From IMG/VR virus record IMGVR_UViG_3300042514_000757, positions 19,783 to 83,782 of that record: a DNA stretch of 64,000 nt. One strand, given 5' to 3'. The position numbers were made by a program, and so were the translations under genes. The number at the start of each line of letters is the position of its first letter. Within the stretch, counting starts at the first letter, position 1. A model generated the notes under the pieces. The model searched no databases. It was not told the DNA's origin and saw only the letters and a program-made list of their open reading frames with translations. Shown here in pieces: positions 1-64,000 of this stretch. This stretch comes from a virus.

Positions 1-3000
1 ATGCACCACCAAGAACCGTCAACTTATCAGTAAGAACAAGTTCAGAGAATGTCTGAATTGTAGTGTTCTCTTCACCAACAACATTCAACTGAGCAATATC
101 GTCAGAAGTGATCTGTCCAGTAACAGGGTTGATAACCTGGTTACCGATGAATAGATCACCGTTCGAGTTTAGACCAGAGTAGAATGAAACACCAGCAGCT
201 TCCTTAAGTGACTGAGATAGTTTTACCTGATCTGCAGTTAGAACTTCAACCTGAGTCTGTGGGAATGCAGTTGAGTAGTTACCAGGACCGAAACCAGTAT
301 ATTCAAATGTATGGTTACCAGATCTTTGAATAGAGTGACGACGAAGTTCAATGGGGATGGGTACCAATTCTCCCTCAGTATCAACCTTGAGTGGAATCAT
401 TCTAGTTTCAGCATCACCTAGTCTAGCAGTCAATCCAAATGAACCGATTGTTCCAGCACTAGCATTCCATGCAAGGTTATTTTGAGATTCTGCAAGGAAG
501 AATTGTGCTGCTTCCTTTGTGATACTTCTCTTAGTATCCTTATTTGGAGTTGGAGTAGCACCATCGGTTCCATATACCAGACCAATAGTAATATTATCCG
601 CAACAGAAATAGATGCCAATGGATCAGCATTTGGATTATCTCTGTCAAATGCAGGATATACTTCGTTCACATTCTGAGAGAATCTAAAGTCATTAAAGTT
701 TGAAGTGGATGGTGTAATAGATGCACACAATACACTCAAGTAGTAAATACCATCGGCAACACCTCTTTCAAATTGCTGATGAGTTTCAATCTCATACACA
801 TAATAAACTTTATTGTATGATGGAGAACTAGACTCACTGGATCTTGGTTGCAACACATAACCAGTAATAGGTGCTCTAGGAACAGGGAATGAATCTTTTG
901 GCATTACATAGCGTAATCTATAGATTCTATCTTTCAGAACACGAGCATCAGGTACTCTCTTGATGAATGTAGTTGGAGTAAATGCTAGAGTATTGTAAAT
1001 GGCATTGGTAGTTAGAGTAGTAAAGATTTCATTACTTGTAGATGAAACTTGAATATACCAACCACCAACAACACTTTGACCACCAACACTGTATGTGTTT
1101 GAGTCAAACTTCAATGGGCTATCTGCAGTATTTGCAGTTGCAGTAGTTACAGATGGTCCGTATGGATTAATTCTTGCAGATTTAACTGTTGCTGTTGTAG
1201 ATCCAGAAGAAATTAGCAGACAGTATAACTTATCTGGTACAGCAGATCCACCAGTACCATCTTGTCTAGCACCAACAGTATAACCTTGAACTTTCTTTGG
1301 AGGTGCAGCATCTGGATTAGTGTATCCATATAGATACAATCTCTGTGAATTTGCAACTACTTTGGTTCTCTGAATATCAACGTTAACCCAGTTTACAGAT
1401 ACTTCAGGAACATCAGAAAGAGACTTAGGTGGAATGATGTGAGTTAGAGTTCCGAACTTATCCTTAGTAAATGCTGCTGCTTTGAATCCCTTACAGCGGA
1501 GAGCAGTGTTACCAAAGTTAGAGTTGGAGTTAGTGATGGACATGTCAGCACCACTATCAGCAAAGAAGTGATCACCATATCCCACCGCGAACACCGAAAC
1601 GACCTGAATGAATGCGTCGTTGGATGCCTTAATGTGAACGTGTCTCCATCCCTTCTTATATCTACATGCACCATCTAGGTGAGCACCTTGGCCACCCTCA
1701 TCGTAGGATCCAGTAGAAGTGTTATAGCGTACAAATGCACGATCGTCTTTCTGTAGAGATAGACCAGTGAACTGTGCAACAACCATGGATTTGAAACCAG
1801 TGGTTTTTCCACCATCAGCGTGCATACCATTCATACCCCACACAGAACGTAGGGATAGGTTGAACACATATGGAGATGATGAGTCAACAGTATCAATCTC
1901 AACCTTAACTAGAATGTTAGATCCAACAGCATTACCAGTTGGTTCATCAGACATCTGATAGGTAAATACGTTTCCTTGTGCAGATGTTACTTGGAAGGAT
2001 CCATTGTAGAGAGAGGCATCCAGTTCAGACTGAGTACCAGTCGATCCAGTAACACCTGAAATATTAACAGAAACCCCAACGGAGAATCCGTGATTCTTAG
2101 GATTACCTAGTTCATCAACAGTGATTGCAGTAGCAGTCTGACCGTTTCTAGTAATCTGAAGAACCTGGAATTCGTCAGAGATAGGTCCAACGATTCTATT
2201 TTCTTCGATTCTTGGTTGTAGTTGGTCTTGTGATGGAGTACCAGAGGTATCAGGAATAGAAGTGAATGCTCTCGAAATCTTCTGATAGTAGATCTCAAGG
2301 TCAGTTCTGGACTGAAGATCAGGAATGATCGAAGAGTTAATATCAAAGTTTGGTTTTACATTTCCATCAGCAATTAACTGTCTGAGTTCGTTTCTACCAT
2401 CAGCAAACTCAAATGCAGTTAGTTTGTGGTGTGAATAGTTTGGTTGGATTGTAGTAGCATCATTCTCTTTGTAGTAAACACCAGTAGAGTCACCATCAAA
2501 GAAGGAGAACTGCCAGAAGTAGCAACCACCAGTTACACGGAAGATTGCAGCCTTTGATGGTTCGTTAACTGTGGTGATGCCTAGAGATGGTCTCGTTGTA
2601 GGATAAGGAATGTACTTAGGAATAATCTTAGTTCTTCTAAGGTCAGATCCTACGATAGAACAACCTCTAGGAACAATAACACCACCTTCAACAGAGTTAA
2701 ATTTATAAAGAATATTGTTAGGACTTGTCACATCAAAGTTTGAGTTTTCATCCAGAGGTGGAATTTCTGTGTATAGAATTTCTCCTGGACGATTATCAAT
2801 AATATATTCAGAGGGGTATAGGTAGATGCTGAATGCATCATACTCGTCATTAGAAAGACCAACACGATACGAGAATCGTGATACTTCAAGAAGTGCTCTC
2901 TGTAAAGTCTTGAAAGGTCTAAGAGCAGAGTTACCTCTATTGTCAATCGAGTCCGAAGCGTCGAAATCATCGGGATTGACGTAGATGATACGTCCCGTTC

Positions 3001-3037
3001 TGGACGTAATAATATTCTTGAGTCTTGTTAATGACAT
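1..3037 (-). CDS. Large virion/tail-fibre-like structural protein (partial, runs off left edge)
   Basis: This minus-strand frame is open from an ATG at 3037 to the window edge (at least 1012 codons; I checked the frame at both ends and near 1500 and saw no stop). The N-terminus (MSLTRLKNIITSRTGR, then a stretch with 'YVNPDDFDASDS' and 'RPFKTLQRALLE') and internal 'SITNSNSNFGNTAL' strings resemble the pectate-lyase/beta-helix style of tail-associated proteins in T4-like cyanophages. It is the last visible gene of a structural block that begins at 6390. The function (tail fibre or baseplate-attached fibre) is inferred from style and neighbours. The C-terminus is outside the window. Confidence 0.8.
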   Translation of the reverse strand, partial: MSLTRLKNIITSRTGRIIYVNPDDFDASDSIDNRGNSALRPFKTLQRALLEVSRFSYRVGLSNDEYDAFSIYLYPSEYIIDNRPGEILYTEIPPLDENSNFDVTSPNNILYKFNSVEGGVIVPRGCSIVGSDLRRTKIIPKYIPYPTTRPSLGITTVNEPSKAAIFRVTGGCYFWQFSFFDGDSTGVYYKENDATTIQPNYSHHKLTAFEFADGRNELRQLIADGNVKPNFDINSSIIPDLQSRTDLEIYYQKISRAFTSIPDTSGTPSQDQLQPRIEENRIVGPISDEFQVLQITRNGQTATAITVDELGNPKNHGFSVGVSVNISGVTGSTGTQSELDASLYNGSFQVTSAQGNVFTYQMSDEPTGNAVGSNILVKVEIDTVDSSSPYVFNLSLRSVWGMNGMHADGGKTTGFKSMVVAQFTGLSLQKDDRAFVRYNTSTGSYDEGGQGAHLDGACRYKKGWRHVHIKASNDAFIQVVSVFAVGYGDHFFADSGADMSITNSNSNFGNTALRCKGFKAAAFTKDKFGTLTHIIPPKSLSDVPEVSVNWVNVDIQRTKVVANSQRLYLYGYTNPDAAPPKKVQGYTVGARQDGTGGSAVPDKLYCLLISSGSTTATVKSARINPYGPSVTTATANTADSPLKFDSNTYSVGGQSVVGGWYIQVSSTSNEIFTTLTTNAIYNTLAFTPTTFIKRVPDARVLKDRIYRLRYVMPKDSFPVPRAPITGYVLQPRSSESSSPSYNKVYYVYEIETHQQFERGVADGIYYLSVLCASITPSTSNFNDFRFSQNVNEVYPAFDRDNPNADPLASISVADNITIGLVYGTDGATPTPNKDTKRSITKEAAQFFLAESQNNLAWNASAGTIGSFGLTARLGDAETRMIPLKVDTEGELVPIPIELRRHSIQRSGNHTFEYTGFGPGNYSTAFPQTQVEVLTADQVKLSQSLKEAAGVSFYSGLNSNGDLFIGNQVINPVTGQITSDDIAQLNVVGEENTTIQTFSELVLTDKLTVLGGA

Positions 3038-3062
3038 AGTTTTATTGTCCTATATTACTTAA

Positions 3063-5078
3063 TTAGATAGTAACTCTGTTATAAAGTAGAACTTCAAAGT
3101 CCGATGTAGTGTCTTCGAATCCATTTAGAACATAACTAAGGTCAGCAACACTAGAATTTACAACAATTGATTGACCTGGACCAACTACAATACTTGTATT
3201 TTTGTCAGTTACCTTTGTTGCTAATGACTTATCAAACAGAATATAATCTTCTGCATTTACAGAAGTTGCAGAAGTAAGAGATGATACAGTAGCAAAGGAT
3301 CTCACAACACCAACTTCTCTAGGAGAATCATATAACATATGTTCAAATGTTCCAGTTCCAGAAACTGCACCAGTGTTTGCAATTGATAGTGTGACGGTTG
3401 TTCCACTAATTGCGGTGATTCTAGCACCAGATGCAATTCCAGTTCCAGAAACTGACATACCTTTAACAAGTCCAGTGGCAGAGCCAACCGTAATTGTCTT
3501 AGTACCATTAGATCCAGTAATGGAAGTGGTTATTTCAGCAAAAGCGACGGAATTAAGTCCAAGAGAAACTTTGAGTGCAGTTCCAGAGTAACTGTGTACA
3601 TAACCATATGGTCCAATATGAACAGCGCCTACATCGTTACTACCAGAACCAGTATCAAAAGAATCAGTTACTGAGATCGTACCATCAATATCATAAACGT
3701 AAATACTATTATAAAGTGGAGTATTATCAATTGTAACACCTCCACCCAATCCATCTTCGTCTAAATCAACAATATTTAAATTGACAGAAGTAGTTGAAGT
3801 GATATCAATTTGAGTGTATGCTCCAGCAGATCCAGCAATACCAACAATAGAAACTCCAGTTGCATATTCTGCTGTTTCTCCAGTTAATCGGAATCTAAGT
3901 GAATGGTTCGTGTTTGATGAATCATTCTGAAGGAATCTATATGTCCTATTCAAGATGGCAGAGAAGTTGGTAATATTCTGATAAATGCCAACACTGCCAA
4001 TATCATAAACAAATTTCTTCGTTGGTGAGAATGGGTTGTTAGTTAAAGTACTATAATTTACTTCGGATGCTACAGGTCCAACAGTCACTACTTCATCTTG
4101 ATCAAAGAAGTTGAGGATAACTCTATCATCATATGTAAAGTATGAAACGGTGGCGGCAGCAAGATGAGCAGCGGCAGTTGTACCAAATCTTCCTCTAGAA
4201 ACATCAATAGTTGTACCATTGATACCAAGAATTTCCATCAATTCATTATCAATTTTAATATAATTACCGATGGTTAATCCAGTAGCACTTGCAACATCTA
4301 GACTAGTTACAACACCATCAATACCGCTAGAGAGAGTTGTAGTTGTTGCAGTAGTACCAAGTACAGAACAAGTTGAACCACTCTTGTGAGCAGATGCAGT
4401 AGTTCCGAACTGTGCTCTAGTTACAGCAGAAATGAATCCAGTAAAAGTACCAAGCAATACAATTTCAAAATCATTTGAACCTGGTGTTGTACTAACTCCT
4501 GGAATGGCAACATACTTACCAGAAGCAACATTAGTGAGATTTGCAAATCTTAAATTGGTTGCAGCACTAGTAACGTCAGGAATACCAGCAGAAATTGCGT
4601 TGGTAGTAGATTGATAAGAATAGACTAGAGCAGTAAGTCCATTTGCTCCAGTTAAAGTATCTCCAGCCGCAATTGTTCCTCCAGTAGGAGCAACACCCAA
4701 GTTAAAATTACCAACGTCATCCACTTTAGTTGGAACTTCAATGATGCTATCATCTGTTACAACATCAAGATATCTGAAGGTTGCATTTTGACTATCTGTT
4801 GTGATCAAACTTCCAGGTACAAGAGCATTTGCCTGAACACCAGGAATTAGATCTAACTGGTAAGTACTTACTACGTTACCTTTTCTGTATTCATAGTTAC
4901 TAGCATCTACAGTTAAAATTTGGTCATAGTCTCTTAGACCGACTTTATAAGTCGAAGCAGAGGATCCCTGATTGGTTACGTTAAGAACTGCACTAGCAGA
5001 ACTTCCAATTGGAGATCTGTATAAAAGGGTATCTGTAGTTGCTGAAGGTTTTGCCGAAGCTAGTTTTCCTGCGGTCAT
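3063..5078 (-). CDS. Virion structural protein with repeated 'FGTTA' modules
   Basis: 671 aa, starting at ATG 5078, five bases after the stop of the upstream gene. The protein is rich in Ser, Thr, Gly and Val and almost free of Cys, as usual for beta-rich fibre proteins. Two copies of a module ending 'TRAQFGTTASAHKSG' and 'SRGRFGTTAAAHLAA' are visible near residues 215-290. This repeat type is common in cyanophage fibre-like proteins. No enzymatic motif is seen. It is flanked by two other structural genes in the same orientation, which supports a virion role; the exact position in the particle is unknown. Confidence 0.8.
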   Translation of the reverse strand: MTAGKLASAKPSATTDTLLYRSPIGSSASAVLNVTNQGSSASTYKVGLRDYDQILTVDASNYEYRKGNVVSTYQLDLIPGVQANALVPGSLITTDSQNATFRYLDVVTDDSIIEVPTKVDDVGNFNLGVAPTGGTIAAGDTLTGANGLTALVYSYQSTTNAISAGIPDVTSAATNLRFANLTNVASGKYVAIPGVSTTPGSNDFEIVLLGTFTGFISAVTRAQFGTTASAHKSGSTCSVLGTTATTTTLSSGIDGVVTSLDVASATGLTIGNYIKIDNELMEILGINGTTIDVSRGRFGTTAAAHLAAATVSYFTYDDRVILNFFDQDEVVTVGPVASEVNYSTLTNNPFSPTKKFVYDIGSVGIYQNITNFSAILNRTYRFLQNDSSNTNHSLRFRLTGETAEYATGVSIVGIAGSAGAYTQIDITSTTSVNLNIVDLDEDGLGGGVTIDNTPLYNSIYVYDIDGTISVTDSFDTGSGSNDVGAVHIGPYGYVHSYSGTALKVSLGLNSVAFAEITTSITGSNGTKTITVGSATGLVKGMSVSGTGIASGARITAISGTTVTLSIANTGAVSGTGTFEHMLYDSPREVGVVRSFATVSSLTSATSVNAEDYILFDKSLATKVTDKNTSIVVGPGQSIVVNSSVADLSYVLNGFEDTTSDFEVLLYNRVTI

Positions 5079-5085
5079 TTGTTAT

Positions 5086-6390
5086 CTACCATCCTGATTG
5101 AAAATGTGCCTGTAGTTTGAGTCTTCCTCCAAGATTTTTTGCTGTAATTGCTCCACCAAAATCAATATTCTCTAGTGATCCAGCATTGTTGGTGGATAGT
5201 AATGTAGCATCGCCATCTGGAAATTGTATAGTTCTCGTTTCACTAATATTAGTTAGGTCAAAAACAACTCGTCTCAATGATGATCTAACGTCAGAAAATA
5301 CTGGTTGATCGTATAATTTATTTTTGATTGTTTGAGATGCTAACTCAGAAACAAGAATGCTTGTTGCTGTACTATTTAGTGTCGTAGGAAATGAGAAACT
5401 ATTAGTTGTTGCGGTTAGAAGATTACTTAGTTCAAATTGAATCTTTTTGGTTGGATCTGTTGACGTAGCAAATACAGCATCTTGATATACTTTGGAAGTA
5501 ATTGTCTGTGCTGAGTCAGTACCAACCAGAGTAATACTTAAGTCAGGGAATCTTACAGTCCTTGGAGCAGTAAGTAAAGAAGCATCAAACAATGCCTTGT
5601 TACTTGTGGATGCGTTCAGTGCAAAACTTGGTTGAACAAAAGTCTTGTTCGAAATCGTCTGTGATGATAGATCATCGACAATTGTACTTTGAATTACACC
5701 AGAACCAGGATCTGGGAAGAAATAAGTTTTAGTGCCAGAGTTAGTTAAAACCCAGTCAATACCAAACTTGGCTTCTTTATTACCATCAGTAATGTAGAGA
5801 TTGTTTTCAGTTACTCTAATTACTTTGTTGGTGATAGTTTGTGATGTATCAGTACCAACTAGTGTAGTGCTATTTCCAACGTCAACTAGTGGTAGTGAGA
5901 AAATTCTTAGACCAGTACCAATATTGCTTACTTCAAATCTCGCTCTCTTGTTGCTGCTAACATCATCAACAACTTCGAATTGTGTGTCCTGCAATCTAAA
6001 AATAGATCCAGGTTGAACACCTACAGTTCCAGATCCTTTTGGTTGTAAAAGAATATTAACATTATTTGCTGTAGTGTCAACTGCCTGCAGTTTCGCTGTT
6101 ACTGTACTAGCAGCACTTTCTGTGATTTTAGAAAAGTAATATCCAGAAGTACCAAAAGAAATTCCAAGTTCATTATAAGCGTTTTGATATAATCCAGTGT
6201 CACGATCAAGGTCAAATGCTAGTCCAGGAGCAGTTTTAGTTCCCGCTGCAACACCACGAAATAACTGATTTACTTTACTTTTTCTATTTGGGATTAGAGG
6301 ATCAGCAATAACTACTGGTACAATAGCTTCACCAGTAAGCAAATCATCCGCTAAGTTTTCTAATTGTGATATTTTTTTGGTTCCAGCCAC
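5086..6390 (-). CDS. Tail-fibre-like structural protein with tandem beta repeats
   Basis: I place the start at GTG 6390 (protein begins VAGTKKISQLENL). GAAGG lies about 8 bases upstream, and the longer ATG start would fall inside the terminator and late promoter at 6423-6464. The 434-aa product holds several repeats of the type 'VGTDTSQTITNKVI', 'DDLSSQTISNKTFV', 'VGTDSAQTITSKVY' and 'SELASQTIKNKLYD', each followed by a segment ending in '(F/I)xFP'. Such repeats occur in cyanophage tail-fibre-like proteins. Transcription is probably late, from TATAAATA just upstream, and may run on through the next two structural genes. Confidence 0.8.
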   Translation of the reverse strand: MAGTKKISQLENLADDLLTGEAIVPVVIADPLIPNRKSKVNQLFRGVAAGTKTAPGLAFDLDRDTGLYQNAYNELGISFGTSGYYFSKITESAASTVTAKLQAVDTTANNVNILLQPKGSGTVGVQPGSIFRLQDTQFEVVDDVSSNKRARFEVSNIGTGLRIFSLPLVDVGNSTTLVGTDTSQTITNKVIRVTENNLYITDGNKEAKFGIDWVLTNSGTKTYFFPDPGSGVIQSTIVDDLSSQTISNKTFVQPSFALNASTSNKALFDASLLTAPRTVRFPDLSITLVGTDSAQTITSKVYQDAVFATSTDPTKKIQFELSNLLTATTNSFSFPTTLNSTATSILVSELASQTIKNKLYDQPVFSDVRSSLRRVVFDLTNISETRTIQFPDGDATLLSTNNAGSLENIDFGGAITAKNLGGRLKLQAHFQSGW

Positions 6391-6422
6391 AAGTAACCTT
6401 CGGGGGGATTGTTCTTCAGATT

Positions 6423-6430
6423 TATTTATA
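6423..6430 (-). promoter_or_regulatory. T4-type late promoter
   Basis: TATAAATA on the minus strand, exactly the T4 late -10 element, about 33 bases upstream of the GTG start at 6390. It sits directly downstream of a Rho-independent terminator, so the structural genes that follow would be insulated from upstream transcription and switched on late by sigma-gp55/gp33-type machinery (gp33 is in this window). Confidence 0.75.
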
Positions 6431-6434
6431 CAAG

Positions 6435-6464
6435 AAAAAGGACTAGGGTATTTCACCTAGTCCT
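6435..6464 (-). terminator. Rho-independent terminator
   Basis: Minus-strand 9-bp stem AGGACTAGG/CCTAGTCCT with an 8-base loop, followed by TTTTTC. It ends the transcript of the 73-aa gene at 6499-6720. Confidence 0.85.
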
Positions 6465-6498
6465 ATTACTTCCTTCACACGGACAACTTATTATACCA

Positions 6499-6720
6499 CT
6501 AAAATGGTGGTCCGTCAAATCCTTCGATTGAATGTATCTTCTTCTTTAAGTCTTTCACTAAAGTACGAACTATCTGAGACTGCTCTTCATAGAATGGATC
6601 CCCAGTACTCAAATAAAATTCTTGTAATTTATCTACATACTTCAGCATCTGATATATGTGGGGATTCCAGGGATCTCTAGTTGGAGCAAAGTAAGTTCTT
6701 CGCTCTGTCTCTGGTGGCAT
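6499..6720 (-). CDS. Small conserved-looking protein, unknown function
   Basis: 73 aa, ATG at 6720. Pro-rich N-terminus (MPPETERRTYFAPTRDPWNP) followed by a helix with a coiled-coil look. No domain recognised. It has its own late-promoter-like CATAAATA at 6743-6750 and is closed by the terminator at 6435-6464, so it behaves as a monocistronic late unit beside virion genes. Confidence 0.65.
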   Translation of the reverse strand: MPPETERRTYFAPTRDPWNPHIYQMLKYVDKLQEFYLSTGDPFYEEQSQIVRTLVKDLKKKIHSIEGFDGPPF

Positions 6721-6742
6721 GTATACCTACTGCATACGCTAG

Positions 6743-6750
6743 TATTTATG
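6743..6750 (-). promoter_or_regulatory. Late promoter variant CATAAATA
   Basis: Minus-strand CATAAATA about 22 bases upstream of the ATG at 6720. It fits the relaxed form NATAAATA of the T4 late element. Confidence 0.55.
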
Positions 6751-7693
6751 ATAAAATTGTCTTAGTTCGATTAATATATTCATTGCGAATATACTCACCG
6801 TAGGATTGATTTGGGTCAATCCTGTTTTTGCAACTACCAACACCACAATATCCACAGTTCTTACCTACAACTAGGTAATTCATAATTATGTTCTTGTAAG
6901 TGTCAGTTCCATTACCAACAATAAGTGGAGTAATATCAACTCCATTCATGGCAAGGAGATACATGGAGTTGAATACAATGTCCATGCTGTTATTGTGAAT
7001 CAATCCATTAAATTCACAGAAGGTAATATACTCTTCGTAACTTGAATTGTGCAAACTATACAGAACAGAATATACTGTACCTATCTTATGCATCAATTGA
7101 TCTGAATTGAAAATATCAGCAACATCAGTAACCAATCCACTATATGAAATATCAGATATGGAATTTTTATCCCATGGGAAGTTCCAATTATTGGTAATCA
7201 TATAATCCAACAACTCACGAAGTTTGTGTGATTGTGGTTGTTGCATATAAAAGATTCTATTACATTGATAGAGAACTTTCAAGTAGTACTGCTCTGAAGA
7301 TTCATCTATTGTTTCATAACCAAGTACATCAATAGAGTTCTTTTCAAAACTTGGTTCATCATATAGATTCTCAAGGATGTTTAGTTCCTTTATTCCACAT
7401 GATCCAATCCAGTCAGTAAATTGTGGTTGGAATTTCTCTTGAAAGATTCCTACCTTACCTTGGAAACATTTCTTGGATACCTGAGTGCCCAGGTAAAAGA
7501 TTGGACTTTCTGATATTATGTCATACTCATCTGAAATTTGCAAATCAGTATGATGAGATGTATATGGTACACCAACTCCTTTGTAATAGATTTGACTACC
7601 TTTATATACTCTACCATCAACGTACTCTAAATTATCATCAATATGGATATTATTGACTACATTTCCAGTAGTATCATACACAAGTACATCCAT
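6746..7693 (-). CDS. Protein of unknown function with C-terminal Cys cluster
   Basis: 315 aa, ATG at 7693, just downstream of tRNA-Thr. The sequence looks globular, with a Tyr/Asn-rich, low-charge body and a C-terminal cluster CGYCGVGSC near residue 285 that could bind metal. No family recognised. The promoter is not obvious; it may be read through from the tRNA-Thr side. Confidence 0.7.
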   Translation of the reverse strand: MDVLVYDTTGNVVNNIHIDDNLEYVDGRVYKGSQIYYKGVGVPYTSHHTDLQISDEYDIISESPIFYLGTQVSKKCFQGKVGIFQEKFQPQFTDWIGSCGIKELNILENLYDEPSFEKNSIDVLGYETIDESSEQYYLKVLYQCNRIFYMQQPQSHKLRELLDYMITNNWNFPWDKNSISDISYSGLVTDVADIFNSDQLMHKIGTVYSVLYSLHNSSYEEYITFCEFNGLIHNNSMDIVFNSMYLLAMNGVDITPLIVGNGTDTYKNIIMNYLVVGKNCGYCGVGSCKNRIDPNQSYGEYIRNEYINRTKTILS

Positions 7694-7713
7694 AATAATA
7701 TTTTAGTATGTAA

Positions 7714-7785
7714 AGCCTCCGACAAGATTCGAACTTGCGACCAGCGGTTTACAAAACCGCTGCTCTACCACTGAGCTACAGAGGC
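7714..7785 (-). tRNA. tRNA-Thr (UGU)
   Basis: Complete cloverleaf: acceptor GCCTCTG/CGGAGGC, D-arm, anticodon loop TTTGTAA (anticodon UGU, codon ACA) and T-arm with TTCGAAT. CCA is not encoded. Confidence 0.95.
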
Positions 7786-7786
7786 A

Positions 7787-8059
7787 TTAATCGTATTCTG
7801 GAGGCATACACTCTGGATTTTCCAGTTCCACATCAAACAGACATGGGTGTGCCTCCTCATCAATCAAATAGAAAGATATTTTATATAGGTCTTCTGGTTC
7901 CCACCTTCTTTGTTGATCTGCTTGTTTGATCAGATCTTCATCGTAGATAGCATTTTCTTCAAGTTCATCAAACGTAAAGGGGAAAGAATTGATGAAGTAC
8001 ATTCGAACAATCATCTCGCCTCTATTATACCAACAATACGCCTGAGTGATCTTGTACAT
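7787..8059 (-). CDS. Small acidic protein, unknown function
   Basis: 90 aa, ATG at 8059 (MYKITQAYCWYNRGEM). Acidic C-terminal half (ENPECMPPEYD). The stop codon lies two bases from the 5' end of tRNA-Thr. No domain recognised. It probably belongs to the speD transcription unit, read from upstream. Confidence 0.6.
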   Translation of the reverse strand: MYKITQAYCWYNRGEMIVRMYFINSFPFTFDELEENAIYDEDLIKQADQQRRWEPEDLYKISFYLIDEEAHPCLFDVELENPECMPPEYD

Positions 8060-8066
8060 AAATGTT

Positions 8067-8285
8067 TTACTTTAGAGACCTTGCTGGATTCATAACTGGA
8101 TACACTGGTGGCACATTACTATGTACAATCACTTCATCCCAAAAAGTAGGATGACAGATTACACAACAATCAAGATACGCATCAGCATCCACATTCACGC
8201 AAATAGTAATATATTGATCAGATATAAATCGAATATAACCCGTAATGTGTTTCCATTCGACATAAGATCCAATCTCAAAATTCAT
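8067..8285 (-). CDS. Small protein, unknown function
   Basis: 72 aa from ATG 8285 (MNFEIGSYVEWKHITGYIRF). The longer in-frame start would overlap speD by about 65 bases and lacks the good ribosome binding site; GAGGTGGGT directly precedes the chosen ATG. The start overlaps the 3' end of speD, implying translational coupling. Beta-strand-rich with several Cys residues. No domain recognised. Confidence 0.6.
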   Translation of the reverse strand: MNFEIGSYVEWKHITGYIRFISDQYITICVNVDADAYLDCCVICHPTFWDEVIVHSNVPPVYPVMNPARSLK

Positions 8286-8625
8286 ACCCACCTCTAGGGA
8301 AAGATTTAGTTGCGTGTGATTTTGGTTTAAATTGTTCAATTACATGCCAAACGGCAGATTCAGGATTGCTTAGTCCGCAAGTGTAAATATCAATTGCGGC
8401 ACTACCTTTCTCTGGCCACGTATGGATTGAAATATGTGATTCAGCAAGGAGGAGAACAAAAGTAATGCCTTGGGGTTCAAATTTATGGAAAACAGAATTT
8501 AAAATTGTTGCCCCAGATATAATTGCTGCTTGACGTAGTGTTTTATCAATGAAGTCTAAATCATCAAGTAATTCACTTTGAACGCCATAAACTTCAAGGG
8601 TGCAATGCTTTCCTAAATTTTCCAA
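8275..8625 (-). CDS. speD: S-adenosylmethionine decarboxylase (SpeD-type)
   Basis: 116 aa. Supplies decarboxylated SAM for spermidine synthesis. The prokaryotic SpeD signature AESHISIHTWPE is present: cleavage would fall between Glu62 and Ser63 and generate the pyruvoyl group on Ser63; His68 and Cys83 (YTCG) match the usual catalytic residues. Length agrees with the short class-1B enzymes. No ATG exists in this frame; TTG 8625 with GGAGA about 9 bases upstream is the likely start. speD is a known cyanophage auxiliary gene. It follows tRNA-Leu(UAA) and a sigma70-like promoter at 8777-8805. Confidence 0.92.
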   Translation of the reverse strand: MENLGKHCTLEVYGVQSELLDDLDFIDKTLRQAAIISGATILNSVFHKFEPQGITFVLLLAESHISIHTWPEKGSAAIDIYTCGLSNPESAVWHVIEQFKPKSHATKSFPRGGYEF

Positions 8626-8650
8626 GGCATACCGTCTCCATTCACTAAAT

Positions 8651-8670
8651 TTCCAACTATTTAGTTGGAA
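8651..8670 (-). other. Hairpin between tRNA-Leu and speD
   Basis: Perfect 8-bp inverted repeat TTCCAACT/AGTTGGAA with a 4-base loop directly 3' of tRNA-Leu and upstream of the TTG start of speD. It has no U-run, so processing of the tRNA 3' end or shaping of the speD leader is more likely than termination. Confidence 0.5.
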
Positions 8671-8743
8671 TAGGAGTGGTGGGATTCGAACCCACCCTTG
8701 AACGATTTTAAGTCGTTTGCCTCTTCCGCTGGGCTACACTCCC
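8671..8743 (-). tRNA. tRNA-Leu (UAA), short variable region
   Basis: 73 nt. Acceptor GGGAGTG/CACTCCT with A73, anticodon loop CTTAAAA (UAA, codon UUA), T-loop TTCGAAT. The variable region is only 5 bases (CAAGG), unlike the long arm normal for Leu tRNAs. Confidence 0.85.
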
Positions 8744-8776
8744 GAAAGAATCGCGGTCTCTCAACCGCATGTATGT

Positions 8777-8805
8777 ATGATACCAGACTCAGAAAGGGAT
8801 GTCAA
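8777..8805 (-). promoter_or_regulatory. Sigma70-like promoter for tRNA-Leu/speD
   Basis: Minus strand TTGACA, 17-base spacer, TATCAT, with TGG before the -10. It lies across the 3' end of the 84-aa gene and about 35 bases upstream of tRNA-Leu. Confidence 0.7.
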
Positions 8806-9043
8806 GAGGAGGAGGACCAGCAAGAGCAGTCTCAGGAGACTCAAGAACCTTTTGCATCTGTTGCAACTCTTCAATCAAATCTTCAGGAAGAGGTGCCTTT
8901 TCAATCACAGGAACCAAGAGTACATCTCCACTTTCACTTGTAACACGGAAAGACATCTTATTTCGTCCTACAAGTGTATCAACAATAAAATCAGCGTACT
9001 CAGCAAGTTCATCAAGAGTAATTACTGGGACTTGTGTGTTCAT
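8789..9043 (-). CDS. Small protein, possibly Phd/YefM-like fold
   Basis: 84 aa, ATG at 9043 overlapping the stop of the upstream gene (ATGA). The N-terminal helix (ITLDELAEYADFIVDTL) followed by 'SFRVTSESGDVLLVPV' vaguely resembles the fold of prevent-host-death antitoxins, but I see no toxin partner and the similarity is weak. The C-terminal tail is Pro-rich. Confidence 0.55.
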   Translation of the reverse strand: MNTQVPVITLDELAEYADFIVDTLVGRNKMSFRVTSESGDVLLVPVIEKAPLPEDLIEELQQMQKVLESPETALAGPPPLDIPF

Positions 9044-9237
9044 AGTTTATAAATTCGTTGTTCAGCGGGAAGAGTTTCCTGGCAGAAGTTTACCATATTT
9101 TCAAACTCTTGTAAACCCTCCTCATTCCATTCACATGCGACTGTCTGAAACTCACCATCAGTACCATGCATTTCTACAGTACGTTTGGTGAAATCAATTA
9201 CCACATGGTCTAGCGTGGCATCGGGACGGATATTCAT
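9040..9237 (-). CDS. Small acidic protein, unknown function
   Basis: 65 aa (MNIRPDATLDHVVIDF), ATG at 9237. First gene of a two-gene operon with the 84-aa gene. A TTGACA-18-TAGGAT promoter lies just upstream, at the end of gp5. No domain recognised. Confidence 0.6.
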   Translation of the reverse strand: MNIRPDATLDHVVIDFTKRTVEMHGTDGEFQTVACEWNEEGLQEFENMVNFCQETLPAEQRIYKL

Positions 9238-9262
9238 CAGGGGTGCTCGGGGGTCTCACGAC

Positions 9263-9292
9263 ATCCTAGCACAGGTCCAGGCGGTTTGTCAA
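9263..9292 (-). promoter_or_regulatory. Sigma70-like promoter
   Basis: Minus strand TTGACA, 18-base spacer, TAGGAT. The -35 overlaps the stop region of gp5. It would drive the two small genes at 8789-9237. Confidence 0.55.
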
Positions 9293-11775
9293 TTCAGTTT
9301 AATGGTCGTTGCGGTTAGTGTCATGATTGTTGCAGCGGTCATCGTCATGGCTTGTCCAGCATTCAATGATAGAGCACCGCCGATAGCACTCATAGCGATT
9401 GCACCTGTGGTAACTGTAGCGGTTAATCCTCCCGCAGCAACAGTAAAGAACATACCACCAGTTCCAACTAAAAGTGAGATTGGTCCAGCAGTATTGTTCA
9501 CAGTATATCTAGGAACTGCATCTGCTCCCAATCCAGGATTGATAATCATGTCATATGAACCATGCATGATCGTAAAGATACCAGACTTTGCTCTAGGTAG
9601 AGGTGGGAAGTTGATATTTCTAATTAGTGAGGGAGTCTCAACATAGATTGCATTACCTGCAGCCAACTTGAGGTCATTTGTGCAGTTGATGTTTAACGAT
9701 GGAGCATTTAAGTTCATCGTATCTGTCATGATCTTAACATCAGTTCCAGGTTTGGATGCGATAGTTGATCCCATACCCTGCATAGAGACTTTACCTCTAC
9801 CAGCAATCTCAGTGTCACTATCAAAAACGATAACATTCTTGGATTGCTTTCCACTAGTATTACCTTTTGCTCCAGTTGATGTTACTGGCAATGGAGCACC
9901 ATTGACTTTGAATGCCAATCTTCCACCAACTTCAATATCAAGATCTCCAGTGATCTTTAACTTATAACTACCTCCAACATTCTGCTGGAACTCACCAAGG
10001 TTTTCAAGTAGGAAATCTTTCTGAGTCTCTACCTTAGTTGCACCAGGGAAGGTAATGACATCACCAAAAACAGTCTTCTGGGGATTTGGTGCGGTCTGTG
10101 CTCCAGTAGACTTATTCTGCTGTTCAGCATCATACTTTTCTTTCCAGTTGCGATATTCCTGATTATTAGAACGAATACTCCACCATGACATACCACTAGC
10201 ACGTCTTTCAATAGTGGATTGCCTACCTGGAGTACCACCATGAATCATATTATATCCACTTAATTGATTACTTGAAGTTGTCAAGTATTCATTTGCATCT
10301 TCAAGAATTGCTTGAACAGCATTAACAGAAGATTTCACTGCAGCAACAGTAGTATTAGTTGTTACTGCTTGTCCACAACCAGCAGCAATTGATCCTAATG
10401 GATTTGATTCTGAGATGTTACAATCAGTAGTTCCAAGGAAAGGTACAAATGACGTAATCTTATCTCCACCAGGAGCAGTGCGATCACACATTGTTGGTAT
10501 TAGTCCCAACAGAAGACTGATAATGCTAGTGATACTACTGAGATCTTGAATATTAATCTTCTCAAGATTTTGGAAGAATGCCGTTCCACTCTTCATTACA
10601 TTAGATACTGTCTTCGAAACTGCAACAGCGGAAGAAATTGCACTAACAATACCATTGATACCAGAAATAGCATCACTAATTGTACAAAGTACTTGGTTAA
10701 CAATATCATCAAAAGCACCTTGTATTAGAGATGTCAATTGATCAAACGAAGATCCAACAACAGATTGAACAAAACCCTCAATACCTTGAGACAGAACATT
10801 CATTGTTACGCTGAGCCAAGTGGAGTCCAATCCACAAAGAACTCTCAGAACTGCCTGAAGAATTGCCTGAATAGCAGTGGTTACAACTCCAGGAATGCCA
10901 GTGATACCTGCAATTTTTAAAGCTTTAAGACCAGCAGAAATTGTCTGTAAAAACAATTCTTTAACAGCAGCAAGTGCTTCAGATAAAACTCCAGATATTA
11001 AATTGATTACAGAACCAGTAAGTGCAGACATGTTAACTGGTAATCCACTACTGATACTGACATAACTGTTTTTACCAATAGAAACTACATTTGCACCAGT
11101 GATCGCAATGTTCTGCAGCATTCTAGTTAAAGTTCCCTCAAACGTATTGACGCTACCAGCAACAGCGTTGGCTGCTGGAGATGCTGCAATAGTAGGAACT
11201 GCAGGGTTAGCAGAACTACCACCAAATTGAACCTGAGCAAATGTATTTGCATCAGAAAATACTTGCTTCTCGTTAACTGGAGTATTTAATGAATTTGGTG
11301 GTGCTGATGCTCCAGTATCAACTCTATTAGTAGCACTAGATTTTAGAGATAGATTTGCTTCTGCACTATACTTATCATTACCAAAAATAGAATTATACTC
11401 ACCTATACCAACCCCAGGTTGCTTTCTTGCTCTAACAACACCCATGATAACAGGTTGCTGAGCTTCTTGACCATCAAGAAAGAAACCCATAACCATAGCA
11501 CCATTCTGCAATTGTCCTGCAGATTCTCCAGATGCTTCAACTCCAGGTTGATTTGTTGGTTGTAAAACTACTGACCAGGGAAGATCTTCGTTTGGTATCT
11601 TTTCCTTGAACTTATCATCAAGACCAGTGTACCATCCCATGATCCTGACTCTACATCTACCGAGTCTTAATGGATCTTTATTATCTACAACTTCACCAAA
11701 CCACCAGAAAAATCCATCTTTACCTAGATAATCTACTGTTGGTTCATTAATAATACCGTCAAACGTATTTGGCAT
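9289..11775 (-). CDS. 5: Baseplate hub/spike protein gp5-like, no lysozyme domain
   Basis: 828 aa, ATG at 11775. The N-terminal 130 residues form an OB-fold-like module (DGFFWWFGEVVDNKDPLRLG, then WSVVLQPT, MVMGFFLDG, QQPVIMGVV) as in T4 gp5. The C-terminal ~180 residues are the low-complexity repeats expected for a trimeric beta-helix spike, ending 'TMTAATIMTLTATTIKLN'. The middle (residues about 230-470) is hydrophobic and helical. The lysozyme domain that sits in the middle of T4 gp5 is not recognisable. Wall-cleaving domains occur instead in the two tape-measure-like proteins. It has its own terminator plus late promoter upstream. Confidence 0.88.
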   Translation of the reverse strand: MPNTFDGIINEPTVDYLGKDGFFWWFGEVVDNKDPLRLGRCRVRIMGWYTGLDDKFKEKIPNEDLPWSVVLQPTNQPGVEASGESAGQLQNGAMVMGFFLDGQEAQQPVIMGVVRARKQPGVGIGEYNSIFGNDKYSAEANLSLKSSATNRVDTGASAPPNSLNTPVNEKQVFSDANTFAQVQFGGSSANPAVPTIAASPAANAVAGSVNTFEGTLTRMLQNIAITGANVVSIGKNSYVSISSGLPVNMSALTGSVINLISGVLSEALAAVKELFLQTISAGLKALKIAGITGIPGVVTTAIQAILQAVLRVLCGLDSTWLSVTMNVLSQGIEGFVQSVVGSSFDQLTSLIQGAFDDIVNQVLCTISDAISGINGIVSAISSAVAVSKTVSNVMKSGTAFFQNLEKINIQDLSSITSIISLLLGLIPTMCDRTAPGGDKITSFVPFLGTTDCNISESNPLGSIAAGCGQAVTTNTTVAAVKSSVNAVQAILEDANEYLTTSSNQLSGYNMIHGGTPGRQSTIERRASGMSWWSIRSNNQEYRNWKEKYDAEQQNKSTGAQTAPNPQKTVFGDVITFPGATKVETQKDFLLENLGEFQQNVGGSYKLKITGDLDIEVGGRLAFKVNGAPLPVTSTGAKGNTSGKQSKNVIVFDSDTEIAGRGKVSMQGMGSTIASKPGTDVKIMTDTMNLNAPSLNINCTNDLKLAAGNAIYVETPSLIRNINFPPLPRAKSGIFTIMHGSYDMIINPGLGADAVPRYTVNNTAGPISLLVGTGGMFFTVAAGGLTATVTTGAIAMSAIGGALSLNAGQAMTMTAATIMTLTATTIKLN

Positions 11776-11805
11776 GATACAATCGTATATTGATGTCCTT
11801 CAAAA

Positions 11806-11813
11806 TATTTATA
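11806..11813 (-). promoter_or_regulatory. T4-type late promoter for gp5
   Basis: Minus-strand TATAAATA about 30 bases upstream of gp5, immediately after the U-tract of the terminator at 11815-11837. Confidence 0.8.
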
Positions 11814-11814
11814 C

Positions 11815-11837
11815 AAAAAAAGGGAGGTCACCCTCCC
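11815..11837 (-). terminator. Rho-independent terminator
   Basis: Minus-strand GGGAGG/CCTCCC stem with a 4-base loop and a run of seven T. It ends the RlpA-like gene and insulates gp5. Confidence 0.88.
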
Positions 11838-11842
11838 GATAA

Positions 11843-12205
11843 TCAAACTCTACTATAACAAATACTAGCAACACCTTGACTTGGTGAAGCAATAGTAGAA
11901 AATGCACCATAGGATAGATCTAGATCCCTACCACCTACATAAGGACCACGATCATTCACACGCACAATCACTGATTTACCATTTCGTTGATTCGTCACTC
12001 TCAACTTTGTACCAAATGGCAACCACTTGTGTGCTACCGATTTCCCATAAGCATTGTATCTTTCTCCATTGGCAGTTGTCTGCCCATGATATCCATCACC
12101 GATTCCATAATGTGAGGCGAGGGAACATCCGCTCGCTGCCTTTGCGGAAAGGGGTGCCAGACCCACCAGACCAAAAGCAAGAATTGAAATTGTTTTAAAA
12201 AGCAT
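11843..12205 (-). CDS. RlpA-like double-psi beta-barrel protein, secreted
   Basis: About 120 aa. MLFKTISILAFGLVGLAPLSAKA is a good signal peptide (an upstream in-frame ATG at 12232 would add nine residues). The mature part has the RlpA core 'SHYGIGDGYHGQTTANGE', 'GTKLRVTNQRNGKSVIVRV' and the strongly conserved 'NDRGPYVGGRDLDLSYGA'. RlpA proteins are septal lytic transglycosylases, so a role in wall degradation at lysis or entry is likely. It sits between cpeT/tRNA-Val and gp5 and is closed by its own terminator. Confidence 0.85.
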   Translation of the reverse strand: MLFKTISILAFGLVGLAPLSAKAASGCSLASHYGIGDGYHGQTTANGERYNAYGKSVAHKWLPFGTKLRVTNQRNGKSVIVRVNDRGPYVGGRDLDLSYGAFSTIASPSQGVASICYSRV

Positions 12206-12280
12206 TAATTTTGATAGAACTCTACATCCCAATAGAAGGGGGGTATACCACCCCTCTCGGGGGGCACCTTCCTGGGCTCT

Positions 12281-12294
12281 AAATGATAGTAGTC
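12281..12294. repeat. Direct repeat copy 1 flanking tRNA-Val
   Basis: AAATGATAGTAGTC, identical to 12400-12413. The two copies are 119 bases apart and bracket tRNA-Val. Confidence 0.85.
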
Positions 12295-12326
12295 AAGTGC
12301 TTCATGACAAAAAAATCTACTATCAA

Positions 12327-12398
12327 TGGGCGATACTGGATTCGAACCAGTGACCATCTCCGTGTAAAGGAGGCACTCTACCGCTGAGTTAATCGCCC
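12327..12398 (-). tRNA. tRNA-Val (UAC)
   Basis: Acceptor GGGCGAT/ATCGCCC, anticodon loop TTTACAC (UAC, codon GUA), T-loop TTCGAAT. Its 5' 21 bases also encode the last residues of the CpeT frame. Confidence 0.93.
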
Positions 12399-12833
12399 AA
12401 AATGATAGTAGTCTTTGCTACCCCATATCAGTTTATTGTCTATATAACCCGCATCGCGTGTCATAAGTACATTATTATGTAGTTTGAATTCGGAACGGAG
12501 ATTTGCACCGCGAACGATACACTCCGTTCCGATATTTTTACCAAACCACGTATTATCCCTAAATGTAATCAGTACATCACATTTATTGTTCTTGGTACCA
12601 TCATCATTCCAACATTGCAATAAAATCCCAGATTCTGTTTCAATAAAAGTGTTTAACCTTTTTCGGTAAGGTTCGTTTTCTCCCATATAGTGATACCACT
12701 GTTTGGAAAGATACTTATCTTCACCGACATATTCCCAAGAAGAAAGAATCCAGGCATATTTAGTTGGGTTGCTGAACGCTTGGTCTTTGTTTGACCAGCG
12801 ACCAAGCAGGTGTCTCAAGAACTCCGTTATCAT
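12378..12833 (-). CDS. cpeT: CpeT-like phycobiliprotein lyase
   Basis: 151 aa from ATG 12833; a shorter product from TTG 12818 (GGAG just upstream) is also possible because the -10 of the promoter at 12829-12857 overlaps the ATG. The CpeT/CpcT lyase pattern is clear: 'LLGRWSNKDQAFSNP' near the start, 'QWYHYMGENEPYRKRLNTF', 'CDVLITFRDNTWFGKN', 'TECIVRG' and 'LIWGSKDYYHFG'. The phage form is shorter than host CpeT (about 200 aa), as known for cyanophages. It would attach or hold bilin chromophores. The C-terminal residues GRLTQR are encoded by the start of tRNA-Val, and the preceding repeat suggests an altered C-terminus. Confidence 0.88.
   Translation of the reverse strand: MITEFLRHLLGRWSNKDQAFSNPTKYAWILSSWEYVGEDKYLSKQWYHYMGENEPYRKRLNTFIETESGILLQCWNDDGTKNNKCDVLITFRDNTWFGKNIGTECIVRGANLRSEFKLHNNVLMTRDAGYIDNKLIWGSKDYYHFGRLTQR
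12400..12413. repeat. Direct repeat copy 2 flanking tRNA-Val
   Basis: AAATGATAGTAGTC, identical to 12281-12294. It lies within the 3' coding end of cpeT. Confidence 0.85.
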
Positions 12834-12857
12834 AGCACAAGATCAGTGGGGTGTCAA
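12829..12857 (-). promoter_or_regulatory. Sigma70-like promoter at cp12/cpeT junction
   Basis: Minus strand TTGACA, 17-base spacer ending TGC, TATGAT. The -35 overlaps the TGA stop of cp12 and the -10 overlaps the ATG of cpeT. Confidence 0.65.
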
Positions 12858-13066
12858 ACGTCGTAGATGCGGCACTCGTCTGCGTGAGGGTTGTCGTTGC
12901 AGTATAGCTCTAATGCAGTTGGATCCCTATCTTCATTTGGATGATTTGCCTTATATGATTCTAGAGATTTCAACTCTTCTTCAGTATGCCTTCTTTGCTG
13001 TGGAGAAGTTGTTGGATTATCTAGGATATCGGCATCATATTTAATATGCTTATCGATACTATCCAT
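12854..13066 (-). CDS. cp12: CP12-like Calvin cycle inhibitor
   Basis: 70 aa, ATG at 13066. CP12 bridges GAPDH and phosphoribulokinase and inactivates both. The C-terminal signature is complete: LELYCNDNPHADECRIYDV with Cys56 and Cys65 eight residues apart, the disulfide pair of the GAPDH-binding tail. The middle (RRHTEEELKSLESYKANHP) stands for the CP12 core helix. An N-terminal Cys pair is absent. cp12 is a known cyanophage gene that diverts carbon to the pentose phosphate pathway, consistent with gnd at 40503. An internal promoter at 13189-13217 could drive it. Confidence 0.9.
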   Translation of the reverse strand: MDSIDKHIKYDADILDNPTTSPQQRRHTEEELKSLESYKANHPNEDRDPTALELYCNDNPHADECRIYDV

Positions 13067-13092
13067 AGAATTGTAAAAAATAGAAGTTAATA

Positions 13093-14430
13093 TTATTTAG
13101 GAGTAGCATCTCCTAGGGAATCTTTGACCAAATCAAGTTCACTGATAAGTGATTCACCACCAGAATACTTATGGCGGACTCCTGCAATAATATACAACCC
13201 CGTATAAATTTTGTCAAGTTGAATTTTTCCTTTTTCGGTAACAGTGTCTGGAATCTCAACAAAGACAGAATTACCTGCGTTAAGTTTTAAATATCCAGGA
13301 ACTTTAATTGATAACTTAATTGCCTCAAAATTAACTTTCCTACAATGAGTATAGATTGCAGTATCTTCCCATCTGCTTATATACTCACCAGTAGATGGTT
13401 GTATTTCCTTGGCTTTATCACTATCCCATAAATGCAATTGATTTGCTCTATACCTAACTCTTCTTGGAGTTTGCATTAGAGATTTTATACCTTGATCACC
13501 CTCTTCATATGGTTTGATGTTGCCAAGATGTTCCATCTTATTATAAACATCAAGTATATTAAAGTAACTTCCACCGTAGGGTATTTCTGGACTACCATTA
13601 GTTGGTACCTTTGAGTTGGATATAAAGTCTAGTGAGACTCCAACAAAAGCACCAGACCAATGACCATTCCTAACAGCATATAAAGAATCAAATAGATTTG
13701 GAAATGATATTGATTGTATATTGAATATATCCTTTCCTGTACTATCTTCTCCTAAATTTTTCATAAAGTATCCATAGGTTGGAACTGTCCTATTGGTCTT
13801 TTTCTTATATTCTTCCTTTGCATCTTTGATGATTTTATCAAATGATTTGAAGTGGAATCCATCTGGATTCTCATAGAAAATAAATCCAGATTGTTTTTGA
13901 TTTTCACTTCGAACTGCTTTAGATCCCAACCAGTTAACAACATCAAAAGGTCTCCAGTTCGGAACTACACATTTAATATTATCCTTTGTTTTTTCTATGA
14001 AAATACCTTTCTTTGTGCCAAGTTCATTCGTAAGAATTTCACTTATAACTTCATCTGCTCTTTTATCTTTATAGCACTTGAAGATATTGGTAACTTCATT
14101 AAGTATAAATTCATTGGATACACACTCAAGAACATACTTCTCATTCTTCTCATATCTAACTCTAGGCCCAATACGATAAATTCTCATGAAATAAGTGTGA
14201 GTTCCAGTGAGAGTATCCTCAAGAATAATCTCTACCATCTCATTACCCTTCAACGTCTTGATCATTCCTACCGAGTCGTTGATAGCAATGGTCATTCTCA
14301 TGCATGGAAAATCTAGAGATTGAATAATATTAATCTCATTAACTAGAGACTCCCAGTTATCAGACTTTTGCTTAAGATCACTCGTAGTAAATCTTGCAGA
14401 ATGTAGTTTTGTTTGTACTGACTGTGACAT
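13093..14430 (-). CDS. 27: Baseplate hub protein, gp27-like
   Basis: 445 aa, ATG at 14430, seven bases after the M23-containing tape-measure-like gene. It has the features of gp27/gpD-type hub subunits: an N-terminal beta domain (CMRMTIAINDSVGMIKTL), a central part with 'VVPNWRPFDVVNWLGSKAV' and 'GFIFYENPDGFHFKSFDKI', and a C-terminal beta domain ('GNSVFVEIPDT', 'GLYIIAGVRHKYSGGE'). The GFxFYEN...FxSFDxL string is typical of hub proteins. Position between tape measure and gp5 fits. Assignment is by pattern and position rather than strong identity. Confidence 0.75.
   Translation of the reverse strand: MSQSVQTKLHSARFTTSDLKQKSDNWESLVNEINIIQSLDFPCMRMTIAINDSVGMIKTLKGNEMVEIILEDTLTGTHTYFMRIYRIGPRVRYEKNEKYVLECVSNEFILNEVTNIFKCYKDKRADEVISEILTNELGTKKGIFIEKTKDNIKCVVPNWRPFDVVNWLGSKAVRSENQKQSGFIFYENPDGFHFKSFDKIIKDAKEEYKKKTNRTVPTYGYFMKNLGEDSTGKDIFNIQSISFPNLFDSLYAVRNGHWSGAFVGVSLDFISNSKVPTNGSPEIPYGGSYFNILDVYNKMEHLGNIKPYEEGDQGIKSLMQTPRRVRYRANQLHLWDSDKAKEIQPSTGEYISRWEDTAIYTHCRKVNFEAIKLSIKVPGYLKLNAGNSVFVEIPDTVTEKGKIQLDKIYTGLYIIAGVRHKYSGGESLISELDLVKDSLGDATPK
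13189..13217 (-). promoter_or_regulatory. Sigma70-like promoter inside hub gene, upstream of cp12
   Basis: Minus strand TTGACA, 17-base spacer, TATATT, inside the 3' part of the hub gene about 125 bases before cp12. It would uncouple cp12 from late tail transcription. Confidence 0.5.
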
Positions 14431-14436
14431 AATAGA

Positions 14437-17409
14437 TTATGCGAATTTCCAAGAATATTGAATTAATGATGTAGTAGGATTTAGTGCTTCAATTGGTAGA
14501 TTTCTACTTGGTCCTGGCGCTGGAAGTATTATTGGTTTTGCTGGTGATGTCTGAACCTGGGTCTGTGTTTGATTCTGTTGTTTAATTGCGCCTGCAGCGA
14601 CCGAAGATGCCCCTGCAACAGCAGCGACGGCTGCTGCCTTGGTCTGACTCTTTAATTTATCCTTCTCCGCTTCTGCTGACGTTGTGGCGCTAGTTAGGGA
14701 AGGAGAAGATGCTGGTGCAGGTGATAGACCTAATGCTACATTCAACTTATTAAATGTTTCAGCAAGTCCAGTAATACCTGCCATCTCATCTTCAGTTTCA
14801 ACTGGTATTTGATTTTCAGTGTCTGTAGATGGTCCAGATCCTGGTTTTGCCCCCTGTATAGGTTTACCACCAATAGTAATGTCCTTCAATGCTCCACTAA
14901 CAAGAGGATCTAATGATGTCCCCTTACCAAAATCTTGCTTTGTTCTGTGCTCAAAGTGTAGGTGAGGTCCAGTACCTATTCCAGTATTACCTAAGGTACC
15001 AATTTTAGATCCTGGAACTACTGTGTCTCCCCTCTTAACAAAAAATCCATCCAAATGAGCAAATCTAAGAATTTTTGATGGACCAACTTGCAAATCAACA
15101 GTATTTCCATATCCACTATAACTTCCAGCATAGAGAACCTTACCTCCAGTAATAGAAGTTATAGGAGTTCCTCTAGGTACTCCAGCGAGATCAATACCAG
15201 CGTGCCAACGACCCCATCTAGGACCATATTTTGACGTAATAACCGCTCCACCTGAAGTAGCCGTTCTTAGTCCTTCATCACCTGATCCTTTCTCCTCTTT
15301 AACTTTTCCACCCTTAGCATATTGGGGAAGAGCGTATCCTCCAGACTTTGCTTGCTTAAATCTAGAAGAAGTAAGTCCCTTGTTATTCTTAGTTGCTGGA
15401 GTATCAAATGGAATTACAAATGCACTATCAGATGCTCCACCTGCTGCTTTCTTAAATCCAACCCATTCAGTACCATGACCAATGAATGAAGTAGACATTC
15501 CACCATCAAGAGAGACGGGATATCCAGACATAGGACCAGAAATCCATCCACCCTTAGAAGCTTCTTGCTCTTTCTTTGCAGCATCAATTAACTTCTGCTT
15601 GTTCTTAATATCATCTTGTGTGATATATTTAAGGTCCAATCCCTTTTGAGCAGCATTATTAACAAAGTATGCTCTTACTTGATTAAATGCTTTCTGTCTA
15701 ATTGCTGCATTTTTGTTTCCAGAGATATCAATTTGATTTCCAAATGCCCAATCTTGAAATACCTCATAGTCACCATTGGTAGCATTGATTATTACTCTGT
15801 AAGGTTTTCCATCTGGTCCCTTAAATTTAACTTCGCCTCCCTTTCTGTCTCCTGCTTTAGAACTGAATTGAGAACCAGTTTGAGATGCTTGCCCAGCATC
15901 CATTGCTTTAGTTGCACCTTCTCTTCCTTGATCTGCACTTCCAGCACCTTGAGCACCAGCGGCTAGAGCAGATGCTGATGTATTATCTATTGAATCTGGT
16001 GGAGTTGCTGTTGGAGTTGTTGTACCCCCAATCTTATTGGCAATTACTTGCCCCGCAACCATCAAATCAGTAAGCAATCCAAGAACAGTATTATCACCCT
16101 TCCTGGTAAACTTCGTCTCTGTAGTTTTAACAGTCTTTCCTCTACCATACAGTTTCTGTAGTGAGGATTCTTTAGTCTTTCCTTTCTGTGGTTCAGCAGT
16201 TTTAGTCTGCCCAGATAATTTCTTAACTAAAGAAGAAGGAACTCCAAAACTATTTGCAACTGGTGCAATAATATCGCTAAGAATTGGACTTAGTTTAGAT
16301 GCAGGTCCACCAGTTTGTCCAACAACGCTTGAAATAGCACCAATAATACCAGCACCAATTCCCTTGAATGGTGCCATGTATAGATCAGAAAGATTCTTCG
16401 CTTTCGCTTTATCTGGTTTATTGGTATCAGTACCTAAAGTAGATAGTGGTTTGATACCAGCATCACGAATTCTCTTCTTATTATCTAAAGGAATCTTGAC
16501 TTCTGGACCCCTCTCACCCATTACTGCCTGGGTTGGTCTAGTTACGATTCCACCATCTTTCAAGTGAGGAGCCTCAGATTCACCCTGAGACATGCTTCCT
16601 CCGATAGCCGCAGCAGTTCCAACAGCAGCGGCGGCACCTAATAGACGCCCTGCCTTTCCGCCTCCACGAATTGCTCCACCAGAAGACCTTCTACCTTTTA
16701 ATAGTTTAGATGCTTGACTTACAGACTTCCAAATAGTTTGAAGTACAAACTTAACTCCACTTAGAAGTAACTTTGGGTTTTTGAGGAATGTGAATCCAAG
16801 AAGCAGAGATCCAAATCCAACAATAAACGTACCAAATCCCTTAAGTCTATCCCAGAACCCAAGATTGCTGTCAAGCATTGCTGCAAGACCATCAAGAGTT
16901 TTAGTAATATTGTCAGTTATGAATGTTTTCAGAAAATCAAATACACCTACTATTGCTTCCCATATCTTAGATAATTTCTGCTGATTTGCTGGGTTAGCAA
17001 TCCACCTCAGAACAGATTGGGTAATTACTGCTCTCATCAGGAACCCACCGAGCTCCATGAGTCCTTCAAAAAATCCTCCAATTGCAGGAAGTACTGCTTT
17101 AGTTACATTAGACTCTAATTTAGTAAGTCCGCTAGATCCTTTCTTATTCTTATCTGCCCTTTCCTTCTGAAATTGTTTCTTCTCATCCTCAAGTTCCTTA
17201 GACTTCAACTTAAGGTTTTTGATGAGAGTATCACGAATCTGAGTATTAATTACAATTGTAGAATTTAGGGTGGCGCCCATTCTGTTAAATGCTGTTGCAA
17301 ATGCAGAATAAGAAGATGCTGCAACTCCACCCGATTTAGATACCTTAGGTACCGTAACCATTTTATAGAATACTGTTTTTGGTTTGGAGGTAGGAATTGC
17401 GGATGGCAT
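14437..17409 (-). CDS. Tape-measure-like tail protein 2 with M23 peptidase domain
   Basis: 990 aa. Residues 60-90 are a Lys/Glu coiled coil, 100-225 are hydrophobic helices (FLMRAVITQSVLRWIANPAN), and near 285-310 lies 'GGIVTRPTQAVMGERGPE', a string typical of tape-measure proteins. Residues about 715-830 are an M23/LytM endopeptidase: 'WHAGIDLAG' (His, Asp) and 'GPHLHFEH' (HxH) supply the zinc ligands. It is paralogous in its N-terminal third to the next upstream protein. It probably occupies the tail lumen and cleaves peptidoglycan cross-links at entry. The C-terminal tail is rich in Ala, Gln and Pro. Confidence 0.82.
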   Translation of the reverse strand: MPSAIPTSKPKTVFYKMVTVPKVSKSGGVAASSYSAFATAFNRMGATLNSTIVINTQIRDTLIKNLKLKSKELEDEKKQFQKERADKNKKGSSGLTKLESNVTKAVLPAIGGFFEGLMELGGFLMRAVITQSVLRWIANPANQQKLSKIWEAIVGVFDFLKTFITDNITKTLDGLAAMLDSNLGFWDRLKGFGTFIVGFGSLLLGFTFLKNPKLLLSGVKFVLQTIWKSVSQASKLLKGRRSSGGAIRGGGKAGRLLGAAAAVGTAAAIGGSMSQGESEAPHLKDGGIVTRPTQAVMGERGPEVKIPLDNKKRIRDAGIKPLSTLGTDTNKPDKAKAKNLSDLYMAPFKGIGAGIIGAISSVVGQTGGPASKLSPILSDIIAPVANSFGVPSSLVKKLSGQTKTAEPQKGKTKESSLQKLYGRGKTVKTTETKFTRKGDNTVLGLLTDLMVAGQVIANKIGGTTTPTATPPDSIDNTSASALAAGAQGAGSADQGREGATKAMDAGQASQTGSQFSSKAGDRKGGEVKFKGPDGKPYRVIINATNGDYEVFQDWAFGNQIDISGNKNAAIRQKAFNQVRAYFVNNAAQKGLDLKYITQDDIKNKQKLIDAAKKEQEASKGGWISGPMSGYPVSLDGGMSTSFIGHGTEWVGFKKAAGGASDSAFVIPFDTPATKNNKGLTSSRFKQAKSGGYALPQYAKGGKVKEEKGSGDEGLRTATSGGAVITSKYGPRWGRWHAGIDLAGVPRGTPITSITGGKVLYAGSYSGYGNTVDLQVGPSKILRFAHLDGFFVKRGDTVVPGSKIGTLGNTGIGTGPHLHFEHRTKQDFGKGTSLDPLVSGALKDITIGGKPIQGAKPGSGPSTDTENQIPVETEDEMAGITGLAETFNKLNVALGLSPAPASSPSLTSATTSAEAEKDKLKSQTKAAAVAAVAGASSVAAGAIKQQNQTQTQVQTSPAKPIILPAPGPSRNLPIEALNPTTSLIQYSWKFA

Positions 17410-17483
17410 ATATTAACCCTTTTGTAACATTTCTTAACATTCCTTTTTCATGATTTTTGGCGGCGCTTCGGAACGCCCCCTCG

Positions 17484-20400
17484 TCAAAAACCGTTGGTAA
17501 TTGGATTTTGCGATCTAATTACCTGTGGTGATTCATAAATTATAGTTTGATTACTACCAATATTTAGTGGTATGGGAGCAACCAATACCGATGGTGAATC
17601 TTCAATAGTCTTAGTGATTTGACTAGATTGTGAAGATTGTGATAGTTGTGCTCCAGAAACATTTGGTTTACTCGGAGAGATTTTTGGTGCTGGTGGCAGA
17701 ACTGCTGGTGCTGGTGGTTTTTCAGTTTGTACTGGTTTTAATCCCAATGCAGAATTGAGTTTATCAAATACATCAACCAGATTCACCAATGCCTTCAATG
17801 GATCTTCTTCAACTTCCTGCGATGCTGATGGTGAACTAGTAGAATCCGTACTAGGAGTCATACTCGATGCATTCAACTTCTCAAAGTGCCATGGTTCAAA
17901 CCCACCTTTAGCCCAATCAGGTAGTCCCCATCCATATGCAGAACCTTTATTATTGATCCAGTTTTGTGATTTTGCAGCACCAATATCAAGAGCAAGTCCC
18001 CAACCATGCTTAGATGTTCCAGGTTTTGCTGCCATACCTCTAGGTTTGGTATTAAACATATAGACCTGACCATCATAATCACGATAAGATCCAGTGATAT
18101 CTGAAACTAGATCCACACCATCTTTTTTAGCAGCACCAACCATTGATTTGAATGATTGTGCTACCTCACCCTTCCTTAATTTATGACCTCTCCCAACATC
18201 TTCTAAAGCAGAACTTGGTAGTTTCCCATTCTCATACTTACCACCAGTTGCAAATTTAACCATTCCACCAATTGCTTCACCTTTCAATCTAGAAAGTTCA
18301 CTTTTATCCTTTGGTGGTTTAGTTCCCTGCACAATCTGATTTACATTCCTACCTACTCCAGGAGGAGGTACAGTACCCCCCTGTGCTTTTTTCACATTAC
18401 TCTGCTTAACCTTAGATAGAGCATCTCTAATCGTACTAGGCTTCATGCTGCTGCTCTGACCCTTATACTTAAATCTACCATAAGCATCAGGCAAGGAAGC
18501 AAACTCATATGCCAACCCATCCATGAATGCTTCATCACTCATCTGACCACTTAACCACCTTGATCCTCCACGGTTCTGCTCAATATTAACCTTAGATACA
18601 ATTAGATCTTGATTTGCTGGACTGTACATATCTTTATCTGGATTCAATCCTGCTGCTTTTGCTCTACTTACGAGGTACTCAGGAAGTTGTTGGTACTTAC
18701 CTACAGCACCAGTTGCTCTTCTAGCAACCTCAGCGATAGTCATCTTTGTAGCACCATTGAGAGTGGTACTTGGATACATCGCCTCATAATTACCCCCAGA
18801 TTCCTTTCCAGCAATAAGATCAAGAAGGGCAGCCCAATCACCAGTAGCACCTCCAGAAACTCCTCCAGAAGGAGCGCCACCTGCTGAAGCACCTCCTCCA
18901 CCACCTGCAGAAAAATCTTTAGTCGTAAGCAGCGCAAAAACACCCAAGACGTTTGCAAGAGCACCTCTTAGATTGTCCATAGTATTATTTGTTTTACCAA
19001 CATTAAACGTTGGGTTTCTCTCACCAATATACTTGAGTTCTACGTCTTCAGACTCTTTAAGTTTATTCTGTAAGTTAGTCTTCGACTTAACTACGGACTT
19101 ACTCAAACTATCTCCACCAGCGGCAGCAGAAACATTTCCCAACCCGAAAAGTTGCTTTGCTTTATTAATATCTCCCGATAGTAATTGCTTTGCAATTTCA
19201 CCAGAAGAACCCATTCTCTCAAATGATGAGTTAACTGATGAAACAAGTGTTGCAGCAATATTACCAGACATTGCTGTTGATAATTTTGCAAGAGGAATAA
19301 CTGCCTCTGGTCCTTTCTCACCAATCAATGCCTGAGTTGGTTTTGTTACTAATCCACCTTCAGCGAGTGCTGGTGGAGCGATCCAATCATAAAGTTTAGA
19401 TGACAACCAATCTCCAATGATACCACCAACGATACCACCCGCTGCTGTACCTGCAACAGGTAGGATTGCGGATCCAACTGCAGCACCAATACCTGCACCA
19501 ATACCAGATCCAATAGCAATTACAGCAGATCTAGCAATAGGTTCCTTGAAGATTAAAGTCCTAACAGCGAAGTCAATCAGAGGACCGATAATAGGAATTC
19601 TTCTGAAAATCTTTCCTACTGCTTTACCCAAAAACTTCCCACTGGATCTAGAGGCCGCTTTACCTGCAGCACCACCTGCTGATGGTTTACCCGATGTTGG
19701 TTTTGTTTTACCTGATGTTGGTTTTGTTTTACCTGATGTATCTACATCCGCACCGCCATCGGATTTAAGTAAGTCTAGGGTATTAAGAACATCTCCCAAT
19801 AAGGAAAATGGATTTAGCAGATACCCTAGAGCCTTAAACCCAGCAATACCAATCAGAATCTGCCCAAGACCACCGAGAACTTGCTTGAATCTATCGAACC
19901 CCTGCTTGTCCCCAGTTCCAAATACAGATGATACCCCAGTGAGGAAATTATCTATTGACTTATATGCAACATTATAGATGAATCCGAAGATCTTTGCTGC
20001 ACTATTAACAAAACTCTGAATGTTCTTACCATTCTTAGGATCAGCAATCCACTTCAATATCCCTTGAGTTATAAGTGCTCTAGCAGCAAATGTAACAATG
20101 GATTCAAATGGTTTGAAGAATTCTTCCAACCATCCTAAATTTTTTGATACTTCTTTCTTCCCTTCCTTTTCAACATTCGTAGATACGCTTGATTTTTTAC
20201 CAAGACTTTCCTGCTTATCTTCCGATTGTTGATCTTTTCTATATTGCTCTTTTCTCTTGGCAAATTGACCACTGCTCACCAGATACTGATTATCAGTCTG
20301 AATGATAGTGAGTATTTGCTTTTGTACTTTACCTAAAGATTCTACTGAAGCCCCAATTCTATTCACAGATAAAAGAACACTACGGGCAGACTTAATACTG

Positions 20401-20519
20401 GACATAGATCCTCCAGTAATCTGCTTTCCACCCGCAATGATTGCAGCACCCTGACGAGATCCAGAAGTAATCAAACTAGGATTTACAAACTTATATGGTT
20501 TGATAGTACTTGAAAACAT
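17484..20519 (-). CDS. Tape-measure-like tail protein 1 with lysozyme-like and M15 peptidase domains
   Basis: 1011 aa, ATG overlapping the gp51-frame stop (TAATG). Coiled coil at residues 75-120, hydrophobic helices at 140-240 (RALITQGILKWIADPKN) and 305-380, then 'GGLVTKPTQALIGEKGPE' at 389-406, the same tape-measure motif as in its paralogue. Residues 560-705 resemble a lysozyme/transglycosylase (AGKESGGNYEAM with Glu573; 'GAVGKYQQLPEYL'). Residues 780-882 are an M15/VanY-type carboxypeptidase: 'SKHGWGLALDI' (SxHxxGxAxD) and 'PWHFE'. So one protein joins a glycan-cleaving and a peptide-cleaving domain. GKTKPTS is repeated at about residues 263-277. Confidence 0.85.
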   Translation of the reverse strand: MFSSTIKPYKFVNPSLITSGSRQGAAIIAGGKQITGGSMSSIKSARSVLLSVNRIGASVESLGKVQKQILTIIQTDNQYLVSSGQFAKRKEQYRKDQQSEDKQESLGKKSSVSTNVEKEGKKEVSKNLGWLEEFFKPFESIVTFAARALITQGILKWIADPKNGKNIQSFVNSAAKIFGFIYNVAYKSIDNFLTGVSSVFGTGDKQGFDRFKQVLGGLGQILIGIAGFKALGYLLNPFSLLGDVLNTLDLLKSDGGADVDTSGKTKPTSGKTKPTSGKPSAGGAAGKAASRSSGKFLGKAVGKIFRRIPIIGPLIDFAVRTLIFKEPIARSAVIAIGSGIGAGIGAAVGSAILPVAGTAAGGIVGGIIGDWLSSKLYDWIAPPALAEGGLVTKPTQALIGEKGPEAVIPLAKLSTAMSGNIAATLVSSVNSSFERMGSSGEIAKQLLSGDINKAKQLFGLGNVSAAAGGDSLSKSVVKSKTNLQNKLKESEDVELKYIGERNPTFNVGKTNNTMDNLRGALANVLGVFALLTTKDFSAGGGGGASAGGAPSGGVSGGATGDWAALLDLIAGKESGGNYEAMYPSTTLNGATKMTIAEVARRATGAVGKYQQLPEYLVSRAKAAGLNPDKDMYSPANQDLIVSKVNIEQNRGGSRWLSGQMSDEAFMDGLAYEFASLPDAYGRFKYKGQSSSMKPSTIRDALSKVKQSNVKKAQGGTVPPPGVGRNVNQIVQGTKPPKDKSELSRLKGEAIGGMVKFATGGKYENGKLPSSALEDVGRGHKLRKGEVAQSFKSMVGAAKKDGVDLVSDITGSYRDYDGQVYMFNTKPRGMAAKPGTSKHGWGLALDIGAAKSQNWINNKGSAYGWGLPDWAKGGFEPWHFEKLNASSMTPSTDSTSSPSASQEVEEDPLKALVNLVDVFDKLNSALGLKPVQTEKPPAPAVLPPAPKISPSKPNVSGAQLSQSSQSSQITKTIEDSPSVLVAPIPLNIGSNQTIIYESPQVIRSQNPITNGF

Positions 20520-20725
20520 TATAGACTCGACCTACCTTGTGATTGCTGTTGTTGTTTCTTATATTTCTCCTCTTCTTCCTTAAGATGACTGAGAAGTTTA
20601 TCAACATAAAATTGTTTCTCCCAAGGTACCATGTTCTCTAGATCCGAGTAAGACCACTTATGATAGTGAATTAATGCAAAATTAGTTTCCAAGTGGTTCT
20701 CTAAACTAGAGTGTAATAGGGCTAT
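20519..20725 (-). CDS. 51: gp51-like tail/baseplate assembly protein, no standard start; likely -1 frameshift extension of gp26
   Basis: The frame runs 69 codons from an ATA overlapping the gp26 stop to TAA 20519. It encodes 'NFALIHYHKWSYSDLENM', 'PWEKQFYVDKLLSHL' and a Lys/Glu/Gln-rich tail, matching the style of gp51/T-domain tail chaperones. Upstream the frame is open only to a TGA inside gp26 and holds no ATG, GTG or TTG there; the first internal candidates are TTG at codon 12 and ATG at codon 32. The gp26 frame ends over a T TTT TTC slippery heptamer in exactly the register that a -1 slip would join to this frame, giving a fusion of about 305 aa. The stop overlaps the ATG of the tape-measure gene. 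Confidence 0.75.
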   Translation of the reverse strand: MALLHSSLENHLETNFALIHYHKWSYSDLENMVPWEKQFYVDKLLSHLKEEEEKYKKQQQQSQGRSSL

Positions 20726-21435
20726 TCGAAAAAACTTCCAAGTCCTTCCAGTTTGACAGTGCTTGTAACACCTGTTTTGGGATTCTCAACTTCAATTTCA
20801 TGCTCTAATTTTGGCATAGTAGCAAAGAAATCCTGCAACTTCTGGAACTGATCGCTCTTCATACTTTCCAAGAACTCCATTAGTTCTTTCTTAGTATAAG
20901 TCTTGGCATCAGAAACATCATCACCTTCATAGATCTGACTCATACAAGTAATAGAAAGATCGAAAATATTATCAACTGTGATTTCATCTCCACTAAAATT
21001 CAATTTCACAAAAGTATCAAGTGAAGGATACTTCATGATAATTCCAATGTTATCAGTGAGTTCAATCTTATTGCTATGCTTTTCTGGGAACTTTACATGA
21101 ACAGATTCAAGATCAATTTCTACCTGCACTTGAGTTTCTTCATCATCTGGGCATGTGACCATGACTTTAGAAACTTCACCAATAGACTTAGAACGAATTC
21201 TAAGGAATACATATTCAATATCGAATGTGGATAGTTCTTCAACTCTAGATTTTAGATTGGTACAATTTTTGATAATGGTTTTAACTGCACTAATCATATC
21301 CTTCTCTTCACCCAATTGCATAGCAGTTAGAAGAAGTTTTTCTTCCTTCACAAGGAATGGACGATACTTAACAATTTCTTTTGACGATGGCAATTCCAAT
21401 TCATATTCAGGAACCACTAATTTAGGTAAAGGCAT
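20722..21435 (-). CDS. 26: gp26-like baseplate hub/tail assembly protein
   Basis: 237 aa, ATG at 21435 with AAGGAG upstream. 'LPSSKEIVKYRPFLVKEEKL' and 'LLTAMQLGEEKDM' near the N-terminus are characteristic of the T4 gp26 family (T4_baseplate). In T4, gp26 and gp51 are neighbours and act in hub assembly; here they lie directly before the tape-measure-like genes. The protein ends GLGSFFE* across a slippery heptamer, so a minor gp26-gp51 fusion is likely. Confidence 0.88.
   Translation of the reverse strand: MPLPKLVVPEYELELPSSKEIVKYRPFLVKEEKLLLTAMQLGEEKDMISAVKTIIKNCTNLKSRVEELSTFDIEYVFLRIRSKSIGEVSKVMVTCPDDEETQVQVEIDLESVHVKFPEKHSNKIELTDNIGIIMKYPSLDTFVKLNFSGDEITVDNIFDLSITCMSQIYEGDDVSDAKTYTKKELMEFLESMKSDQFQKLQDFFATMPKLEHEIEVENPKTGVTSTVKLEGLGSFFE
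20728..20734 (-). promoter_or_regulatory. Candidate -1 ribosomal frameshift site T TTT TTC
   Basis: Minus-strand heptamer T TTT TTC in the gp26 frame (AGT TTT TTC GAA TAG), two codons before the stop. It matches the canonical X XXY YYZ rule. Slippage by -1 reads TTT TTT CGA ATA GCC, entering the gp51 frame. Confidence 0.75.
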
Positions 21436-21479
21436 AATTACTCCTTAATATAGTTATCAGTAAAATTATTTAGTGCAGT

Positions 21480-22325
21480 TTAAATAGTGAGATTTCTTCC
21501 ACTAGTATCTGTAAGAATTGTTTGTGTAAGTCCCTGTGGTCCTGGTCCTGCAGCAGTACTTGCTTGTTGAGCAGCAGCAGATGCAGCAACTCCTCTAGTT
21601 CCTAAAGATACTGCAACTTCTTCAATACCATCATTAGATGGTACATAGAATCTATACCTCTCAAAATAAAATGACACTTCCATCGTTGCATAATTTGCAG
21701 GTCCAGATTGGAGTTGCATATTGCTGATATTGAATGGAAAAGCATTCTTCATTGTCCACACACCTACACATTTATTCCACTTAGTTGTAGTGAAATTTCT
21801 TTGTGATGGATTTACCAATGACATTTCAGCATTTTGATCGTATGGATTTGATCCACCTCTTTCATACTTAAAGATGTCAATGTATGATGTGCAGATGTCA
21901 TCATACCAAGATACTCTCTGACTTGCATCATTTGCAGAGTAATTCATCCACCTCTCAAAGAAGGTTCTTGTTTTATATGTACGTGGAATAATAAATTGAA
22001 TACTAATTTCACTAAAAGTTGTAGAGGTTGGATATCTCCACATAGTACCGACACTTTTTATCTCACCAGTTGTCAGTTGCCTGCTGGGAACTGTAACATC
22101 TGTGGCATAGTAGGTAAGTAATCTAGACTTATCAGTTCCAGGTCCAGAAGTATTTCCATCGTTGAAAAAATCATTAAACCAACTACTACTATTCATCACC
22201 TTAGGTTTAGTCCTAAAACGAACCCAATATAAGTTGTTGTACGATGGTGCTTCCCTTCTAGCAAGGCTTAAGAAACCTTGAAAACTGTTTGCACCAGATA
22301 AACCTGTAACAGCTACATCTGCCAT
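21480..22325 (-). CDS. 54: Baseplate tail tube initiator gp54-like
   Basis: 281 aa, ATG at 22325. Tail-tube-like protein: 'NSFQGFLSLARREAPSYNNL', 'TYYATDVTVPSRQL', 'FSEISIQFIIPRTYKTRTFF', 'FPFNISNMQL', and 'MEVSFYFERYRFY' near the end, the pattern of gp54/gp19 family members. T4 gp54 starts tube polymerisation on the gp48 cap; gp48 is encoded divergently next door. A CATAAATA late promoter lies upstream. Confidence 0.85.
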   Translation of the reverse strand: MADVAVTGLSGANSFQGFLSLARREAPSYNNLYWVRFRTKPKVMNSSSWFNDFFNDGNTSGPGTDKSRLLTYYATDVTVPSRQLTTGEIKSVGTMWRYPTSTTFSEISIQFIIPRTYKTRTFFERWMNYSANDASQRVSWYDDICTSYIDIFKYERGGSNPYDQNAEMSLVNPSQRNFTTTKWNKCVGVWTMKNAFPFNISNMQLQSGPANYATMEVSFYFERYRFYVPSNDGIEEVAVSLGTRGVAASAAAQQASTAAGPGPQGLTQTILTDTSGRNLTI

Positions 22326-22333
22326 TGTGTCCC

Positions 22334-22341
22334 TATAAATA
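22334..22341 (+). promoter_or_regulatory. T4-type late promoter (plus strand)
   Basis: TATAAATA 24 bases before the gp4 ATG. It drives gp4-gp48-gp53 and is divergent from the gp54 promoter. Confidence 0.8.
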
Positions 22342-22359
22342 GTTTTATGCTTTTATTAT

Positions 22360-22367
22360 TATTTATG
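22360..22367 (-). promoter_or_regulatory. Late promoter variant CATAAATA for gp54
   Basis: Minus-strand CATAAATA about 35 bases upstream of gp54. It overlaps the gp4 start codon on the other strand. Confidence 0.55.
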
Positions 22368-22814
22368 CCGTATAACAAGAACATCCTAAAGGGTGTGTAT
22401 ACGCCAAAAAATCCATCAAAATATAAAGGAGATCCGAATAATATAATTTTTCGTTCTTCGTGGGAACTTAAGTTTATGAAATATTGTGACCATAACAATG
22501 TCGTTTTGGAATGGGGCAGTGAAGAATTATTCATTCCATACATATCACCTGTTGATAATAAGACTCATAGATACTTCCCAGATTTTTACATCAAAGTTAA
22601 AGATCGTTCAGGAAAGATTAGTAAATATCTAGTTGAAGTGAAACCACAATATCAGGTGAATGGTCCAGTCCCACAAAAAAGAATGACAAAGAAATATTTG
22701 AATGAAGTGATGACCTACGCAGTCAACCAAGCAAAATGGAAAGCTGCAGAAGAATTTTGTAATGATCACATGTGGAAATTCATTATACTAACGGAAAACG
22801 AATTAAAGGTCTAA
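22365..22814 (+). CDS. 4: Head completion protein gp4 (nuclease-like)
   Basis: 149 aa. I start at MPYNKNILKGVYTP (22365) because upstream in-frame codons lie on top of the promoter start region. 'SWELKFMKYCDHN', 'VLEWGSEELFIPY', 'HRYFPDFYI' and 'YLVEVKPQ' form the endonuclease-like core (D...ExK) of the T4 gp4/gp50 family, which completes heads before tail joining. No clear ribosome binding site is visible. First gene of the plus-strand trio. Confidence 0.88.
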   Translation: MPYNKNILKGVYTPKNPSKYKGDPNNIIFRSSWELKFMKYCDHNNVVLEWGSEELFIPYISPVDNKTHRYFPDFYIKVKDRSGKISKYLVEVKPQYQVNGPVPQKRMTKKYLNEVMTYAVNQAKWKAAEEFCNDHMWKFIILTENELKV

Positions 22815-22818
22815 CTAA

Positions 22819-23862
22819 ATGGCAACAACGTACAAAACTTATCACTACCCATCAACACCTCCAGTAATTGGAGAGACTGATGCTGGTTTAATGGCGTTAG
22901 GTACTGAATGGAGTCAGGGATCTGCGATGCCAACAGAGTATATTGACTTCCTAAAAATTCAAGCAATCCAAGTTAATTATGATAAGGGTGCAGTTCTAAG
23001 TAACTTGGGTGCAGTAAATGCTACTGGTATAGAAGACAAAATTAAACCTTTAGATACTGTATACCTCTACATGCCTCAACAACTGGCAGCAAGTTATGGT
23101 GTTTCATACAATCCAGTTGCAATGGGTGTTGCTGGAGTCGCCGCAACTAAAGGATTAGGTACTTCAGGAACACAAATCGTATCAGAAATTCAAGCAGCAG
23201 CTTCAGATGCAGCACCAGAAGCACTATTCAATACAATCTCAACTGGTTTAAGTGGTCTGTCTAAGACAGTTGGAGTAGCGTACCAAGGAAATGGTAGTGC
23301 ATTATCTGCCGTTTCACAAGGGAAAATATTCAACCCATTCGAAGAACTCATTTTCCAAGGAGTAGGTTTTAGAAGTCATCCATTCTCATGGAAGTTAGTT
23401 GCTAGAAACGAAAGAGAGGCAGATGATATTATCAATATCATCAAGTTCTTCAAAGTAAATATGTTACCAAATTTTGATAACAAATCTATTCAACCTGGAG
23501 AAAACCCAAGTAATACAACATCTACATCTACTACACCTTCAGGTTCAACAACAAATGCACAATCTGCTGGACAAACACCGTTTGGAACTGGAACTGGTGC
23601 TAGGTATTTAACCGTACCAAATAGATTTAAAATATCAATAGTAAGAGTAAATTATAATGCTGGTGGATATACATCTGGAAATGAATTGGGCAATAGCATT
23701 TATAGATTCAAAGATTCTCTATTAGAGTCTATGAATGTTAGTTATACACCAGACAATCAATACGTATCTACGGCTCAGGGAAAGGTACCTGCAGTTCAAC
23801 TGGATCTAGTATTCAAAGAAACTGCTTACGTTACCGCAGAAGACGCAAACCAGGGTTACTAA
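22819..23862 (+). CDS. 48: Baseplate tail tube cap gp48
   Basis: 347 aa, ATG four bases after gp4. Contains 'YIDFLKIQAIQVNYD', 'KPLDTVYLYMPQQLAASYGVSY', 'GFRSHPFSWKLVARNEREADDI', 'IIKFFKVNMLP' and a C-terminal 'TPDNQYVSTAQGKVPAVQLDL' typical of gp48. It caps the hub and starts the tail tube together with gp54. A Thr/Ser linker (about residues 230-250) looks lineage-specific. Confidence 0.9.
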   Translation: MATTYKTYHYPSTPPVIGETDAGLMALGTEWSQGSAMPTEYIDFLKIQAIQVNYDKGAVLSNLGAVNATGIEDKIKPLDTVYLYMPQQLAASYGVSYNPVAMGVAGVAATKGLGTSGTQIVSEIQAAASDAAPEALFNTISTGLSGLSKTVGVAYQGNGSALSAVSQGKIFNPFEELIFQGVGFRSHPFSWKLVARNEREADDIINIIKFFKVNMLPNFDNKSIQPGENPSNTTSTSTTPSGSTTNAQSAGQTPFGTGTGARYLTVPNRFKISIVRVNYNAGGYTSGNELGNSIYRFKDSLLESMNVSYTPDNQYVSTAQGKVPAVQLDLVFKETAYVTAEDANQGY

Positions 23863-23864
23863 AA

Positions 23865-24530
23865 ATGGCAAACTATTTTCAAAACGTACCAAATATTCGT
23901 GTTGGTGTTCCAGGAATGGACACCTCACAACAAGAATATGTTGTCATAAAAAATATTTTCAGAAGAGTTAAAGGCGTCTTCATGGCAATGAAGAGAGATA
24001 GTATCTTCGAGAAGTATACTATTCCTGGTGATGAAAAACCATATCAAATATCACAAAGAATATACAATACTCCAAACTATGAGTGGATCATTCTACTGAC
24101 TAATGATATAACAAATATCTATACTCAGTGGCCATTGTCACAAAGAGAATTTGAAGAGATGATGCATAGGAAATATGGTACAAAAAGTAATGAGACTAAG
24201 CATTGGGTCACAAAAGAAGTGTTATTTAATAACATGGTGATTGTACAATCTGGTATCTTAGTGAATCAAAATTACACTTACAAAAGACCAGATGGTGTAA
24301 TGATTGGTGGAGATAGTTTAGTTAGACCCATATCACATTATGAATACGAGTACGAACTGAACGAAAGTAAAAGACAGGTGTATCTACTAAATCCAGTATA
24401 CATAGATGAATTTGATAGACAGATGAGAGAACTGCTTCAGTATCCAGAAAGTGATGATAGAGTTTCATATACACAAAAACGTTCTGGTGACGACGAAGAA
24501 ATATATACCGTAAGAATTTTCGACACATAA
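23865..24530 (+). CDS. 53: Baseplate wedge subunit gp53
   Basis: 221 aa, ATG two bases after gp48. 'NIFRRVKGVFMAMKRDSIFE', 'YTIPGDEKPYQISQRIYNTP' and 'YEWIILLTNDITNIYTQWPL' are the conserved N-terminal features of T4 gp53, including the LysM-like wedge domain. Last gene of the plus-strand trio, closed by the terminator at 24529-24558. Confidence 0.92.
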   Translation: MANYFQNVPNIRVGVPGMDTSQQEYVVIKNIFRRVKGVFMAMKRDSIFEKYTIPGDEKPYQISQRIYNTPNYEWIILLTNDITNIYTQWPLSQREFEEMMHRKYGTKSNETKHWVTKEVLFNNMVIVQSGILVNQNYTYKRPDGVMIGGDSLVRPISHYEYEYELNESKRQVYLLNPVYIDEFDRQMRELLQYPESDDRVSYTQKRSGDDEEIYTVRIFDT

Positions 24531-24558
24531 AAAAAGGGGGGTATCAAACCCCCCTTTA
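24529..24558. terminator. Bidirectional terminator between gp53 and gp32
   Basis: GGGGGG/CCCCCC stem (24536-24541 with 24549-24554) and 7-base loop, flanked by A-run and T-rich sequence on both sides. It separates convergent transcription units. Confidence 0.9.
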
Positions 24559-24563
24559 CTTTA

Positions 24564-25505
24564 TCAATCTTCTTCTGCCAGTCGTGCAAAGTAGGAAAGA
24601 TCATCATCCTCATCTGCATTGAAATTAGGAAGAGACGGTGCTGCTTGCCCAACCGAAGAACGGAAGTTGCTAATTTCTTCACCCCAATTAGAAGGAGAAG
24701 AAGGTGCAGTCACGATTTCATTCTCTTCAGTTTCACTATCAACATAACGAGAAGCCTGACGCTTAGGAGCACCAAGAACAGAATTCAAACGTGCCTCAAG
24801 TTCCTCATAGGTTTTGAAGTTCTTGGGATCAGTGAATTCGGTAAGGGCGTATTCCTTCTTCCAGATAGATTCCAGTTGATCATCACTCAGTTCCTCAAGG
24901 GTTCCAGGACGAGAGAACTCGGACTTATCGTAGTTCCAGTAACCATCCACCTTACGAATCTTCAGTTTGAAGTTTGCACCTTCCCAGAAGTCAAAAGGAT
25001 TGATAGGAGTTTCATCCTTGAACTCAGGTTGCATTGCTGCCATGATCTTATCGAAGATCTTCTTACCAAACTTATAAAGGAAGACTCGCCCTTCATTCTC
25101 AGGATGAGCAGGATCTTCTACCACATAGATGTTAGCGTAGTAAGAGAGTTTACGCTTCTGCTTACGAGCAATTTCCTTATCAGCATCACTACCACTATTC
25201 CACAGTTGACGATTCATTTCACCAACAGGATCTTTCTTGTTGAGAGTCGTCAGACTGTTCTCAATATACCATCCACCAGGACCTTGGAACGCATGACTCC
25301 AAATCTTTGCCCAAGGAATATCTTCACCCTCAGGTGCAGGAAGGAATCGAATTACAGCATAACCATTACCCGACTTATCCATCTCGGGTTTCCAGAGGCG
25401 TTCGTCAGCACCACTGCTGCTCTCTGGATTAGAAATCTTCTCGACTTCCTTAGTCAGTTTCTCGAAAACAGAACCCGACTGCTTTTTAAGTGCTGCAAAA
25501 GACAT
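24564..25505 (-). CDS. 32: Single-stranded DNA binding protein gp32
   Basis: 313 aa, ATG at 25505 with GGAGA upstream (the longer frame is leader). N-terminal 'MSFAALKKQSGSVFEKLTKEV' is the cooperativity region; the OB core carries 'YAVIRFLPAPEGEDIPWAKI', 'GWYIENSLTTL', 'YYANIYVVEDP' and 'NEGRVFLYKFGKKIFDKI'; the C-terminus is acidic (DEDDDLSYFARLAEED) for partner binding. The Cys/His zinc site of T4 gp32 is absent; the protein has no Cys. Driven by a strong sigma70 promoter with a structured leader. Confidence 0.95.
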   Translation of the reverse strand: MSFAALKKQSGSVFEKLTKEVEKISNPESSSGADERLWKPEMDKSGNGYAVIRFLPAPEGEDIPWAKIWSHAFQGPGGWYIENSLTTLNKKDPVGEMNRQLWNSGSDADKEIARKQKRKLSYYANIYVVEDPAHPENEGRVFLYKFGKKIFDKIMAAMQPEFKDETPINPFDFWEGANFKLKIRKVDGYWNYDKSEFSRPGTLEELSDDQLESIWKKEYALTEFTDPKNFKTYEELEARLNSVLGAPKRQASRYVDSETEENEIVTAPSSPSNWGEEISNFRSSVGQAAPSLPNFNADEDDDLSYFARLAEED

Positions 25506-25565
25506 GTATTTCTCCGTATTAGTTGTATTTGTTGGATTGTGGGGCGGACCCCCCTCACCCGACCA
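25506..25565 (-). promoter_or_regulatory. gp32 leader RNA, possible autoregulatory operator
   Basis: About 58 bases between the expected transcription start and the ATG. The 5' part can fold GTGAGGG with CCCCAC (G-rich stem); the rest is an unstructured A/C/T-rich stretch before GGAGA. T4 gp32 represses its own mRNA through a similar 5' structure plus an unstructured stretch; the analogy here is inference. Confidence 0.45.
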
Positions 25566-25569
25566 TGAT

Positions 25570-25598
25570 ATCATACCCTATTTAGGAACGCTTGTCAA
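25570..25598 (-). promoter_or_regulatory. Sigma70-like promoter for gp32
   Basis: Minus strand TTGACA, 17-base spacer, TATGAT. It overlaps the 3' end of the upstream DUF1825-like gene. Confidence 0.8.
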
Positions 25599-25914
25599 GG
25601 TCCGCGACGACCTTATCCAAATATTTTTCAGTTGAGATCAAAGATTCCATAAGATTTGAATAACCAAACATATTTGAAATCAAATCAATTCGATGCTTCA
25701 TATCAGAAGCTTCTTCATCAGTACCTGAGGATAGTTGCAATCTAGTGTAGAATATTTTTTGTTTTTCTATTAGTTGCTTTGTTTTATTGATATGCTTTAT
25801 CGCATCCTCCTTTGGCATTGAAGTAAGTTCATCAGATTTATCATACAATTCCATGTATGTATCATATATTGATTGCAAATGGTCTTGGACCATTTCCGAA
25901 TTAAAAAAGTTCAT
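25582..25914 (-). CDS. DUF1825-like cyanobacterial/cyanophage protein
   Basis: 110 aa, ATG at 25914 overlapping the gp59 stop (ATGA). 'MNFFNSEMVQDHLQSIYDTY', 'KQLIEKQKIFYTRLQLS' and the C-terminal helix resemble the cyanobacterial DUF1825 family (F(F/D)SE(M/I)VQ at the N-terminus, 'YKIFxxRxxLS' in the middle). All helical. It sits between gp59 and gp32 in the replication block; its function is unknown. Confidence 0.7.
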   Translation of the reverse strand: MNFFNSEMVQDHLQSIYDTYMELYDKSDELTSMPKEDAIKHINKTKQLIEKQKIFYTRLQLSSGTDEEASDMKHRIDLISNMFGYSNLMESLISTEKYLDKVVADLDKRS

Positions 25915-26522
25915 ACTTTTTCTTTTACTGTTTTTAAAATGATTGACTTATACTTCTTACAATCAATCGTTAGAAATGGAGCATATTTAATTACTTGTAT
26001 TTTCACTTGTTGCCAAACAGGATCTGTTAAGGTTTCATCCAATCTTTTAACATATCCTAAACAGGTCTCAAAAATAACTAAAGTCTCTAAGCTAATTTCT
26101 TTTCTCAAATAAGAAGTAAGAATGTTGGGATGTCGTCCCTTTGAACAAACAAATAATTTATCAAAGTTTTCCTCGTAGGGAAAGTCAATATTGTCCAATA
26201 GAAGACTGACTTCTTCCCTAAAATTATATAGGAAACTCTCTTGTTTCTTTTTCCAATTGGAGTATATAGTTTCTCCACTCGGACGAATAATATCCTTGAT
26301 GTATCCCCTATTGTCACTTATAAAGTTTGATACGAAATACTCCTGTATTCTATCACGGTCGTACTTAGATGCCAACTTCTTAAAAAAATAGGAGTCATTC
26401 CTTTTGTTGAATGACTCCTCACTTGCTCTAGTTTTTCCGTTGAACCTGAAGTAGTCGTAGTCATCTTTAGTGAAGTGAAGTTTAAGAGAAAGATACATCT
26501 GATAAACTTCAAATCCAGTCAT
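25911..26522 (-). CDS. 59: Helicase loader gp59
   Basis: 203 aa, ATG at 26522 overlapping the gp33 stop. 'MTGFEVYQMYLSLKLHFT', 'YDYFRFNGKTRASEESFNKR', 'FFKKLASKY' and 'YFVSNF' near the N-terminus are hallmarks of T4 gp59, which loads gp41 helicase onto gp32-covered forks. Gene order gp33-gp59 is as in T4. Confidence 0.92.
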   Translation of the reverse strand: MTGFEVYQMYLSLKLHFTKDDYDYFRFNGKTRASEESFNKRNDSYFFKKLASKYDRDRIQEYFVSNFISDNRGYIKDIIRPSGETIYSNWKKKQESFLYNFREEVSLLLDNIDFPYEENFDKLFVCSKGRHPNILTSYLRKEISLETLVIFETCLGYVKRLDETLTDPVWQQVKIQVIKYAPFLTIDCKKYKSIILKTVKEKV

Positions 26523-26773
26523 AGCGGTAAGATTCCCCTCGACGTTTTCTTCATGTAGTTAAGGCTCTGTGCCTGATACTTAAGTTTTTCTTTTAGTGGT
26601 TTGGAGACTAATTTAGATACTGTCTCCAGTTCAATTTCATTCTCCTCACAATAAGTAACGATTGCCTCAATATAGTTTACTAAACCACCAGATTCTTTGA
26701 CAATACGTTCAATGTCTTCTGTGAATTTGGTTGCAGTTAGAAACTTATCTTCTGTGGAATCGTTATTTTGCAT
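26519..26773 (-). CDS. 33: Late transcription coactivator gp33
   Basis: 84 aa from ATG 26773 (GGAAG upstream). 'FTEDIERIVKESGGLVNYIE', 'IVTYCEENEIELETVSKLVS' and 'KPLKEKLKYQA' are the conserved gp33 core that binds the RNA polymerase flap and connects to the sliding clamp. It would act at the TATAAATA promoters found in this window. Confidence 0.9.
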   Translation of the reverse strand: MQNNDSTEDKFLTATKFTEDIERIVKESGGLVNYIEAIVTYCEENEIELETVSKLVSKPLKEKLKYQAQSLNYMKKTSRGILPL

Positions 26774-27437
26774 TCTTTCTTCCAGCATTAAAAGCATCGA
26801 TATACTCCTTTAATAATGTAAAATAATAATCTAGATCGTACTTCACTATCACTTGGCAATCGCCTTCTTCTGTAGCAATGATAGTTACAATCTTCTTTGG
26901 CATAAGTCCAGTTCGTTCGTAGAACATAACTGCGTATGCAGTTTCTTGGACAAAATAGTTTTCAATCCACTCTTCTTTTTTTTCTTTATCTGATGTTTTG
27001 AAATCAATTACAGCAAGTTCGTTATCAAACTCAGCAATACAATCAACTCGTCCTGCTACACCTAGATAATCGGAATATAAAGCACCTTCAAGAACATGAA
27101 TGTTATTGATCCTATTGAGGATAGGTTTCGCAACTTGGAATAAAGTAAAAGGAAGAGGTTTACTTTTGTGCTCTTCAAGTGATTCATTCTTTAGATATGA
27201 TTCAACAATACTATGAAAAGCAGTACCTCTTCCTGTTGCTCTGGTTGTTTTACGATTTGCTACCTCTTCCCCAACTCTCTGGCGCCATTCCTTAAAGAAT
27301 GCTGCCTTCTTAAATGAAGTTACTGTAGTAATGGATGGATATTGTTTCCCCGATGGTGTGGGGTAGAAACGCATACCATCTTTATCAATGGACTCCAGTT
27401 CTTCAAGTTGAACTGGAAGGGTAACAAAATTAAACAT
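26763..27437 (-). CDS. PD-(D/E)XK (RecB-like) exonuclease
   Basis: 224 aa, ATG at 27437 sharing bases with the phoH stop. Nuclease core: 'GRGTAFHSIVESYL' (conserved His helix), 'GVAGRVDCIAEFDNELAVIDFKTS' region with Asp and the IDFKT motif, then a QxxxY-type helix ('YFVQETAYAVMFYE'). This arrangement is RecB/Cas4-like. Cyanophages commonly carry this gene beside phoH. It probably degrades host DNA or processes recombination intermediates. Confidence 0.85.
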   Translation of the reverse strand: MFNFVTLPVQLEELESIDKDGMRFYPTPSGKQYPSITTVTSFKKAAFFKEWRQRVGEEVANRKTTRATGRGTAFHSIVESYLKNESLEEHKSKPLPFTLFQVAKPILNRINNIHVLEGALYSDYLGVAGRVDCIAEFDNELAVIDFKTSDKEKKEEWIENYFVQETAYAVMFYERTGLMPKKIVTIIATEEGDCQVIVKYDLDYYFTLLKEYIDAFNAGRKNAK

Positions 27438-28192
27438 CAGAAACCTAAATTCAATTTACTAATAATGTAACTACGGACAAGACCAGAACGAACGATGTCA
27501 TCAACACCAAACTCAATACAACGAAACTCTTCCATGGTTTCTAGGATCTTCATGAAGTCTAGGACTCCATTCTTTTCATTCTGCTTAATAAGGTCAGACT
27601 GAGTAATATCACCAGAGAAAATAATCTTAGCATCTTGACCCACACGGGTAATCATTGAGTCAAGTTCATGGAAGTTTAGGTTAGCAAACTCATCGACAAC
27701 AATGATGCAGTTATCGAGAGTGACACCACGAATATAAGAAGTGCTCCAGAAGGAGATAGTTTCTTGAGCCCTTAGATTATTATATAGCATCTCAAAGGCA
27801 TTATCGTCAGGCATCTCAAACATAAACTTTACCATATTCTTATAGGGAATCTGATAAAGTGCTGATTTATCTTCATGATCTCCAGGAAGGAAACCGATTT
27901 CTCTAGTTGGGACAAGAGAACGAACAACGTAAATCTTTTCGTATGGTGTATTGGGATTAAGTACTTCCCTCAGTGCTAGGTATAGACTGATAAATGTTTT
28001 ACCAGTACCAGCACACCCATGAAGAATCATATGTTTGTCATCTGACCAAGCATCGAACACAGCTCTTTGTGAGTCTGTTAGTGGTTCGATGTTGAGGAGG
28101 TGATCACTATTAATTGGTTTCTTTCTTCTCATTTGTTTCGCACTCATTCCAGCGGGAACTACAGAGTTGTTGTTTCTCTTTTTAACTGGCAT
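27437..28192 (-). CDS. phoH: PhoH-like P-loop ATPase
   Basis: 251 aa, ATG at 28192. Walker A 'GCAGTGKT' at residues 59-66, 'VRSLVPTREIGFLPG' and Walker B 'CIIVVDEFAN', with 'IIFSGDITQSDL' as the sensor. This is the PhoH family, in hosts a phosphate-regulated NTPase/RNA helicase-like protein; its phage role is uncertain. It is part of a run from thyX to gp32 with minimal gaps. Confidence 0.93.
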   Translation of the reverse strand: MPVKKRNNNSVVPAGMSAKQMRRKKPINSDHLLNIEPLTDSQRAVFDAWSDDKHMILHGCAGTGKTFISLYLALREVLNPNTPYEKIYVVRSLVPTREIGFLPGDHEDKSALYQIPYKNMVKFMFEMPDDNAFEMLYNNLRAQETISFWSTSYIRGVTLDNCIIVVDEFANLNFHELDSMITRVGQDAKIIFSGDITQSDLIKQNEKNGVLDFMKILETMEEFRCIEFGVDDIVRSGLVRSYIISKLNLGF

Positions 28193-28193
28193 A

Positions 28194-28424
28194 TCAGGTA
28201 AATCGTGATAGGTTTGCTCTCGGATGTGCTTCTTGCACTTTAGTCATTACTTCTTTGAATGCATCCGAACTTTTCGGTGCTCCATACATAGTTCCCCCAC
28301 ATCCAGCAGACCAATCTTTATCCCATTCAGGATTATCCTTGCGCCACTGTTCATACTCTTTCATTGTCATGTAAAGTTCTTGTTTGTCACCAGTATTAGT
28401 ATTAATAACGGGATATGTTGGCAT
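28194..28424 (-). CDS. Small protein with FmdB-like N-terminus
   Basis: 76 aa, ATG at 28424 with GAGGTG upstream. The N-terminus (MPTYPVINTNTGDKQELYMT then 'MKEYEQWRKDNPEW') resembles FmdB-type proteins of cyanophages, but the zinc Cys pairs are missing. Gly-rich middle (SAGCGGTMYGAP). Function unknown. Confidence 0.65.
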   Translation of the reverse strand: MPTYPVINTNTGDKQELYMTMKEYEQWRKDNPEWDKDWSAGCGGTMYGAPKSSDAFKEVMTKVQEAHPRANLSRFT

Positions 28425-28437
28425 TGAGCACCTCCTC

Positions 28438-28584
28438 TTATTTAGTGGTAGCGATTTGAGACTTATTTGAGAACTCTTTCTTGAGTTCTTTACGGATCCT
28501 TTGATAGAAATCTAGAATGTCATGATTGTTATTGTAGATCAGACCACACTCTTTTGCGACTTCAATTACTTCTTGGTTATTCAT
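28438..28584 (-). CDS. Small protein of 48 aa
   Basis: MNNQEVIEVAKECGLIYNNN..., 48 codons plus TAA, ATG two bases after the thyX stop. It is helical and charged, ends 'SNKSQIATTK', and fills the otherwise empty gap between thyX and the FmdB-like gene. No domain recognised. Confidence 0.6.
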   Translation of the reverse strand: MNNQEVIEVAKECGLIYNNNHDILDFYQRIRKELKKEFSNKSQIATTK

Positions 28585-28586
28585 TT

Positions 28587-29282
28587 TCAATCAATCCTGA
28601 TACAAGGTTGTGTATTTTCCCAGTCTTTACAATCACACTCTCCATCACACCATCCAAGTGCTTCAGCAACACTCGGGAACTGACAAACAAAGATTCTCTT
28701 TGCTGCCTCTGCAACTTCCATGTGTTCTGCTTGAGTTCCGTTCTTCTCTCGGAGACCGATGTAGTGGATCCATGAACGGCACGAGCCTGTCATGTAGATA
28801 CGAGTGGGAGTATTTTGTGGAAGCACCTTGCGGGCACACTCCTTTGCCACTCCTGCAGTAAGCATATCATCATACAGATCCATGATGTCAGCGAAGACAT
28901 GCTTGATGCGACGTTCAAAACTACGCTTCAGTTCAGGATCAAGATCATCGATAGAGTTCTGACGATTCTTGGTATCCTGCTTACGAAGTTGGGGAACAGG
29001 AAGTTCTTCAGTTAGAAGAGATGCATCAGCATACCGTTGGGAAAACTGCTGGAAGCAGAAGCTTCTATGACGAAGAATTTGAGTTGCGATATCTAGAGTT
29101 GTTTCGATCTCTAGGGTCATGGTTGATTGCTCAAACACAGACCAGTGCTGGTGATCAATACAATACTTTAGAAGTTTAGCATAGTTAGGGTTCTCCTGGT
29201 TTGAAGGATTACTAACCCTTGCGATATATGCCATTGTCTTTTCTGCATCTGGAGTCACAGAAACCAAACATGCTTTAGTCAT
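28587..29282 (-). CDS. thyX: Flavin-dependent thymidylate synthase ThyX
   Basis: 231 aa. The ThyX motif RHR-x7-S appears as RHRSFCFQQFS at residues 71-81; 'QRYAD' follows and 'SCRSWIHYIGLR' gives the C-terminal FAD/dUMP residues. It makes dTMP from dUMP using folate and FADH2, feeding phage DNA synthesis with NrdAB and MazG. The C-terminus is Cys-rich (CDGECDCKDWENTQPC). The start overlaps the upstream gene; a promoter at 29345-29373 can serve it. Confidence 0.95.
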   Translation of the reverse strand: MTKACLVSVTPDAEKTMAYIARVSNPSNQENPNYAKLLKYCIDHQHWSVFEQSTMTLEIETTLDIATQILRHRSFCFQQFSQRYADASLLTEELPVPQLRKQDTKNRQNSIDDLDPELKRSFERRIKHVFADIMDLYDDMLTAGVAKECARKVLPQNTPTRIYMTGSCRSWIHYIGLREKNGTQAEHMEVAEAAKRIFVCQFPSVAEALGWCDGECDCKDWENTQPCIRID

Positions 29283-29568
29283 TAGATCTTTTACCTCTCA
29301 AAATTCTTGCTACGACCACCGTTCCCAGTGATTCAACGTAACCTATGTTAGCAAAGTTGAACATTTTTGTCAAGGACACATTGAAGGCAACCATGAACAG
29401 TAACGGCAGTACAACAGTATAGGTGATGACACCATTAATTATTTGTGATACTGCCTTTACTTGCTCAGTGTGTTCTTGCTCTTCAGTTAGTTCTTCTTCT
29501 TGTTCTTCAATCGCTCTTTGATCAAGATAGATTGTAGTCTTATTCTTCTGTTTCAATTGATTTTTCAT
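29275..29568 (-). CDS. Membrane protein, unknown function
   Basis: 97 aa from ATG 29568 (MKNQLKQKNKTTIYL). Charged Glu/Gln-rich N-terminal half (EEQEEELTEEQEHTEQ) then a transmembrane segment 'VITYTVVLPLLFMVAF' and a second apolar stretch. Overlaps both neighbours. Function unknown. Confidence 0.65.
   Translation of the reverse strand: MKNQLKQKNKTTIYLDQRAIEEQEEELTEEQEHTEQVKAVSQIINGVITYTVVLPLLFMVAFNVSLTKMFNFANIGYVESLGTVVVARILRGKRSND
29345..29373 (-). promoter_or_regulatory. Sigma70-like promoter for thyX
   Basis: Minus strand TTGACA, 17-base spacer ending TGC, TAACAT (extended -10), inside the upstream gene, about 60 bases before thyX. Confidence 0.6.
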
Positions 29569-29959
29569 CTTGTTTAGGACAATCAGGAACCCATGGGGCA
29601 CATAATCTCATTTCTCCACCCAATAATTCTTGTGCTTTAGAACCGTCAGGTGCTTTTTCTGAATACACTGGAGGTGAAACCTCAGCAGGTCTTTCTCCAA
29701 TAGATTTCCAGTAATCATCAATGGCTTTGTCTACATCACGTTTGATCCTTCTATCTAATTTTTCAGGATCTTTAATTACAAACTCATTGAGTATTGTACC
29801 TGGGAAATATTTTCTTTGAACTGCATCCAGTATATCCCAAAGTTGAATTTCGGAAACACCAGTACACTGAGATAGAGTTGCGATTATTGTTGACAAAACA
29901 ATTCCAATAATCGCATACTGCTTAATGTCTGGTTTTTTATTTCCGAAATTGAACTTCAT
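29540..29959 (-). CDS. Membrane-anchored protein, unknown function
   Basis: 139 aa from ATG 29959 (MKFNFGNKKPDIKQYAI). One N-terminal transmembrane helix (YAIIGIVLSTIIATLSQC) and a soluble C-terminal domain with a Cys pair (RLCAPWVPDCPKQ). A single-pass or secreted topology is likely. Its start overlaps the upstream stop. Confidence 0.65.
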   Translation of the reverse strand: MKFNFGNKKPDIKQYAIIGIVLSTIIATLSQCTGVSEIQLWDILDAVQRKYFPGTILNEFVIKDPEKLDRRIKRDVDKAIDDYWKSIGERPAEVSPPVYSEKAPDGSKAQELLGGEMRLCAPWVPDCPKQDEKSIETEE

Positions 29960-30210
29960 TTTTTCTTCTTCTCTTGTTTCTTGGGTGGACCCCACAACTT
30001 AGGATTGACTCTACCTTCAGTTTGTTTAAAGTCAACAAAATCTTCACGATACCTATCCCAATAATAATCAAAGATTTCGATCTTCTTATTGGCAATGATC
30101 AAATCGTAAGTAATGACTCCATCCATTTTATACGTCACCAAATATGAAGTGTATGGCAAAGTTCGATCACTTGCCATCTCTGGATCACAATTCTGATGGA
30201 GAATTCTCAT
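29956..30210 (-). CDS. Small protein, unknown function
   Basis: 84 aa from ATG 30210, which overlaps the TGA of the upstream gene (TGATG). Contains 'SYLVTYKMDGVITYDLI' and a Lys-rich C-terminus (GPPKKQEKKKK). No domain recognised. Confidence 0.65.
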   Translation of the reverse strand: MRILHQNCDPEMASDRTLPYTSYLVTYKMDGVITYDLIIANKKIEIFDYYWDRYREDFVDFKQTEGRVNPKLWGPPKKQEKKKK

Positions 30211-30662
30211 CAACTACGGCCTCCCCATGTGATTTGTGGAAATGCTTCTTCCACTACTGCTTTGGTGATACGATACTTCTTCTGCAGTTCTTTATCTTTC
30301 ACTAGACAAAGTAGTTCTGCTTCAGAACTATGAAGACCTTCTAACAATTGAACGAACATCTGTTCACGCTGAAATTGCTTCAGTTCATTGTTGCCACCTT
30401 TGATGTAGTTGTACAGTTTCCTATACTCTTGTTCTAGGATTGTATGTTCCGTTCCTGCAGGTGCTTCATTAGGACGATAGGGAACTTCCCCTTCTGGAAT
30501 CATTGAAATGATACTCTCATCATAATTCCAGATTAGGATAGAGCGAAGTGCTTGAGTATTATATTGTTGCAGTAGTTTAATTTTCTCTGCTTTAGTCTTA
30601 GCATTCGAAACTTTTTGCAGGACTTCAGAAAGCAGCAGTCGATTACTAGTGTCCATTGACAT
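30210..30662 (-). CDS. Conserved-looking helical protein next to RNase H
   Basis: 150 aa from ATG 30662 with GGAGA upstream (MSMDTSNRLLLSEVLQKVSN). Helical, with 'ALRSILIWNYDESIISMIPE' and 'EVPYRPNEAPAGTEHTILEQ', strings I associate with a T4-like cyanophage core protein of unknown role. Its ATG follows the RNase H stop by one base. Confidence 0.75.
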   Translation of the reverse strand: MSMDTSNRLLLSEVLQKVSNAKTKAEKIKLLQQYNTQALRSILIWNYDESIISMIPEGEVPYRPNEAPAGTEHTILEQEYRKLYNYIKGGNNELKQFQREQMFVQLLEGLHSSEAELLCLVKDKELQKKYRITKAVVEEAFPQITWGGRS

Positions 30663-30663
30663 T

Positions 30664-31539
30664 TTAAAATTCTCCGATTTTATCAAGTAAATTAATAAGT
30701 TGTTGTTTCACAAAATAACTATACATTTTATTTCGTGGAGTTTGGGTCACTGAATCAAATGATTCTAGAATTCTTTCTTCGACCTCTACAGGTATATATG
30801 AGAAATCAATTAGAGTCAGATTACGCTTATAGTAATTCATCTGCTCTTCATTGCAAAATTGTTCTGCTGATAGATTAACAATCCTATCAAGATTCTTTTT
30901 CATTAAAGGTTTTTGTCTTTTACCTTCAACGAAAGTATCATCGGGAGAAAGATAATTTGGAATACCATCAGACTTATCTCCCTTAAGAACATGCTCAAGA
31001 ATATATTTCTTGGGATCCATTCCAGAAACAAACTTCTTCATCACTGGATTGTACTGCTTAAGCCAAGGATACTTTTGCAATTGAATGAAATCTTTATCTC
31101 CAGAAAGAATGAGAACCTTACCAATAGGTTTCATGTCTCGTTGCAACTTAATATTTTCGTGTGCTTGATATTTGGTTAGGACAGAAATAATATCATCTGC
31201 TTCTGCACCATCAACCTCCATAACTTTGTATGGCATGTTCTCACGAATTTCATCTCTAATCTGATTAAGAATCTCAAAAATAGATCCCCAATTAAAATTA
31301 GATTTCTCTCGATCTTTCTTTCGAGTTCCTTTATAGTATGGGAAATATTCCCTCCTCCAATAATGTTTGGAGTCATAACAAAGGACTAGTTCCCCATACT
31401 CCTCACCAAACTTCTGATTATACATCCGAAGAGAGTTGAGAACCATATGGCGAACTAGTCCCTTATCAAGTTCATTAGATAATTGAATCTGAACCATCAG
31501 ATTAGAAATCATCACTTGGTTCATATCGATAAGGATCAT
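30664..31539 (-). CDS. rnh: RNase H / 5'-3' exonuclease (FEN-like)
   Basis: 291 aa, ATG at 31539. T4 Rnh family: acidic metal sites in 'MILIDMNQ', 'VLCYDSKHYWRREYFPYYKG', 'VDGAEADDIISVL', 'ILSGDKDFIQLQ' and 'KGDKSDGIPN' (helix-hairpin region). Removes RNA primers behind the replication fork. A sigma70-like promoter overlaps the gene end just upstream. Confidence 0.93.
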   Translation of the reverse strand: MILIDMNQVMISNLMVQIQLSNELDKGLVRHMVLNSLRMYNQKFGEEYGELVLCYDSKHYWRREYFPYYKGTRKKDREKSNFNWGSIFEILNQIRDEIRENMPYKVMEVDGAEADDIISVLTKYQAHENIKLQRDMKPIGKVLILSGDKDFIQLQKYPWLKQYNPVMKKFVSGMDPKKYILEHVLKGDKSDGIPNYLSPDDTFVEGKRQKPLMKKNLDRIVNLSAEQFCNEEQMNYYKRNLTLIDFSYIPVEVEERILESFDSVTQTPRNKMYSYFVKQQLINLLDKIGEF

Positions 31540-31544
31540 GTCAG

Positions 31545-31787
31545 TTATTCATCTTCCTCATCAAATATATCATCATCGTCCGAGAATGTCAAGTAGGTCA
31601 GTTCATCTTGTAGGATACGACCGTCTTCATCTAGCATTTCTGGATGAATGATGTGCTTAGCGTAACTAGCATTTTGATACCAAGCATCAAATAAATTATT
31701 CGAAAACCATCCAAGTACAAAGGCAAGGATGAAAGTACCTATCGTCAAAAAGAAAGATACGTATATAAACTCTATATGCTCTAGCAT
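31545..31787 (-). CDS. Small membrane protein with acidic tail
   Basis: 80 aa, ATG at 31787 with AGGAGGAA upstream. Transmembrane segment 'FFLTIGTFILAFVLGWF', then a soluble part ending in 'SDDDDIFDEEDE'. The DNA encoding the acidic tail doubles as the promoter at 31564-31592. Function unknown. Confidence 0.7.
   Translation of the reverse strand: MLEHIEFIYVSFFLTIGTFILAFVLGWFSNNLFDAWYQNASYAKHIIHPEMLDEDGRILQDELTYLTFSDDDDIFDEEDE
31564..31592 (-). promoter_or_regulatory. Sigma70-like promoter for RNase H
   Basis: Minus strand TTGACA, 17-base spacer, TATATT, within the upstream coding end. The -10 lies about 25 bases before the rnh ATG. Confidence 0.5.
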
Positions 31788-31849
31788 GGGTTCCTCCTGC
31801 TAACGTTTTGGATAATAAAAGAACCCAACCTCCTATCTAAACTCAAAAC

Positions 31850-31857
31850 TATTTATT
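31850..31857 (-). promoter_or_regulatory. Late promoter variant AATAAATA
   Basis: Minus-strand AATAAATA about 63 bases upstream of the 80-aa membrane protein gene, in the 71-base gap after glutaredoxin. Confidence 0.45.
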
Positions 31858-31858
31858 A

Positions 31859-32095
31859 CTAAAGGAGTCCCTTAGATCTAAAGTAGTTAATAGATTCAGT
31901 GCATCCACCAAGAAGAAGATCATCATTAATTACTCTAGGAAAAGTCGAACCTTCTCCGAACTGAGAGTAGAATTGATTGCGGTTAAAGTCTCTATCTAAA
32001 ATATACTCTGCATAATTCCACCCCTTGGCGTCAAATACTTGTTTAATCTTGTCGCAATATGGACAACCAGGCTTAGTGTATACAGCAAGTTTCAT
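31859..32095 (-). CDS. grx: Glutaredoxin
   Basis: 78 aa. Redox motif CPYC at residues 11-14 ('VYTKPGCPYCDKIKQVF'), 'FPRVINDDLLLGGC' gives the cis-Pro and GSH-binding Gly pair. It can reduce ribonucleotide reductase and could recycle the peroxiredoxin at 43056. Its ATG overlaps the upstream stop. Confidence 0.93.
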   Translation of the reverse strand: MKLAVYTKPGCPYCDKIKQVFDAKGWNYAEYILDRDFNRNQFYSQFGEGSTFPRVINDDLLLGGCTESINYFRSKGLL

Positions 32096-32259
32096 GTCAG
32101 TCCCCCTGTCATTTGATTAAAATTGTCTTGCATTTCTTTAAATGTTTTCTTCTTCAATTCATCGTCATCGATGAATTCATCAAGTACTTTAATGATATCA
32201 TTAAATGAATCTCGAATCAACTCAACAGTTTCAGATACGTCTAGTTTATCAGGTTCCAT
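32092..32259 (-). CDS. Small acidic helical protein of 55 aa
   Basis: MEPDKLDVSETVELIRDSFN..., 55 codons plus TGA overlapping the grx ATG (ATGA). Very acidic and helical. It lies between tRNA-Pro and grx and is probably cotranscribed with both. Function unknown. Confidence 0.65.
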   Translation of the reverse strand: MEPDKLDVSETVELIRDSFNDIIKVLDEFIDDDELKKKTFKEMQDNFNQMTGGLT

Positions 32260-32276
32260 ATATTAAAGTACTGAAG

Positions 32277-32350
32277 TCCAGATGGAGGGATTTGAACCCC
32301 CGACCGCCCGCTCCCAAAGCGGATGCGCTACCAAACTGCGCTACATCTGG
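32277..32350 (-). tRNA. tRNA-Pro (UGG)
   Basis: Acceptor CCAGATG/CATCTGG, anticodon loop TTTGGGA (UGG, codon CCA), T-loop TTCAAAT, A73. Confidence 0.94.
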
Positions 32351-32353
32351 TGG

Positions 32354-32438
32354 CGGAGGGGGTGGGATTCGAACCCACGGAGGCTTTCACCTCGCTGGTT
32401 TTCAAGACCAGAGCCTTCAACCACTCGACCACCCCTCC
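32354..32438 (-). tRNA. tRNA-Ser (UGA)
   Basis: 85 nt with a long variable arm, acceptor GGAGGGG/CCCCTCC, anticodon loop CTTGAAA (UGA, codon UCA), G73 as usual for Ser. Confidence 0.95.
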
Positions 32439-32449
32439 TTACATACTAT

Positions 32450-32478
32450 ATATTAGTCCATTTCACCGAGTTTGTCAA
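32450..32478 (-). promoter_or_regulatory. Sigma70-like promoter for tRNA-Ser/tRNA-Pro/grx
   Basis: Minus strand TTGACA, 17-base spacer, TAATAT, about 12 bases upstream of tRNA-Ser, overlapping the end of the 106-aa gene. Confidence 0.75.
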
Positions 32479-32773
32479 GGGTCTTGATCTCAAATAAAGA
32501 AGACTTATAGTATCTGGAGATCTTTTTAGTCTTTTTCCACTTTTCATGTTTAGTGGAATCGGTAGAATGAATTTTCTGAAGTGCTTTCAATTCTTCTAAG
32601 GTTTTATAAATTTTTCTATTCAGGACAGCACTATGTCCTTCATCCTGATTTGGAATATAATTGTCTTGAGGTACAAGACTTTCCACTTCAATCTCGCCTT
32701 CTGGGATGCGTTGTTGCATCTCCTCTGGAAGATCTTCGTATTTAATTTCAGGCAAATCCATTAAGTTCTCCAT
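32453..32773 (-). CDS. Small acidic/basic protein, unknown function
   Basis: 106 aa, ATG at 32773 overlapping the adhesin stop (TAATG). Acidic N-terminal half (LPEIKYEDLPEEMQQRIPEG), Lys-rich C-terminal half. Being translationally coupled to the large glycine-rich protein it may be a chaperone or partner; that is inference from position only. Confidence 0.65.
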   Translation of the reverse strand: MENLMDLPEIKYEDLPEEMQQRIPEGEIEVESLVPQDNYIPNQDEGHSAVLNRKIYKTLEELKALQKIHSTDSTKHEKWKKTKKISRYYKSSLFEIKTLDKLGEMD

Positions 32774-35700
32774 TAAGTACCAGTATTATCTAGATTGTCT
32801 TCATAGTATGTTTCACCACCTGGCAAGTTTGCTGGCAGACTATAACCATACCTATAACGAATCTGACCATCATCACCTTTTCTTCCAGGTATATCATTTC
32901 TGACTTGAGTAACCTTTATCTGGAAGGTGAAATACTGTCCGCTAATATTAGCAGGTTTATCATATATCGTCAAGTTTCTAGTGAGTCCCCACTCTGGAGA
33001 GGTTTTATCCCACCAAGGTTGAGTACCCTCACTTTGTAATGGTGGGAATGTACCAGTAACAGTATCGTTTACGGCCCACCCAGCACCCAATCCCCACTTA
33101 GGGATTCCTCTCAATCTAATTTTAGTTGACCAAGTATTTCCAATCTTAACTGGATTCCACCATAGGGCAAGTTCCAATGATTTTGGTTTGTAAATACCAT
33201 CTCTGTTGATACTATTATTATCTGCTCCTTCATATGTTCCATATCTCAATCTCTGTAGATCCAAATCATTCGTGGGATTTGAATCGGTAGATCCCCAAAA
33301 ATAATGAAAGGGGAACTCTACACCACTCATATCATTTGTCCAAACACCTTGACCCATCCCAGGAATAGTTACATCATAAGTCGATCCAGAAGAATTGTAT
33401 AGTGCATATTCATTGCCGTTAAATATGATACTAAATCTAGTTGGTCTCGATCCACCAAATCCTCCACTACCATGGCGATATGATTCATCATTTGTTCCAG
33501 GACGTTGATAACCAGAAATAAATCCTCCTGGTGCTTGATAAAAATGTTCAACAGTTACTGCTGGATGATTGATAACAAATGTCTTACCAGAAGAACCACC
33601 AAAAGCAGTAGAATCACCATTCTGGCAAGATGCAGATCCATACTTTAAATCATAAGCAGTAAGTCCAGATCTTCCTCGGCGGCCGCCTCCTCCACCGCCA
33701 CCAGGACCATCACCAATTCTATGGTCACTACCATACTTACCGCAGTACATATCAGTTGACCAAATTTTATTCATGGATGGATTGTAAAGTTCTAAAGCAA
33801 GGCCTGCTGGGTTATCTTTCCAGTTATTACCATCTTCACCATTATAAAGAAGGAACCTAAACACATATCTTCCAGCAGAAGAATTTGAAAATGTAATTGT
33901 ATTTGGTACAGAACTTCTAAAGTCTGAGCATGTTCCAATCAAAGTCCAATTATTAGCTCCATTAAGATCTGCAGGTAGAGTAGAAGGGAATGCTGAATTT
34001 GAATTCAGATCTGGATTCCTATCGGGTTCACCATTATAAAATCTAGATCCATCAACATATGATGATTGACCTGGATCATACCATGCTGCTCTGTAGATTC
34101 CGACTTTATTATCGCACAACACTTTAATTGTGTGAGTTCCTACAGAAGATAATTCTAAATTTATCCTAACATCTTGATATTGACCTTGTACTGGATCATG
34201 ATCATTTACCCATACAGACCTTTCTGCCAACCAGTTACTCCAAGATGGATGATATTTACTTACCGAGTATAGTGGTGGGTTTGAAAATAGTGGTATTGCA
34301 TCCCTAAGAAATCCATACGATTCATTCGTATTGATATCAGTTTTTGAAATGTTGTCTCCACTGTACAAATTATTCTGCCAATTACCCCAAGGTGCAGGAT
34401 CACACCCATCATTAGAGTTGCTACTCTTGACATAAGAATCTCCACCATCATTCGATCCTTGTGAACTTCTTGTTGCTCCACCTGATCCCACAACTATAGT
34501 AAGAGTCGCACCAGGAGTTACAGGTACATCAGAAGTCCAAGCATATCCACCACCGCCTCCACCACTTCCATGATCATCACCAGTTGGATCTTTAGCACCG
34601 CTTCCGCCGCCTCCAATACAAACAACTTCACTCAAAGATGTAACTCCTACTGGAACAGTCCAAGAATATGATCCTGGTGATGTATATGAAAGTGTACTGC
34701 TGCCATACTTAATTCTTACGGCTCCATTTCCACCAGCACCGCCTGTCCCGCCAGGGGCGCATCCTCCTCCACCGCCGCCATAGGCGCCTCCAGATGCCCC
34801 GTTAGCAGTGCTACTGCTGGACCCATTGGATAAGTGGTACCCGTCTAGGGAGACCCCGTGGCCTCCTCCACCGCCCTTGGTGGCGATGGTGGCAGTATTC
34901 TTGGATTGCCCCGTCTCATATCTCCCGCCTGCACCGCCTCCATACTTACCTGAAGTTGGATCATCGCTTCCACCATTGCCACCATCATTACCAACTCCAA
35001 CGTGGACTTTACCAGAAATACCTAATTGATAATCGTCCAATCCACCATGACCACCAGTAGAGTAGCATAGAACATTTTTATGTGCATTCGATCCATTTTC
35101 CAAGAAAGATAAACATCCTTGGCCTCCACCTCCACCACCTCCACCAACAGAAGCAATTAACTGACCATTAATATAAAGTTCTGAGGATCCTCCTCCTCCA
35201 CCTCCACCACCTGAGGCTCCATTTTGCCCCGATGTTCCACCTGGAGATCCACCATTAAATGATTTTAATAATTTTTTTTGTTCATTACTGAAATGTATTC
35301 CAGGGCGGCCACCTTCTCCAACTACGGCAACTATGGTATTCGTTATGGATGGATCCAAAGAGATGTTAAATCTCAATAAAGATCCAGTTCCTCCAGAATT
35401 ATTTCCAGATCCCGAACCACCATTAGATCCCCTATCACCACCGCCTGCTCCTCCGCCAGCGCCAATCATAATTACATCCATACTATTAATACCTATAGGT
35501 GTAGTATGTTCGTAAATTCCGTGGGCACTATATCTCTGTATAGATCCACAGATCAACATTGGTTGAACTTCAATTGGTAAGGTTTTTATTTTTGTATTTA
35601 CTGGTAATAACCCTCCACATCTCTCAGCAACAATTGAAGGATCATCCAAGATATCATCATAATCTTCGGCTGTACATTCACTCATAACCCTAGGATCATA

Positions 35701-36114
35701 ACAAATCCTAGTATTCTCATCAATATCAATACATTCTAGTTCCCCAAGTAATCCAGGATCACCTATGGTATCAAGTAAAACTGTTGGTGGAGAATCGATT
35801 GCAACTGTAGCAGGAAGATCACTAACAGGATCTTCTGGACAATCATAATATTTTCCAGTATCAATCAATCCAGTACCTTCACTGGAAGCAATATCACATA
35901 TTGGTCCATATGGACCATTAGGAGTATATTTTTGTAAAACTGTAACAGACTTACAAAGTGATGCTTTCTTCAAAGATGGTGGTCTGGTAGTAGAAGTGGT
36001 AGTATCTTCGACTGAAGATTCGACGATAACTTCTCTTATTATAATTTCTGGTGTAGGTTCAGGGATAATGTCACAAATTGGACCATACAACCCATTAGGA
36101 AAATAGATTGTCAT
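32773..36114 (-). CDS. Giant glycine-rich adhesin/tail-fibre-like protein
   Basis: 1113 aa, ATG at 36114. The N-terminus carries the motif PNGLYGPICDI at residues 6-16 and again PNGPYGPICDI near residue 65. Two glycine-rich domains follow (about residues 215-475 and 480-560, and a third stretch near 790-800), with runs of Gly such as 'GGGGGGGG' separated by short hydrophobic strings, the pattern of polyglycine-II adhesin tips of tail fibres. The C-terminal 300 residues are non-repetitive with many Trp and Tyr, consistent with a receptor-binding domain. No enzyme motif. Next gene is coupled. Confidence 0.78.
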   Translation of the reverse strand: MTIYFPNGLYGPICDIIPEPTPEIIIREVIVESSVEDTTTSTTRPPSLKKASLCKSVTVLQKYTPNGPYGPICDIASSEGTGLIDTGKYYDCPEDPVSDLPATVAIDSPPTVLLDTIGDPGLLGELECIDIDENTRICYDPRVMSECTAEDYDDILDDPSIVAERCGGLLPVNTKIKTLPIEVQPMLICGSIQRYSAHGIYEHTTPIGINSMDVIMIGAGGGAGGGDRGSNGGSGSGNNSGGTGSLLRFNISLDPSITNTIVAVVGEGGRPGIHFSNEQKKLLKSFNGGSPGGTSGQNGASGGGGGGGGSSELYINGQLIASVGGGGGGGGQGCLSFLENGSNAHKNVLCYSTGGHGGLDDYQLGISGKVHVGVGNDGGNGGSDDPTSGKYGGGAGGRYETGQSKNTATIATKGGGGGHGVSLDGYHLSNGSSSSTANGASGGAYGGGGGGCAPGGTGGAGGNGAVRIKYGSSTLSYTSPGSYSWTVPVGVTSLSEVVCIGGGGSGAKDPTGDDHGSGGGGGGYAWTSDVPVTPGATLTIVVGSGGATRSSQGSNDGGDSYVKSSNSNDGCDPAPWGNWQNNLYSGDNISKTDINTNESYGFLRDAIPLFSNPPLYSVSKYHPSWSNWLAERSVWVNDHDPVQGQYQDVRINLELSSVGTHTIKVLCDNKVGIYRAAWYDPGQSSYVDGSRFYNGEPDRNPDLNSNSAFPSTLPADLNGANNWTLIGTCSDFRSSVPNTITFSNSSAGRYVFRFLLYNGEDGNNWKDNPAGLALELYNPSMNKIWSTDMYCGKYGSDHRIGDGPGGGGGGGRRGRSGLTAYDLKYGSASCQNGDSTAFGGSSGKTFVINHPAVTVEHFYQAPGGFISGYQRPGTNDESYRHGSGGFGGSRPTRFSIIFNGNEYALYNSSGSTYDVTIPGMGQGVWTNDMSGVEFPFHYFWGSTDSNPTNDLDLQRLRYGTYEGADNNSINRDGIYKPKSLELALWWNPVKIGNTWSTKIRLRGIPKWGLGAGWAVNDTVTGTFPPLQSEGTQPWWDKTSPEWGLTRNLTIYDKPANISGQYFTFQIKVTQVRNDIPGRKGDDGQIRYRYGYSLPANLPGGETYYEDNLDNTGT

Positions 36115-36166
36115 TACATACGAAAGGTTTTATTTTATTTAGATAACAATTCAAAACAAAAAAACG

Positions 36167-36174
36167 TATAAATA
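36167..36174 (+). promoter_or_regulatory. T4-type late promoter (plus strand)
   Basis: TATAAATA at the head of the plus-strand operon 36414-39538. Confidence 0.8.
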
Positions 36175-36413
36175 ATCTCAGGAGGAGAAATCCTTCGGTT
36201 AGAGATCAGATGTATTACTAAAAGATTCCAGCAATGGCTCTTTCATTAATCCTTCACCTCTAATTGAATTACGATTCAATTTTAAATAGAAGTAATCCCA
36301 GACGATTCACCTACAATTGTCTGTGGGAGCGATTCGTCTGGCATTATGTCATGGACGGATTGAATCGTTTTCTCCTCTCCTTAAACACATTCTTTTCCTT
36401 AAGGAGAAAACAA
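36175..36413 (+). promoter_or_regulatory. Long structured leader of the plus-strand operon
   Basis: About 240 bases without a gene of any length (only a 9-codon ATG frame near 36235). It holds a perfect hairpin AATTGAAT/ATTCAATT (36262-36281), an 8-bp inverted repeat CCAGACGA/TCGTCTGG (36298-36305 with 36334-36341) and TTTTCTCC (36368-36375) that is complementary to GGAGAAAA (36403-36410), the ribosome binding site of the next gene. The leader may therefore control translation. Confidence 0.5.
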
Positions 36414-37241
36414 ATGGCAGAACCCGTTTATATGCCCGATCCATGGGCAGCACTCGCATCACAGCACTCAGACATCCGTAGAGAAGGTTCTGTAGAGCGT
36501 GGCGAGATTCGTTATGACATCGCAACTAAGACTGGCGATGTTCGTGAAGCAGTTCTCGTTGGAAATTCTGATCTTCGTAGAGAAGGAGCAGTCGGTCTTG
36601 GCGAGACTAAGTATGCTATCGCTGCTTCATCAGAAAACACCAACCGTGATGTTTTAACTTCTGGTTATCACACACAAGTTAAGGTAGACGAAGCTGCTGA
36701 TAAGATTCAGCAAAGAGCTACCGACTTCTATATTTCTGGACAAGCAAGAGATTTTGATCAGTCCCGTGATCTTGCTGCTCTAAGAGCAGTCACAGACCTC
36801 GCTTCTCAAAAACTCAGTTCAGAAATTCTTCTCGCTACTGAGAAGACTGCTACTGCTGCTGCTCTTGAGTCAGCAAAAGTTGCTGCTGCTGTAGCACTTG
36901 GTCAGCATCAACTCAGCAGAGAGATTGCTGAAGGTAAGTATGAGACTAGCAAGCAGATTTCTTACGAAAATGAGAAGACTCGTGACCTCATCAATTCACT
37001 CAAGAATGATGAACTCAATCGTATGCTGATTGAGCGTAACACCGACCTAAGTGGTTGCCGTCAGGATTACTGGGCTGCCAGAGAGGGTCTGTTCAACAGT
37101 CAGTTCGCTGCTCTTTCTTCACAAGTTAATTCTCAGTTCAACGCTTTAAACAGCCAAGTAGCTGAGACCCGTCAGGGTATGGTTAACTTCGGAACCATGG
37201 CTGGAGTTGGTCAGTCTTCAACCAGCAACGCTGTACGCTGA
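36414..37241 (+). CDS. Putative abundant structural protein, long alpha-helical
   Basis: 275 aa from ATG 36414 (MAEPVYMPDPWAALASQHSD), preceded by AAGGAG. Almost entirely helical and rich in Ala, Glu, Gln and Arg, with internal repeats of the type 'DIRREGSVERGEIRYDIA' and 'DLRREGAVGLGETKYAIA' (residues 20-80) and later 'NSQFAALSSQVNSQFNALNSQV'. Late promoter, excellent ribosome binding site and a strong terminator directly after it suggest very high expression, hence a virion or particle-coating role. No known domain. Confidence 0.75.
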   Translation: MAEPVYMPDPWAALASQHSDIRREGSVERGEIRYDIATKTGDVREAVLVGNSDLRREGAVGLGETKYAIAASSENTNRDVLTSGYHTQVKVDEAADKIQQRATDFYISGQARDFDQSRDLAALRAVTDLASQKLSSEILLATEKTATAAALESAKVAAAVALGQHQLSREIAEGKYETSKQISYENEKTRDLINSLKNDELNRMLIERNTDLSGCRQDYWAAREGLFNSQFAALSSQVNSQFNALNSQVAETRQGMVNFGTMAGVGQSSTSNAVR

Positions 37242-37261
37242 TTTAGTTCAGTAGTTATCAA

Positions 37262-37287
37262 GGGGGAGACCATCTCCCCCCTTTTTT
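37262..37287 (+). terminator. Intra-operon terminator
   Basis: GGGGGAGA/TCTCCCCC stem with a 3-base loop followed by CTTTTTT, between the helical protein and the collagen-like gene. It would limit read-through and set the ratio of the products. Confidence 0.85.
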
Positions 37288-37301
37288 AAAGGAGAATAAC
37301 T

Positions 37302-37922
37302 ATGGACTCAGCAGAAAGAAGACTTATTGACCTTTATAATCTCCTCGCTCAATACCAAAGAAATGGAGATTCAGATCTTGCTGGAAATATTCAGACAATA
37401 CGTACTGAAATAACCCAGATGTTAAATGCCCGTGCTGGTGGCAATGACAATATTAACATCGTTATAGATGGCGGAGAATGCCCCGATGAATGCCCACCAG
37501 GGCCACCAGGACCACCAGGAGAACAAGGTCCACCAGGACCACCAGGACCCCAAGGGGAACCAGGGGAGGGAACACCAGGACCACCAGGGGAGCAAGGTCC
37601 ACCAGGACCGCAGGGACCACCAGGAGAGTGCTCATGCAAATGCAAAAGCATCTTGGTTTCATCTGATTATACTGCTACTTGTGATGATTACTACATCGGT
37701 GTCAATAGTGACGGACCTGTTACTATTACGTTACCTTCAGAATGTACCGACTGTTGTGAGATCATTGTAAAGGCAGAGATGGGTCCGCCATTGGGAAATC
37801 GTAAAGTTACTGTAACTACTGTTGATGGTAGTTACATTGATGGTAAAGACAAATATGTTATGGAAGTACCTTACCAATCGGTCAATGTATTTTGTCGTGG
37901 TGGAGATTGGTACATCATCTAA
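37302..37922 (+). CDS. Collagen-like fibre protein
   Basis: 206 aa, AAGGAG before ATG 37302. Helical N-terminus ([20 protein letters not shown]), a Cys-flanked linker (GGECPDECP), about 14 Gly-X-Y triplets ([18 protein letters not shown]... with one interruption at GEGTP), a second Cys cluster (GECSCKCK), then a beta domain with '[12 protein letters not shown]', 'VTITLP' and C-terminal '[16 protein letters not shown]'. This domain is shared with the next gene. Likely a trimeric fibre stabilised by disulfides. Confidence 0.85.
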
Positions 37923-37933
37923 CGGAGTAAACA

Positions 37934-38545
37934 ATGGCATACTTAGCACAACCCACATCAAAAACAGATTATGGAGTGGTTGGAGTTGGAGATTTCATTA
38001 ATGTTTTTGATGGATTCATTTCATTAGAACAAGATGTATCTCCTGACGCTTCGGTATCTTTCAATCAAGTTACTATTGATGGAGAGGTTGCTGTAACTTC
38101 AGTAACACCTTCTTCTGGTGATGGTATTAAATTAACTGATGTTGTTACTACAGGTAACGATACGTCGTTCACCATTTATAACACTGGTGTTCTTTCTTTA
38201 ACTGCTGGTGATGGTATTAGTATCTCAGACAGTACTGGTTATATTACTATCTCTGCTTCTGGTGCTGATTTAATTTCCACTATTGGAGTTACTGGTTCTT
38301 ATACCGCAACTGCCGATGATGAATACATCGGTGTCTTTAGTGCATCCGCAGTTACAATCACACTTCCAGTTGGCGTTACTGGTCGTGTTTATATCATCAA
38401 AGATGAGTATGGTCAAGGATCTGGAAAGATTACTATCAAACCATCTGGGACTGAAAAAATTGATAATAAAGCAGATTACATTATATCTGTACCTAATCAA
38501 TCAGTATCCGTCGTATTTCGTGGCGGACAATGGAGAATCATCTAA
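37934..38545 (+). CDS. Fibre-like protein sharing C-terminal domain with collagen-like neighbour
   Basis: 203 aa, CGGAG upstream of ATG 37934. N-terminal half is Ser/Thr/Gly/Val-rich beta structure; C-terminal half repeats the neighbour's domain ('YTATADDEYIGVFS', 'VTITLPVG', 'NQSVSVVFRGGQWRII'). It lacks the collagen region and the Cys clusters. Probably a paralogous fibre or tip subunit. Confidence 0.75.
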   Translation: MAYLAQPTSKTDYGVVGVGDFINVFDGFISLEQDVSPDASVSFNQVTIDGEVAVTSVTPSSGDGIKLTDVVTTGNDTSFTIYNTGVLSLTAGDGISISDSTGYITISASGADLISTIGVTGSYTATADDEYIGVFSASAVTITLPVGVTGRVYIIKDEYGQGSGKITIKPSGTEKIDNKADYIISVPNQSVSVVFRGGQWRII

Positions 38546-38557
38546 TTTTATAAAACC

Positions 38558-39148
38558 ATGAACTTTAATATCAAACCATCTCTACCAGATGACAGAGATT
38601 ACATTTATAGAAACGATAGCACTGAAGTTCTCAGAGAATCTGTAGACCTTCGTGAGTGGGATACTCTACCACAATCCAAAGAATTGATCGAAAACACATT
38701 CAATCAAGATGGAATATATTTAAGAGATGGTCTGAAGTCACTAAAAAAATTAGGCAAAATTTCTTCCTATCAAAAATTAATTAGCATTTATTATATTACT
38801 GAAGTGTTGAATCACAACAAACCAGTTGTATTCGGAATGGAAATTTATGATAGTTTTATGGATCTGAATGAGCGTATTTCTACTGTAAACTTTCCAGGAA
38901 GAAAAGAAAGAAGTATTGGTGGCCATGCTATGTGTATGGTTGGATATGATATGAGGAAAAGATTATTTTTAGCAAAAAATAATCTTGGAACTAAATGGGG
39001 AGACAACGGATACTGTTGGATTCCTTTTGATTACATTAGGCAGGAAGGATACGACATTTGGACTTTTGATATATCAAATCAAGCAGGAGAACCTAATGTA
39101 CTACCACAGACCATACCCCTACTACCATCACAGAAGATATTGCTATGA
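38558..39148 (+). CDS. Papain-like (C1A) peptidase relative lacking the catalytic Cys region
   Basis: 196 aa. It begins like C1A peptidases of marine phages ('KPSLPDDRDYIY', 'SVDLREWDTLP') and keeps the C-terminal half with the active-site His ('SIGGHAMCMVGYD') and Asn ('AKNNLGTKWGDNGYCWIP'). The segment that should follow DLREW and contain 'QGxxGSC' is missing: the sequence jumps to 'QSKELIENTFNQDGIYLRDG'. A second stretch after 'LKSLKKLG' also looks deleted. The frame is intact, so a non-catalytic binding protein is more likely than a dead gene. Confidence 0.7.
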   Translation: MNFNIKPSLPDDRDYIYRNDSTEVLRESVDLREWDTLPQSKELIENTFNQDGIYLRDGLKSLKKLGKISSYQKLISIYYITEVLNHNKPVVFGMEIYDSFMDLNERISTVNFPGRKERSIGGHAMCMVGYDMRKRLFLAKNNLGTKWGDNGYCWIPFDYIRQEGYDIWTFDISNQAGEPNVLPQTIPLLPSQKILL

Positions 39149-39230
39149 CAACTATTATTGGGGTGGTTGCCATCCTTATTACAATAGATATTGGGATTAT
39201 AACCCATATTATTCTTACTATCCTTACTAA
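39096..39230 (+). CDS. Tyr-rich mini-protein of 44 aa
   Basis: ATG 39096 with AGGAGA five bases upstream; the frame overlaps the 3' end of the papain-like gene out of frame. Composition is extreme: about 18 of 44 residues are Tyr, with His, Arg, Pro and Trp (starts MYYHRPYPYYHHRRYCYDNY, ends YYSYYPY). The next gene begins with a similar segment, which argues that this is a real gene and not a shadow. No known family. Confidence 0.7.
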   Translation: MYYHRPYPYYHHRRYCYDNYYWGGCHPYYNRYWDYNPYYSYYPY

Positions 39231-39244
39231 GTAGGAGATTTAAA

Positions 39245-39538
39245 ATGCATTATTATAGACACAATAGGTATCATAGATACCCCTACTATAGGAGATATTA
39301 TAGTCATTATCCTTACTACTATAGAAGATATTATGACCCATATTATAGATACATGAATAATGCAATTGATAGTGATATCGTAAATATTGATGATGATATT
39401 GTCATCTATAGCAATACTCAAAGTAAGGTTGAAGTTTCAGAAGAACATAAACCAAAGGAAATCGTTATGGAAGTGAATGAAGAAGAGGAAGATGATGATA
39501 TATCTAATATCGAACCCTCTCGTCTAATTCTTCTATAG
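39245..39538 (+). CDS. Tyr/Arg/His-rich protein with acidic tail
   Basis: 97 aa, AGGAG upstream of ATG 39245. The first 38 residues are Tyr/Arg/His/Pro repeats (MHYYRHNRYHRYPYYRRYYS...); the rest is acidic (NEEEEDDDISNIE). A cationic aromatic head with an anionic tail. It is the last gene of the plus-strand late operon and is closed by a strong terminator. Function unknown; an adhesive or cross-linked coat component is a speculation. Confidence 0.72.
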   Translation: MHYYRHNRYHRYPYYRRYYSHYPYYYRRYYDPYYRYMNNAIDSDIVNIDDDIVIYSNTQSKVEVSEEHKPKEIVMEVNEEEEDDDISNIEPSRLILL

Positions 39539-39544
39539 CAATAA

Positions 39545-39576
39545 AAAAGAGTGGTTTTGCCACTCTTTCTTTTTAT
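39545..39576. terminator. Bidirectional terminator
   Basis: AAAGAGTGG/CCACTCTTT stem with a 5-base loop, T-rich on both outgoing sides. It ends the plus operon and the minus gene at 39577-39858. Confidence 0.9.
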
Positions 39577-39858
39577 TTAATTTTCTTCTTCTACAGTATT
39601 ACAATCTTGTTGGTAAGCTTTCTCAAGATCTTTAGATTCTCTTGTATCAACAACAACCCATTCCTTTTTAATATCAAGATAGGTTTCCCAGATTGGTACA
39701 CCGTCAGATTCCATTCGTCTGTATAGTCTACCTTGATACGGTGAGAAATATTGCCCAGAGAAGTGACGTGCAACTTCTAGTTTAGGATTCTTTAATTGTT
39801 CTAAAGTTTGCTGAAGATTAGCAATCTGTTCTTCAATTTGTTCAATAGTTAATGACAT
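39577..39858 (-). CDS. Small coiled-coil protein, unknown function
   Basis: 93 aa, ATG at 39858. N-terminal coiled coil (MSLTIEQIEEQIANLQQTLE), then 'FSPYQGRLYRRMESDGVPIW'. No domain recognised. Cotranscribed with the gene at 39868. Confidence 0.65.
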   Translation of the reverse strand: MSLTIEQIEEQIANLQQTLEQLKNPKLEVARHFSGQYFSPYQGRLYRRMESDGVPIWETYLDIKKEWVVVDTRESKDLEKAYQQDCNTVEEEN

Positions 39859-39867
39859 AATTTTTAA

Positions 39868-40272
39868 TTAGGTGAAAACGGCTAGTCCAGTTATATCATC
39901 ATATGAAAGTTGATCAGTAAAACTAATTGTATCTGATCCGATAATTAGATCTTCATCAGATTTAACAAGTTCTACAAGACTCATAAAATAATCTTCAACT
40001 TCATGCAAATCACTTCCACTTGAAAGTTCCCATGCTTTTTCGAAAATCTTATCTGCTTTTGGGTGATTTGTCATAGAATACTTAGAGATTAGATCTCTGC
40101 GAAACTCATTCTGTAGTTTAACAATTTCACCATGATAATGTTTCAGATGAGCATTATATGATATTTCATCTAAAACATATTCTTCCACACATCCATTAGG
40201 TGCTTGAAAATCCTCATCAAATTGTCTTTTCATTCCTACCATTACGCCCTTTCGGTAATAGTAAATAGTCAT
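39868..40272 (-). CDS. Hypothetical protein
   Basis: 134 aa from ATG 40272, with AAAGGA upstream (the longer frame extends past the good ribosome binding site). Begins MTIYYYRKGVMVGMKRQFDE. Mixed helical and charged; no family recognised. Driven by the sigma70-like promoter at 40396-40424. Confidence 0.65.
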   Translation of the reverse strand: MTIYYYRKGVMVGMKRQFDEDFQAPNGCVEEYVLDEISYNAHLKHYHGEIVKLQNEFRRDLISKYSMTNHPKADKIFEKAWELSSGSDLHEVEDYFMSLVELVKSDEDLIIGSDTISFTDQLSYDDITGLAVFT

Positions 40273-40395
40273 ATAATCGTCCTTTTTCGGTATTGATACC
40301 GATGTCTTTTGATAATATGAATAGGGTTTCATTAGGTTTTACTGTATAGTGCAGCAAGACTCTGGGCGCTAGGGGGCTGCCCTTGTCTTGAATAT

Positions 40396-40424
40396 AGTAT
40401 AGCAGACCTTAGTATATACAGCAA
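40396..40424 (-). promoter_or_regulatory. Sigma70-like promoter
   Basis: Minus strand TTGCTG, 17-base spacer ending TGC, TATACT (extended -10). It lies in the 230-base gap 40273-40502, which otherwise holds only an imperfect hairpin (CCTGTCA/TGACGGG) just after gnd and no gene. Confidence 0.6.
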
Positions 40425-40502
40425 GGGTTTTGCGGCACTCTGCAGCACCTATATGTAATGTTCGCATATACCCGTCAGGGATCCATGACAGGCATTGTTA
40501 AA

Positions 40503-41528
40503 TTATCTTACATGATGTCCCCCAAACATGTAACGCATTCCGTTCAGGATTTTTGCTCCGAAGGATCCGAGATTTCGTGAGTTAAATCTTTCAAAAAGGG
40601 CAGTAGTAATAACAGGAGCGGGAACCCCCAGATCCACAGCGGCAGAAACAGTCCAACGACCCTCACCACTGTCGGATACGCCTCCAGAGAACTGTTTAAG
40701 GCTACCATCCCTGCGTAGCACATCAGCAGTAAGATCGAGTAACCAAGACCCAACCACGCTACCACGACGCCATAACTCAGCAACCTCAGCAACGTCAATA
40801 TCATAGCAATAGGATTCTGGGTCTGCCATTGGAGCAACTTCAGCATCACCTTCTCTGACATATTGAGCACCCATATTAGCGTTCTTGATAATGTTAAATC
40901 CTTCTGCGTATGCCTGCATCATACCATACTCAATGCCATTGTGAACCATCTTTACAAAGTGTCCTGCACCTGGACCACCACAATGCAACCAACCAAACTC
41001 AGCAGAAGTTACATCCGAGTCAAACTGAGTCCTCTTGGCAGCACTGATTCCTGGGGCAAGTGCATCAAATATCTTTGCACAAGTGGCGACTGCAATATTT
41101 CCACCGCCAACCATAAGACAGTATCCACGATCCAAACCATAAACACCACCGCTAGTGCCACAATCAATATATTGGACACCAAGTTTTGCCAGACGTTCTG
41201 CTCTCTTCCGACTGTCCTTAAAATTGCTATTGCCATGATCAATAATAATATCTCCTTCACCACAATATCGTAGTAACTCATTGATCGTCTCCTCTACTGT
41301 TTCTGCTGGCACAACCATCTGAAAGATTCCTGGTTGTTGTCCATCTTTTTTTACTATCTTAACAAGATTTTCAATAGTAGTTGCAACTCCATTCACATAT
41401 CCTTTCTCATATGCTTCACTTGCCTTTTCATAATTCCTACGATAACCCCAGACTTCTATTCCTGCCTTCATCATACGACGAGACATTCCTTCACCCATGC
41501 GGCCCAGTCCGATCAATCCAACTCTCAT
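40503..41528 (-). CDS. gnd: 6-phosphogluconate dehydrogenase (decarboxylating)
   Basis: 341 aa from ATG 41528 (AGGA upstream; ATG overlaps the previous stop). NADP-binding 'MRVGLIGLGRMGEGMSRRM', catalytic region 'IDCGTSGGVYGLDRGYCLMVGG' and 'GPGAGHFVKMVHNGIEYGMMQ' with the Lys/Asn/Glu set of the family; length fits the short GntZ-like form. It yields NADPH and ribulose-5-phosphate; with CP12 it points to pentose-phosphate steering during infection. It is read from the psbA side. Confidence 0.94.
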   Translation of the reverse strand: MRVGLIGLGRMGEGMSRRMMKAGIEVWGYRRNYEKASEAYEKGYVNGVATTIENLVKIVKKDGQQPGIFQMVVPAETVEETINELLRYCGEGDIIIDHGNSNFKDSRKRAERLAKLGVQYIDCGTSGGVYGLDRGYCLMVGGGNIAVATCAKIFDALAPGISAAKRTQFDSDVTSAEFGWLHCGGPGAGHFVKMVHNGIEYGMMQAYAEGFNIIKNANMGAQYVREGDAEVAPMADPESYCYDIDVAEVAELWRRGSVVGSWLLDLTADVLRRDGSLKQFSGGVSDSGEGRWTVSAAVDLGVPAPVITTALFERFNSRNLGSFGAKILNGMRYMFGGHHVR

Positions 41529-41731
41529 TTTTCCCAATCCTCGTAAATTTTTCTGAAGTACATATCCACTTTTGTCAAACTATCTAAGTGAATGTCACAA
41601 ACATAATTATGATCATCACACCACTGAAGTGCAATAGCATGAAACTTTTCTTCACTTATGACTCTCTTTACACCATACAATCTGGCGAATGATGACATTA
41701 CAAAATGCCAACACTGATCTTGTGATTTCAT
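41525..41731 (-). CDS. Small protein between psbA and gnd
   Basis: 68 aa (MKSQDQCWHFVMSSFARLYG), ATG at 41731, stop overlapping the gnd ATG. Helical, with several Cys and Trp residues. No domain recognised. Confidence 0.65.
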   Translation of the reverse strand: MKSQDQCWHFVMSSFARLYGVKRVISEEKFHAIALQWCDDHNYVCDIHLDSLTKVDMYFRKIYEDWEK

Positions 41732-41792
41732 TTTTCTAACTAATTATAATGAGTTCTTTCTAAGATGTTATTTTCTGTTATGAATTGACAAC

Positions 41793-41817
41793 AAAAAAGG
41801 AGTCCCGAAGGACTCCT
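41793..41817 (-). terminator. psbA terminator
   Basis: Minus-strand AGGAGTCC/GGACTCCT stem with TTCG tetraloop and TTTTTT tail, 20 bases after the psbA stop. Confidence 0.93.
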
Positions 41818-41838
41818 AAGTTTACTATGAGTAAGAGA

Positions 41839-42918
41839 TCAACCGATTGCAGGTGCGGTGAGTGCCACAGGGGTCATCTCAGCAGCAGCAAGGTCAAGAG
41901 GGAAGTTGTGAGCATTACGTTCATGCATCACTTCCATACCCAGACCACCACGATTCAGGATGTCTGCCCAAGTAGGAATAACACGGTTCTGACTATCAAC
42001 AATCGACTGGTTAAAGTTGAAACCATTCAAGTTGAATGCCATAGTGCTAACGCCCAGAGCAGTAAACCAAATACCAACAACAGGCCAAGCAGCAAGGAAA
42101 AAGTGAAGACTGCGACTGTTGTTGAAGCTTGCATACTGGAAAATGAGTCGTCCAAAGTATCCATGAGCAGCGACAATGTTGTAGGTTTCTTCTTCTTGTC
42201 CGAACTTGTATCCATAGTTCTGGGACTCAGTTTCTGTCGTCTCACGTACAAGACTAGAGGTGACAAGAGATCCGTGCATAGCAGAGAAAAGAGAACCACC
42301 GAAGACACCAGCAACTCCCAACATGTGGAAAGGATGCATGAGAATGTTGTGTTCTGCCTGGAAAACAAGCATGTAGTTGAAAGTTCCCGAAATCCCCAGA
42401 GGCATTGCATCAGAGAAGGATCCTTGACCGAAGGGATAGACCAGGAACACTGCAGAAGCAGCAGCAACGGGTGCAGAGTAGGCAACACAAATCCAAGGAC
42501 GCATACCAAGTCGGTAAGAAAGTTCCCATTCGCGTCCCATGTAAGCATAGATACCGATCAGAAAGTGGAAGACGACCAGTTGGAATGGTCCACCATTATA
42601 TAGCCATTCATCAAGAGAAGCAGCTTCCCAGATGGGATAGAAGTGAAGACCGATAGCGTTGCTTGAAGGAACTACAGCACCAGAGATGATGTTGTTTCCG
42701 TACATTAGAGAACCCGCAACAGGTTCACGAATTCCATCGATATCGACGGGAGGTGCAGCAATGAAGGCAACGATGAAACAGATAGTAGCAGCGAGAAGGG
42801 TAGGAATCATCAGGGTTCCGAACCAACCGACATAAAGACGATTGTTGGTTGATGTTACCCACTCACAGAACTGTTCCCAAACATTACTTCCACCGCGTTG
42901 TGCGATAGTAGCAGTCAT
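41839..42918 (-). CDS. psbA: Photosystem II reaction centre protein D1
   Basis: 359 aa, full length, uninterrupted by an intron. All core features are present: '[20 protein letters not shown]', '[20 protein letters not shown]', '[20 protein letters not shown]', '[19 protein letters not shown]' and the C-terminal manganese region '[16 protein letters not shown]'. Residue 130 is Glu, the form linked in cyanobacteria to high-light D1. It replaces damaged host D1 so that photosynthesis continues during infection. It has both a consensus sigma70 promoter and a late promoter, and its own terminator. Confidence 0.98.
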
Positions 42919-42976
42919 AGTTAGTACTCCGAGTAGTGGTTATGAATGTGAAGAAATGTTTCCATTCCTTAACACT

Positions 42977-43010
42977 TATTTATAATAGCATGGTCGGTTA
43001 ACCGTGTCAA
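42977..43010 (-). promoter_or_regulatory. Overlapping early (sigma70) and late promoters of psbA
   Basis: Minus strand TTGACA (43005-43010), 17-base spacer, TATTAT (42982-42987), with TGC before the -10. TATAAATA (42977-42984) overlaps the -10. The spacer contains the perfect palindrome CGGTTAACCG right after the -35, a possible operator. Confidence 0.85.
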
Positions 43011-43023
43011 GTGGTTCGGGCAA

Positions 43024-43051
43024 GAAAAAAGGAGTCCCTTGAGACTCCTTT
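43024..43051 (-). terminator. Terminator after peroxiredoxin
   Basis: Minus-strand AAAGGAGTC/GACTCCTTT stem, 6-base loop, T run. It insulates psbA from the prx transcript. Confidence 0.9.
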
Positions 43052-43055
43052 GAGA

Positions 43056-43565
43056 TTATGCGATACCAGTGAGACTAGTTAGATAATTCAACATAGTTTG
43101 AGGATCAGTAACTTCATACGGATCATCATCAGCGTTGTCTCGTTTATTGGGTTCTTCAAACACTTTAATGATATTTTGATTATCAATCAAAGCAGAATAC
43201 CGCCAAGACCTCATACCGAATCCCAGATTTGATTTATCAACTAGCATTCCCATTCCGTCAGTAAAATCTGCATTGCCATCAGCAACCAGTTTAACTTTCC
43301 GAACATTCAAATCTTTAGCCCAAGAGTTCATAACGAATGCATCATTTACACTGACACAATAGATGTCATCAATACCGTGCTTATTAAATTCATCAAACCT
43401 CTCTTCAAATGAAGGAAGTTGCTTAGTGCTACATGTGGGAGTGAAAGCACCAGGGAGAGAAAATACAATTACTTTTTTATTGGAAAAAAGTACACTAGAA
43501 TTTTTAGTGACAAATTCACCATCTTCTCTCAGAACAAAATTAACGTCAGGAATAATATCAATCAT
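43056..43565 (-). CDS. Peroxiredoxin (Prx5/type II-like)
   Basis: 169 aa. Peroxidatic Cys45 in 'FSLPGAFTPTCSTKQLPSF', with conserved Thr and a distant Arg in 'GFGMRSWRYSALID'. Type II peroxiredoxins reduce peroxides using glutathione/glutaredoxin; a phage Grx lies at 31859. Neighbours psbA and hli suggest protection of the photosystem against photo-oxidative damage. Start ATG 43565. Confidence 0.9.
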   Translation of the reverse strand: MIDIIPDVNFVLREDGEFVTKNSSVLFSNKKVIVFSLPGAFTPTCSTKQLPSFEERFDEFNKHGIDDIYCVSVNDAFVMNSWAKDLNVRKVKLVADGNADFTDGMGMLVDKSNLGFGMRSWRYSALIDNQNIIKVFEEPNKRDNADDDPYEVTDPQTMLNYLTSLTGIA

Positions 43566-43646
43566 ATGTTTGGGAAAGTTGATTCAAAGAATGGAATAGT
43601 AATACCAAAAAGGAAATGGTAGTAACTGTAAAAATTACTTCACCCA

Positions 43647-43856
43647 TCACCAGAGACCAGGAATGATTTGCCCAGTAAGAGCATAAGCACCGATAGCAGC
43701 AACGAAACCAAGCATGGCAAGACGGCCATTCAGTTTTTCAGCGCGTTCGTTATGAGTTTCAAATTCGTGATTTTGCATGTCTTCCTCCGTAATGTACATA
43801 GTGGGTTCTTTGGCAAACATATTTTGTTGACCAAATTCATTGGTAGTAACCGTCAT
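43647..43856 (-). CDS. hli: High-light-inducible protein
   Basis: 69 aa. One transmembrane helix with the chlorophyll-binding motif 'NERAEKLNGRLAMLGFVAA' (residues 36-54). The N-terminal ~25 residues are phage-type extension. It dissipates excess excitation around photosystem II. Strong sigma70 promoter at 43879-43908; probably cotranscribed with the peroxiredoxin. Confidence 0.95.
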   Translation of the reverse strand: MTVTTNEFGQQNMFAKEPTMYITEEDMQNHEFETHNERAEKLNGRLAMLGFVAAIGAYALTGQIIPGLW

Positions 43857-43878
43857 GTTAAGTTTTATAACAGTCTAC

Positions 43879-43908
43879 ATTATATAGTCTTCAGTCAAGA
43901 TTTGTCAA
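43879..43908 (-). promoter_or_regulatory. Sigma70 promoter of hli
   Basis: Minus strand TTGACA, 18-base spacer, TATAAT. It overlaps the end of the upstream 81-aa gene. Confidence 0.8.
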
Positions 43909-44136
43909 GACTTCCTTGACCAGATTGATGACTGGTTGTTGGCGATCGTATCCTTTGAGACTACCACGTTTCATGATAGGTTCTCCATTCAGGGGAGAGG
44001 GTTCATAGACCTCATATTCATAATTGTGTTTTGTAGTAAGACCCTTACCAGTGGCATTCCAGATACGAATCTCTGCAAGTTGTTTGCCTCCGATAGTCAT
44101 ACCGTAGGGTTCAAGTTCAACTTTAACGCGAAGCAT
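43891..44136 (-). CDS. Small beta-rich protein, unknown function
   Basis: 81 aa, ATG at 44136, two bases after the upstream stop. 'MLRVKVELEPYGMTIGGKQL' and 'IRIWNATGKGLTTKHNYEYE' suggest a small beta fold. No family recognised. Confidence 0.65.
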   Translation of the reverse strand: MLRVKVELEPYGMTIGGKQLAEIRIWNATGKGLTTKHNYEYEVYEPSPLNGEPIMKRGSLKGYDRQQPVINLVKEVLTNLD

Positions 44137-44138
44137 AA

Positions 44139-44345
44139 TTAATCTCTTGGTTTAGGTTTGCTACATTCAATACAGTAGTAGGAGAACCCACTACGAAAAC
44201 ACTTTACCACTTGGTAGTGGTCCTTGTCAAGGGGTTTCTCGGTGTGGCACTTGGAGCACTGTCTAGTCCCACCACCAGCAGAGGTTTGTGAGGGTGGTGA
44301 GAAACTGCTCATGATAGACCGTGCGGCTTGGATTAGGTTTACCAT
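44139..44345 (-). CDS. Small zinc-finger-like protein
   Basis: 68 aa from ATG 44345, or 57 aa from ATG 44312. Two CxxC pairs (CSKC near residue 30 and CIEC near 59), spaced as in a treble-clef or zinc-ribbon fold. The start overlaps the upstream gene. It may bind nucleic acid; partner unknown. Confidence 0.65.
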   Translation of the reverse strand: MVNLIQAARSIMSSFSPPSQTSAGGGTRQCSKCHTEKPLDKDHYQVVKCFRSGFSYYCIECSKPKPRD

Positions 44346-44838
44346 CTTTCATGTCTTGGAGATACTGGATTATACCACGAACTACTGGGGTATCTTGGAA
44401 GTATTCGTGCATTCGGTAACAATCGAACTTCTCAATGTATTCTACGAAATCATGTAGAGGATCCGTGTTACGACGGTATCCCCAGATGAATACATCTTCA
44501 TCTTTGATGCCTTCTTTGTTGACGATATCAAGTTTAACAAACTTTTCTCCGTCTTCATTTACTTCTTCTTTTTCTCTATCAAACTTGAAGTGAAGACCAT
44601 CATAATACTTTTCATGTAGTTCCTCGTCTGGTGCTACACGAACTCGCTCATTCTTTGCCATGATATATTCCATGCGACCTTTCGCATCCTCGTTAGTCAA
44701 ACGGAATACAATGTTGCCGATGTAATAATCTACAGGACCACCGTAGAGGTGAGAAGATTCTCGTTTTCTGAATGAGAGATGAGTAATCTCAAATCCAGGG
44801 TCTTCGTGTTCAGTTTCAACTAATCCTTGAGAAATCAT
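44263..44838 (-). CDS. Hypothetical protein with Trp-rich C-terminus
   Basis: 191 aa from ATG 44838 (MISQGLVETEHEDPGFEITH); the upstream TTG in frame is unlikely. Charged mixed alpha/beta protein ending 'LTNLCWWWD'. No family recognised. Its 3' end overlaps the zinc-finger-like gene by about 80 bases. Confidence 0.65.
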   Translation of the reverse strand: MISQGLVETEHEDPGFEITHLSFRKRESSHLYGGPVDYYIGNIVFRLTNEDAKGRMEYIMAKNERVRVAPDEELHEKYYDGLHFKFDREKEEVNEDGEKFVKLDIVNKEGIKDEDVFIWGYRRNTDPLHDFVEYIEKFDCYRMHEYFQDTPVVRGIIQYLQDMKDGKPNPSRTVYHEQFLTTLTNLCWWWD

Positions 44839-44840
44839 AA

Positions 44841-45059
44841 TCAATACCTAGAAGGAATGTCATCATAATGATCCAAATCTTTGCCGTGCTTGATGTGCTC
44901 CTTGCGAAGTTTTTTCAAATCTTTCATCATATCTTTGATTTGTTTGTATGCTTCATCAGCAGTGATCTTATTTCCGATTTCCAAACCAACAATAAGATCT
45001 ACCTTATCACCGAATCTAGCAAGTGCTCTTTCAAATTCAGTAAGCGATTCGTAACCCAT
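44841..45059 (-). CDS. Small helical protein, unknown function
   Basis: 72 aa from ATG 45059, GGAGG upstream (MGYESLTEFERALARFGDKV). Helical with a basic C-terminus (KKLRKEHIKHGKDL). Follows tRNA-Ile. No domain recognised. Confidence 0.65.
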   Translation of the reverse strand: MGYESLTEFERALARFGDKVDLIVGLEIGNKITADEAYKQIKDMMKDLKKLRKEHIKHGKDLDHYDDIPSRY

Positions 45060-45079
45060 AATAACCTCCATTTGTTTCA

Positions 45080-45151
45080 TAGGACTACTGGGAGTTGAAC
45101 CCAGACTAACCCGTTATAAGCAGGCCGCTCTAACCATTAAGCTATAGTCCC
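45080..45151 (-). tRNA. tRNA-Ile (UAU)
   Basis: Acceptor GGGACTA/TAGTCCT, anticodon loop CTTATAA (UAU, codon AUA), T-loop TTCAACT. Confidence 0.88.
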
Positions 45152-45322
45152 CTAATGTATTTGTTGACTTAGCATGTATTCTACTGTGTTAGCAATGTCG
45201 TTCATTGCATCACGTAGATCAGGTCTTTGACCCGATTCTTGTTTAATTATAGGACGATGATTATCCGTAAGGGTCCATCTCCATTGTTGCATGGATTCGG
45301 AGTACCAAAGCTTAATGTTCAT
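45152..45322 (-). CDS. Small protein of 56 aa
   Basis: MNIKLWYSESMQQWRWTLTD..., ATG overlapping the upstream stop; the TAG abuts tRNA-Ile. 'WYSESMQQWRWTLTD' loosely resembles DUF1508/YegP-type beta strands. Function unknown. Confidence 0.6.
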   Translation of the reverse strand: MNIKLWYSESMQQWRWTLTDNHRPIIKQESGQRPDLRDAMNDIANTVEYMLSQQIH

Positions 45323-45467
45323 TCTTTTGGTACTCCAGTCGTATCCAATTAATCAGTGCATTAACTTCCATCCTTTTCTCTTCGGAGAAGTCTGAACTTT
45401 TATTGAAAAGATAAAAATCTAATGCTTCAATAGCAAGATCTCTATCTTTCTGTGATATGAGTGACAT
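45312..45467 (-). CDS. Small protein of 51 aa
   Basis: From ATG 45467 with AAGGGA upstream (MSLISQKDRDLAIEALDFYL). Helical. Lies between tRNA-Gly and tRNA-Ile and overlaps the start of the next small gene. Function unknown. Confidence 0.6.
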   Translation of the reverse strand: MSLISQKDRDLAIEALDFYLFNKSSDFSEEKRMEVNALINWIRLEYQKNEH

Positions 45468-45488
45468 AATAAATCCCTTACGATGGGA

Positions 45489-45560
45489 AGCGAAATAGGG
45501 GACTCGAACCCCTGACATCTAACTTGGAAGGATAGCGTTCTACCACTGAACTAATTTCGC
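45489..45560 (-). tRNA. tRNA-Gly (UCC)
   Basis: Acceptor GCGAAAT/ATTTCGC, anticodon loop CTTCCAA (UCC, codon GGA), T-loop TTCGAGT. Confidence 0.92.
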
Positions 45561-45577
45561 ATTTGGATAATATATCC

Positions 45578-45651
45578 AACTCCCCCACCTCGATTCGAAC
45601 GAGGAACCTTAGAGTTAACAGCTCTCTGCTCTGCCGTTGAGCTATAGGGGA
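45578..45651 (-). tRNA. tRNA-Asn (GUU)
   Basis: Acceptor TCCCCTA/TGGGGGA, anticodon loop CTGTTAA (GUU, codons AAC/AAU), T-loop TTCGAAT. Confidence 0.93.
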
Positions 45652-45693
45652 ATGATTGGTCTCCTTCTAGGCTATGTGCCTAGCGAGTACCAA

Positions 45694-45775
45694 TGTCGGT
45701 AAGAGGACTTGAACCTCCACGAATTACTTCACTGGAACCTAAACCCAGCGCGTCTACCAATTCCGCCATACCGAC
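45694..45775 (-). tRNA. tRNA-Leu (UAG)
   Basis: 82 nt with a long variable arm, acceptor GTCGGTA/TACCGAC, anticodon loop TTTAGGT (UAG, codon CUA), T-loop TTCAAGT. Confidence 0.94.
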
Positions 45776-45778
45776 TTG

Positions 45779-45850
45779 TTCTCTGTCTAGGAATCGAACC
45801 CAGTTTCCATGTGTGTTGTCCACCCGTCCTTACCAATAGACTACCAGAGG
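45779..45850 (-). pseudogene. Degenerate tRNA-like sequence
   Basis: Has a normal D-arm (GTCT...GGAC) and T-arm (CTGGG TTCGATT CCTAG), but the acceptor has mismatches at 1:72 and 7:66. The anticodon arm (GGGTG GACAACA CACAT) pairs poorly and lacks U33, so no anticodon can be assigned. It lies inside an otherwise intact tRNA array. Confidence 0.65.
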
Positions 45851-45854
45851 TTGG

Positions 45855-45926
45855 GAGCGGGAGTTGGAATTGAACCAACTACCTGGAGATTATGAGACTC
45901 CTGTGCAACCGTTACACTTCCCCGCT
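45855..45926 (-). tRNA. tRNA-Met or Ile2 (CAU)
   Basis: Acceptor AGCGGGG/TCCCGCT, anticodon loop CTCATAA (CAU), T-loop TTCAATT. First gene after the array promoter. Confidence 0.88.
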
Positions 45927-45937
45927 TTGTTCCCTCC

Positions 45938-45966
45938 ATTATATAGGAGGGAATGGAGGATGTCAA
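45938..45966 (-). promoter_or_regulatory. Consensus sigma70 promoter of the tRNA array
   Basis: Minus strand TTGACA, 17-base spacer, TATAAT: a perfect consensus. CCTCCATT in the spacer is inversely repeated as AATGGAGG at the -10, a possible operator. Confidence 0.9.
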
Positions 45967-46172
45967 CCCTCCACGCTTGGCTCGCCACTTGCCCTTTGAC
46001 TGGAGGCAAGAAACCAGGCGGAGAAAGAATTCCCCATCCGCACCACTTACTTTTTAAAGGAAAAGCAAGAAACCTGAGGGGGTATCCCGACCAGTGCTGT
46101 TAACGTCCATCCGTGACGAATGAGGGTCAATTGACTCCACCAGTACTTTTAAAGTCTCTCCGTGACTAGACA
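45967..46172. repeat. Non-coding spacer with two pairs of imperfect repeats
   Basis: No gene is visible in these ~206 bases. GCAAGAAACC occurs at 46006 and 46065; a ~31-base unit starting ACCAGT and ending TCCGTGAC(G/T)A occurs at about 46090 and 46139 with roughly three quarters identity. It may be relics of tRNA genes or a small RNA region. Confidence 0.5.
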
Positions 46173-46463
46173 TTAGAATTTAATAATGTCTTCTGCCATT
46201 CCACCTCTAACTCCGCTATTGATATAGTTATAAGGAATCTCATCCACTCCATAATCGTATCCATAATTGAATAGAATACTGTCTCCTTCTGTTTCCCTAG
46301 TAACTTTAACGAAACGAGAATTGGTTGTCCAACCCTTAACACGCTCTAGAGTTTCTGTGATTTGTCGAAGAAGATATGGATCTTCATTCTTAGCGCCAAG
46401 ACTAAGTGCTTCTCGCAATGCATCTTGAGCACGTTCGAGTTGGTATTTAACGGAATCAGTCAT
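46173..46463 (-). CDS. Small protein, unknown function
   Basis: 96 aa from the third of three consecutive ATGs (46463), with AAAGGAG at the right distance (MTDSVKYQLERAQDALREAL). N-terminal helix, then 'VKVTRETEGDSILFNYGYDY'. Overlaps the upstream stop. No family recognised. Confidence 0.65.
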   Translation of the reverse strand: MTDSVKYQLERAQDALREALSLGAKNEDPYLLRQITETLERVKGWTTNSRFVKVTRETEGDSILFNYGYDYGVDEIPYNYINSGVRGGMAEDIIKF

Positions 46464-46701
46464 CATCATCTCCTTTAATGTAACATGGAACCCGATCAGG
46501 ATCCAACCATTTAGTATACTCAAAATCTTCTATGGCAAGAAAAAGTTGAGTTTCATTGTCACAGAGATACATGTCTCTGTATTTACCAGTGTAGGAATCA
46601 ACTTTCTGAATCCTACAATCGGGTTTCCCATTAACCTCTAGTGTTCCAACTTGAACATAGCGGTAGGGAAACCGCTCCATAACAACAGTGGGTTTCTTCA
46701 T
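46456..46701 (-). CDS. Small protein with Asp tail
   Basis: 81 aa, ATG at 46701, about 20 bases after tRNA-Arg. 'MERFPYRYVQVGTLEVNGKP' suggests a small beta domain; ends IKGDDDD. No family recognised. Confidence 0.65.
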   Translation of the reverse strand: MKKPTVVMERFPYRYVQVGTLEVNGKPDCRIQKVDSYTGKYRDMYLCDNETQLFLAIEDFEYTKWLDPDRVPCYIKGDDDD

Positions 46702-46719
46702 AATGAATAGTTCAAAAGG

Positions 46720-46793
46720 CGTCTCAGGAGGGACTTGAACCCCCGACCAACTGCTTAGAAGGCAGATGCTCTATCCAACTGAGCTACTGAGAC
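46720..46793 (-). tRNA. tRNA-Arg (UCU)
   Basis: Acceptor GTCTCAG/CTGAGAC, anticodon loop CTTCTAA (UCU, codon AGA), T-loop TTCAAGT. Confidence 0.94.
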
Positions 46794-46801
46794 ATTCTAC
46801 A

Positions 46802-46954
46802 TCAAGCAGGGGTTTTTTGCAACTGCTTGATCTGATCAGCGATTTCTTTTGCTTCGCTGAGGCGTCCTTCACTTGCGAGAGAGTGAAGTTGGTCAATTAG
46901 AGCTTCTACAGTTTTGTCCATAACAGTTTTGTAATCGTTCATGAAATCAACCAC
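46802..46954 (-). CDS. Small coiled-coil protein of 50 aa
   Basis: GTG start at 46954 preceded by AAGGAGG (VVDFMNDYKTVMDKTVEALI). Helical, ends QIKQLQKTPA. Driven by the sigma70-like promoter at 46980-47008. Function unknown. Confidence 0.6.
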   Translation of the reverse strand: MVDFMNDYKTVMDKTVEALIDQLHSLASEGRLSEAKEIADQIKQLQKTPA

Positions 46955-46979
46955 TTGGACCTCCTTGACTGACTTATAT

Positions 46980-47008
46980 AGGATAGCATGGGTAGGGCGC
47001 CCTGTCAA
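46980..47008 (-). promoter_or_regulatory. Sigma70-like promoter with palindromic spacer
   Basis: Minus strand TTGACA, 17-base spacer ending TGC, TATCCT. The spacer starts with the palindrome GGGCGCCC directly after the -35, as in the psbA promoter. Confidence 0.75.
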
Positions 47009-47436
47009 GCCCCCTTGAAGTAGTCTTTTCGCATGTACCTTCCCAAGATATTAGAGTTATAATACTTAGGAATTCCATCGACAAGAGACTCTGATAGTAC
47101 ATTATTTAGAAACAATTGTTTAGTTTCTTCAAAATTGCACATACCTTTTGTAGTATGTAGCGATAGAATCTCTCTAGAAAAGTAAAGTTTACCGTACTTC
47201 TTGATATCCTCTTTTAGTTCTGGACATGATCCATAATAATTTTTCCAATCAGATTCTTGTTTAACTCTTCTTTTCTTACCAGGTGGAGTTCTATAACTCC
47301 AGAAGTATTTTCTACCTATGTAAGATCTTCCAGTTTTAATGGATTCTATTCGATAAACAAAACCGAAGTAATCTTCTATCTGATCTGAAGTAAAAGGTGC
47401 TGCATCATATATCCATGGGTTCTCATAATCTAACAT
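47005..47436 (-). CDS. GIY-YIG-like endonuclease
   Basis: 143 aa, ATG at 47436. 'FGFVYRIESIKTGRSYIGRK' aligns with the GIY-YIG core (GxVY...YIGxx), followed by Arg/Lys-rich 'PPGKKRRVKQESDW', 'YYGSCPELKEDI' and a Glu-containing helix ('CNFEETKQLFLNNVL'). It may degrade host DNA like T4 endonuclease II or be a free-standing mobile nuclease. Served by both a sigma70-like and a late promoter. Confidence 0.75.
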   Translation of the reverse strand: MLDYENPWIYDAAPFTSDQIEDYFGFVYRIESIKTGRSYIGRKYFWSYRTPPGKKRRVKQESDWKNYYGSCPELKEDIKKYGKLYFSREILSLHTTKGMCNFEETKQLFLNNVLSESLVDGIPKYYNSNILGRYMRKDYFKGA

Positions 47437-47461
47437 TAAATAACCTCTAATCTCTTAGAGG

Positions 47462-47469
47462 TATTTATA
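47462..47469 (-). promoter_or_regulatory. T4-type late promoter for the GIY-YIG gene
   Basis: Minus-strand TATAAATA about 26 bases upstream of the ATG at 47436. Confidence 0.7.
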
Positions 47470-47496
47470 GAGTATGTCTTGAACCCTCACAGAGTT

Positions 47497-47525
47497 ATTT
47501 TACAGGGAAAAAAAGGGGTTGTCAA
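47497..47525 (-). promoter_or_regulatory. Sigma70-like promoter embedded in the endolysin terminator
   Basis: Minus strand TTGACA (47520-47525), 17-base spacer, TAAAAT (47497-47502). The -35 is part of the 3' arm of the terminator stem and the T-run forms the spacer. Confidence 0.6.
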
Positions 47526-47548
47526 GTGGTCTTTGTCACCCGACAACC
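47510..47548 (-). terminator. Endolysin terminator
   Basis: Minus-strand 12-bp stem GGTTGTCGGGTG/CACTTGACAACC (two G-U pairs), 8-base loop, then CCTTTTTTT. Confidence 0.8.
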
Positions 47549-47583
47549 TTGCGACGACGATATTTGGGTTACCCCGAATCTAT

Positions 47584-48762
47584 TTATGCGAAGATACGTC
47601 CCCATCCGCTCTTAGGACCGTCAGGAAGCCACCTCTTCTGCAGGACGCTACGAGCGTAGACAGCACCATCTCCGTTGCTCACAGCACCCGTATACCCATC
47701 GTTGAGGGATCCATAGGGATCGTTGACCACGTAATCGCCTGCAGGGGTCTTACCCACTACCACGAGCATGTGCCCTCCTGTAGGGGCACTGAGGGATCCC
47801 CTATGAAGGATTCCGATCACCACAGGACGACCAGCAGCAAGTTCCCTATCCAGATCCTCGAATCCTAGGGAATAACTAAAGGATGACTTAACTCCATAAG
47901 AAGCAAGCACTCTAGTTTGTACTAAGTGATCTGTAGTATCTCCAGTTGAGAATACTTTCTGTACATAAGCATCATCACCTTTAGATCCCTTAAGAGTTCC
48001 TGGTTTTAGATACTCAAGTACCATAGCACAAGCAGAACTATTGCAAGTTCTATCTGCATCTCTGTAGTTATCTGTCTGTGGGAAGAATGGAACATCAAGT
48101 ACAGAGGACTTTGGTTTCTCTGGTTTGGTTCTGAATGTCTTCACCCATGCAGAAGTATCTTTCATCTCTTCTGGTAGTTTAGCAATAAGAATCTTTTCCA
48201 GCATTCCTGCTGCTTCTACATGCTTAGGGTTCTTCTCATCGTAATGCTTGAAGAAATTGTGTAAATCTATAAACTCCATTGTGTATCCTCCTATTGGTTT
48301 TCTCCATAAATCTCCTTCGGCTTTACGCCTTCTTAGTAATCCTGCTTCAACATTAGATCCAGGATCACGATATAACTCTAATGTTTTAGGTATTGCTGCC
48401 CAATTCTTCTCTCTCAGATTGCGAGAGATAGTATCAAATCCTTCACTGCCATAAAAATTCGCCCCCAAGTTATACGCAAAACTTAGGAGCGCACCTTTTT
48501 GATTATCATTTAGTTCATCCCAATAGGGAATCTTCTGGACTGCAGGAAGAAAATAATTCTTCATCTGAAAGTCCAGAAGACTATCTGCGTACTTTTGAGT
48601 AATAGTTCTTCCTAGTTTAAAGGGACTACCATCAAAATCTCTTGTACTACCCCATCCAATAGTGATTGGTTCTCTACCAGTTTTGGGATCTGGATATGCA
48701 TGTAGATGGCAATCCTCAAAGGCCTTGATTAATTCAAGACCTGATTGAGGTGTTTGGGTCAT
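47584..48762 (-). CDS. Bifunctional endolysin: GH24 lysozyme plus C39-like peptidase
   Basis: 392 aa, ATG at 48762 overlapping the nrdB stop. Residues 1-155 are a T4-type GH24 muramidase: Glu16 and Asp25 (FEDCHLHAYPD), 'PITIGWGST', 'NDNQKGALLSFAYNLGANF' and 'GLLRRRKAEGDLW'. Residues about 225-390 are a papain-like C39 peptidase: 'VPFFPQTDN', Cys in 'RTCNSSACAMVLEYL', His in 'PTGGHMLVVVG', Asp in 'VNDPYG'. It would cut both glycan and peptide bonds of peptidoglycan. No signal peptide, so a holin is expected elsewhere. Confidence 0.85.
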   Translation of the reverse strand: MTQTPQSGLELIKAFEDCHLHAYPDPKTGREPITIGWGSTRDFDGSPFKLGRTITQKYADSLLDFQMKNYFLPAVQKIPYWDELNDNQKGALLSFAYNLGANFYGSEGFDTISRNLREKNWAAIPKTLELYRDPGSNVEAGLLRRRKAEGDLWRKPIGGYTMEFIDLHNFFKHYDEKNPKHVEAAGMLEKILIAKLPEEMKDTSAWVKTFRTKPEKPKSSVLDVPFFPQTDNYRDADRTCNSSACAMVLEYLKPGTLKGSKGDDAYVQKVFSTGDTTDHLVQTRVLASYGVKSSFSYSLGFEDLDRELAAGRPVVIGILHRGSLSAPTGGHMLVVVGKTPAGDYVVNDPYGSLNDGYTGAVSNGDGAVYARSVLQKRWLPDGPKSGWGRIFA

Positions 48763-49901
48763 AGTTGGAATCCTTCAAATGTGTTTTTAGTTACATCCTG
48801 CTTAATGCCGCCAACAACGTATGATTCAATTTCAGTTTCCTGTGGAGCATTTTGCATCATCTTAGAATTCAACCAGTGCTCAGTCCAGGGAAGAGGATTA
48901 TTCTTTGCTGGAATATCATAAATTGCTGGAAGACCAATAGACTTCATGCGACGATTAGCAATCCACTCAACATACTGTGAAAGCAGCTTAGTATTTAGTC
49001 CAATCATAGATCCATCTTTGAACAGGTATTCTGCCCAGTTCTTTTCCTCATCTACAGCATTCCTAAACATCTCAACAATATTATTCTTCTCTTCCTCTGC
49101 AATACGAACCATATCTGGATCATCACCAGCAGCCCACTTATTCAGAATCTTCTGAGTAAGAACTAAGTGTTGGGATTCGTCTCTGGCGATGAGGGAGATG
49201 ATTTTGGCACTTCCTTCCATGAGTTTAAGTTCACCAAAAGCGAAAGAGCAGGCAAACGATACGTAGAACCGAATTCCTTCGAGGATATTAACGTTAGCAA
49301 TCGCTCGATAAAGTTTTCTTTTGAGTTCATATCTATTTTCTTGTGCGGTAGTAACACCCTCTTGAGCAAACTTCCAGTCATTAGAAGCACCATATTGATG
49401 TGCTGCAGATAGAAATTCATCGTAAGCAGCAGTCACACTATTTGCTCTAGCAATGATCTTCTCATCATCAAGAACAGTATCAAGAATTTCAGTGGGATCT
49501 GGATACACATTCTTAATGATATAAGTGTAAGAACGGGAATGAATCATTTCCATGAATCCCCACACTTCCATACATGCTTCCAGTTCAGGTAGAGAACAGT
49601 ATGGAAGGAAAGCAATACTAGGACCACGACCCTGAACAGAATCAAGAAGAATTTGGTATTTGAGATTCGATGTAAAGATGTGCTTTTGTTCTTGGCGAAG
49701 TTGTTGATAATCGGCACGATCCTTTTGGAGGGAGACCTCCTCAGGTCTCCAGAAATATCCAAGTTGAGATTGAGTTAGTTTATCAAAGTCTGGATACTTA
49801 TATGAATCATACCTTTGGACTCCAAGAGGAGCCCCAAAGAACATAGGTTGTTTTTTAGTGTCAACTTTTTTTGAGTTGAATACAGTCATTGATTCTACCA
49901 T
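48759..49901 (-). CDS. nrdB: Ribonucleotide reductase small subunit NrdB (class Ia)
   Basis: 380 aa from ATG 49901 with AAGGAAA upstream; the frame extends back over the nrdA stop without need. Iron ligands and radical site: 'LEACMEVWGFMEMIHSRSYT' (Glu, His and the Tyr of SRSYT), 'LEGIRFYVSFACSFAF' and 'IISLIARDESQHL'. The radical Tyr is retained. It works with NrdA to make dNTPs. Confidence 0.95.
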   Translation of the reverse strand: MVESMTVFNSKKVDTKKQPMFFGAPLGVQRYDSYKYPDFDKLTQSQLGYFWRPEEVSLQKDRADYQQLRQEQKHIFTSNLKYQILLDSVQGRGPSIAFLPYCSLPELEACMEVWGFMEMIHSRSYTYIIKNVYPDPTEILDTVLDDEKIIARANSVTAAYDEFLSAAHQYGASNDWKFAQEGVTTAQENRYELKRKLYRAIANVNILEGIRFYVSFACSFAFGELKLMEGSAKIISLIARDESQHLVLTQKILNKWAAGDDPDMVRIAEEEKNNIVEMFRNAVDEEKNWAEYLFKDGSMIGLNTKLLSQYVEWIANRRMKSIGLPAIYDIPAKNNPLPWTEHWLNSKMMQNAPQETEIESYVVGGIKQDVTKNTFEGFQL

Positions 49902-49914
49902 TAGTTTTCCTTCT

Positions 49915-52215
49915 CTAGATTTTACACGAATCACAATCTTCTTCAGCTTCCAATAGTTCACTAATCAGATCGTCCACGTTCTGTTTTGCCTCATCATCAC
50001 CATCCTTCTTAGCATCATAAGTATTCTGATAGTAGGAAGTCTTCCAACCATACTTGTATGTATTGAGGAAGTCTGTTGCCATCACTGACACAGGAACTTC
50101 ATTATCGGCATAATTTTCTGGATTATATGACCAGTTTCCAGAAATCGCTTGATCGAAGAACTTTTGCATAACAGCAACAATATTAATATAACCAGTGTTG
50201 CTAGGCATATCCCAAAGAAGCGTATAGTTGTTCTTGAGAGATTGATAAGAGGGGACAATCTGCTTGAGAGGTCCTTTCTTCGATTTCTTAACGGACAAGT
50301 AACCTCTAGGTGGTTCGATTCCATTTGTTTCGTTTGACACAACGGAACTGCTCTCCGATGGCATCTGTGCGGACAGTGTTGAGTTCCTGAGACCGTGAGC
50401 CAAGATGGATGATCTAAGACTTTCCCAATCATAATTCAATTCATTAGGTACGATTTCATCAACTTCCTTTTTATAGGTATCAATTGGAAGAATACCATCA
50501 GCATACTTAGTACGATCAAAGTATCCACAAGGACCATACTCTTTAGCGAGTTGGTTGGATGCTTTCAGTAGATAGTACTGGAATGCTTCAGTTAGATCAT
50601 GAACCAGTTTCCATGCACCAGGATCATCATAGTGCTCACCATGACGAGCAAGATAGTGTGCAAGACCAATGTATCCAACACCCAGAGAACGACGATTGAG
50701 TGTGGAAAGTTCTGCAGCAAGTACAGGATACTCCTGATAATCAATCAGAGAATCTAGACCACGAACAGCAAGATCACAAAGTTCTTCAAGTTCATCAAGG
50801 TTCTTCAGTTTGCCAACATTAATCGCAGACAGAATGCAGAGAGCAATCTCTCCCATAGGATCATCAATATGCTGAACTGGTTTTGTTGGCAGAGTAATTT
50901 CTTGACAGAGGTTACTCATCCATACCTTATCCTTGAAGGAAGAGTGAGAGTTACAATGGTCGATGTTCATGATATACAAACGACCAGTCTCAGCACGTTC
51001 TTTCAGGAGGTCCAGAATGAGTTCTTGAGCTCCGATAGTCTTTCTAGGAATAGACTCATTTCGTTCTGCAGCAACATACAGATCGTCAAATCCGTCAAGC
51101 CCAAAATTAGCACTAAGCTCAGGAACGTCGTGGGGACTAAAGAGTGAAATTTCTTCGTTCTTGATGAATCGTTCATAGAACAACTTGCTGATTTGGATGC
51201 TGTAGTCTAACTTACGAACTCGGTTATCTTCAGTTCCTTTGTTATTTTTTAATACAAGGATGTCTTCGATTTCCTGGTGCCAGATGGGGAAGTGTACTGT
51301 TGCTGATCCACCTCGGATTCCATTTTGTGTACAGCATCGTACAGTCGATTCAAACTTCTTAAGGAAAGGAACAACGCCAGTGTGCGTAACTTCTCCACCT
51401 CGGATCTTACTGTTGATACCACGGATTCGACCTGCGTTGATACCGATTCCTGCCCTTTGTGAAACATAACGACCAATGGCCATATCACTACTAAAAATGC
51501 TATCCAGGGTGTCATCAGAGTCAACCAGAACACAAGACGCAAACTGACGAAGGGTAGTTCGGACTCCTGCCATGATTGGCGTTGGGATGTTGATTTTGTG
51601 CTTGCTTGTGGCATCGTAGTACCTCTTCACATACGATAGTCGGGTTTCCTGAGGATAATCAGCAAACAGAGTAGCAGCAATCAACATATACATGTATTGA
51701 GGAGTCTCAAAAATGTTATTGTTGCTACGATCCTGTACAAGATATTTATCTACAACCTGACGTAGACCAGCATAGGTAAACAAGAAGTCGCGTTCATGAT
51801 CGATAAAGGAATCGATCTTATCCCAATCATCCATGGAATATTTTCCTAGTAGTTCTCCATCATAAACATTTCGAGAAACACCACCAACAAGATGATCATG
51901 AACATTTGGAAATGCTACTTTCCAATTCTGTCCAAAGACATGCTTGCGTAGACCGAAAAGGAGAAGACGAGCAGCGACAAACTGATAATTTGGATTATCA
52001 AGAGAGATGAGATCACTGGCAGATCGGACAAGAATCTCTTGGATTTCCGATGTTTTAATACCATCATAGAATTGGATGTTTGCATTCATTTCTACTTGAG
52101 ATGCTGAGACACCACTCAGACCATCACAAGCATGTTCTACCATCGTATGAATCTTTTCGATATTGATATACTCGATAGAACCATTTCTTTTTTCTACTTT
52201 TAGACCGTTGCTCAT
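49915..52215 (-). CDS. nrdA: Ribonucleotide reductase large subunit NrdA (class Ia)
   Basis: 766 aa from ATG 52215, which overlaps the primase stop and has AAGAAGG upstream. Catalytic features: 'FASCVLVDSDDTLDSI', 'HCNSHSSFKDKVWMSNLCQE', 'SLGVGYIGLAHYLARHG', 'AQMPSESSSVVSNETNGIEP' and the C-terminal Cys pair 'EDCDSCKI' that exchanges with glutaredoxin. The N-terminal ATP-cone is shortened ('VEKRNGSIEYINIEKIHTMV'). Confidence 0.95.
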   Translation of the reverse strand: MSNGLKVEKRNGSIEYINIEKIHTMVEHACDGLSGVSASQVEMNANIQFYDGIKTSEIQEILVRSASDLISLDNPNYQFVAARLLLFGLRKHVFGQNWKVAFPNVHDHLVGGVSRNVYDGELLGKYSMDDWDKIDSFIDHERDFLFTYAGLRQVVDKYLVQDRSNNNIFETPQYMYMLIAATLFADYPQETRLSYVKRYYDATSKHKINIPTPIMAGVRTTLRQFASCVLVDSDDTLDSIFSSDMAIGRYVSQRAGIGINAGRIRGINSKIRGGEVTHTGVVPFLKKFESTVRCCTQNGIRGGSATVHFPIWHQEIEDILVLKNNKGTEDNRVRKLDYSIQISKLFYERFIKNEEISLFSPHDVPELSANFGLDGFDDLYVAAERNESIPRKTIGAQELILDLLKERAETGRLYIMNIDHCNSHSSFKDKVWMSNLCQEITLPTKPVQHIDDPMGEIALCILSAINVGKLKNLDELEELCDLAVRGLDSLIDYQEYPVLAAELSTLNRRSLGVGYIGLAHYLARHGEHYDDPGAWKLVHDLTEAFQYYLLKASNQLAKEYGPCGYFDRTKYADGILPIDTYKKEVDEIVPNELNYDWESLRSSILAHGLRNSTLSAQMPSESSSVVSNETNGIEPPRGYLSVKKSKKGPLKQIVPSYQSLKNNYTLLWDMPSNTGYINIVAVMQKFFDQAISGNWSYNPENYADNEVPVSVMATDFLNTYKYGWKTSYYQNTYDAKKDGDDEAKQNVDDLISELLEAEEDCDSCKI

Positions 52216-53207
52216 ACCTTCTTCCAAGTGTTAAATTTAAGTTGTGCTTCTAAACCTTCGTAGATATTTGTCTCTACGATTTTCTGAACATCATGTCCAG
52301 CGAGTACCATATCGTTGAGATCCTTTTCATGTATGTCTGAAGGGAAAATTACGATTGGTAGTTTTCTATCTATTACCTTTTGCATCCTAGCAACAATCTG
52401 CTGGTTTCGTGGTTCATTGTCATAAACGAATACGAAGTTACTTTTACCAGAAACGAATTCCCAATCCACATCAGCACCAACCATAGCTATTGCATTAGTT
52501 AGAAACAGACTATCAATAGGACCTTCGGTAATAAAGACATCTTTAGTGTAATCAACTCCATCAAGATTATAGATCTTTGGATGAGAGTCATCTAGGATGG
52601 TAGTAATATACCTCAACTGGGTATTGTTTGTCAAGGATCGACCTTGAAAACCAAACCACTCACCATTCCTAATGAGTGGAATAATGATTCGACTATGATC
52701 GTTATCTACGTTGTCGAATGTATCTTTCTGAGAATTTACCCACGCTTTATATTTGGGGCAGTAGTAAAGTTTATTTAGTTTATCTTTGGGGATCTTCCGA
52801 TCCAGTAAATACTTTTTTGCGGGGTGTACCTCATCGAGAATGGAAATAGGAACAACACCTTTCTTATCACTTTTGAATTTCGGTTTATCGAATTCTAGTT
52901 TTGGGTTGGGGGTGTTTGTTGCCTTTCCAGTGAGACCCTCTTTATATCGTTTTAGAACGTATTCATCATAGAGATCTGTAGCATTGTCCTTTAGGAAATT
53001 TGCAAGAGTCCTTCCGACTCCACAGTTATGACACTTGAAAAGGATGTCATTCTTTTTCAGATAGAAATACCCCCGTGTTTTAGACTTACTCTTATGTGAG
53101 TCTCCACAGTAGGGGCATCGGAAGTTATAAAGATTGTCTTTCTTTCGTGAAAATTTTTCCAGTCTGGATGAGACTAGACTCACATATTCAACATCAATGT
53201 AACTCAT
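52212..53207 (-). CDS. 61: DNA primase gp61
   Basis: 331 aa, ATG at 53207. N-terminal zinc finger 'FRCPYCGDSH' with 'FKCHNCGVG', RNA polymerase body, then TOPRIM segment 'DVFITEGPIDSLFLTNAIAM' and 'NFVFVYDNEP'. Partner of gp41 helicase. It heads the primase-nrdA-nrdB-lysin run from the consensus promoter at 53234-53262. Confidence 0.94.
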   Translation of the reverse strand: MSYIDVEYVSLVSSRLEKFSRKKDNLYNFRCPYCGDSHKSKSKTRGYFYLKKNDILFKCHNCGVGRTLANFLKDNATDLYDEYVLKRYKEGLTGKATNTPNPKLEFDKPKFKSDKKGVVPISILDEVHPAKKYLLDRKIPKDKLNKLYYCPKYKAWVNSQKDTFDNVDNDHSRIIIPLIRNGEWFGFQGRSLTNNTQLRYITTILDDSHPKIYNLDGVDYTKDVFITEGPIDSLFLTNAIAMVGADVDWEFVSGKSNFVFVYDNEPRNQQIVARMQKVIDRKLPIVIFPSDIHEKDLNDMVLAGHDVQKIVETNIYEGLEAQLKFNTWKKV

Positions 53208-53638
53208 CTAGATTGGGTTTGGTTGCTCCCCCCATTATAGGCCATTCCCAGCATGTTGTCAACAAAGGGGACGACGAAACCCACGATCAGGACGGCGGCA
53301 CCAGTCAGGGCGGCGGCCTGCCATTTGAATTTTGATAATTCGGTTATATTGTTCTCTACAGTTTCCAATCTCTTGATAACAGATTTGTGCTCTTCGGAAT
53401 TTTGATGCTTAACATCCTCTATCATTTTTACAATTAGGTCATCTGTCTTGATGCTCTGCTCAATACGTTCATCGTGCTTAGCAAGAATGTTTGCAATACG
53501 TTGATTGGATTCCGAGATTTTATCTACAGCGTTCTCCAACTTGTCTAACATCTCCCTGGATAGAGTTTCGTAGATGTTTAATTTAGACTCCAGTACATCT
53601 AACTTGGCGAGTTCTTTGTTTATTGTATTGTTAAACAT
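53204..53638 (-). CDS. Coiled-coil membrane protein, unknown function
   Basis: 144 aa, ATG at 53638, stop overlapping the primase ATG. Long coiled coil (residues 1-105) and one C-terminal transmembrane helix ('AAALTGAAVLIVGFVVPFV'). Such topology occurs in phage holin- or spanin-like proteins, but I cannot assign it. Confidence 0.65.
   Translation of the reverse strand: MFNNTINKELAKLDVLESKLNIYETLSREMLDKLENAVDKISESNQRIANILAKHDERIEQSIKTDDLIVKMIEDVKHQNSEEHKSVIKRLETVENNITELSKFKWQAAALTGAAVLIVGFVVPFVDNMLGMAYNGGSNQTQSR
53234..53262 (-). promoter_or_regulatory. Consensus sigma70 promoter for primase/nrd operon
   Basis: Minus strand TTGACA, 17-base spacer, TATAAT; perfect hexamers, located in the 3' end of the coiled-coil gene about 27 bases before the gp61 ATG. 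Confidence 0.88.
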
Positions 53639-53648
53639 CTCTATATCC

Positions 53649-54281
53649 TCAGGATTGTGTTGAGTCTAGAGATCCACTTTTAGCATTCTGTTGTAGTGTT
53701 TTCTGTTGGGACTGCAATCTCTTTTGCATTTCAACTTTCTTCTGCTGTAATTGCTTTTGCATATTTTGCTTAGCAAGTGCAATTCTTTTTTGTGCGTCCG
53801 TCTTAGCAACTTGTTGCTTTTTAGATTGGTCCTGTTTTGCCTTTTGTGGATTATCTAATGTATTCGCTAAAGGTTGGGGTGAAGGTATAGCAGTTTGATT
53901 CATACTCGCCTCTAAAACTACATCTGCAATTCTCTTCAGAGCTTTTGATCTTTTTTGGGTATAAAAATCAATTACTTCTGTCGGAAATATTCTTTTAATA
54001 TTTATAATTTGCCCATAGTCACGAAAATACTTACGCAGTTTATTCTTAACTTCTGTTTCAGTTTTCCCATACAGAATAACTTCGCCAACTCCTGCAAGTT
54101 TAACTTGAAAAGCATAAGTCATTGTGGACTCATAAATTTTCTTTTTTGGTTTTCTCCTAATAATTTTAGAACCCTTTAGTCTACCAGGAGGTTCTACTGC
54201 TGGAGGAAGAGATGTCTCTACTCCAGTGCCCACAGCATTAGTAGGAGCAACACCAGCGGATATAGCAGATTCTTCATTCAT
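53649..54281 (-). CDS. Basic protein with Gln/Lys coiled-coil tail, unknown function
   Basis: 210 aa from ATG 54281 (MNEESAISAGVAPTNAVGTG). Pro/Gly-rich N-terminus, basic patch 'RRKPKKKIYES', a small globular part 'KLAGVGEVILYGKTETEVKN' reminiscent of an LCxxN-type domain, then a Gln/Lys-rich helix to the C-terminus. Possibly a structural or head-interior protein. No family assigned. Confidence 0.65.
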   Translation of the reverse strand: MNEESAISAGVAPTNAVGTGVETSLPPAVEPPGRLKGSKIIRRKPKKKIYESTMTYAFQVKLAGVGEVILYGKTETEVKNKLRKYFRDYGQIINIKRIFPTEVIDFYTQKRSKALKRIADVVLEASMNQTAIPSPQPLANTLDNPQKAKQDQSKKQQVAKTDAQKRIALAKQNMQKQLQQKKVEMQKRLQSQQKTLQQNAKSGSLDSTQS

Positions 54282-54282
54282 C

Positions 54283-54645
54283 TTATATACCATTTAATTG
54301 TATTTGTATCGTGTTGTCGATTTCAACATCATTTAAGAAATTTTCAGGCCACCTGTTTAAGAACAATAAAAATGTTTTTAGACATGACCAATACTCTTTT
54401 TCTAATTTATATAGTAATAGGGGAGTTGCTGCTTCTCCCCAGACATTATACAAAATAATTAGATGATTAAGAATAAGATGAGTTCTTGCCACATTACTTT
54501 TCAAGTAACGTTTGAAGAGTCTCTTCAGATATTTAAATCGTTGAAGATCCTCCTCAAAGTCTTCATATGTAGCGGATTGAGGATTCTCATAATTCTTAAT
54601 TGCGAATAATAAGAAATTATCCTCGTTTAACTCATCAAATTGCAT
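54283..54645 (-). CDS. Conserved-looking helical protein, unknown function
   Basis: 120 aa, ATG at 54645. 'FKYLKRLFKRYLKSNVARTH' and 'LILNHLIILYNVWGEAATPL' form amphipathic helices; strings of this kind are widespread in T4-like cyanophages, but the function is unknown to me. Stop abuts the ATG of the next gene. Confidence 0.75.
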   Translation of the reverse strand: MQFDELNEDNFLLFAIKNYENPQSATYEDFEEDLQRFKYLKRLFKRYLKSNVARTHLILNHLIILYNVWGEAATPLLLYKLEKEYWSCLKTFLLFLNRWPENFLNDVEIDNTIQIQLNGI

Positions 54646-54659
54646 AATCTATAATCTCA

Positions 54660-55274
54660 TCAGGTTCCGAATGTTAAGGTTGCTGCACCGTTAGAAGTTA
54701 CTTCCTCAGTACCACCAGCAGAGGTGATCTTGACTCTGTATGCAGTTCCATTTAGGGTATTGTCAGTTACACCAGCAACAGTTAGAGTTGCACCCGTGTA
54801 TCCAGTGTAGATTGAACCATCAGTGGTAGCACCGATGTTAACCCAACGAGTTGCAGAAGGAGCAAGTCTCTGCCATGCATAAGCAAGAGTTCCAGGAGTT
54901 CCAGTAGTGGAAGTAGTAACTGCGAAGGTTGCACCACCAGTCGTAGTGGTTGCACTAGCAGGTTGACCAGTGATGGTTACTGCAGATGCTACGTCTGCTG
55001 CGATTGTATCATCAGTCTGAGTCTCATTAGCATTCGTATCGGGATTGCTGAGAGCAACTAGTTTCTCTGCCTTGTGGCGGGTATTACCTGATGCATCAGT
55101 ATAGGTGTAGTATGACCACCAACCAGGGCCATCAATACCACGAGTGCGGTTCTCGTTTAGTGCTGCTTCTGTCTCATCAACAAAAACGATTGTTGGAGTG
55201 ATTGATCTTGAAGCAATGGTCATTGCCACCTTTGCTTTATTAGCGTTTGAATCTGTTCTTCCGTAAAGAGACAT
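54660..55274 (-). CDS. Virion decoration-like protein with Ig-like domain
   Basis: 204 aa, ATG at 55274. N-terminal ~90 residues ('MSLYGRTDSNANKAKVAMTI', 'GPGWWSYYTYTDASGN') followed by an Ig-like domain ('ITGQPASATTTTGGATFAVT', 'TLAYAWQRL', 'NGTAYRVKITSAGG'). Ig-like domains on phage heads or fibres bind carbohydrate surfaces, as with T4 Hoc. It has its own terminator plus late promoter upstream, implying high late expression. Confidence 0.8.
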   Translation of the reverse strand: MSLYGRTDSNANKAKVAMTIASRSITPTIVFVDETEAALNENRTRGIDGPGWWSYYTYTDASGNTRHKAEKLVALSNPDTNANETQTDDTIAADVASAVTITGQPASATTTTGGATFAVTTSTTGTPGTLAYAWQRLAPSATRWVNIGATTDGSIYTGYTGATLTVAGVTDNTLNGTAYRVKITSAGGTEEVTSNGAATLTFGT

Positions 55275-55307
55275 TGTGTTCTCCGATAAACTTTGATATC
55301 CTGTATT

Positions 55308-55315
55308 TATTTATA
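55308..55315 (-). promoter_or_regulatory. T4-type late promoter for the Ig-like gene
   Basis: Minus-strand TATAAATA, 34 bases upstream of ATG 55274, directly after a terminator. Confidence 0.8.
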
Positions 55316-55342
55316 AAAAAGGGGTCTTAGTGAGACCCCTTT
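55315..55342 (-). terminator. Rho-independent terminator
   Basis: Minus-strand GGGGTCT/AGACCCC stem with 5-base loop and TTTTTT tail. The stop codon of the 54-aa gene lies in its loop. Confidence 0.9.
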
Positions 55343-55491
55343 CCATATAGCATTGCTCTGATTAGATGTCGTATAAAATCTATAATACCGTTTTCCTTAA
55401 ATCGTTTTGTCTTAGCGAGGTATTCTGAAAATGCTAGGAGCAATCCCAGCACTACAGTAATACCCCAATTAAGAACTAAACAACTGATCAC
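55327..55491 (-). CDS. Small membrane protein of 54 aa, possibly holin-like
   Basis: GTG start at 55491 overlapping the TGA of the upstream gene (GTGA). Begins VISCLVLNWGITVVLGLLLA: one transmembrane helix, then 'SEYLAKTKRFKENGIIDFI' and a basic end. The size and topology would suit a small holin or pinholin, but evidence is only topological. Confidence 0.6.
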   Translation of the reverse strand: MISCLVLNWGITVVLGLLLAFSEYLAKTKRFKENGIIDFIRHLIRAMLYGKGSH

Positions 55492-55661
55492 TGACAGTTC
55501 TTAAGAAGTGCCGTGCGGACAGTACCAGCAAGTAGATCATCAATGTCATTGTCAGTAGTTTTAGCATAACGCTCAACTAGTTCAACGACAAGTCTCTTAG
55601 TGTGGCATGAACCAATAAGAGCAAAAAGAATTGGTTTTACAACCTCTACGATAGCGCCCAT
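55488..55661 (-). CDS. Small conserved-looking protein of 57 aa
   Basis: ATG 55661 with AAAGGAG upstream. Begins MGAIVEVVKPILFALIGSCH, a hydrophobic N-terminal helix, then 'VELVERYAKTTDNDIDDLLA'. Translationally coupled to the 54-aa membrane protein. Function unknown. Confidence 0.65.
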   Translation of the reverse strand: MGAIVEVVKPILFALIGSCHTKRLVVELVERYAKTTDNDIDDLLAGTVRTALLKNCQ

Positions 55662-55709
55662 AATTAATCTCCTTTACTATTTTTTAATGTATTGGGTTTC
55701 CCCATCTAT

Positions 55710-56705
55710 TTAGTCAAACCTACTTGAATACATTCCCTTATTTGCTGCCTTCTCTTTAGAAGTATGTCCATGCTTGACAACTCTAGAAACTTGGCGATTT
55801 ACTCTTCTGTTTTGGGTTTCTTGAGGAGTTTCCTTAGCACCTCTTTCCTTAGGTGCTTGACGAGAACCAGGATGATTCTGCTTGTGTGCTTTTCCTTCTA
55901 CCGATTTAGAGATATCAAGTTTAGTTCCAGTCTTCTTTTCGTGCTTGTCTAGAACTGCTTGGCGTTTCTTGACTGCTGCTAGAGATGCTTTTGCTTTCTC
56001 TGCACGACCAGAACGACCAGCATCACCACGATCCACACCTTCTTTATCCATTCTGCGTGCTTCCATGAAGTCTGAGAATGATAGCATTTCTGTTTCCTCG
56101 TTTCTAGACTTTGCCTTTGCTACTGATGATGGATAAGAACTCTCTTTACTCTTAGGAACATTTGTTCCCATAATTTCTCTTCTTACTTGACCAGCATCTT
56201 TTTTCCAGAATGGGTTCTTCTTAAATTCGTGCTTCTTACCCTTGGGTTGATCCCTCTTCTTTTCCATTTTCTTCTGTGCCGCTGAAAGATTGCCATGTCT
56301 AGCATACTCTTTCTCACCAGGACCACCTTTCTCAAATGATTGAGTATCTGGATTATCTACACCTAGTTGCTTTCTCTTTGCCTGTGACTTTTCCTTTGGG
56401 GTATATCCAGAAGGATTTGGATTCTTCTTGTCGTCCCAAGCAACCTTTCCTTCAGTCTGCATTGCTTCTCTTCTTGCCTTTGCTTTGGCAAGTAGTCTTG
56501 CCTTTGCTGCATCACGCTCATCAGCAGGAATGCTGAACATGTTGCGATCAGTCTTGAGTTTCTCTGCAGGAGGCTTGATGTCTGCCTCCTTTAGACTCTC
56601 ACTATCAGGATTGATTTTGACTGATGATTTACCACCAGAGAGTTTTACCTCTTTCTCCCTATCAGAATATTTTCTTTCTTGAATGTAAGATTTAAATGCC
56701 TTCAT
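55710..56705 (-). CDS. Very basic head-interior-like protein with capsid-targeting-like N-terminus
   Basis: 331 aa, ATG at 56705. The N-terminus MKAFKSYIQE/RKYSDREKEV resembles the T4 internal-protein targeting peptide (MKTYQEFIAE), with an I-x-E prohead protease cleavage signal. The rest is extremely Lys/Arg-rich and disordered ('KKMEKKRDQPKGKKHEFKKN', 'QNRRVNRQVSRVVKHGHTS'), as in DNA-bound core proteins. It lies next to the core-like and nucleotidyltransferase genes. Packaging is an inference. Confidence 0.72.
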   Translation of the reverse strand: MKAFKSYIQERKYSDREKEVKLSGGKSSVKINPDSESLKEADIKPPAEKLKTDRNMFSIPADERDAAKARLLAKAKARREAMQTEGKVAWDDKKNPNPSGYTPKEKSQAKRKQLGVDNPDTQSFEKGGPGEKEYARHGNLSAAQKKMEKKRDQPKGKKHEFKKNPFWKKDAGQVRREIMGTNVPKSKESSYPSSVAKAKSRNEETEMLSFSDFMEARRMDKEGVDRGDAGRSGRAEKAKASLAAVKKRQAVLDKHEKKTGTKLDISKSVEGKAHKQNHPGSRQAPKERGAKETPQETQNRRVNRQVSRVVKHGHTSKEKAANKGMYSSRFD

Positions 56706-56715
56706 TTGTCTACCC

Positions 56716-59286
56716 TCAGAATTTTACTTTAGAACCTAGTACTTCTCTCCAGGAGTAATTACGAACTTCAAGACCACCGTTATCTAGAGAATCACCAATC
56801 ATATAGTTTTCTCCAATTTCTCCCATTGCTTTTTGCTTACGAAGTTTCTTAGGATTCTTGGTTACTGAACCAGATCCATATGAAGTCTCCAAATCGAAGG
56901 CACGTTCAGACCTTCTTTCTGTTCTATCATCAGCAGTCATTTTACCTCTTCCATGATGAGGTCCACCTCTAAGAGATCTCCACATATGCTTCTCAGCAGA
57001 CTTCACTTTTTTAGTCTTTTCTCCTTTTTTAGAATACTCAGATGCGGGTTTATTAGTTCTCTTTCTAACTAGGGCGCTATATGCTGCAGATGCCTTTGGA
57101 GTTTTACCATAGGAACCTTCTGCTTCAAGAATTGCTTCAATATCTTCAACATCTAGTTCATTTGCCATTAACCATTCTGCTTCTTCCAGAGTTTCTACAT
57201 ATCCTTCTGCACAAAGAAACTCAAGAACTGTATCAAAAATTTCATAATCTTCCTTAGAAAACTCACCCATTGCTTTTTGCTTACGAAGTTTCTTGGGATT
57301 CTTGGTTACTGAACCACCATGCCCTTCACCATCATATCCAGTATGACCATATTCATCAGCACCTCTGGACCAATTTCTACGAGCTTGATCCATTGGACCT
57401 CTCGAACCATGACGATTATTGCCACTTGCTAGTCGGTTCTGTCTGCTTGCGTGCTTTTCTGCTGCCTTTACTTTTTTGGTTTTCTCACCTCTTTGTGAAT
57501 ACTCACTTGCAGGTTTACGCATTCTACTAAGAGTCAGTTTGCTCATTGCAGATCTGGCCTTTGGAGTTTGTCCATAAGAACCTTCTGCTTCCATAACAAG
57601 ACTATACAATTCTTCGATTTCATCTTCGTCTAGATCTTCCATTAACTCAAAGAACTCATCTTCATTTTGGATGATTCCTTCAGCATATAACCAATCTGCA
57701 ACTACCTCTACATCAGAAAGGAATTGTGCTTCTTCATCGAGAACTTCCTCATCGAGTTGCTCAGCAGTATCATTGATTACTACTTGATCTTCTTCAAAGA
57801 TAACCTCGAATCCATCTTCGATAGCAGCGATTACTTCACGAACCTGCTCCTCTTCGTATCCTTCTAGGATCATGTCTGCTGCTAGTTCAGCATACTCTTT
57901 CATAGGAACACAGTTAGGAACTTCCTTACCACCCTTCTTCTTCATACCAACCATTTCATATCCTTTCCAGCAAGGGCCTTGCTCTTCATCAAGTTCAACT
58001 TCTTCCTTATTATATGCTTTCCAAGCAGTAGCGTAAGCAATACCCTTTTCCTTTTCGGATACACCACCTTTCTTATAACCTGCCTTGATGTGCTTAACCA
58101 TACGCTCATACTTAGCGCCTGGAGGTGCCTTCTCTTCGATCTGCTCTACTTCTTCATTACGAATCTGACTGAGAAGATTATCGAGATTACTCTTTGACTT
58201 TTTCTTAGCGGTTGCTGCCTTTGCCGCTGGTTTCTTAGCAGCAGGTTTTGCTTTTGGTGGAGTGGATTCACTTCCTTTCCATGGATCCGCTGGTTTTTCT
58301 GCTGGTTTCTTAGCAGCAGGTTTTGCTGCTGGTTTTGCAGCGGGAGCAGACTTACCTCTACCCTCATCGTATCCTGCCTTTGCAGTCTTAACAACTTTAC
58401 CTGCTGCTTTACCAGCACCGCGAATTGCTTTCTTTAGACCAGACTTGAGACCAGAAGCAATTCTTCCTAGAAGACCAGGACGCTTGGTTCCAGTTGCAGT
58501 TTTCGATCCAGTGTTAGGAGAATCTTTCGTTGAATCATCTCTTTCTCTTCCACCAGGAGCATCCTTAGATGCTGCAGATGCTTTCTTATATCCAGCAACA
58601 GCAGATCCAGCAACTTGACCAGCAGCACCCGCTACTTTCTTAGCAACTGCTTTGGCACCAGAAGCAACTTTCTTTACAGCAGTTTTTACTTTTGCAAGTC
58701 TGCTAGGTCTGCTTACTTCTGAATTAGAATCGTGTCCAACAGTTACCTTTGCTTCCTCAAGGTAGGTTAGTTCTGACTCAATATGCTCAATTAGAAGAGT
58801 TTCAAGTTCATCAATCTCAAAACCTTCTTCTAGAGTTTCGTAGAAAAATTCTTCAACAACTTCTTCGATGAGAGTGTCAGAAAGGAAAATAACTTCTTCA
58901 TCAGTTAGTTCATCAAGAACAGATGAGAAATCTACAGACTCCTTCTTCTCTTTTTCATCTTCCTTCTCGTCTTCATCTTCCTTCTCTTTCTTAGCCTTCT
59001 TCCCCTTCATTTCATCATCTTCCTTTTCATCCTCATCATCTTCTTTTTCAACTTCTTCTTTCTTCATTGCCTTTTTAATGGCACGATCCTTCACACCAGC
59101 ATATTCGTGCGACTCATCTTCTACGGTTCCGTCGCCATCATAGTCCTTCGATTTCTTTCCAGACTTCTTATACTTCTTCTCTTGGTCTTCACCAGCATCA
59201 TTTTCATCTTTGGTTTCTTCGGACATATATCCGATTTCACCCAAGATATCCTCAATACCAGAAAGTTTAAAATTGTTGGTAAACAT
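56716..59286 (-). CDS. Large acidic/basic core-like protein with internal repeats
   Basis: 856 aa, ATG at 59286. Acidic N-terminal region (Glu/Asp/Lys runs at 70-115), an Ala/Lys/Pro segment at about 290-370 ('KPAAKPAAKKPAEKPADPWK') like histone H1 tails, then motifs common in marine phage head proteins ('PGAKYERMVKHIKAGYKKGG', 'GPCWKGYEMVGMKKKGGKEV'). Two C-terminal repeats each run from 'EAEGSYG(Q/K)TPKA' through 'KPASEYS', 'GEKTKKVK(A/S)AEKH' to 'GSVTKNPKKLRKQKAMGE'. Probably a prohead core or DNA-condensing protein. Confidence 0.75.
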   Translation of the reverse strand: MFTNNFKLSGIEDILGEIGYMSEETKDENDAGEDQEKKYKKSGKKSKDYDGDGTVEDESHEYAGVKDRAIKKAMKKEEVEKEDDEDEKEDDEMKGKKAKKEKEDEDEKEDEKEKKESVDFSSVLDELTDEEVIFLSDTLIEEVVEEFFYETLEEGFEIDELETLLIEHIESELTYLEEAKVTVGHDSNSEVSRPSRLAKVKTAVKKVASGAKAVAKKVAGAAGQVAGSAVAGYKKASAASKDAPGGRERDDSTKDSPNTGSKTATGTKRPGLLGRIASGLKSGLKKAIRGAGKAAGKVVKTAKAGYDEGRGKSAPAAKPAAKPAAKKPAEKPADPWKGSESTPPKAKPAAKKPAAKAATAKKKSKSNLDNLLSQIRNEEVEQIEEKAPPGAKYERMVKHIKAGYKKGGVSEKEKGIAYATAWKAYNKEEVELDEEQGPCWKGYEMVGMKKKGGKEVPNCVPMKEYAELAADMILEGYEEEQVREVIAAIEDGFEVIFEEDQVVINDTAEQLDEEVLDEEAQFLSDVEVVADWLYAEGIIQNEDEFFELMEDLDEDEIEELYSLVMEAEGSYGQTPKARSAMSKLTLSRMRKPASEYSQRGEKTKKVKAAEKHASRQNRLASGNNRHGSRGPMDQARRNWSRGADEYGHTGYDGEGHGGSVTKNPKKLRKQKAMGEFSKEDYEIFDTVLEFLCAEGYVETLEEAEWLMANELDVEDIEAILEAEGSYGKTPKASAAYSALVRKRTNKPASEYSKKGEKTKKVKSAEKHMWRSLRGGPHHGRGKMTADDRTERRSERAFDLETSYGSGSVTKNPKKLRKQKAMGEIGENYMIGDSLDNGGLEVRNYSWREVLGSKVKF

Positions 59287-59318
59287 CTTAATTCCTTGCG
59301 AGTTTTTAATTCCTTCTA

Positions 59319-60446
59319 TTATTTAGTGTTTTTGACTTTCTTCATCCAACCACCAAACGTAATGCGTGGCTGTCCAGGAGTAAGTTTTTGAACTGCATCA
59401 CGGTACTTATCAGTGCCAACTTCCCACTGTGTTTCTGGATCTTCACCTTCGGTTAGTTGTGTCAACCAACCACGATGAGATGTATCAAATTCATCAACAT
59501 ATATTACATAATTGGTTCCACGATGAAGAACGGTTCCTGTAACGCCAGTATCTAAATTTTCAACCAAAGATCCAACTGCGAAAATCTCTTCATTGAAATA
59601 TGCTTCTCTTAGATTTTCATAGTCAAGTTCAGGAGCAATCTGCCACATCTCTGCTTTTGTTGCAACGTGCATTCCGTCTTGAACTGCTCTGAATAATTTT
59701 TGCTTATCAGTATCTTTTAGTGTGTCGGGAATACCTTTCTTAAAAGTTTCAAAGTCATCTTCCATCGCTGCTTTACGCATCTTAGAAGCAGACATTCCGC
59801 TAACATCTTCTGCATCAGCATCTCTTTCACCTGCAGAAATGACCTGAATATTGTTGAAGTTGTAAAGGGATCCATTGTATTTTTGTGCTAGATTTTGAAA
59901 CTCAGAAACTCTGTCAGAACCAACAACAATATTAACATCAGTGTATCCTTCTGCTGCCACTGCTTTGAGTACATCAAAGATGTTTCTCATACCCTCATCA
60001 TTGACAATTGCATCAGAATAATCAGGGAACATCTTCGCCATCCATTCCGCTTTCGTATTTGGATCAAGAGGATTCTTGGCAGGATCTACAGAACGAGAAG
60101 GGTAAATACGGAAATCACCTTGCTTTGCAGCAGAGGCAACTTGAGTGATTAGTTTTTCATGACCAATTGTAGGAGGATTGAAACGACCAAAGGTTAGAGT
60201 AATTGCCATTGGAGTGCCAGAATCTTTGGCAGCATCTTGCTCTGGAGCAGCAGGGTGATCTGTTGGAAGTCCAGCATCTTTCGCAGAAACTTTAATTAGT
60301 TTCTGTCCACCTTCGGATCTATAAACCACTTTCTTGGTTCTTGGATTTGCGTATTTACCATATCCCACATGAACTAGTCCAAGTTTCTCTGCCTCTTGAG
60401 CGGCCTTACTCTTTGCTTCACTTAAAAAATTGGTATATCGTTTCAT
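59319..60446 (-). CDS. Nucleotidyltransferase (NMN/cytidylyl-type) with capsid-targeting-like N-terminus
   Basis: 375 aa, ATG at 60446. N-terminus MKRYTNFLSE/AKSKAAQEAE matches the T4 internal-protein targeting pattern (MKTYQEFIAEA) including an L-x-E cleavage site. Residues about 80-260 are a nucleotidyltransferase: 'ITLTFGRFNPPTIGHEKLI' (HxGH-type), 'NIVVGSDRVSEF' and 'VSGMSASKMRKAA' (ISxxxxR-type). The C-terminal ~90 residues form a separate beta domain ('VGSLVENLDTGVTGTVLHRG'). It may make NAD or a similar nucleotide conjugate. Late promoter GATAAATA at 60477. Confidence 0.82.
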   Translation of the reverse strand: MKRYTNFLSEAKSKAAQEAEKLGLVHVGYGKYANPRTKKVVYRSEGGQKLIKVSAKDAGLPTDHPAAPEQDAAKDSGTPMAITLTFGRFNPPTIGHEKLITQVASAAKQGDFRIYPSRSVDPAKNPLDPNTKAEWMAKMFPDYSDAIVNDEGMRNIFDVLKAVAAEGYTDVNIVVGSDRVSEFQNLAQKYNGSLYNFNNIQVISAGERDADAEDVSGMSASKMRKAAMEDDFETFKKGIPDTLKDTDKQKLFRAVQDGMHVATKAEMWQIAPELDYENLREAYFNEEIFAVGSLVENLDTGVTGTVLHRGTNYVIYVDEFDTSHRGWLTQLTEGEDPETQWEVGTDKYRDAVQKLTPGQPRITFGGWMKKVKNTK

Positions 60447-60476
60447 TTACCTTGTATATTGGTATTTTCTACTTAG

Positions 60477-60484
60477 TATTTATC
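60477..60484 (-). promoter_or_regulatory. Late promoter variant GATAAATA
   Basis: Minus strand, about 31 bases upstream of ATG 60446, in the short gap after the 378-aa gene. Confidence 0.6.
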
Positions 60485-60488
60485 CTGC

Positions 60489-61625
60489 TTACTTTTTCTG
60501 GTAGTCGCACATAATGTGTGATGGGTATACACCAGATTGCTTATTTCTAATATTGAATTGAAACTTGTACTTGGCAGACTCACAAGATACGATAACTTTC
60601 TTACCTTTACCAGTTGTTCCTCCGTAATATACTGTGATTTTTCCAGTCAAAGATGCGGCACTTCTTAGGTATGAATCGTCAATATCATAAACAGCAATTT
60701 TACTTCCAGTACCATGAACCATGGTATACCCTTTACCAATCATTTGTTTCAGGAGATTCTCCATCTCTTTCTTATTGCAGGTATTAGTTACATCAACTTC
60801 GTAATTTGGAATCTTGCCTGAGTGAGGATAATTATTAAATGCATCACAAAAACTAGTTGTACTTAATCCAAATAGTTTTAGTACAGTCTGTGCATTAGTA
60901 TTCAATTTGTATTGTTTCATCTCCGTTTGCTTGAATAGAGTACCAACTCCAATGTTTGCAAATGCAAGAGTGCTTCCATACTTCAGTGATAGGTAGGCCT
61001 CTTTATCACCGAATTTCAAAGTAATATCAGTAACAGTATTTCCAATATCTATACTCCCATTACCAAGTCTAAGACTACTACCAGAAATACTTAAAGGTCT
61101 CTTCTGGTTTAATTCTCCAACAGCAATAACTTCGCTAAGTGGTTTCTTATATTTCTGTCCAAGTTCGGTAACTATTTTCTTCGCTTGTTCTCCATACTTA
61201 CCTGTCAACTTTCCAGTTTCATAGTAATCGACTAAGGATGAAAATAAATCTTTCTCAAACTGAATACCTAAATTTATCTTTGCGCCCTTACCAGATTGTC
61301 CTCCAAATTCAACTGTCTTCTGGAGATCAGTAAGAGTTACCGTTTTAATTGCACCAGTATTTTCATACTTACCAGTGAAAAATAACTTTGCAGATCGGTC
61401 ATCTAAAAATTCTAGTATCCTTGAGATTGCGGATTCTTTCTGCTTATCATCTGTTGTCTCCCAAGCATACTCACCTGCAGGAGTCTCAACAACAAGTGCA
61501 TGGGGTATGAAGACACCATCTGGGCCAACGAATCTATTCTCATATCCATTCAGACCAAAAAATTTATCTGCCAGAACTTCGACATTATTTCTTTTCTTAA
61601 TGTCACCTTTAGATAAATTGGCCAT
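60489..61625 (-). CDS. Protein of unknown function, T4-like cyanophage type
   Basis: 378 aa, ATG at 61625 with AGAGGGGG nine bases upstream. Mixed alpha/beta. 'GIQFEKDLFSSLVDYYETGK' followed later by 'TDITLKFGDKEAYLSLKYGS' loosely recalls the layout of PD-(D/E)XK nucleases (helix Glu, Asp, xxK), but the usual acidic residue before the Lys is Ser, so this is only a hint. Its ribosome binding site is within an 18-bp hairpin (61629-61675). Confidence 0.7.
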   Translation of the reverse strand: MANLSKGDIKKRNNVEVLADKFFGLNGYENRFVGPDGVFIPHALVVETPAGEYAWETTDDKQKESAISRILEFLDDRSAKLFFTGKYENTGAIKTVTLTDLQKTVEFGGQSGKGAKINLGIQFEKDLFSSLVDYYETGKLTGKYGEQAKKIVTELGQKYKKPLSEVIAVGELNQKRPLSISGSSLRLGNGSIDIGNTVTDITLKFGDKEAYLSLKYGSTLAFANIGVGTLFKQTEMKQYKLNTNAQTVLKLFGLSTTSFCDAFNNYPHSGKIPNYEVDVTNTCNKKEMENLLKQMIGKGYTMVHGTGSKIAVYDIDDSYLRSAASLTGKITVYYGGTTGKGKKVIVSCESAKYKFQFNIRNKQSGVYPSHIMCDYQKK

Positions 61626-61628
61626 AAG

Positions 61629-61675
61629 AAAATTCCCCCTCTTCTCATTATTATTTAGAGAAGAGGGGGAATTTT
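61629..61675 (-). promoter_or_regulatory. 18-bp hairpin enclosing the ribosome binding site, late-promoter-like loop
   Basis: Perfect 18-bp stem (61629-61646 with 61658-61675) and 11-base loop. On the minus strand the 3' arm holds GAGGGGGAA, the ribosome binding site for ATG 61625, followed by TTTTC. The loop with its flank reads TCTAAATA, one mismatch from the late element. It can also act as terminator for the mazG transcript. Confidence 0.75.
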
Positions 61676-61677
61676 TA

Positions 61678-61737
61678 TTATTTTTCTAATTCATCAGTAA
61701 TTTGAAAATATTCAATGATGATGTCATCATCGGTCAT
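61678..61737 (-). CDS. Possible micro-protein of 19 aa after mazG
   Basis: ATG 61737 overlapping the 3' end of mazG, MTDDDIIIEYFQITDELEK. Very acidic. Only size and coupling to mazG support it. Confidence 0.35.
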   Translation of the reverse strand: MTDDDIIIEYFQITDELEK

Positions 61738-62185
61738 CTGCTGCTCTATTTTCCGATTTAAGAACATCAAATACACCTTCGGGATAACGCTTAAGTAACT
61801 TAGCAACATTTTGGAGAATGACTTCATCTAAAGAAATATTTAGTGCCATACATGCCTGTGCTACATACCACATCACATCTCCAAGTTCGATGATTAGATG
61901 CTCTCGGTTATCTTCATTCCAGGGTTTACCTTGGAAGATCATCTTCTTAACAATCTCCATGAACTCACCGCCCTCAGCATTAATACCAACAGCAGCGGTC
62001 AGAAGTCGCTCAATATTAACACCTTGCTGATTAAGTTCAGCAAGTCGAATAGCAAAATCATCATAATTCTTAGATGCATCGCTAGTCACAAAATTAACAA
62101 ACTCAAGATACTTACTGGTATCAACTTCATTAATTTGCTTTTCTTCAGCACCATCAGTTGGGACTGTACCAAAACCATTAGACAT
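61727..62185 (-). CDS. mazG: MazG-like nucleotide pyrophosphohydrolase
   Basis: 152 aa, ATG at 62185. Metal-binding pattern 'GINAEGGEFMEIVKKMIF' and 'HLIIELGDVMWYVAQACMAL' (ExxE...ExxD). MazG hydrolyses (d)NTPs and in cyanophages has been linked to nucleotide pools or alarmones. Nine bases after the gp41 stop; a promoter inside gp41 could also serve it. Confidence 0.93.
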   Translation of the reverse strand: MSNGFGTVPTDGAEEKQINEVDTSKYLEFVNFVTSDASKNYDDFAIRLAELNQQGVNIERLLTAAVGINAEGGEFMEIVKKMIFQGKPWNEDNREHLIIELGDVMWYVAQACMALNISLDEVILQNVAKLLKRYPEGVFDVLKSENRAADDR

Positions 62186-62193
62186 AAATTACC

Positions 62194-63582
62194 TCAATAC
62201 TTAAAGTCGGTGAATGTTTTTCGTGTTGATTTTTTAAACAAGTTTTCTGGTTCTTCATCTAGTTCTTGACCAGAATCAACCAAATCATCTTGTGCGGATT
62301 GCTCAACATCATACAATCTCATCTTGGCCCTGTCAATACCAACAATGAATCGTTTGTTCATTGTGGGATCATTATAGCGGTTTTTCAACTGTTTGACAAG
62401 GATCTGGTTCATCTGCTCCAACTCCTCCGTAGAAATCAAAGCGAACATTAGGTCTGCAGTTGCAGGTAGACCGAAAGACTCAGATGTATCCGTAAGTTCA
62501 ACATCAGTACTTCCATATCCGCTACGAGTCGTTTGAGTTGCACTGACAATAGGAACATTGAATTCCACTGCCAAACCACGAAGTTCCTCTGCGATTGATT
62601 TAACAAGAGTATAAGAATTGATATTACTTCCACCCTTAAACCTTGAAGAGGAGCAGATATTTAGATAGTCAATAAAGATAATATCAGGTTTAAATCCTTT
62701 CTTCAGAGCAAGTTCGTTAAGAAGAGATTTAAAGTGTCCCGCGTGTGCAGATGCCGTTGGGTATTCTTTAATGATGAGTTTACCCACAGTCTTGCGAGCA
62801 AGTTTGATAATCTTACTTTCATAAAGTTGTTTAGGTAAATCCTGTAGTTGCTGAATATTAATGTTCAGCAGATTGGCGTCGATTCGTTCTGCGATTCGTT
62901 CTTCTGCCATTTCCAAGGTGATGTATAGAACATTCTTACCTTGAAGAAGAGCAGCAGCACCAACGTGACACATGAAGAGAGACTTACCGACACCTGTTCC
63001 TGCCAAGGCAATATTGAGTGTTTTTGAAGGTAAACCACCCTTGGTGATCTTGTTAAAAAACTCCAGATCGAAGGGTATCTTTTCTTCTTTACGATGATAG
63101 AAATCATAGCGTCCCTCAAAGTCATCAATGTAATCGTGACCGACATGCTCATCGAAACAAACACCAAGAGCTTCTTGTAGAATACTTGGAATAGCATCAC
63201 GACTCTTTGTGTTATCTTTTCCGTCTGCAATCTTAATTGCTTCTAACAGAGAAAGATATACTGCCCTATCCTTACACCACTTCTCAGTAGTATTAACCAA
63301 CCAGTCAAAGTCAACTTTATCTTCAGTTAAAGATTGCAGTAGTGTTAGTACACTCTGAAATCCATCATGACTTAAATCGGTTCTATGTTCAGACTCAATT
63401 GCAATAGCATTTAATGGTGGCAATGTCTGATAAGTCTGAACATACTTATTGACCTCATCAAAAACTACACGCTCTTCTATGCTCTCGAAGTACTCGGATT
63501 TGATAAATGGAAGAACTTTTCTACAATACTTCTCGTTATATACGAGATTCTTTAATACCAATACTTCCAGTTTATCCATCAT
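62194..63582 (-). CDS. 41: Replicative DNA helicase gp41
   Basis: 462 aa from ATG 63582 (or 63579), overlapping the upstream stop. DnaB-family: N-terminal helical domain, Walker A 'ALAGTGVGKSLF', 'LYITLEMAEERIAERID', Walker B 'PDIIFIDYLNICSS', 'PIVSATQTTRSGYGSTD' and 'SESFGLPATADLMFALIS'. Loaded by gp59 and paired with gp61 primase, both in the window. Confidence 0.95.
   Translation of the reverse strand: MMDKLEVLVLKNLVYNEKYCRKVLPFIKSEYFESIEERVVFDEVNKYVQTYQTLPPLNAIAIESEHRTDLSHDGFQSVLTLLQSLTEDKVDFDWLVNTTEKWCKDRAVYLSLLEAIKIADGKDNTKSRDAIPSILQEALGVCFDEHVGHDYIDDFEGRYDFYHRKEEKIPFDLEFFNKITKGGLPSKTLNIALAGTGVGKSLFMCHVGAAALLQGKNVLYITLEMAEERIAERIDANLLNINIQQLQDLPKQLYESKIIKLARKTVGKLIIKEYPTASAHAGHFKSLLNELALKKGFKPDIIFIDYLNICSSSRFKGGSNINSYTLVKSIAEELRGLAVEFNVPIVSATQTTRSGYGSTDVELTDTSESFGLPATADLMFALISTEELEQMNQILVKQLKNRYNDPTMNKRFIVGIDRAKMRLYDVEQSAQDDLVDSGQELDEEPENLFKKSTRKTFTDFKY
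62308..62336 (-). promoter_or_regulatory. Possible sigma70-like promoter inside gp41
   Basis: Minus strand TTGACA, 17-base spacer, TATGAT, about 120 bases upstream of mazG. Coding sequence may produce this by chance. Confidence 0.4.
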
Positions 63583-64000
63583 AGGTAATGACAATAACTT
63601 CCAACAATGTACTTAGTTTCCGATTGGGTGGGCAGACCCGCATGAGGGAACATCCACAGTGGCGGGAACACCAGTATCCTACCACGCTTTGGTTGGATTG
63701 ACAAGTCCAGATAAGGAAATCTTGTCTCTCCACCATATTCGATATCATTTAGATATAAGAAGAAGGACATGTACCTTCTTGCAGAATTGTAATTACCTAC
63801 GTCCACATGTTCTGCAAACTCATCATCCTCAGGAAGATATCTTTTGATTCTAAGTTCTTCCAGAGCATACTGAGTAGGATGCTCATCTGTAATTCCATTA
63901 TCAACAGTATACAAACTAACTGCTGACATAAAAGTATCCACTAATTTCTGATGGAGTTCTCTATCATGACCAGTGGATTCATCACCATCTCTGGTGAACT
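63579..64000 (-). CDS. 2OG-Fe(II) oxygenase (prolyl 4-hydroxylase-like), partial
   Basis: Open from the right edge to TGA 63579 (at least 139 codons; N-terminus outside). The Fe ligands are visible: His-x-Asp in 'DDEFAEHVDVGNYNSARRY' and the distal His in 'FPPLWMFPHAGLPT', with 'SFFLYLNDIEYGGETRFPYL' and 'KYIVGSYCHYL' typical of phage P4H-like proteins. Common in T4-like cyanophages; substrate unknown. Its stop overlaps the gp41 start. Confidence 0.9.
   Translation of the reverse strand, partial: FTRDGDESTGHDRELHQKLVDTFMSAVSLYTVDNGITDEHPTQYALEELRIKRYLPEDDEFAEHVDVGNYNSARRYMSFFLYLNDIEYGGETRFPYLDLSIQPKRGRILVFPPLWMFPHAGLPTQSETKYIVGSYCHYL

Follow-up and report, generated by a model that had tools for sequence, protein, structure and literature searches.

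In phage lambda, the region between the major tail protein and the tape measure protein encodes a short product, gpG, and a minor -1 frameshift fusion, gpGT (PMC5009743). The short gpG coats the tape measure protein and gpGT recruits the tube protein, and T4 was still listed as the exception in this 2016 review (PMC5009743). The tail assembly chaperones (TACs) of T4-like phages have reportedly been identified since (Vladimirov, Gautam and Davidson, 2022; Virology 566:9-15, doi 10.1016/j.virol.2021.11.003). Two later articles attribute to that study the finding of poly-T slippery sites within T4-like TAC-N genes (PMC12846349) and the presence of a short gene plus a separate fused gene in some T4-like phages (PMC10885494). 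The proposal that gp26 and gp51 are a G/GT-type pair is supported by our analysis, yet already published for T4-like phages.

We analyzed a locus of this kind in a 64-kb stretch of viral DNA (the window), which is part of a viral contig of 83.8 kb. Its closest annotated relative, judged by gp26, is the Synechococcus phage S-CREM1 (93% amino acid identity). The gene order on the minus strand is tail tube, gp26, -1 frame and tape-measure-like ORF, with the following features.

21480 to 22325, minus strand: gp19-like ORF for the tail tube, immediately preceding gp26 (phrog_45, tail tube, E=3e-40)
20722 to 21435, minus strand: gp26-like ORF of 237 aa, the proposed short TAC (TAC-N, gpG equivalent; Pfam T4_baseplate PF12322, E=1e-69)
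20743 to 20748, minus strand: Shine-Dalgarno (SD)-like GAAGGA, coding for Glu-Gly, some 8 nt before the heptamer
20728 to 20734, minus strand: slippery heptamer T TTT TTC (X XXY YYZ), identified by its phase in the sequence and by conservation
20519 to 20734, minus strand: gp51-like -1 frame (proposed TAC-C, gpT equivalent), 71 codons from the slip (phrog_634, E=1e-22, and a coding signature)
20620 to 20721, minus strand: candidate long hairpin that begins 6 nt past the heptamer, with weak support in the clade of the window
17484 to 20519, minus strand: tape-measure-like ORF of 1011 aa that includes an M15/VanY domain and matches several PHROG tape-measure profiles (best E=6e-13)

We consider it highly probable, from sequence and analogy, that this locus encodes a lambda G/GT-type tail assembly chaperone made by -1 frameshifting. 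The heptamer, the frames, their conservation, the gene order and the homology of the predicted fusion to T4 gp51 can all be read from the sequence itself. The gp26-like ORF also matched phrog_150 (E=1e-78) in a profile search, and its AlphaFold2 (AF2) model had a pLDDT of 87. The phrog_634 family matched by the -1 frame is labelled 'baseplate hub assembly catalyst'. At the window locus we found no separate full-length gp51 gene with its own start, as in the T4 arrangement; the -1 frame corresponds to the C-terminal part only.

The 3' end of gp26 in the window reads GGA AGT TTT TTC GAA TAG. The original prediction placed an in-phase T TTT TTC at this end, and we confirmed it at 20734-20728. The predicted passage of a -1 slip straight into a gp51-like frame was likewise borne out, as this frame is open down to the TAA at 20521-20519. 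The last A of that stop codon is the A of the next ATG (20519-20517), so that the expected overlap with the tape-measure start is present as TAATG with one shared A. Further, the frame indeed contains no ATG, GTG or TTG before codon 12: its first TTG lies 32 nt past the gp26 stop and is the 12th codon counted from ATA.

The surroundings of the junction had some features of their own. There are two tape-measure-like ORFs in tandem, each of about 1000 aa, at 20519-17484 and 17409-14437 on the minus strand. Either may be the actual tape measure. Their N-terminal regions are related (28% identity over 215 aa, E=1e-13) and both ORFs have a GG[LI]VT[KR]PTQA motif, whereas their peptidase domains differ (M15/VanY and M23, respectively). 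The best PHROG profiles for the two ORFs bear an endolysin label. A gp4-like ORF for head completion, on the plus strand at 22347-22814, contains a TnsA-like endonuclease domain (Pfam E=1e-24) and matches phrog_218, head closure.

TTTTTTC occurs 13 times in the 64-kb window, against 27 copies expected from dinucleotide shuffles; such a shortage would be consistent with avoidance of slippery sites elsewhere. Since the heptamer is not rare within the window, the case rests on its conservation. In all 80 IMG/VR relatives collected in a first round (gp26 49-60% identical), TTTTTTC was located exactly 10 nt before the gp26 stop. In a non-redundant set of 73 relatives (<90% identical), the first slip codon was TTT in every sequence and the second was TTC in 72, with a single TTT. 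The base before these codons was T in 73/73, although the residue encoded there was Ser, Ala, Gly, Asn, Asp or Thr. Of the 53 codon columns that were conserved (n=73), only the two slip Phe codons had a synonymous entropy near zero, whereas TTT and TTC were used 582:243 over the whole gp26 gene in these relatives. Because the slip codons and the preceding T are almost invariant, selection acts on the X XXY YYZ nucleotides beyond the Phe-Phe they encode. Thus, the first frame carries a conserved in-phase heptamer close to its end across the relatives, as expected of a lambda-type system, and the relation between gp26 and the -1 frame is real and far beyond chance. A sequencing error or a decayed gene was ruled out, because relatives show the identical junction.

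The -1 frame had the properties of coding DNA. Over 150 nt in the 73 sequences it contained no stop codon, as compared with means of 4.3 and 5.5 per sequence in the 0 and +1 frames. Variation at the three codon positions of its codons 5-24 was 0.82, 0.54 and 1.27 bits, which is the pattern of coding DNA, and the conserved FFR[ILV]xLxH begins at the heptamer itself. Further, the second frame of a lambda-type system is predicted to be coding without a conserved start of its own, and the 73 relatives agree with this. These signatures indicate that translation of the -1 frame begins at the slip.

T TTT TTN is retained across Kyanoviridae and also occurs in Straboviridae and rhizobial phages. TTTTTTC is present in P-SSM2, P-HM2, KVP40 and another vibriophage, Aeromonas AS-zj, Stenotrophomonas DLP6 and YB07. 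Other phages differ in the last base, with TTTTTTT in Ochrobactrum OC, Melnitz-3 and two further loci (L093, L094), TTTTTTG in Rhizobium Y68 and TTTTTTA in Rhizobium I1_18. The exceptions are a distant Ackermannviridae-like set and the T4-type phages, in which the long form is a gene of its own. At the gp26 junctions inspected in Ackermannviridae and Vibrio K452 there was no such heptamer; these phages keep a -1 ORF after ATTTTCATTTAA or with TAATG, and it is homologous in Kuttervirus and relatives. At the Ackermannviridae loci (L101-L118, L139 and L140), a gp51-like -1 ORF follows gp26, with TAATG in some and ATT at that place in others. Because TTTTTTC is missing there and some loci have ATT, another slip or a rare start would be needed. 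DNA scans with distant gp26 queries yielded few loci, and the distant lineages therefore rest mostly on single phages.

The nucleotides around the heptamer contain candidate stimulators of slippage. Upstream SD-like elements are known to stimulate -1 frameshifting in bacteria (PMC4066793). In most relatives the SD-like element is GAGGG in place of GAAGGA, and anti-SD pairing exceeded that of synonymous recodings (z about -7 for 9-mers whose last base lies 5-10 nt before the heptamer). The Glu codon at -8 was GAG or GAA at a ratio of 51:19, as compared with 523:1181 gene-wide. Over the 50-60 nt past the heptamer, folding was stabler than in shuffles (mean z about -2.0; -0.5 to 0 in control windows), and a stem with dG <= -8 and its 5' arm 3-13 nt downstream was present in 47% of relatives and in 5% of codon shuffles. 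Shared ancestry is not accounted for in these nulls, and the codon shuffle alters the encoded protein; the figures therefore support a stimulatory role and fall short of proof. RNAalifold on the 73 relatives found no common downstream RNA structure; the stems are clade-specific. The long hairpin of the window is also present in S-CREM1, with two compensatory pairs, and is broken in S-H38, which leaves it no more than suggestive. The SD-like element, together with a downstream stem in many relatives, probably raises slippage.

We propose that most ribosomes would stop at the gp26 TAG and release the 237-aa short form, while a minority would slip by -1 on T TTT TTC and read TTT TTT CGA ATA GCC onward. 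The product would be a fusion of about 305 aa, in which gp26 up to GSFF continues as RIALLH and ends in a C-terminal helical domain. The window phage very likely produces this fusion, as judged from the sequence. The SD-like element, and in many relatives the stem, would increase the share of slipping ribosomes. On the lambda model, the short form would be abundant and the fusion minor; many short copies would coat the tape measure protein, whose gene follows directly, and a few fusion copies would bring in tail tube subunits. We infer the slippage, the product ratio, the chaperone role and the binding to the tape measure.

An independent gp51 could instead arise by termination and reinitiation near the gp26 stop, without a frameshift, from ATG in many relatives and from ATA, TTG or another weak start in the window. 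In 59 of the 73 relatives a start codon is found no more than 20 nt from the gp26 stop, most commonly ATG at +5, and KVP40 and another vibriophage have TAATG; a separate gp51 could therefore also be made in these 59. Thus, when the junctions were aligned, the heptamer was conserved as the original prediction expected, whereas the expected absence of a gp51 start did not hold generally. The pairing of a normal ATG with loss of the heptamer, which would have spoken for an independent gene, was not what these phages presented: outside the Ackermannviridae-like set and the T4-type phages, T TTT TTN was kept even with an ATG nearby. Further, the first start codons are scattered (-1, +2, +5, +8, +14 and +20) and are often one among several hydrophobic residues at that place. 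Fourteen of the 73 sequences, including the window, have no ATG, GTG or TTG before +32 nt, yet they retain R (14/14), H (13/14) and L (14/14), all encoded upstream of that point. With an ATG at +5, the heptamer and the stop codon sit where an SD would usually be, and the spacing of the SD-like element fits the heptamer. Reinitiation also leaves the frozen TTT TTC codons and the in-frame fusion of T4 unexplained, and we regard it as very improbable as an account of the locus. The homopolymer run might suggest that RNA polymerase, not the ribosome, changes the frame by slipping on T6. Bacterial transcriptional slippage usually requires longer runs, however, and here the run is fixed at six T followed by C in 72/73, shows no lengthening and holds the X XXY YYZ phase, while the SD-like element and the downstream stems point to ribosomes; we give this explanation hardly any credence.

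The fusion may be made and serve as a baseplate hub assembly factor, the usual annotation of T4 gp26 and gp51, and not as a tape measure chaperone, since T4 gp26 and gp51 have been termed hub assembly chaperones and gp51 is needed for assembly and absent from the particle (PMC3004832). The two-product design and the gene order match lambda G/GT, however, and the two roles are not exclusive. T4 gp29 serves as tape measure and as hub protein, and a defect in a tape-measure chaperone would therefore also look like failed hub assembly. We consider a role in the hub in place of chaperoning the tape measure unlikely.

The predicted fusion has a single-gene counterpart in T4. A profile of the predicted fusion matched T4 gp51 unbroken over the junction (model positions 147-282, whole-protein E=3e-9 at Z=200; the best shuffle gave 0.26) and matched T4 gp26 only over the part that makes up the short form. 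Further, Pfam T4_baseplate spans all of T4 gp26 and residues 1-201 of T4 gp51, and phrog_634 covers T4 gp51 147-246. In AlphaFold2 models, window gp26 and T4-type gp51 have much the same order of elements, with three added C-terminal helices in gp51. The unbroken match and the domain coverage therefore indicate that in T4 each of the two forms has a gene to itself. The window's short form is homologous to T4 gp26 and the whole fusion to T4 gp51, which upholds the view of gp26/gp51 as a G/GT-type pair. The abstract of the 2022 study reportedly says that frameshifting is conserved in several T4-like groups and that T4 uses genes 26 and 51. Whether the frameshift is ancestral in the T4-like superfamily, with a three-part signal (the SD-like element, a frozen T TTT TTN heptamer and a rapidly replaced downstream stem) from which the T4 branch escaped by gene duplication and in-frame fusion, and whether the cyanophage signal is perhaps undescribed, seems to us evenly balanced.

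Cyanophage and marine vibriophage gp51 has been described as being without its first ~200 aa, and Aeh1 as being without gp51 (Sullivan et al., 2010; PMC3037559). These residues appear to be lacking because gp26 supplies them by frameshift. In Aeh1 the absence may be due to a missing start codon, by analogy with AS-zj. Public annotations list no gp51 in ACG-2014d, S-CAM8 and Aeromonas AS-zj, and place it about 90 nt late, and short, in S-H38 and P-HM2. Such omissions and late starts arise because no early start codon suits the annotator. The 'truncated' cyanophage gp51 would then be the C-terminal part of a frameshift product, which accounts for both the mis-starts and the missing annotation, and the correction would mend the annotation of one of the commonest marine virus gene sets. 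The locus would also offer a simple reporter system for recoding in cyanobacteria.

Sequence searches of the PDB with the gp26 profile returned nothing relevant. In a Foldseek search with gp26, the HK97 TAC (2ob9) had the highest probability among the matches listed (0.57; TM by target 0.55) at a weak E=1.7, and a fold search with T4-type gp51 did not recover the HK97 TAC; the likeness of the modelled gp26 to 2ob9 is suggestive. The TAC of phage Adele (Vandenendeviridae / Andersonviridae) depends on -1 frameshifting at a conserved GTTTTT motif that precedes the tape measure (PMC12846349); it comes from other phage families, and its likeness to the window is one of motif and position. In T4, gp26 and gp51 are two genes on opposite strands that need no frameshift. 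The SD-like element and the stems are modest candidate additions to the published T4-like scheme. The original prediction saw in this locus the lambda gpG/gpGT arrangement, and the heptamer, the coding -1 frame, the gene position and the single-gene fusion of T4 all speak in its favor. The slippery site of lambda is G GGA AAG, unlike the T TTT TTC of the window, and the likeness lies in the arrangement: as in lambda, a short product and a minor -1 fusion are proposed between tube and tape measure, and the order tube, gp26, -1 frame, tape measure parallels lambda V-G-T-H.

Follow-up and report, generated by a model that had tools for sequence, protein, structure and literature searches.

Tyrosine-rich mini-proteins in an accessory fibre cassette of large T4-like phages, and a shared 33-residue tag that suggests an appendage component

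What might two very small and extremely tyrosine-rich proteins contribute to a phage operon that also encodes collagen-like and fibre-like proteins? The question is raised by a stretch of 64,000 nucleotides from a cyanobacterial virus, IMG/VR record IMGVR_UViG_3300042514_000757 (the window, meaning the whole stretch of DNA that was analysed), in which the operon runs from gene 1, encoding a predicted coiled-coil rod, through collagen-like, fibre and papain-like genes to TyrA, TyrB and a terminator. Its features are as follows:

36146..41837: island of 5.7 kb without counterpart in Synechococcus phage S-CREM1 (blastn), containing the cassette, two small genes and gnd
36167..36174, plus strand: T4-type late promoter-like motif TATAAATA (exact), 247 nt 5' of gene 1
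36414..37241, plus strand: gene 1, predicted coiled-coil rod protein of 275 aa (alignment of 34 sequences; AlphaFold2)
37140..37238, plus strand: C-terminal tag of gene 1, 33 residues, near-invariant in distant phages
37302..37922, plus strand: collagen-like protein (PF01391), with a C-terminal beta domain in common with the fibre
37934..38545, plus strand: fibre-like protein (alignment; weak Phage_depo_C match)
38558..39148, plus strand: papain-like (C1) protein (PF00112), catalytic Cys region deleted
39096..39230, plus strand: TyrA, ATG at 39096 and stop at 39228-39230; 44 aa with 18 Tyr (41%)
39245..39538, plus strand: TyrB, 97 aa, Tyr-rich N-terminal domain at about 39245-39355
39356..39454, plus strand: degenerate tag region of TyrB (alignment; key Q, N, G, M and Q lost)
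39539..39578, plus strand: predicted intrinsic terminator ending the operon (hairpin of -13.6 kcal/mol, then a T-rich stretch)

The first-pass annotation had described two adjacent Tyr-rich mini-genes with perfect ribosome binding sites, and this description holds: a strong Shine-Dalgarno site, AGGAG, precedes both TyrA (39085-39089) and TyrB (39233-39237), and TyrA, which had been given as a 44-residue gene overlapping its predecessor out of frame, shares 53 nt with the papain-like gene in a different frame. The proposed content of about 40% Tyr in the N-terminal parts agrees with the composition of TyrA and with the 14 Tyr among residues 1-30 of TyrB (47%; 19% over the full length), which also bears the acidic tail ascribed to it. 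Both proteins are rich in Y, R and P, and their DNA is of low complexity and rich in TAT and TAC. They take the first two places when the window's ORFs of 30 aa or longer, 580 in all, are ranked by Tyr content, their best 30-residue stretches reaching 50% and 43% (values for the pair, in any order), and the top ORF of each of 40 dinucleotide shuffles had at most 27% Tyr per 30 residues.

When the papain-like gene was used as an anchor in IMG/VR, 26 loci were recovered, comprising the close L001-L022 and the distant L023-L026. Conservation of the Tyr-rich frames, whose absence from relatives had been named beforehand as speaking against the genes, was found throughout the close set, where TyrA and TyrB lie 3' of the papain-like gene in 22/22 relatives (11 distinct versions); the four distant papain-like genes are without them. 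The start of TyrA keeps its place with respect to the papain-like gene, and the 11 versions checked all retain ribosome sites, AGGAG or GGAG. The median pairwise dN/dS was 0.09 for TyrA (29/66 pairs with computable dS, the others being saturated), 0.14 for TyrA outside the overlap (33/66 pairs computable) and 0.18 for TyrB (37/66), values which indicate purifying selection on both genes, and different codons are used in 716 of the 2082 aligned Tyr-Tyr codon pairs (34%). A chance or low-complexity artefact is ruled out by the shuffles, the dN/dS values and the Tyr codon differences, and TyrA and TyrB are real, conserved genes.

The composition had been called unlike that of known phage families, and no named Pfam or PHROGs family was matched, so that membership of TyrA and TyrB in a known family was rejected. 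Pfam gave no family for either protein at E 0.1 and one chance-level match (E 1), to a single protein of four distant TyrB; in PHROGs, TyrA and four distant TyrB proteins had 0 matches, and TyrB had a single weak match to phrog_31062 (E 0.011, function not assigned). Matches of gene 1 were likewise weak, namely one in PHROGs (E 0.0015, function not assigned), one in Pfam for the gene 1 of L094 (E 0.031, below cut-off) and, among PDB sequences, only a designed helical protein (E 0.061). No relative of gene 1, TyrB or the L094 fibre was found among 50,697 deposited phage records, the low-complexity filter of BLAST weakening both TyrB searches. A host origin of gene 1 was also considered and rejected, since none of the 26 stretches that matched its alignment pattern in GTDB contigs of bacteria and archaea was confirmed. 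In the literature, judged by titles, nothing on Tyr-rich phage proteins was found.

The remaining genes of the cassette are more readily placed. The collagen-like gene matches the Gly-X-Y repeat profile PF01391 at 32.9 bits (cut-off 27.2), and its C-terminal domain cross-matches that of the fibre protein, which has 60-89% identity across distant phages in alignment, a match to Phage_depo_C under the cut-off and no relative among solved structures in the PDB. The papain-like gene matches the C1 fold profile PF00112 at 34.1 bits (cut-off 20.7) and is the only cassette gene searched that has relatives in deposited phages, all of them below 60% identity. Two in-frame deletions in the window copy remove the catalytic Cys segment, and 12 other aligned sequences retain the Cys; the window protein may be a pseudoenzyme, or the deletions may reflect an assembly error in the sequence.

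The exact T4-type late motif upstream of gene 1 suggests, at the level of sequence, that the promoter of the operon is late-type. The motif TATAAAT[AG] was found within 350 nt 5' of gene 1 in 13/35 loci, where the background rate is 0.028 for each 350 nt of one strand, and in 0 of the loci with a LuxR-type gene upstream of gene 1. By DNA, the nearest deposited relative is the cultured phage S-CREM1, which matches 74% of window 26000-50900 at 82.7% identity and has Synechococcus sp. CB0101 as its host according to the record annotation. It is syntenic with the window up to 36145 and again from 41838, with 46 nt between the two blastn matches, and fewer than 80 bp separate its psbA from its large Gly-rich gene. 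S-CREM1 is a lytic phage (PMC9964418); as it lives without the cassette, the cassette is accessory. The 36146-41837 difference fits both a gain in the phage of the window and a loss in S-CREM1. Adjoining the island is a gene for a large Gly-rich protein (32773-36114, minus strand; PF21722), whose S-CREM1 counterpart is annotated as 'collagen-like'.

How far the association of these genes extends was assessed by a census of gene 1. The search with gene 1 gave 53 loci, to which a second scan contributed little; once identical copies had been collapsed and those loci added which the pattern had overlooked, the total was 42 distinct loci including the window. The census comprises the 37 in which downstream sequence extends for 2.5 kb or more, five (L068, L069, L080, L085 and L087) having been dropped for short downstream sequence; the excluded L087 does have a Tyr-rich ORF. 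A Tyr-rich small ORF lies downstream of gene 1 in 30/37 loci (27/33 plus 3/4) and a small downstream protein with the 33-residue tag in 24/37 (including L084, L089 and L151), counts which are not independent because the loci are related. On the minus strand of 36 gene 1 loci, no Tyr-rich small ORF was found, and upstream of gene 1 there was one. A collagen-like gene follows gene 1 in nearly all loci, fibre and papain-like genes are frequent, and the order collagen, fibre, papain, Tyr genes recurs in distant phages. The link of the Tyr-rich genes to collagen-like and fibre-like genes, which had been drawn from the window, is therefore conserved well beyond its phage. Among the seven loci without a Tyr-rich small ORF, L072, L074, L086 and L088 are also without a separate fibre gene and a papain-like gene (the 130-aa ORF of L072, a homologue of window 39868-40332, was not scored as Tyr-rich), fibre and papain-like genes are both present in L091, the nearest thing to one in L096 is a Trp/Asp-rich protein with 20% Tyr, and the tagged protein of L084 contains little Tyr. 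No tag can be recognised in the Tyr-rich proteins of six loci, including that of the window, and the charge of the Tyr domain differs, being Arg-rich in the window and Asp-rich in L090 and L095.

The T4-type major capsid protein Gp23 was detected in 6/14 virus records and a photosystem reaction-centre gene also in 6/14, where records may be fragments; the module thus reaches phages without detected photosystem genes. Several other genes were noted at these loci. A LuxR/GerE-type DNA-binding gene lies just 5' of gene 1 in L090-L095 (at 5104-5868 in L094), L097-L102 and L105, loci that all fall outside the cyanophage clade. In the 250 kb T4-like record G006, which is also the source of L095, genes for CsgF (PF10614, E 7.6e-11) and CsgG (PF03783, E 1e-48) lie about 6 kb from the cassette (L108:857-3117), together with one for a 270-aa repeat protein that is curlin-like by eye and has no Pfam match. 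A 400 kb cassette-bearing record has a porin-like gene, again by eye (L098:9333-10208, minus strand). The window also encodes a coiled-coil protein with a C-terminal hydrophobic segment (53204-53638, minus strand), and genes resembling it by eye follow TyrB in L001, L003, L011 and L015.

A further connection between TyrB and gene 1 comes from the 33-residue tag. In six frames of the close relatives, the pattern Q...N[FY]G.M..V.Q is confined to TyrB and the C-terminal end of gene 1, and hhalign of gene 1 (34 sequences) against TyrB (17 sequences, the window TyrB left out) aligned 33 gapless columns at the gene 1 end with E 1.1e-7. When a tag model was run over the 14 virus records (59 to 400 kb), it matched gene 1 in 14/14 and a second gene in 10/14; since several matched sequences had built the model, those matches are by construction, and the informative result is that no third gene was matched at E up to 1. 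Tag identity was 0.386 within a locus versus 0.353 between loci (0/2000 shuffles; 24 loci tried and 23 used, gene 1 of L151 having been missed), an excess inflated by the shared ancestry of the phages, and the TyrB tags were partly selected by a pattern fixing Q, N, G, V and Q. The tail of the window TyrB aligns with its relatives at the start of the tag and the key residues are gone, so that its tag has been lost; in the window's own virus record the model matches gene 1 only. This divergence also explains why a scan begun from the window TyrB gave only 6 loci, where one with a relative placed first gave 21. Neither the tag and its loss from the window TyrB nor the missing catalytic Cys and the accessory island had been noted in the first-pass annotation. 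AlphaFold2 predicts gene 1 as a single helix over residues 10-262 (mean pLDDT 81, the last 12 residues below 50) and the TyrB of L094 as disordered (pLDDT 47), which is uninformative as structure.

The conserved collagen-like and fibre company, the rod, the shared tag and the disordered aromatic chain are best fitted by a reading in which TyrA and TyrB, as late accessory products of the fibre cassette, serve as a tag-directed aromatic component of an accessory appendage in large T4-like phages, to which we give a probability of about 0.5. In this mechanism, rods would be supplied by gene 1, in the form of a long alpha helix, and also by the collagen-like and fibre genes, and TyrB would be a disordered, aromatic-rich chain. 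The tag common to TyrB and the end of gene 1 would steer both to one partner, or to each other, and the aromatic chain would thereby be displayed on or along the appendage, where its high density of Tyr, together with Arg, Pro, His or Asp, may provide non-specific adhesion or hold the rods together. TyrA, which has no tag and occurs in the cyanophage clade, would accompany TyrB. That the tag is shared with the rod protein suggests that the Tyr proteins are built onto a sticky virus appendage, which would place them on the virion and have them co-assemble there; adhesion by the Tyr domains is suggested by their composition. In the window, TyrB has lost its tag and the papain-like protein its catalytic Cys, so TyrB may here depend solely on the Tyr domain; alternatively, the cassette may be in decay. 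A bolder form, which we regard as improbable, would make the cassette a phage molecular glue, in which a homotypic motif of 33 residues, shared by rod and aromatic chain, would let them recognise each other or themselves and build up, by polymerisation, a sticky coat or fibre, either round lysed hosts or on virions.

Several known systems resemble parts of the proposed appendage. Collagen-like phage tail-fibre proteins (PHROG tail fibre families, PF01391) are like the second gene of the cassette in being collagen-like with a C-terminal beta domain, but neither gene 1 nor the Tyr proteins match these families; the collagens of E. coli prophages are reportedly counted among them, and such proteins are not known to have a Tyr-rich partner or a shared tag. 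T4 fibritin, which forms the whiskers, is a coiled-coil appendage comparable to the long rod predicted for gene 1, although gene 1 has no PDB relative save the designed protein mentioned above. The spore coat protein CotC and its relatives are Tyr-rich and form dityrosine, and the likeness is that of very small, very Tyr-rich proteins for which particle coating is proposed. CotC is instead Lys/Asp-rich, and no oxidative cross-linking enzyme was found in the phage records: profiles for tyrosinase, Cu-oxidase and haem peroxidase (PF00264, PF00394 and PF00141) matched 0/14, a result to be read with the provisos that most records may be fragments, that host enzymes are possible and that tyrosinase control genomes also gave 0. 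The first-pass annotation had compared the composition with that of adhesive or cross-linking proteins and had suggested a particle coat or extracellular matrix; its cross-linking idea gains no support from these enzyme searches.

The same disorder of TyrB, the Y-, R- and P-rich composition and the tag in common with the rod protein would also be expected if TyrA and TyrB were intracellular helpers that do not stay in the particle, their Tyr/Arg sticker chains forming condensates in which the products of gene 1 and of the collagen and fibre genes are concentrated for assembly. We consider this unlikely, as the Tyr domains of L090, L095 and L096 are Asp/Trp-rich and not Arg-rich, which fits poorly with general Tyr-Arg stickers.

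More doubtful still is an extracellular aggregate or matrix round the lysed host or its neighbours, serving new-host capture, in which gene 1 and TyrB would co-polymerise via the tag. The regular spacing of N, G, V and Q in the tag and the CsgF, CsgG and repeat-protein genes within about 6 kb in 1/14 records recall curli (CsgA/CsgB with CsgF/CsgG), where two proteins of the same operon share an N/G/Q-spaced motif, and a curli-like capture idea for pelagimyophages that carry CsgF/CsgG is put forward in a published account (PMC7029224). Against this, the Curlin repeat profile matched none of four TyrB proteins and one gene 1 at E up to 1, CsgG is present in just one of the records, and AlphaFold2 predicts no beta structure for the tag. 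On the profile result, curlin membership was rejected for the tag itself.

Small phage proteins are often host-directed, and TyrA is without the tag, so TyrA and TyrB could be small host-takeover or regulatory proteins riding in a late operon; their steady coupling to gene 1, collagen and fibre in distant phages, and the tag in common with the rod protein, make this very improbable. Finally, non-coding low-complexity repeats would suit the TAT/TAC-rich DNA but can be discounted almost entirely, given the conserved ribosome sites and frames, the dN/dS well below 1, the 34% of aligned Tyr codons that differ and the Tyr-rich ORFs retained in distant phages.

What is new here is a protein family and a gene module, whose mechanism we infer: a previously undescribed accessory cassette found both in cyanophages and in further T4-like phages of large size. 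Through the tag that TyrB and gene 1 share, an oddity of composition becomes a binding hypothesis open to test, with S-CREM1 as a comparison that naturally lacks the cassette. Were the adhesive reading true, phages would use aromatic low-complexity chains as glue, and the glue reading in particular would, if true, add to viral adhesives a class that has no relation to receptor-binding fibres.
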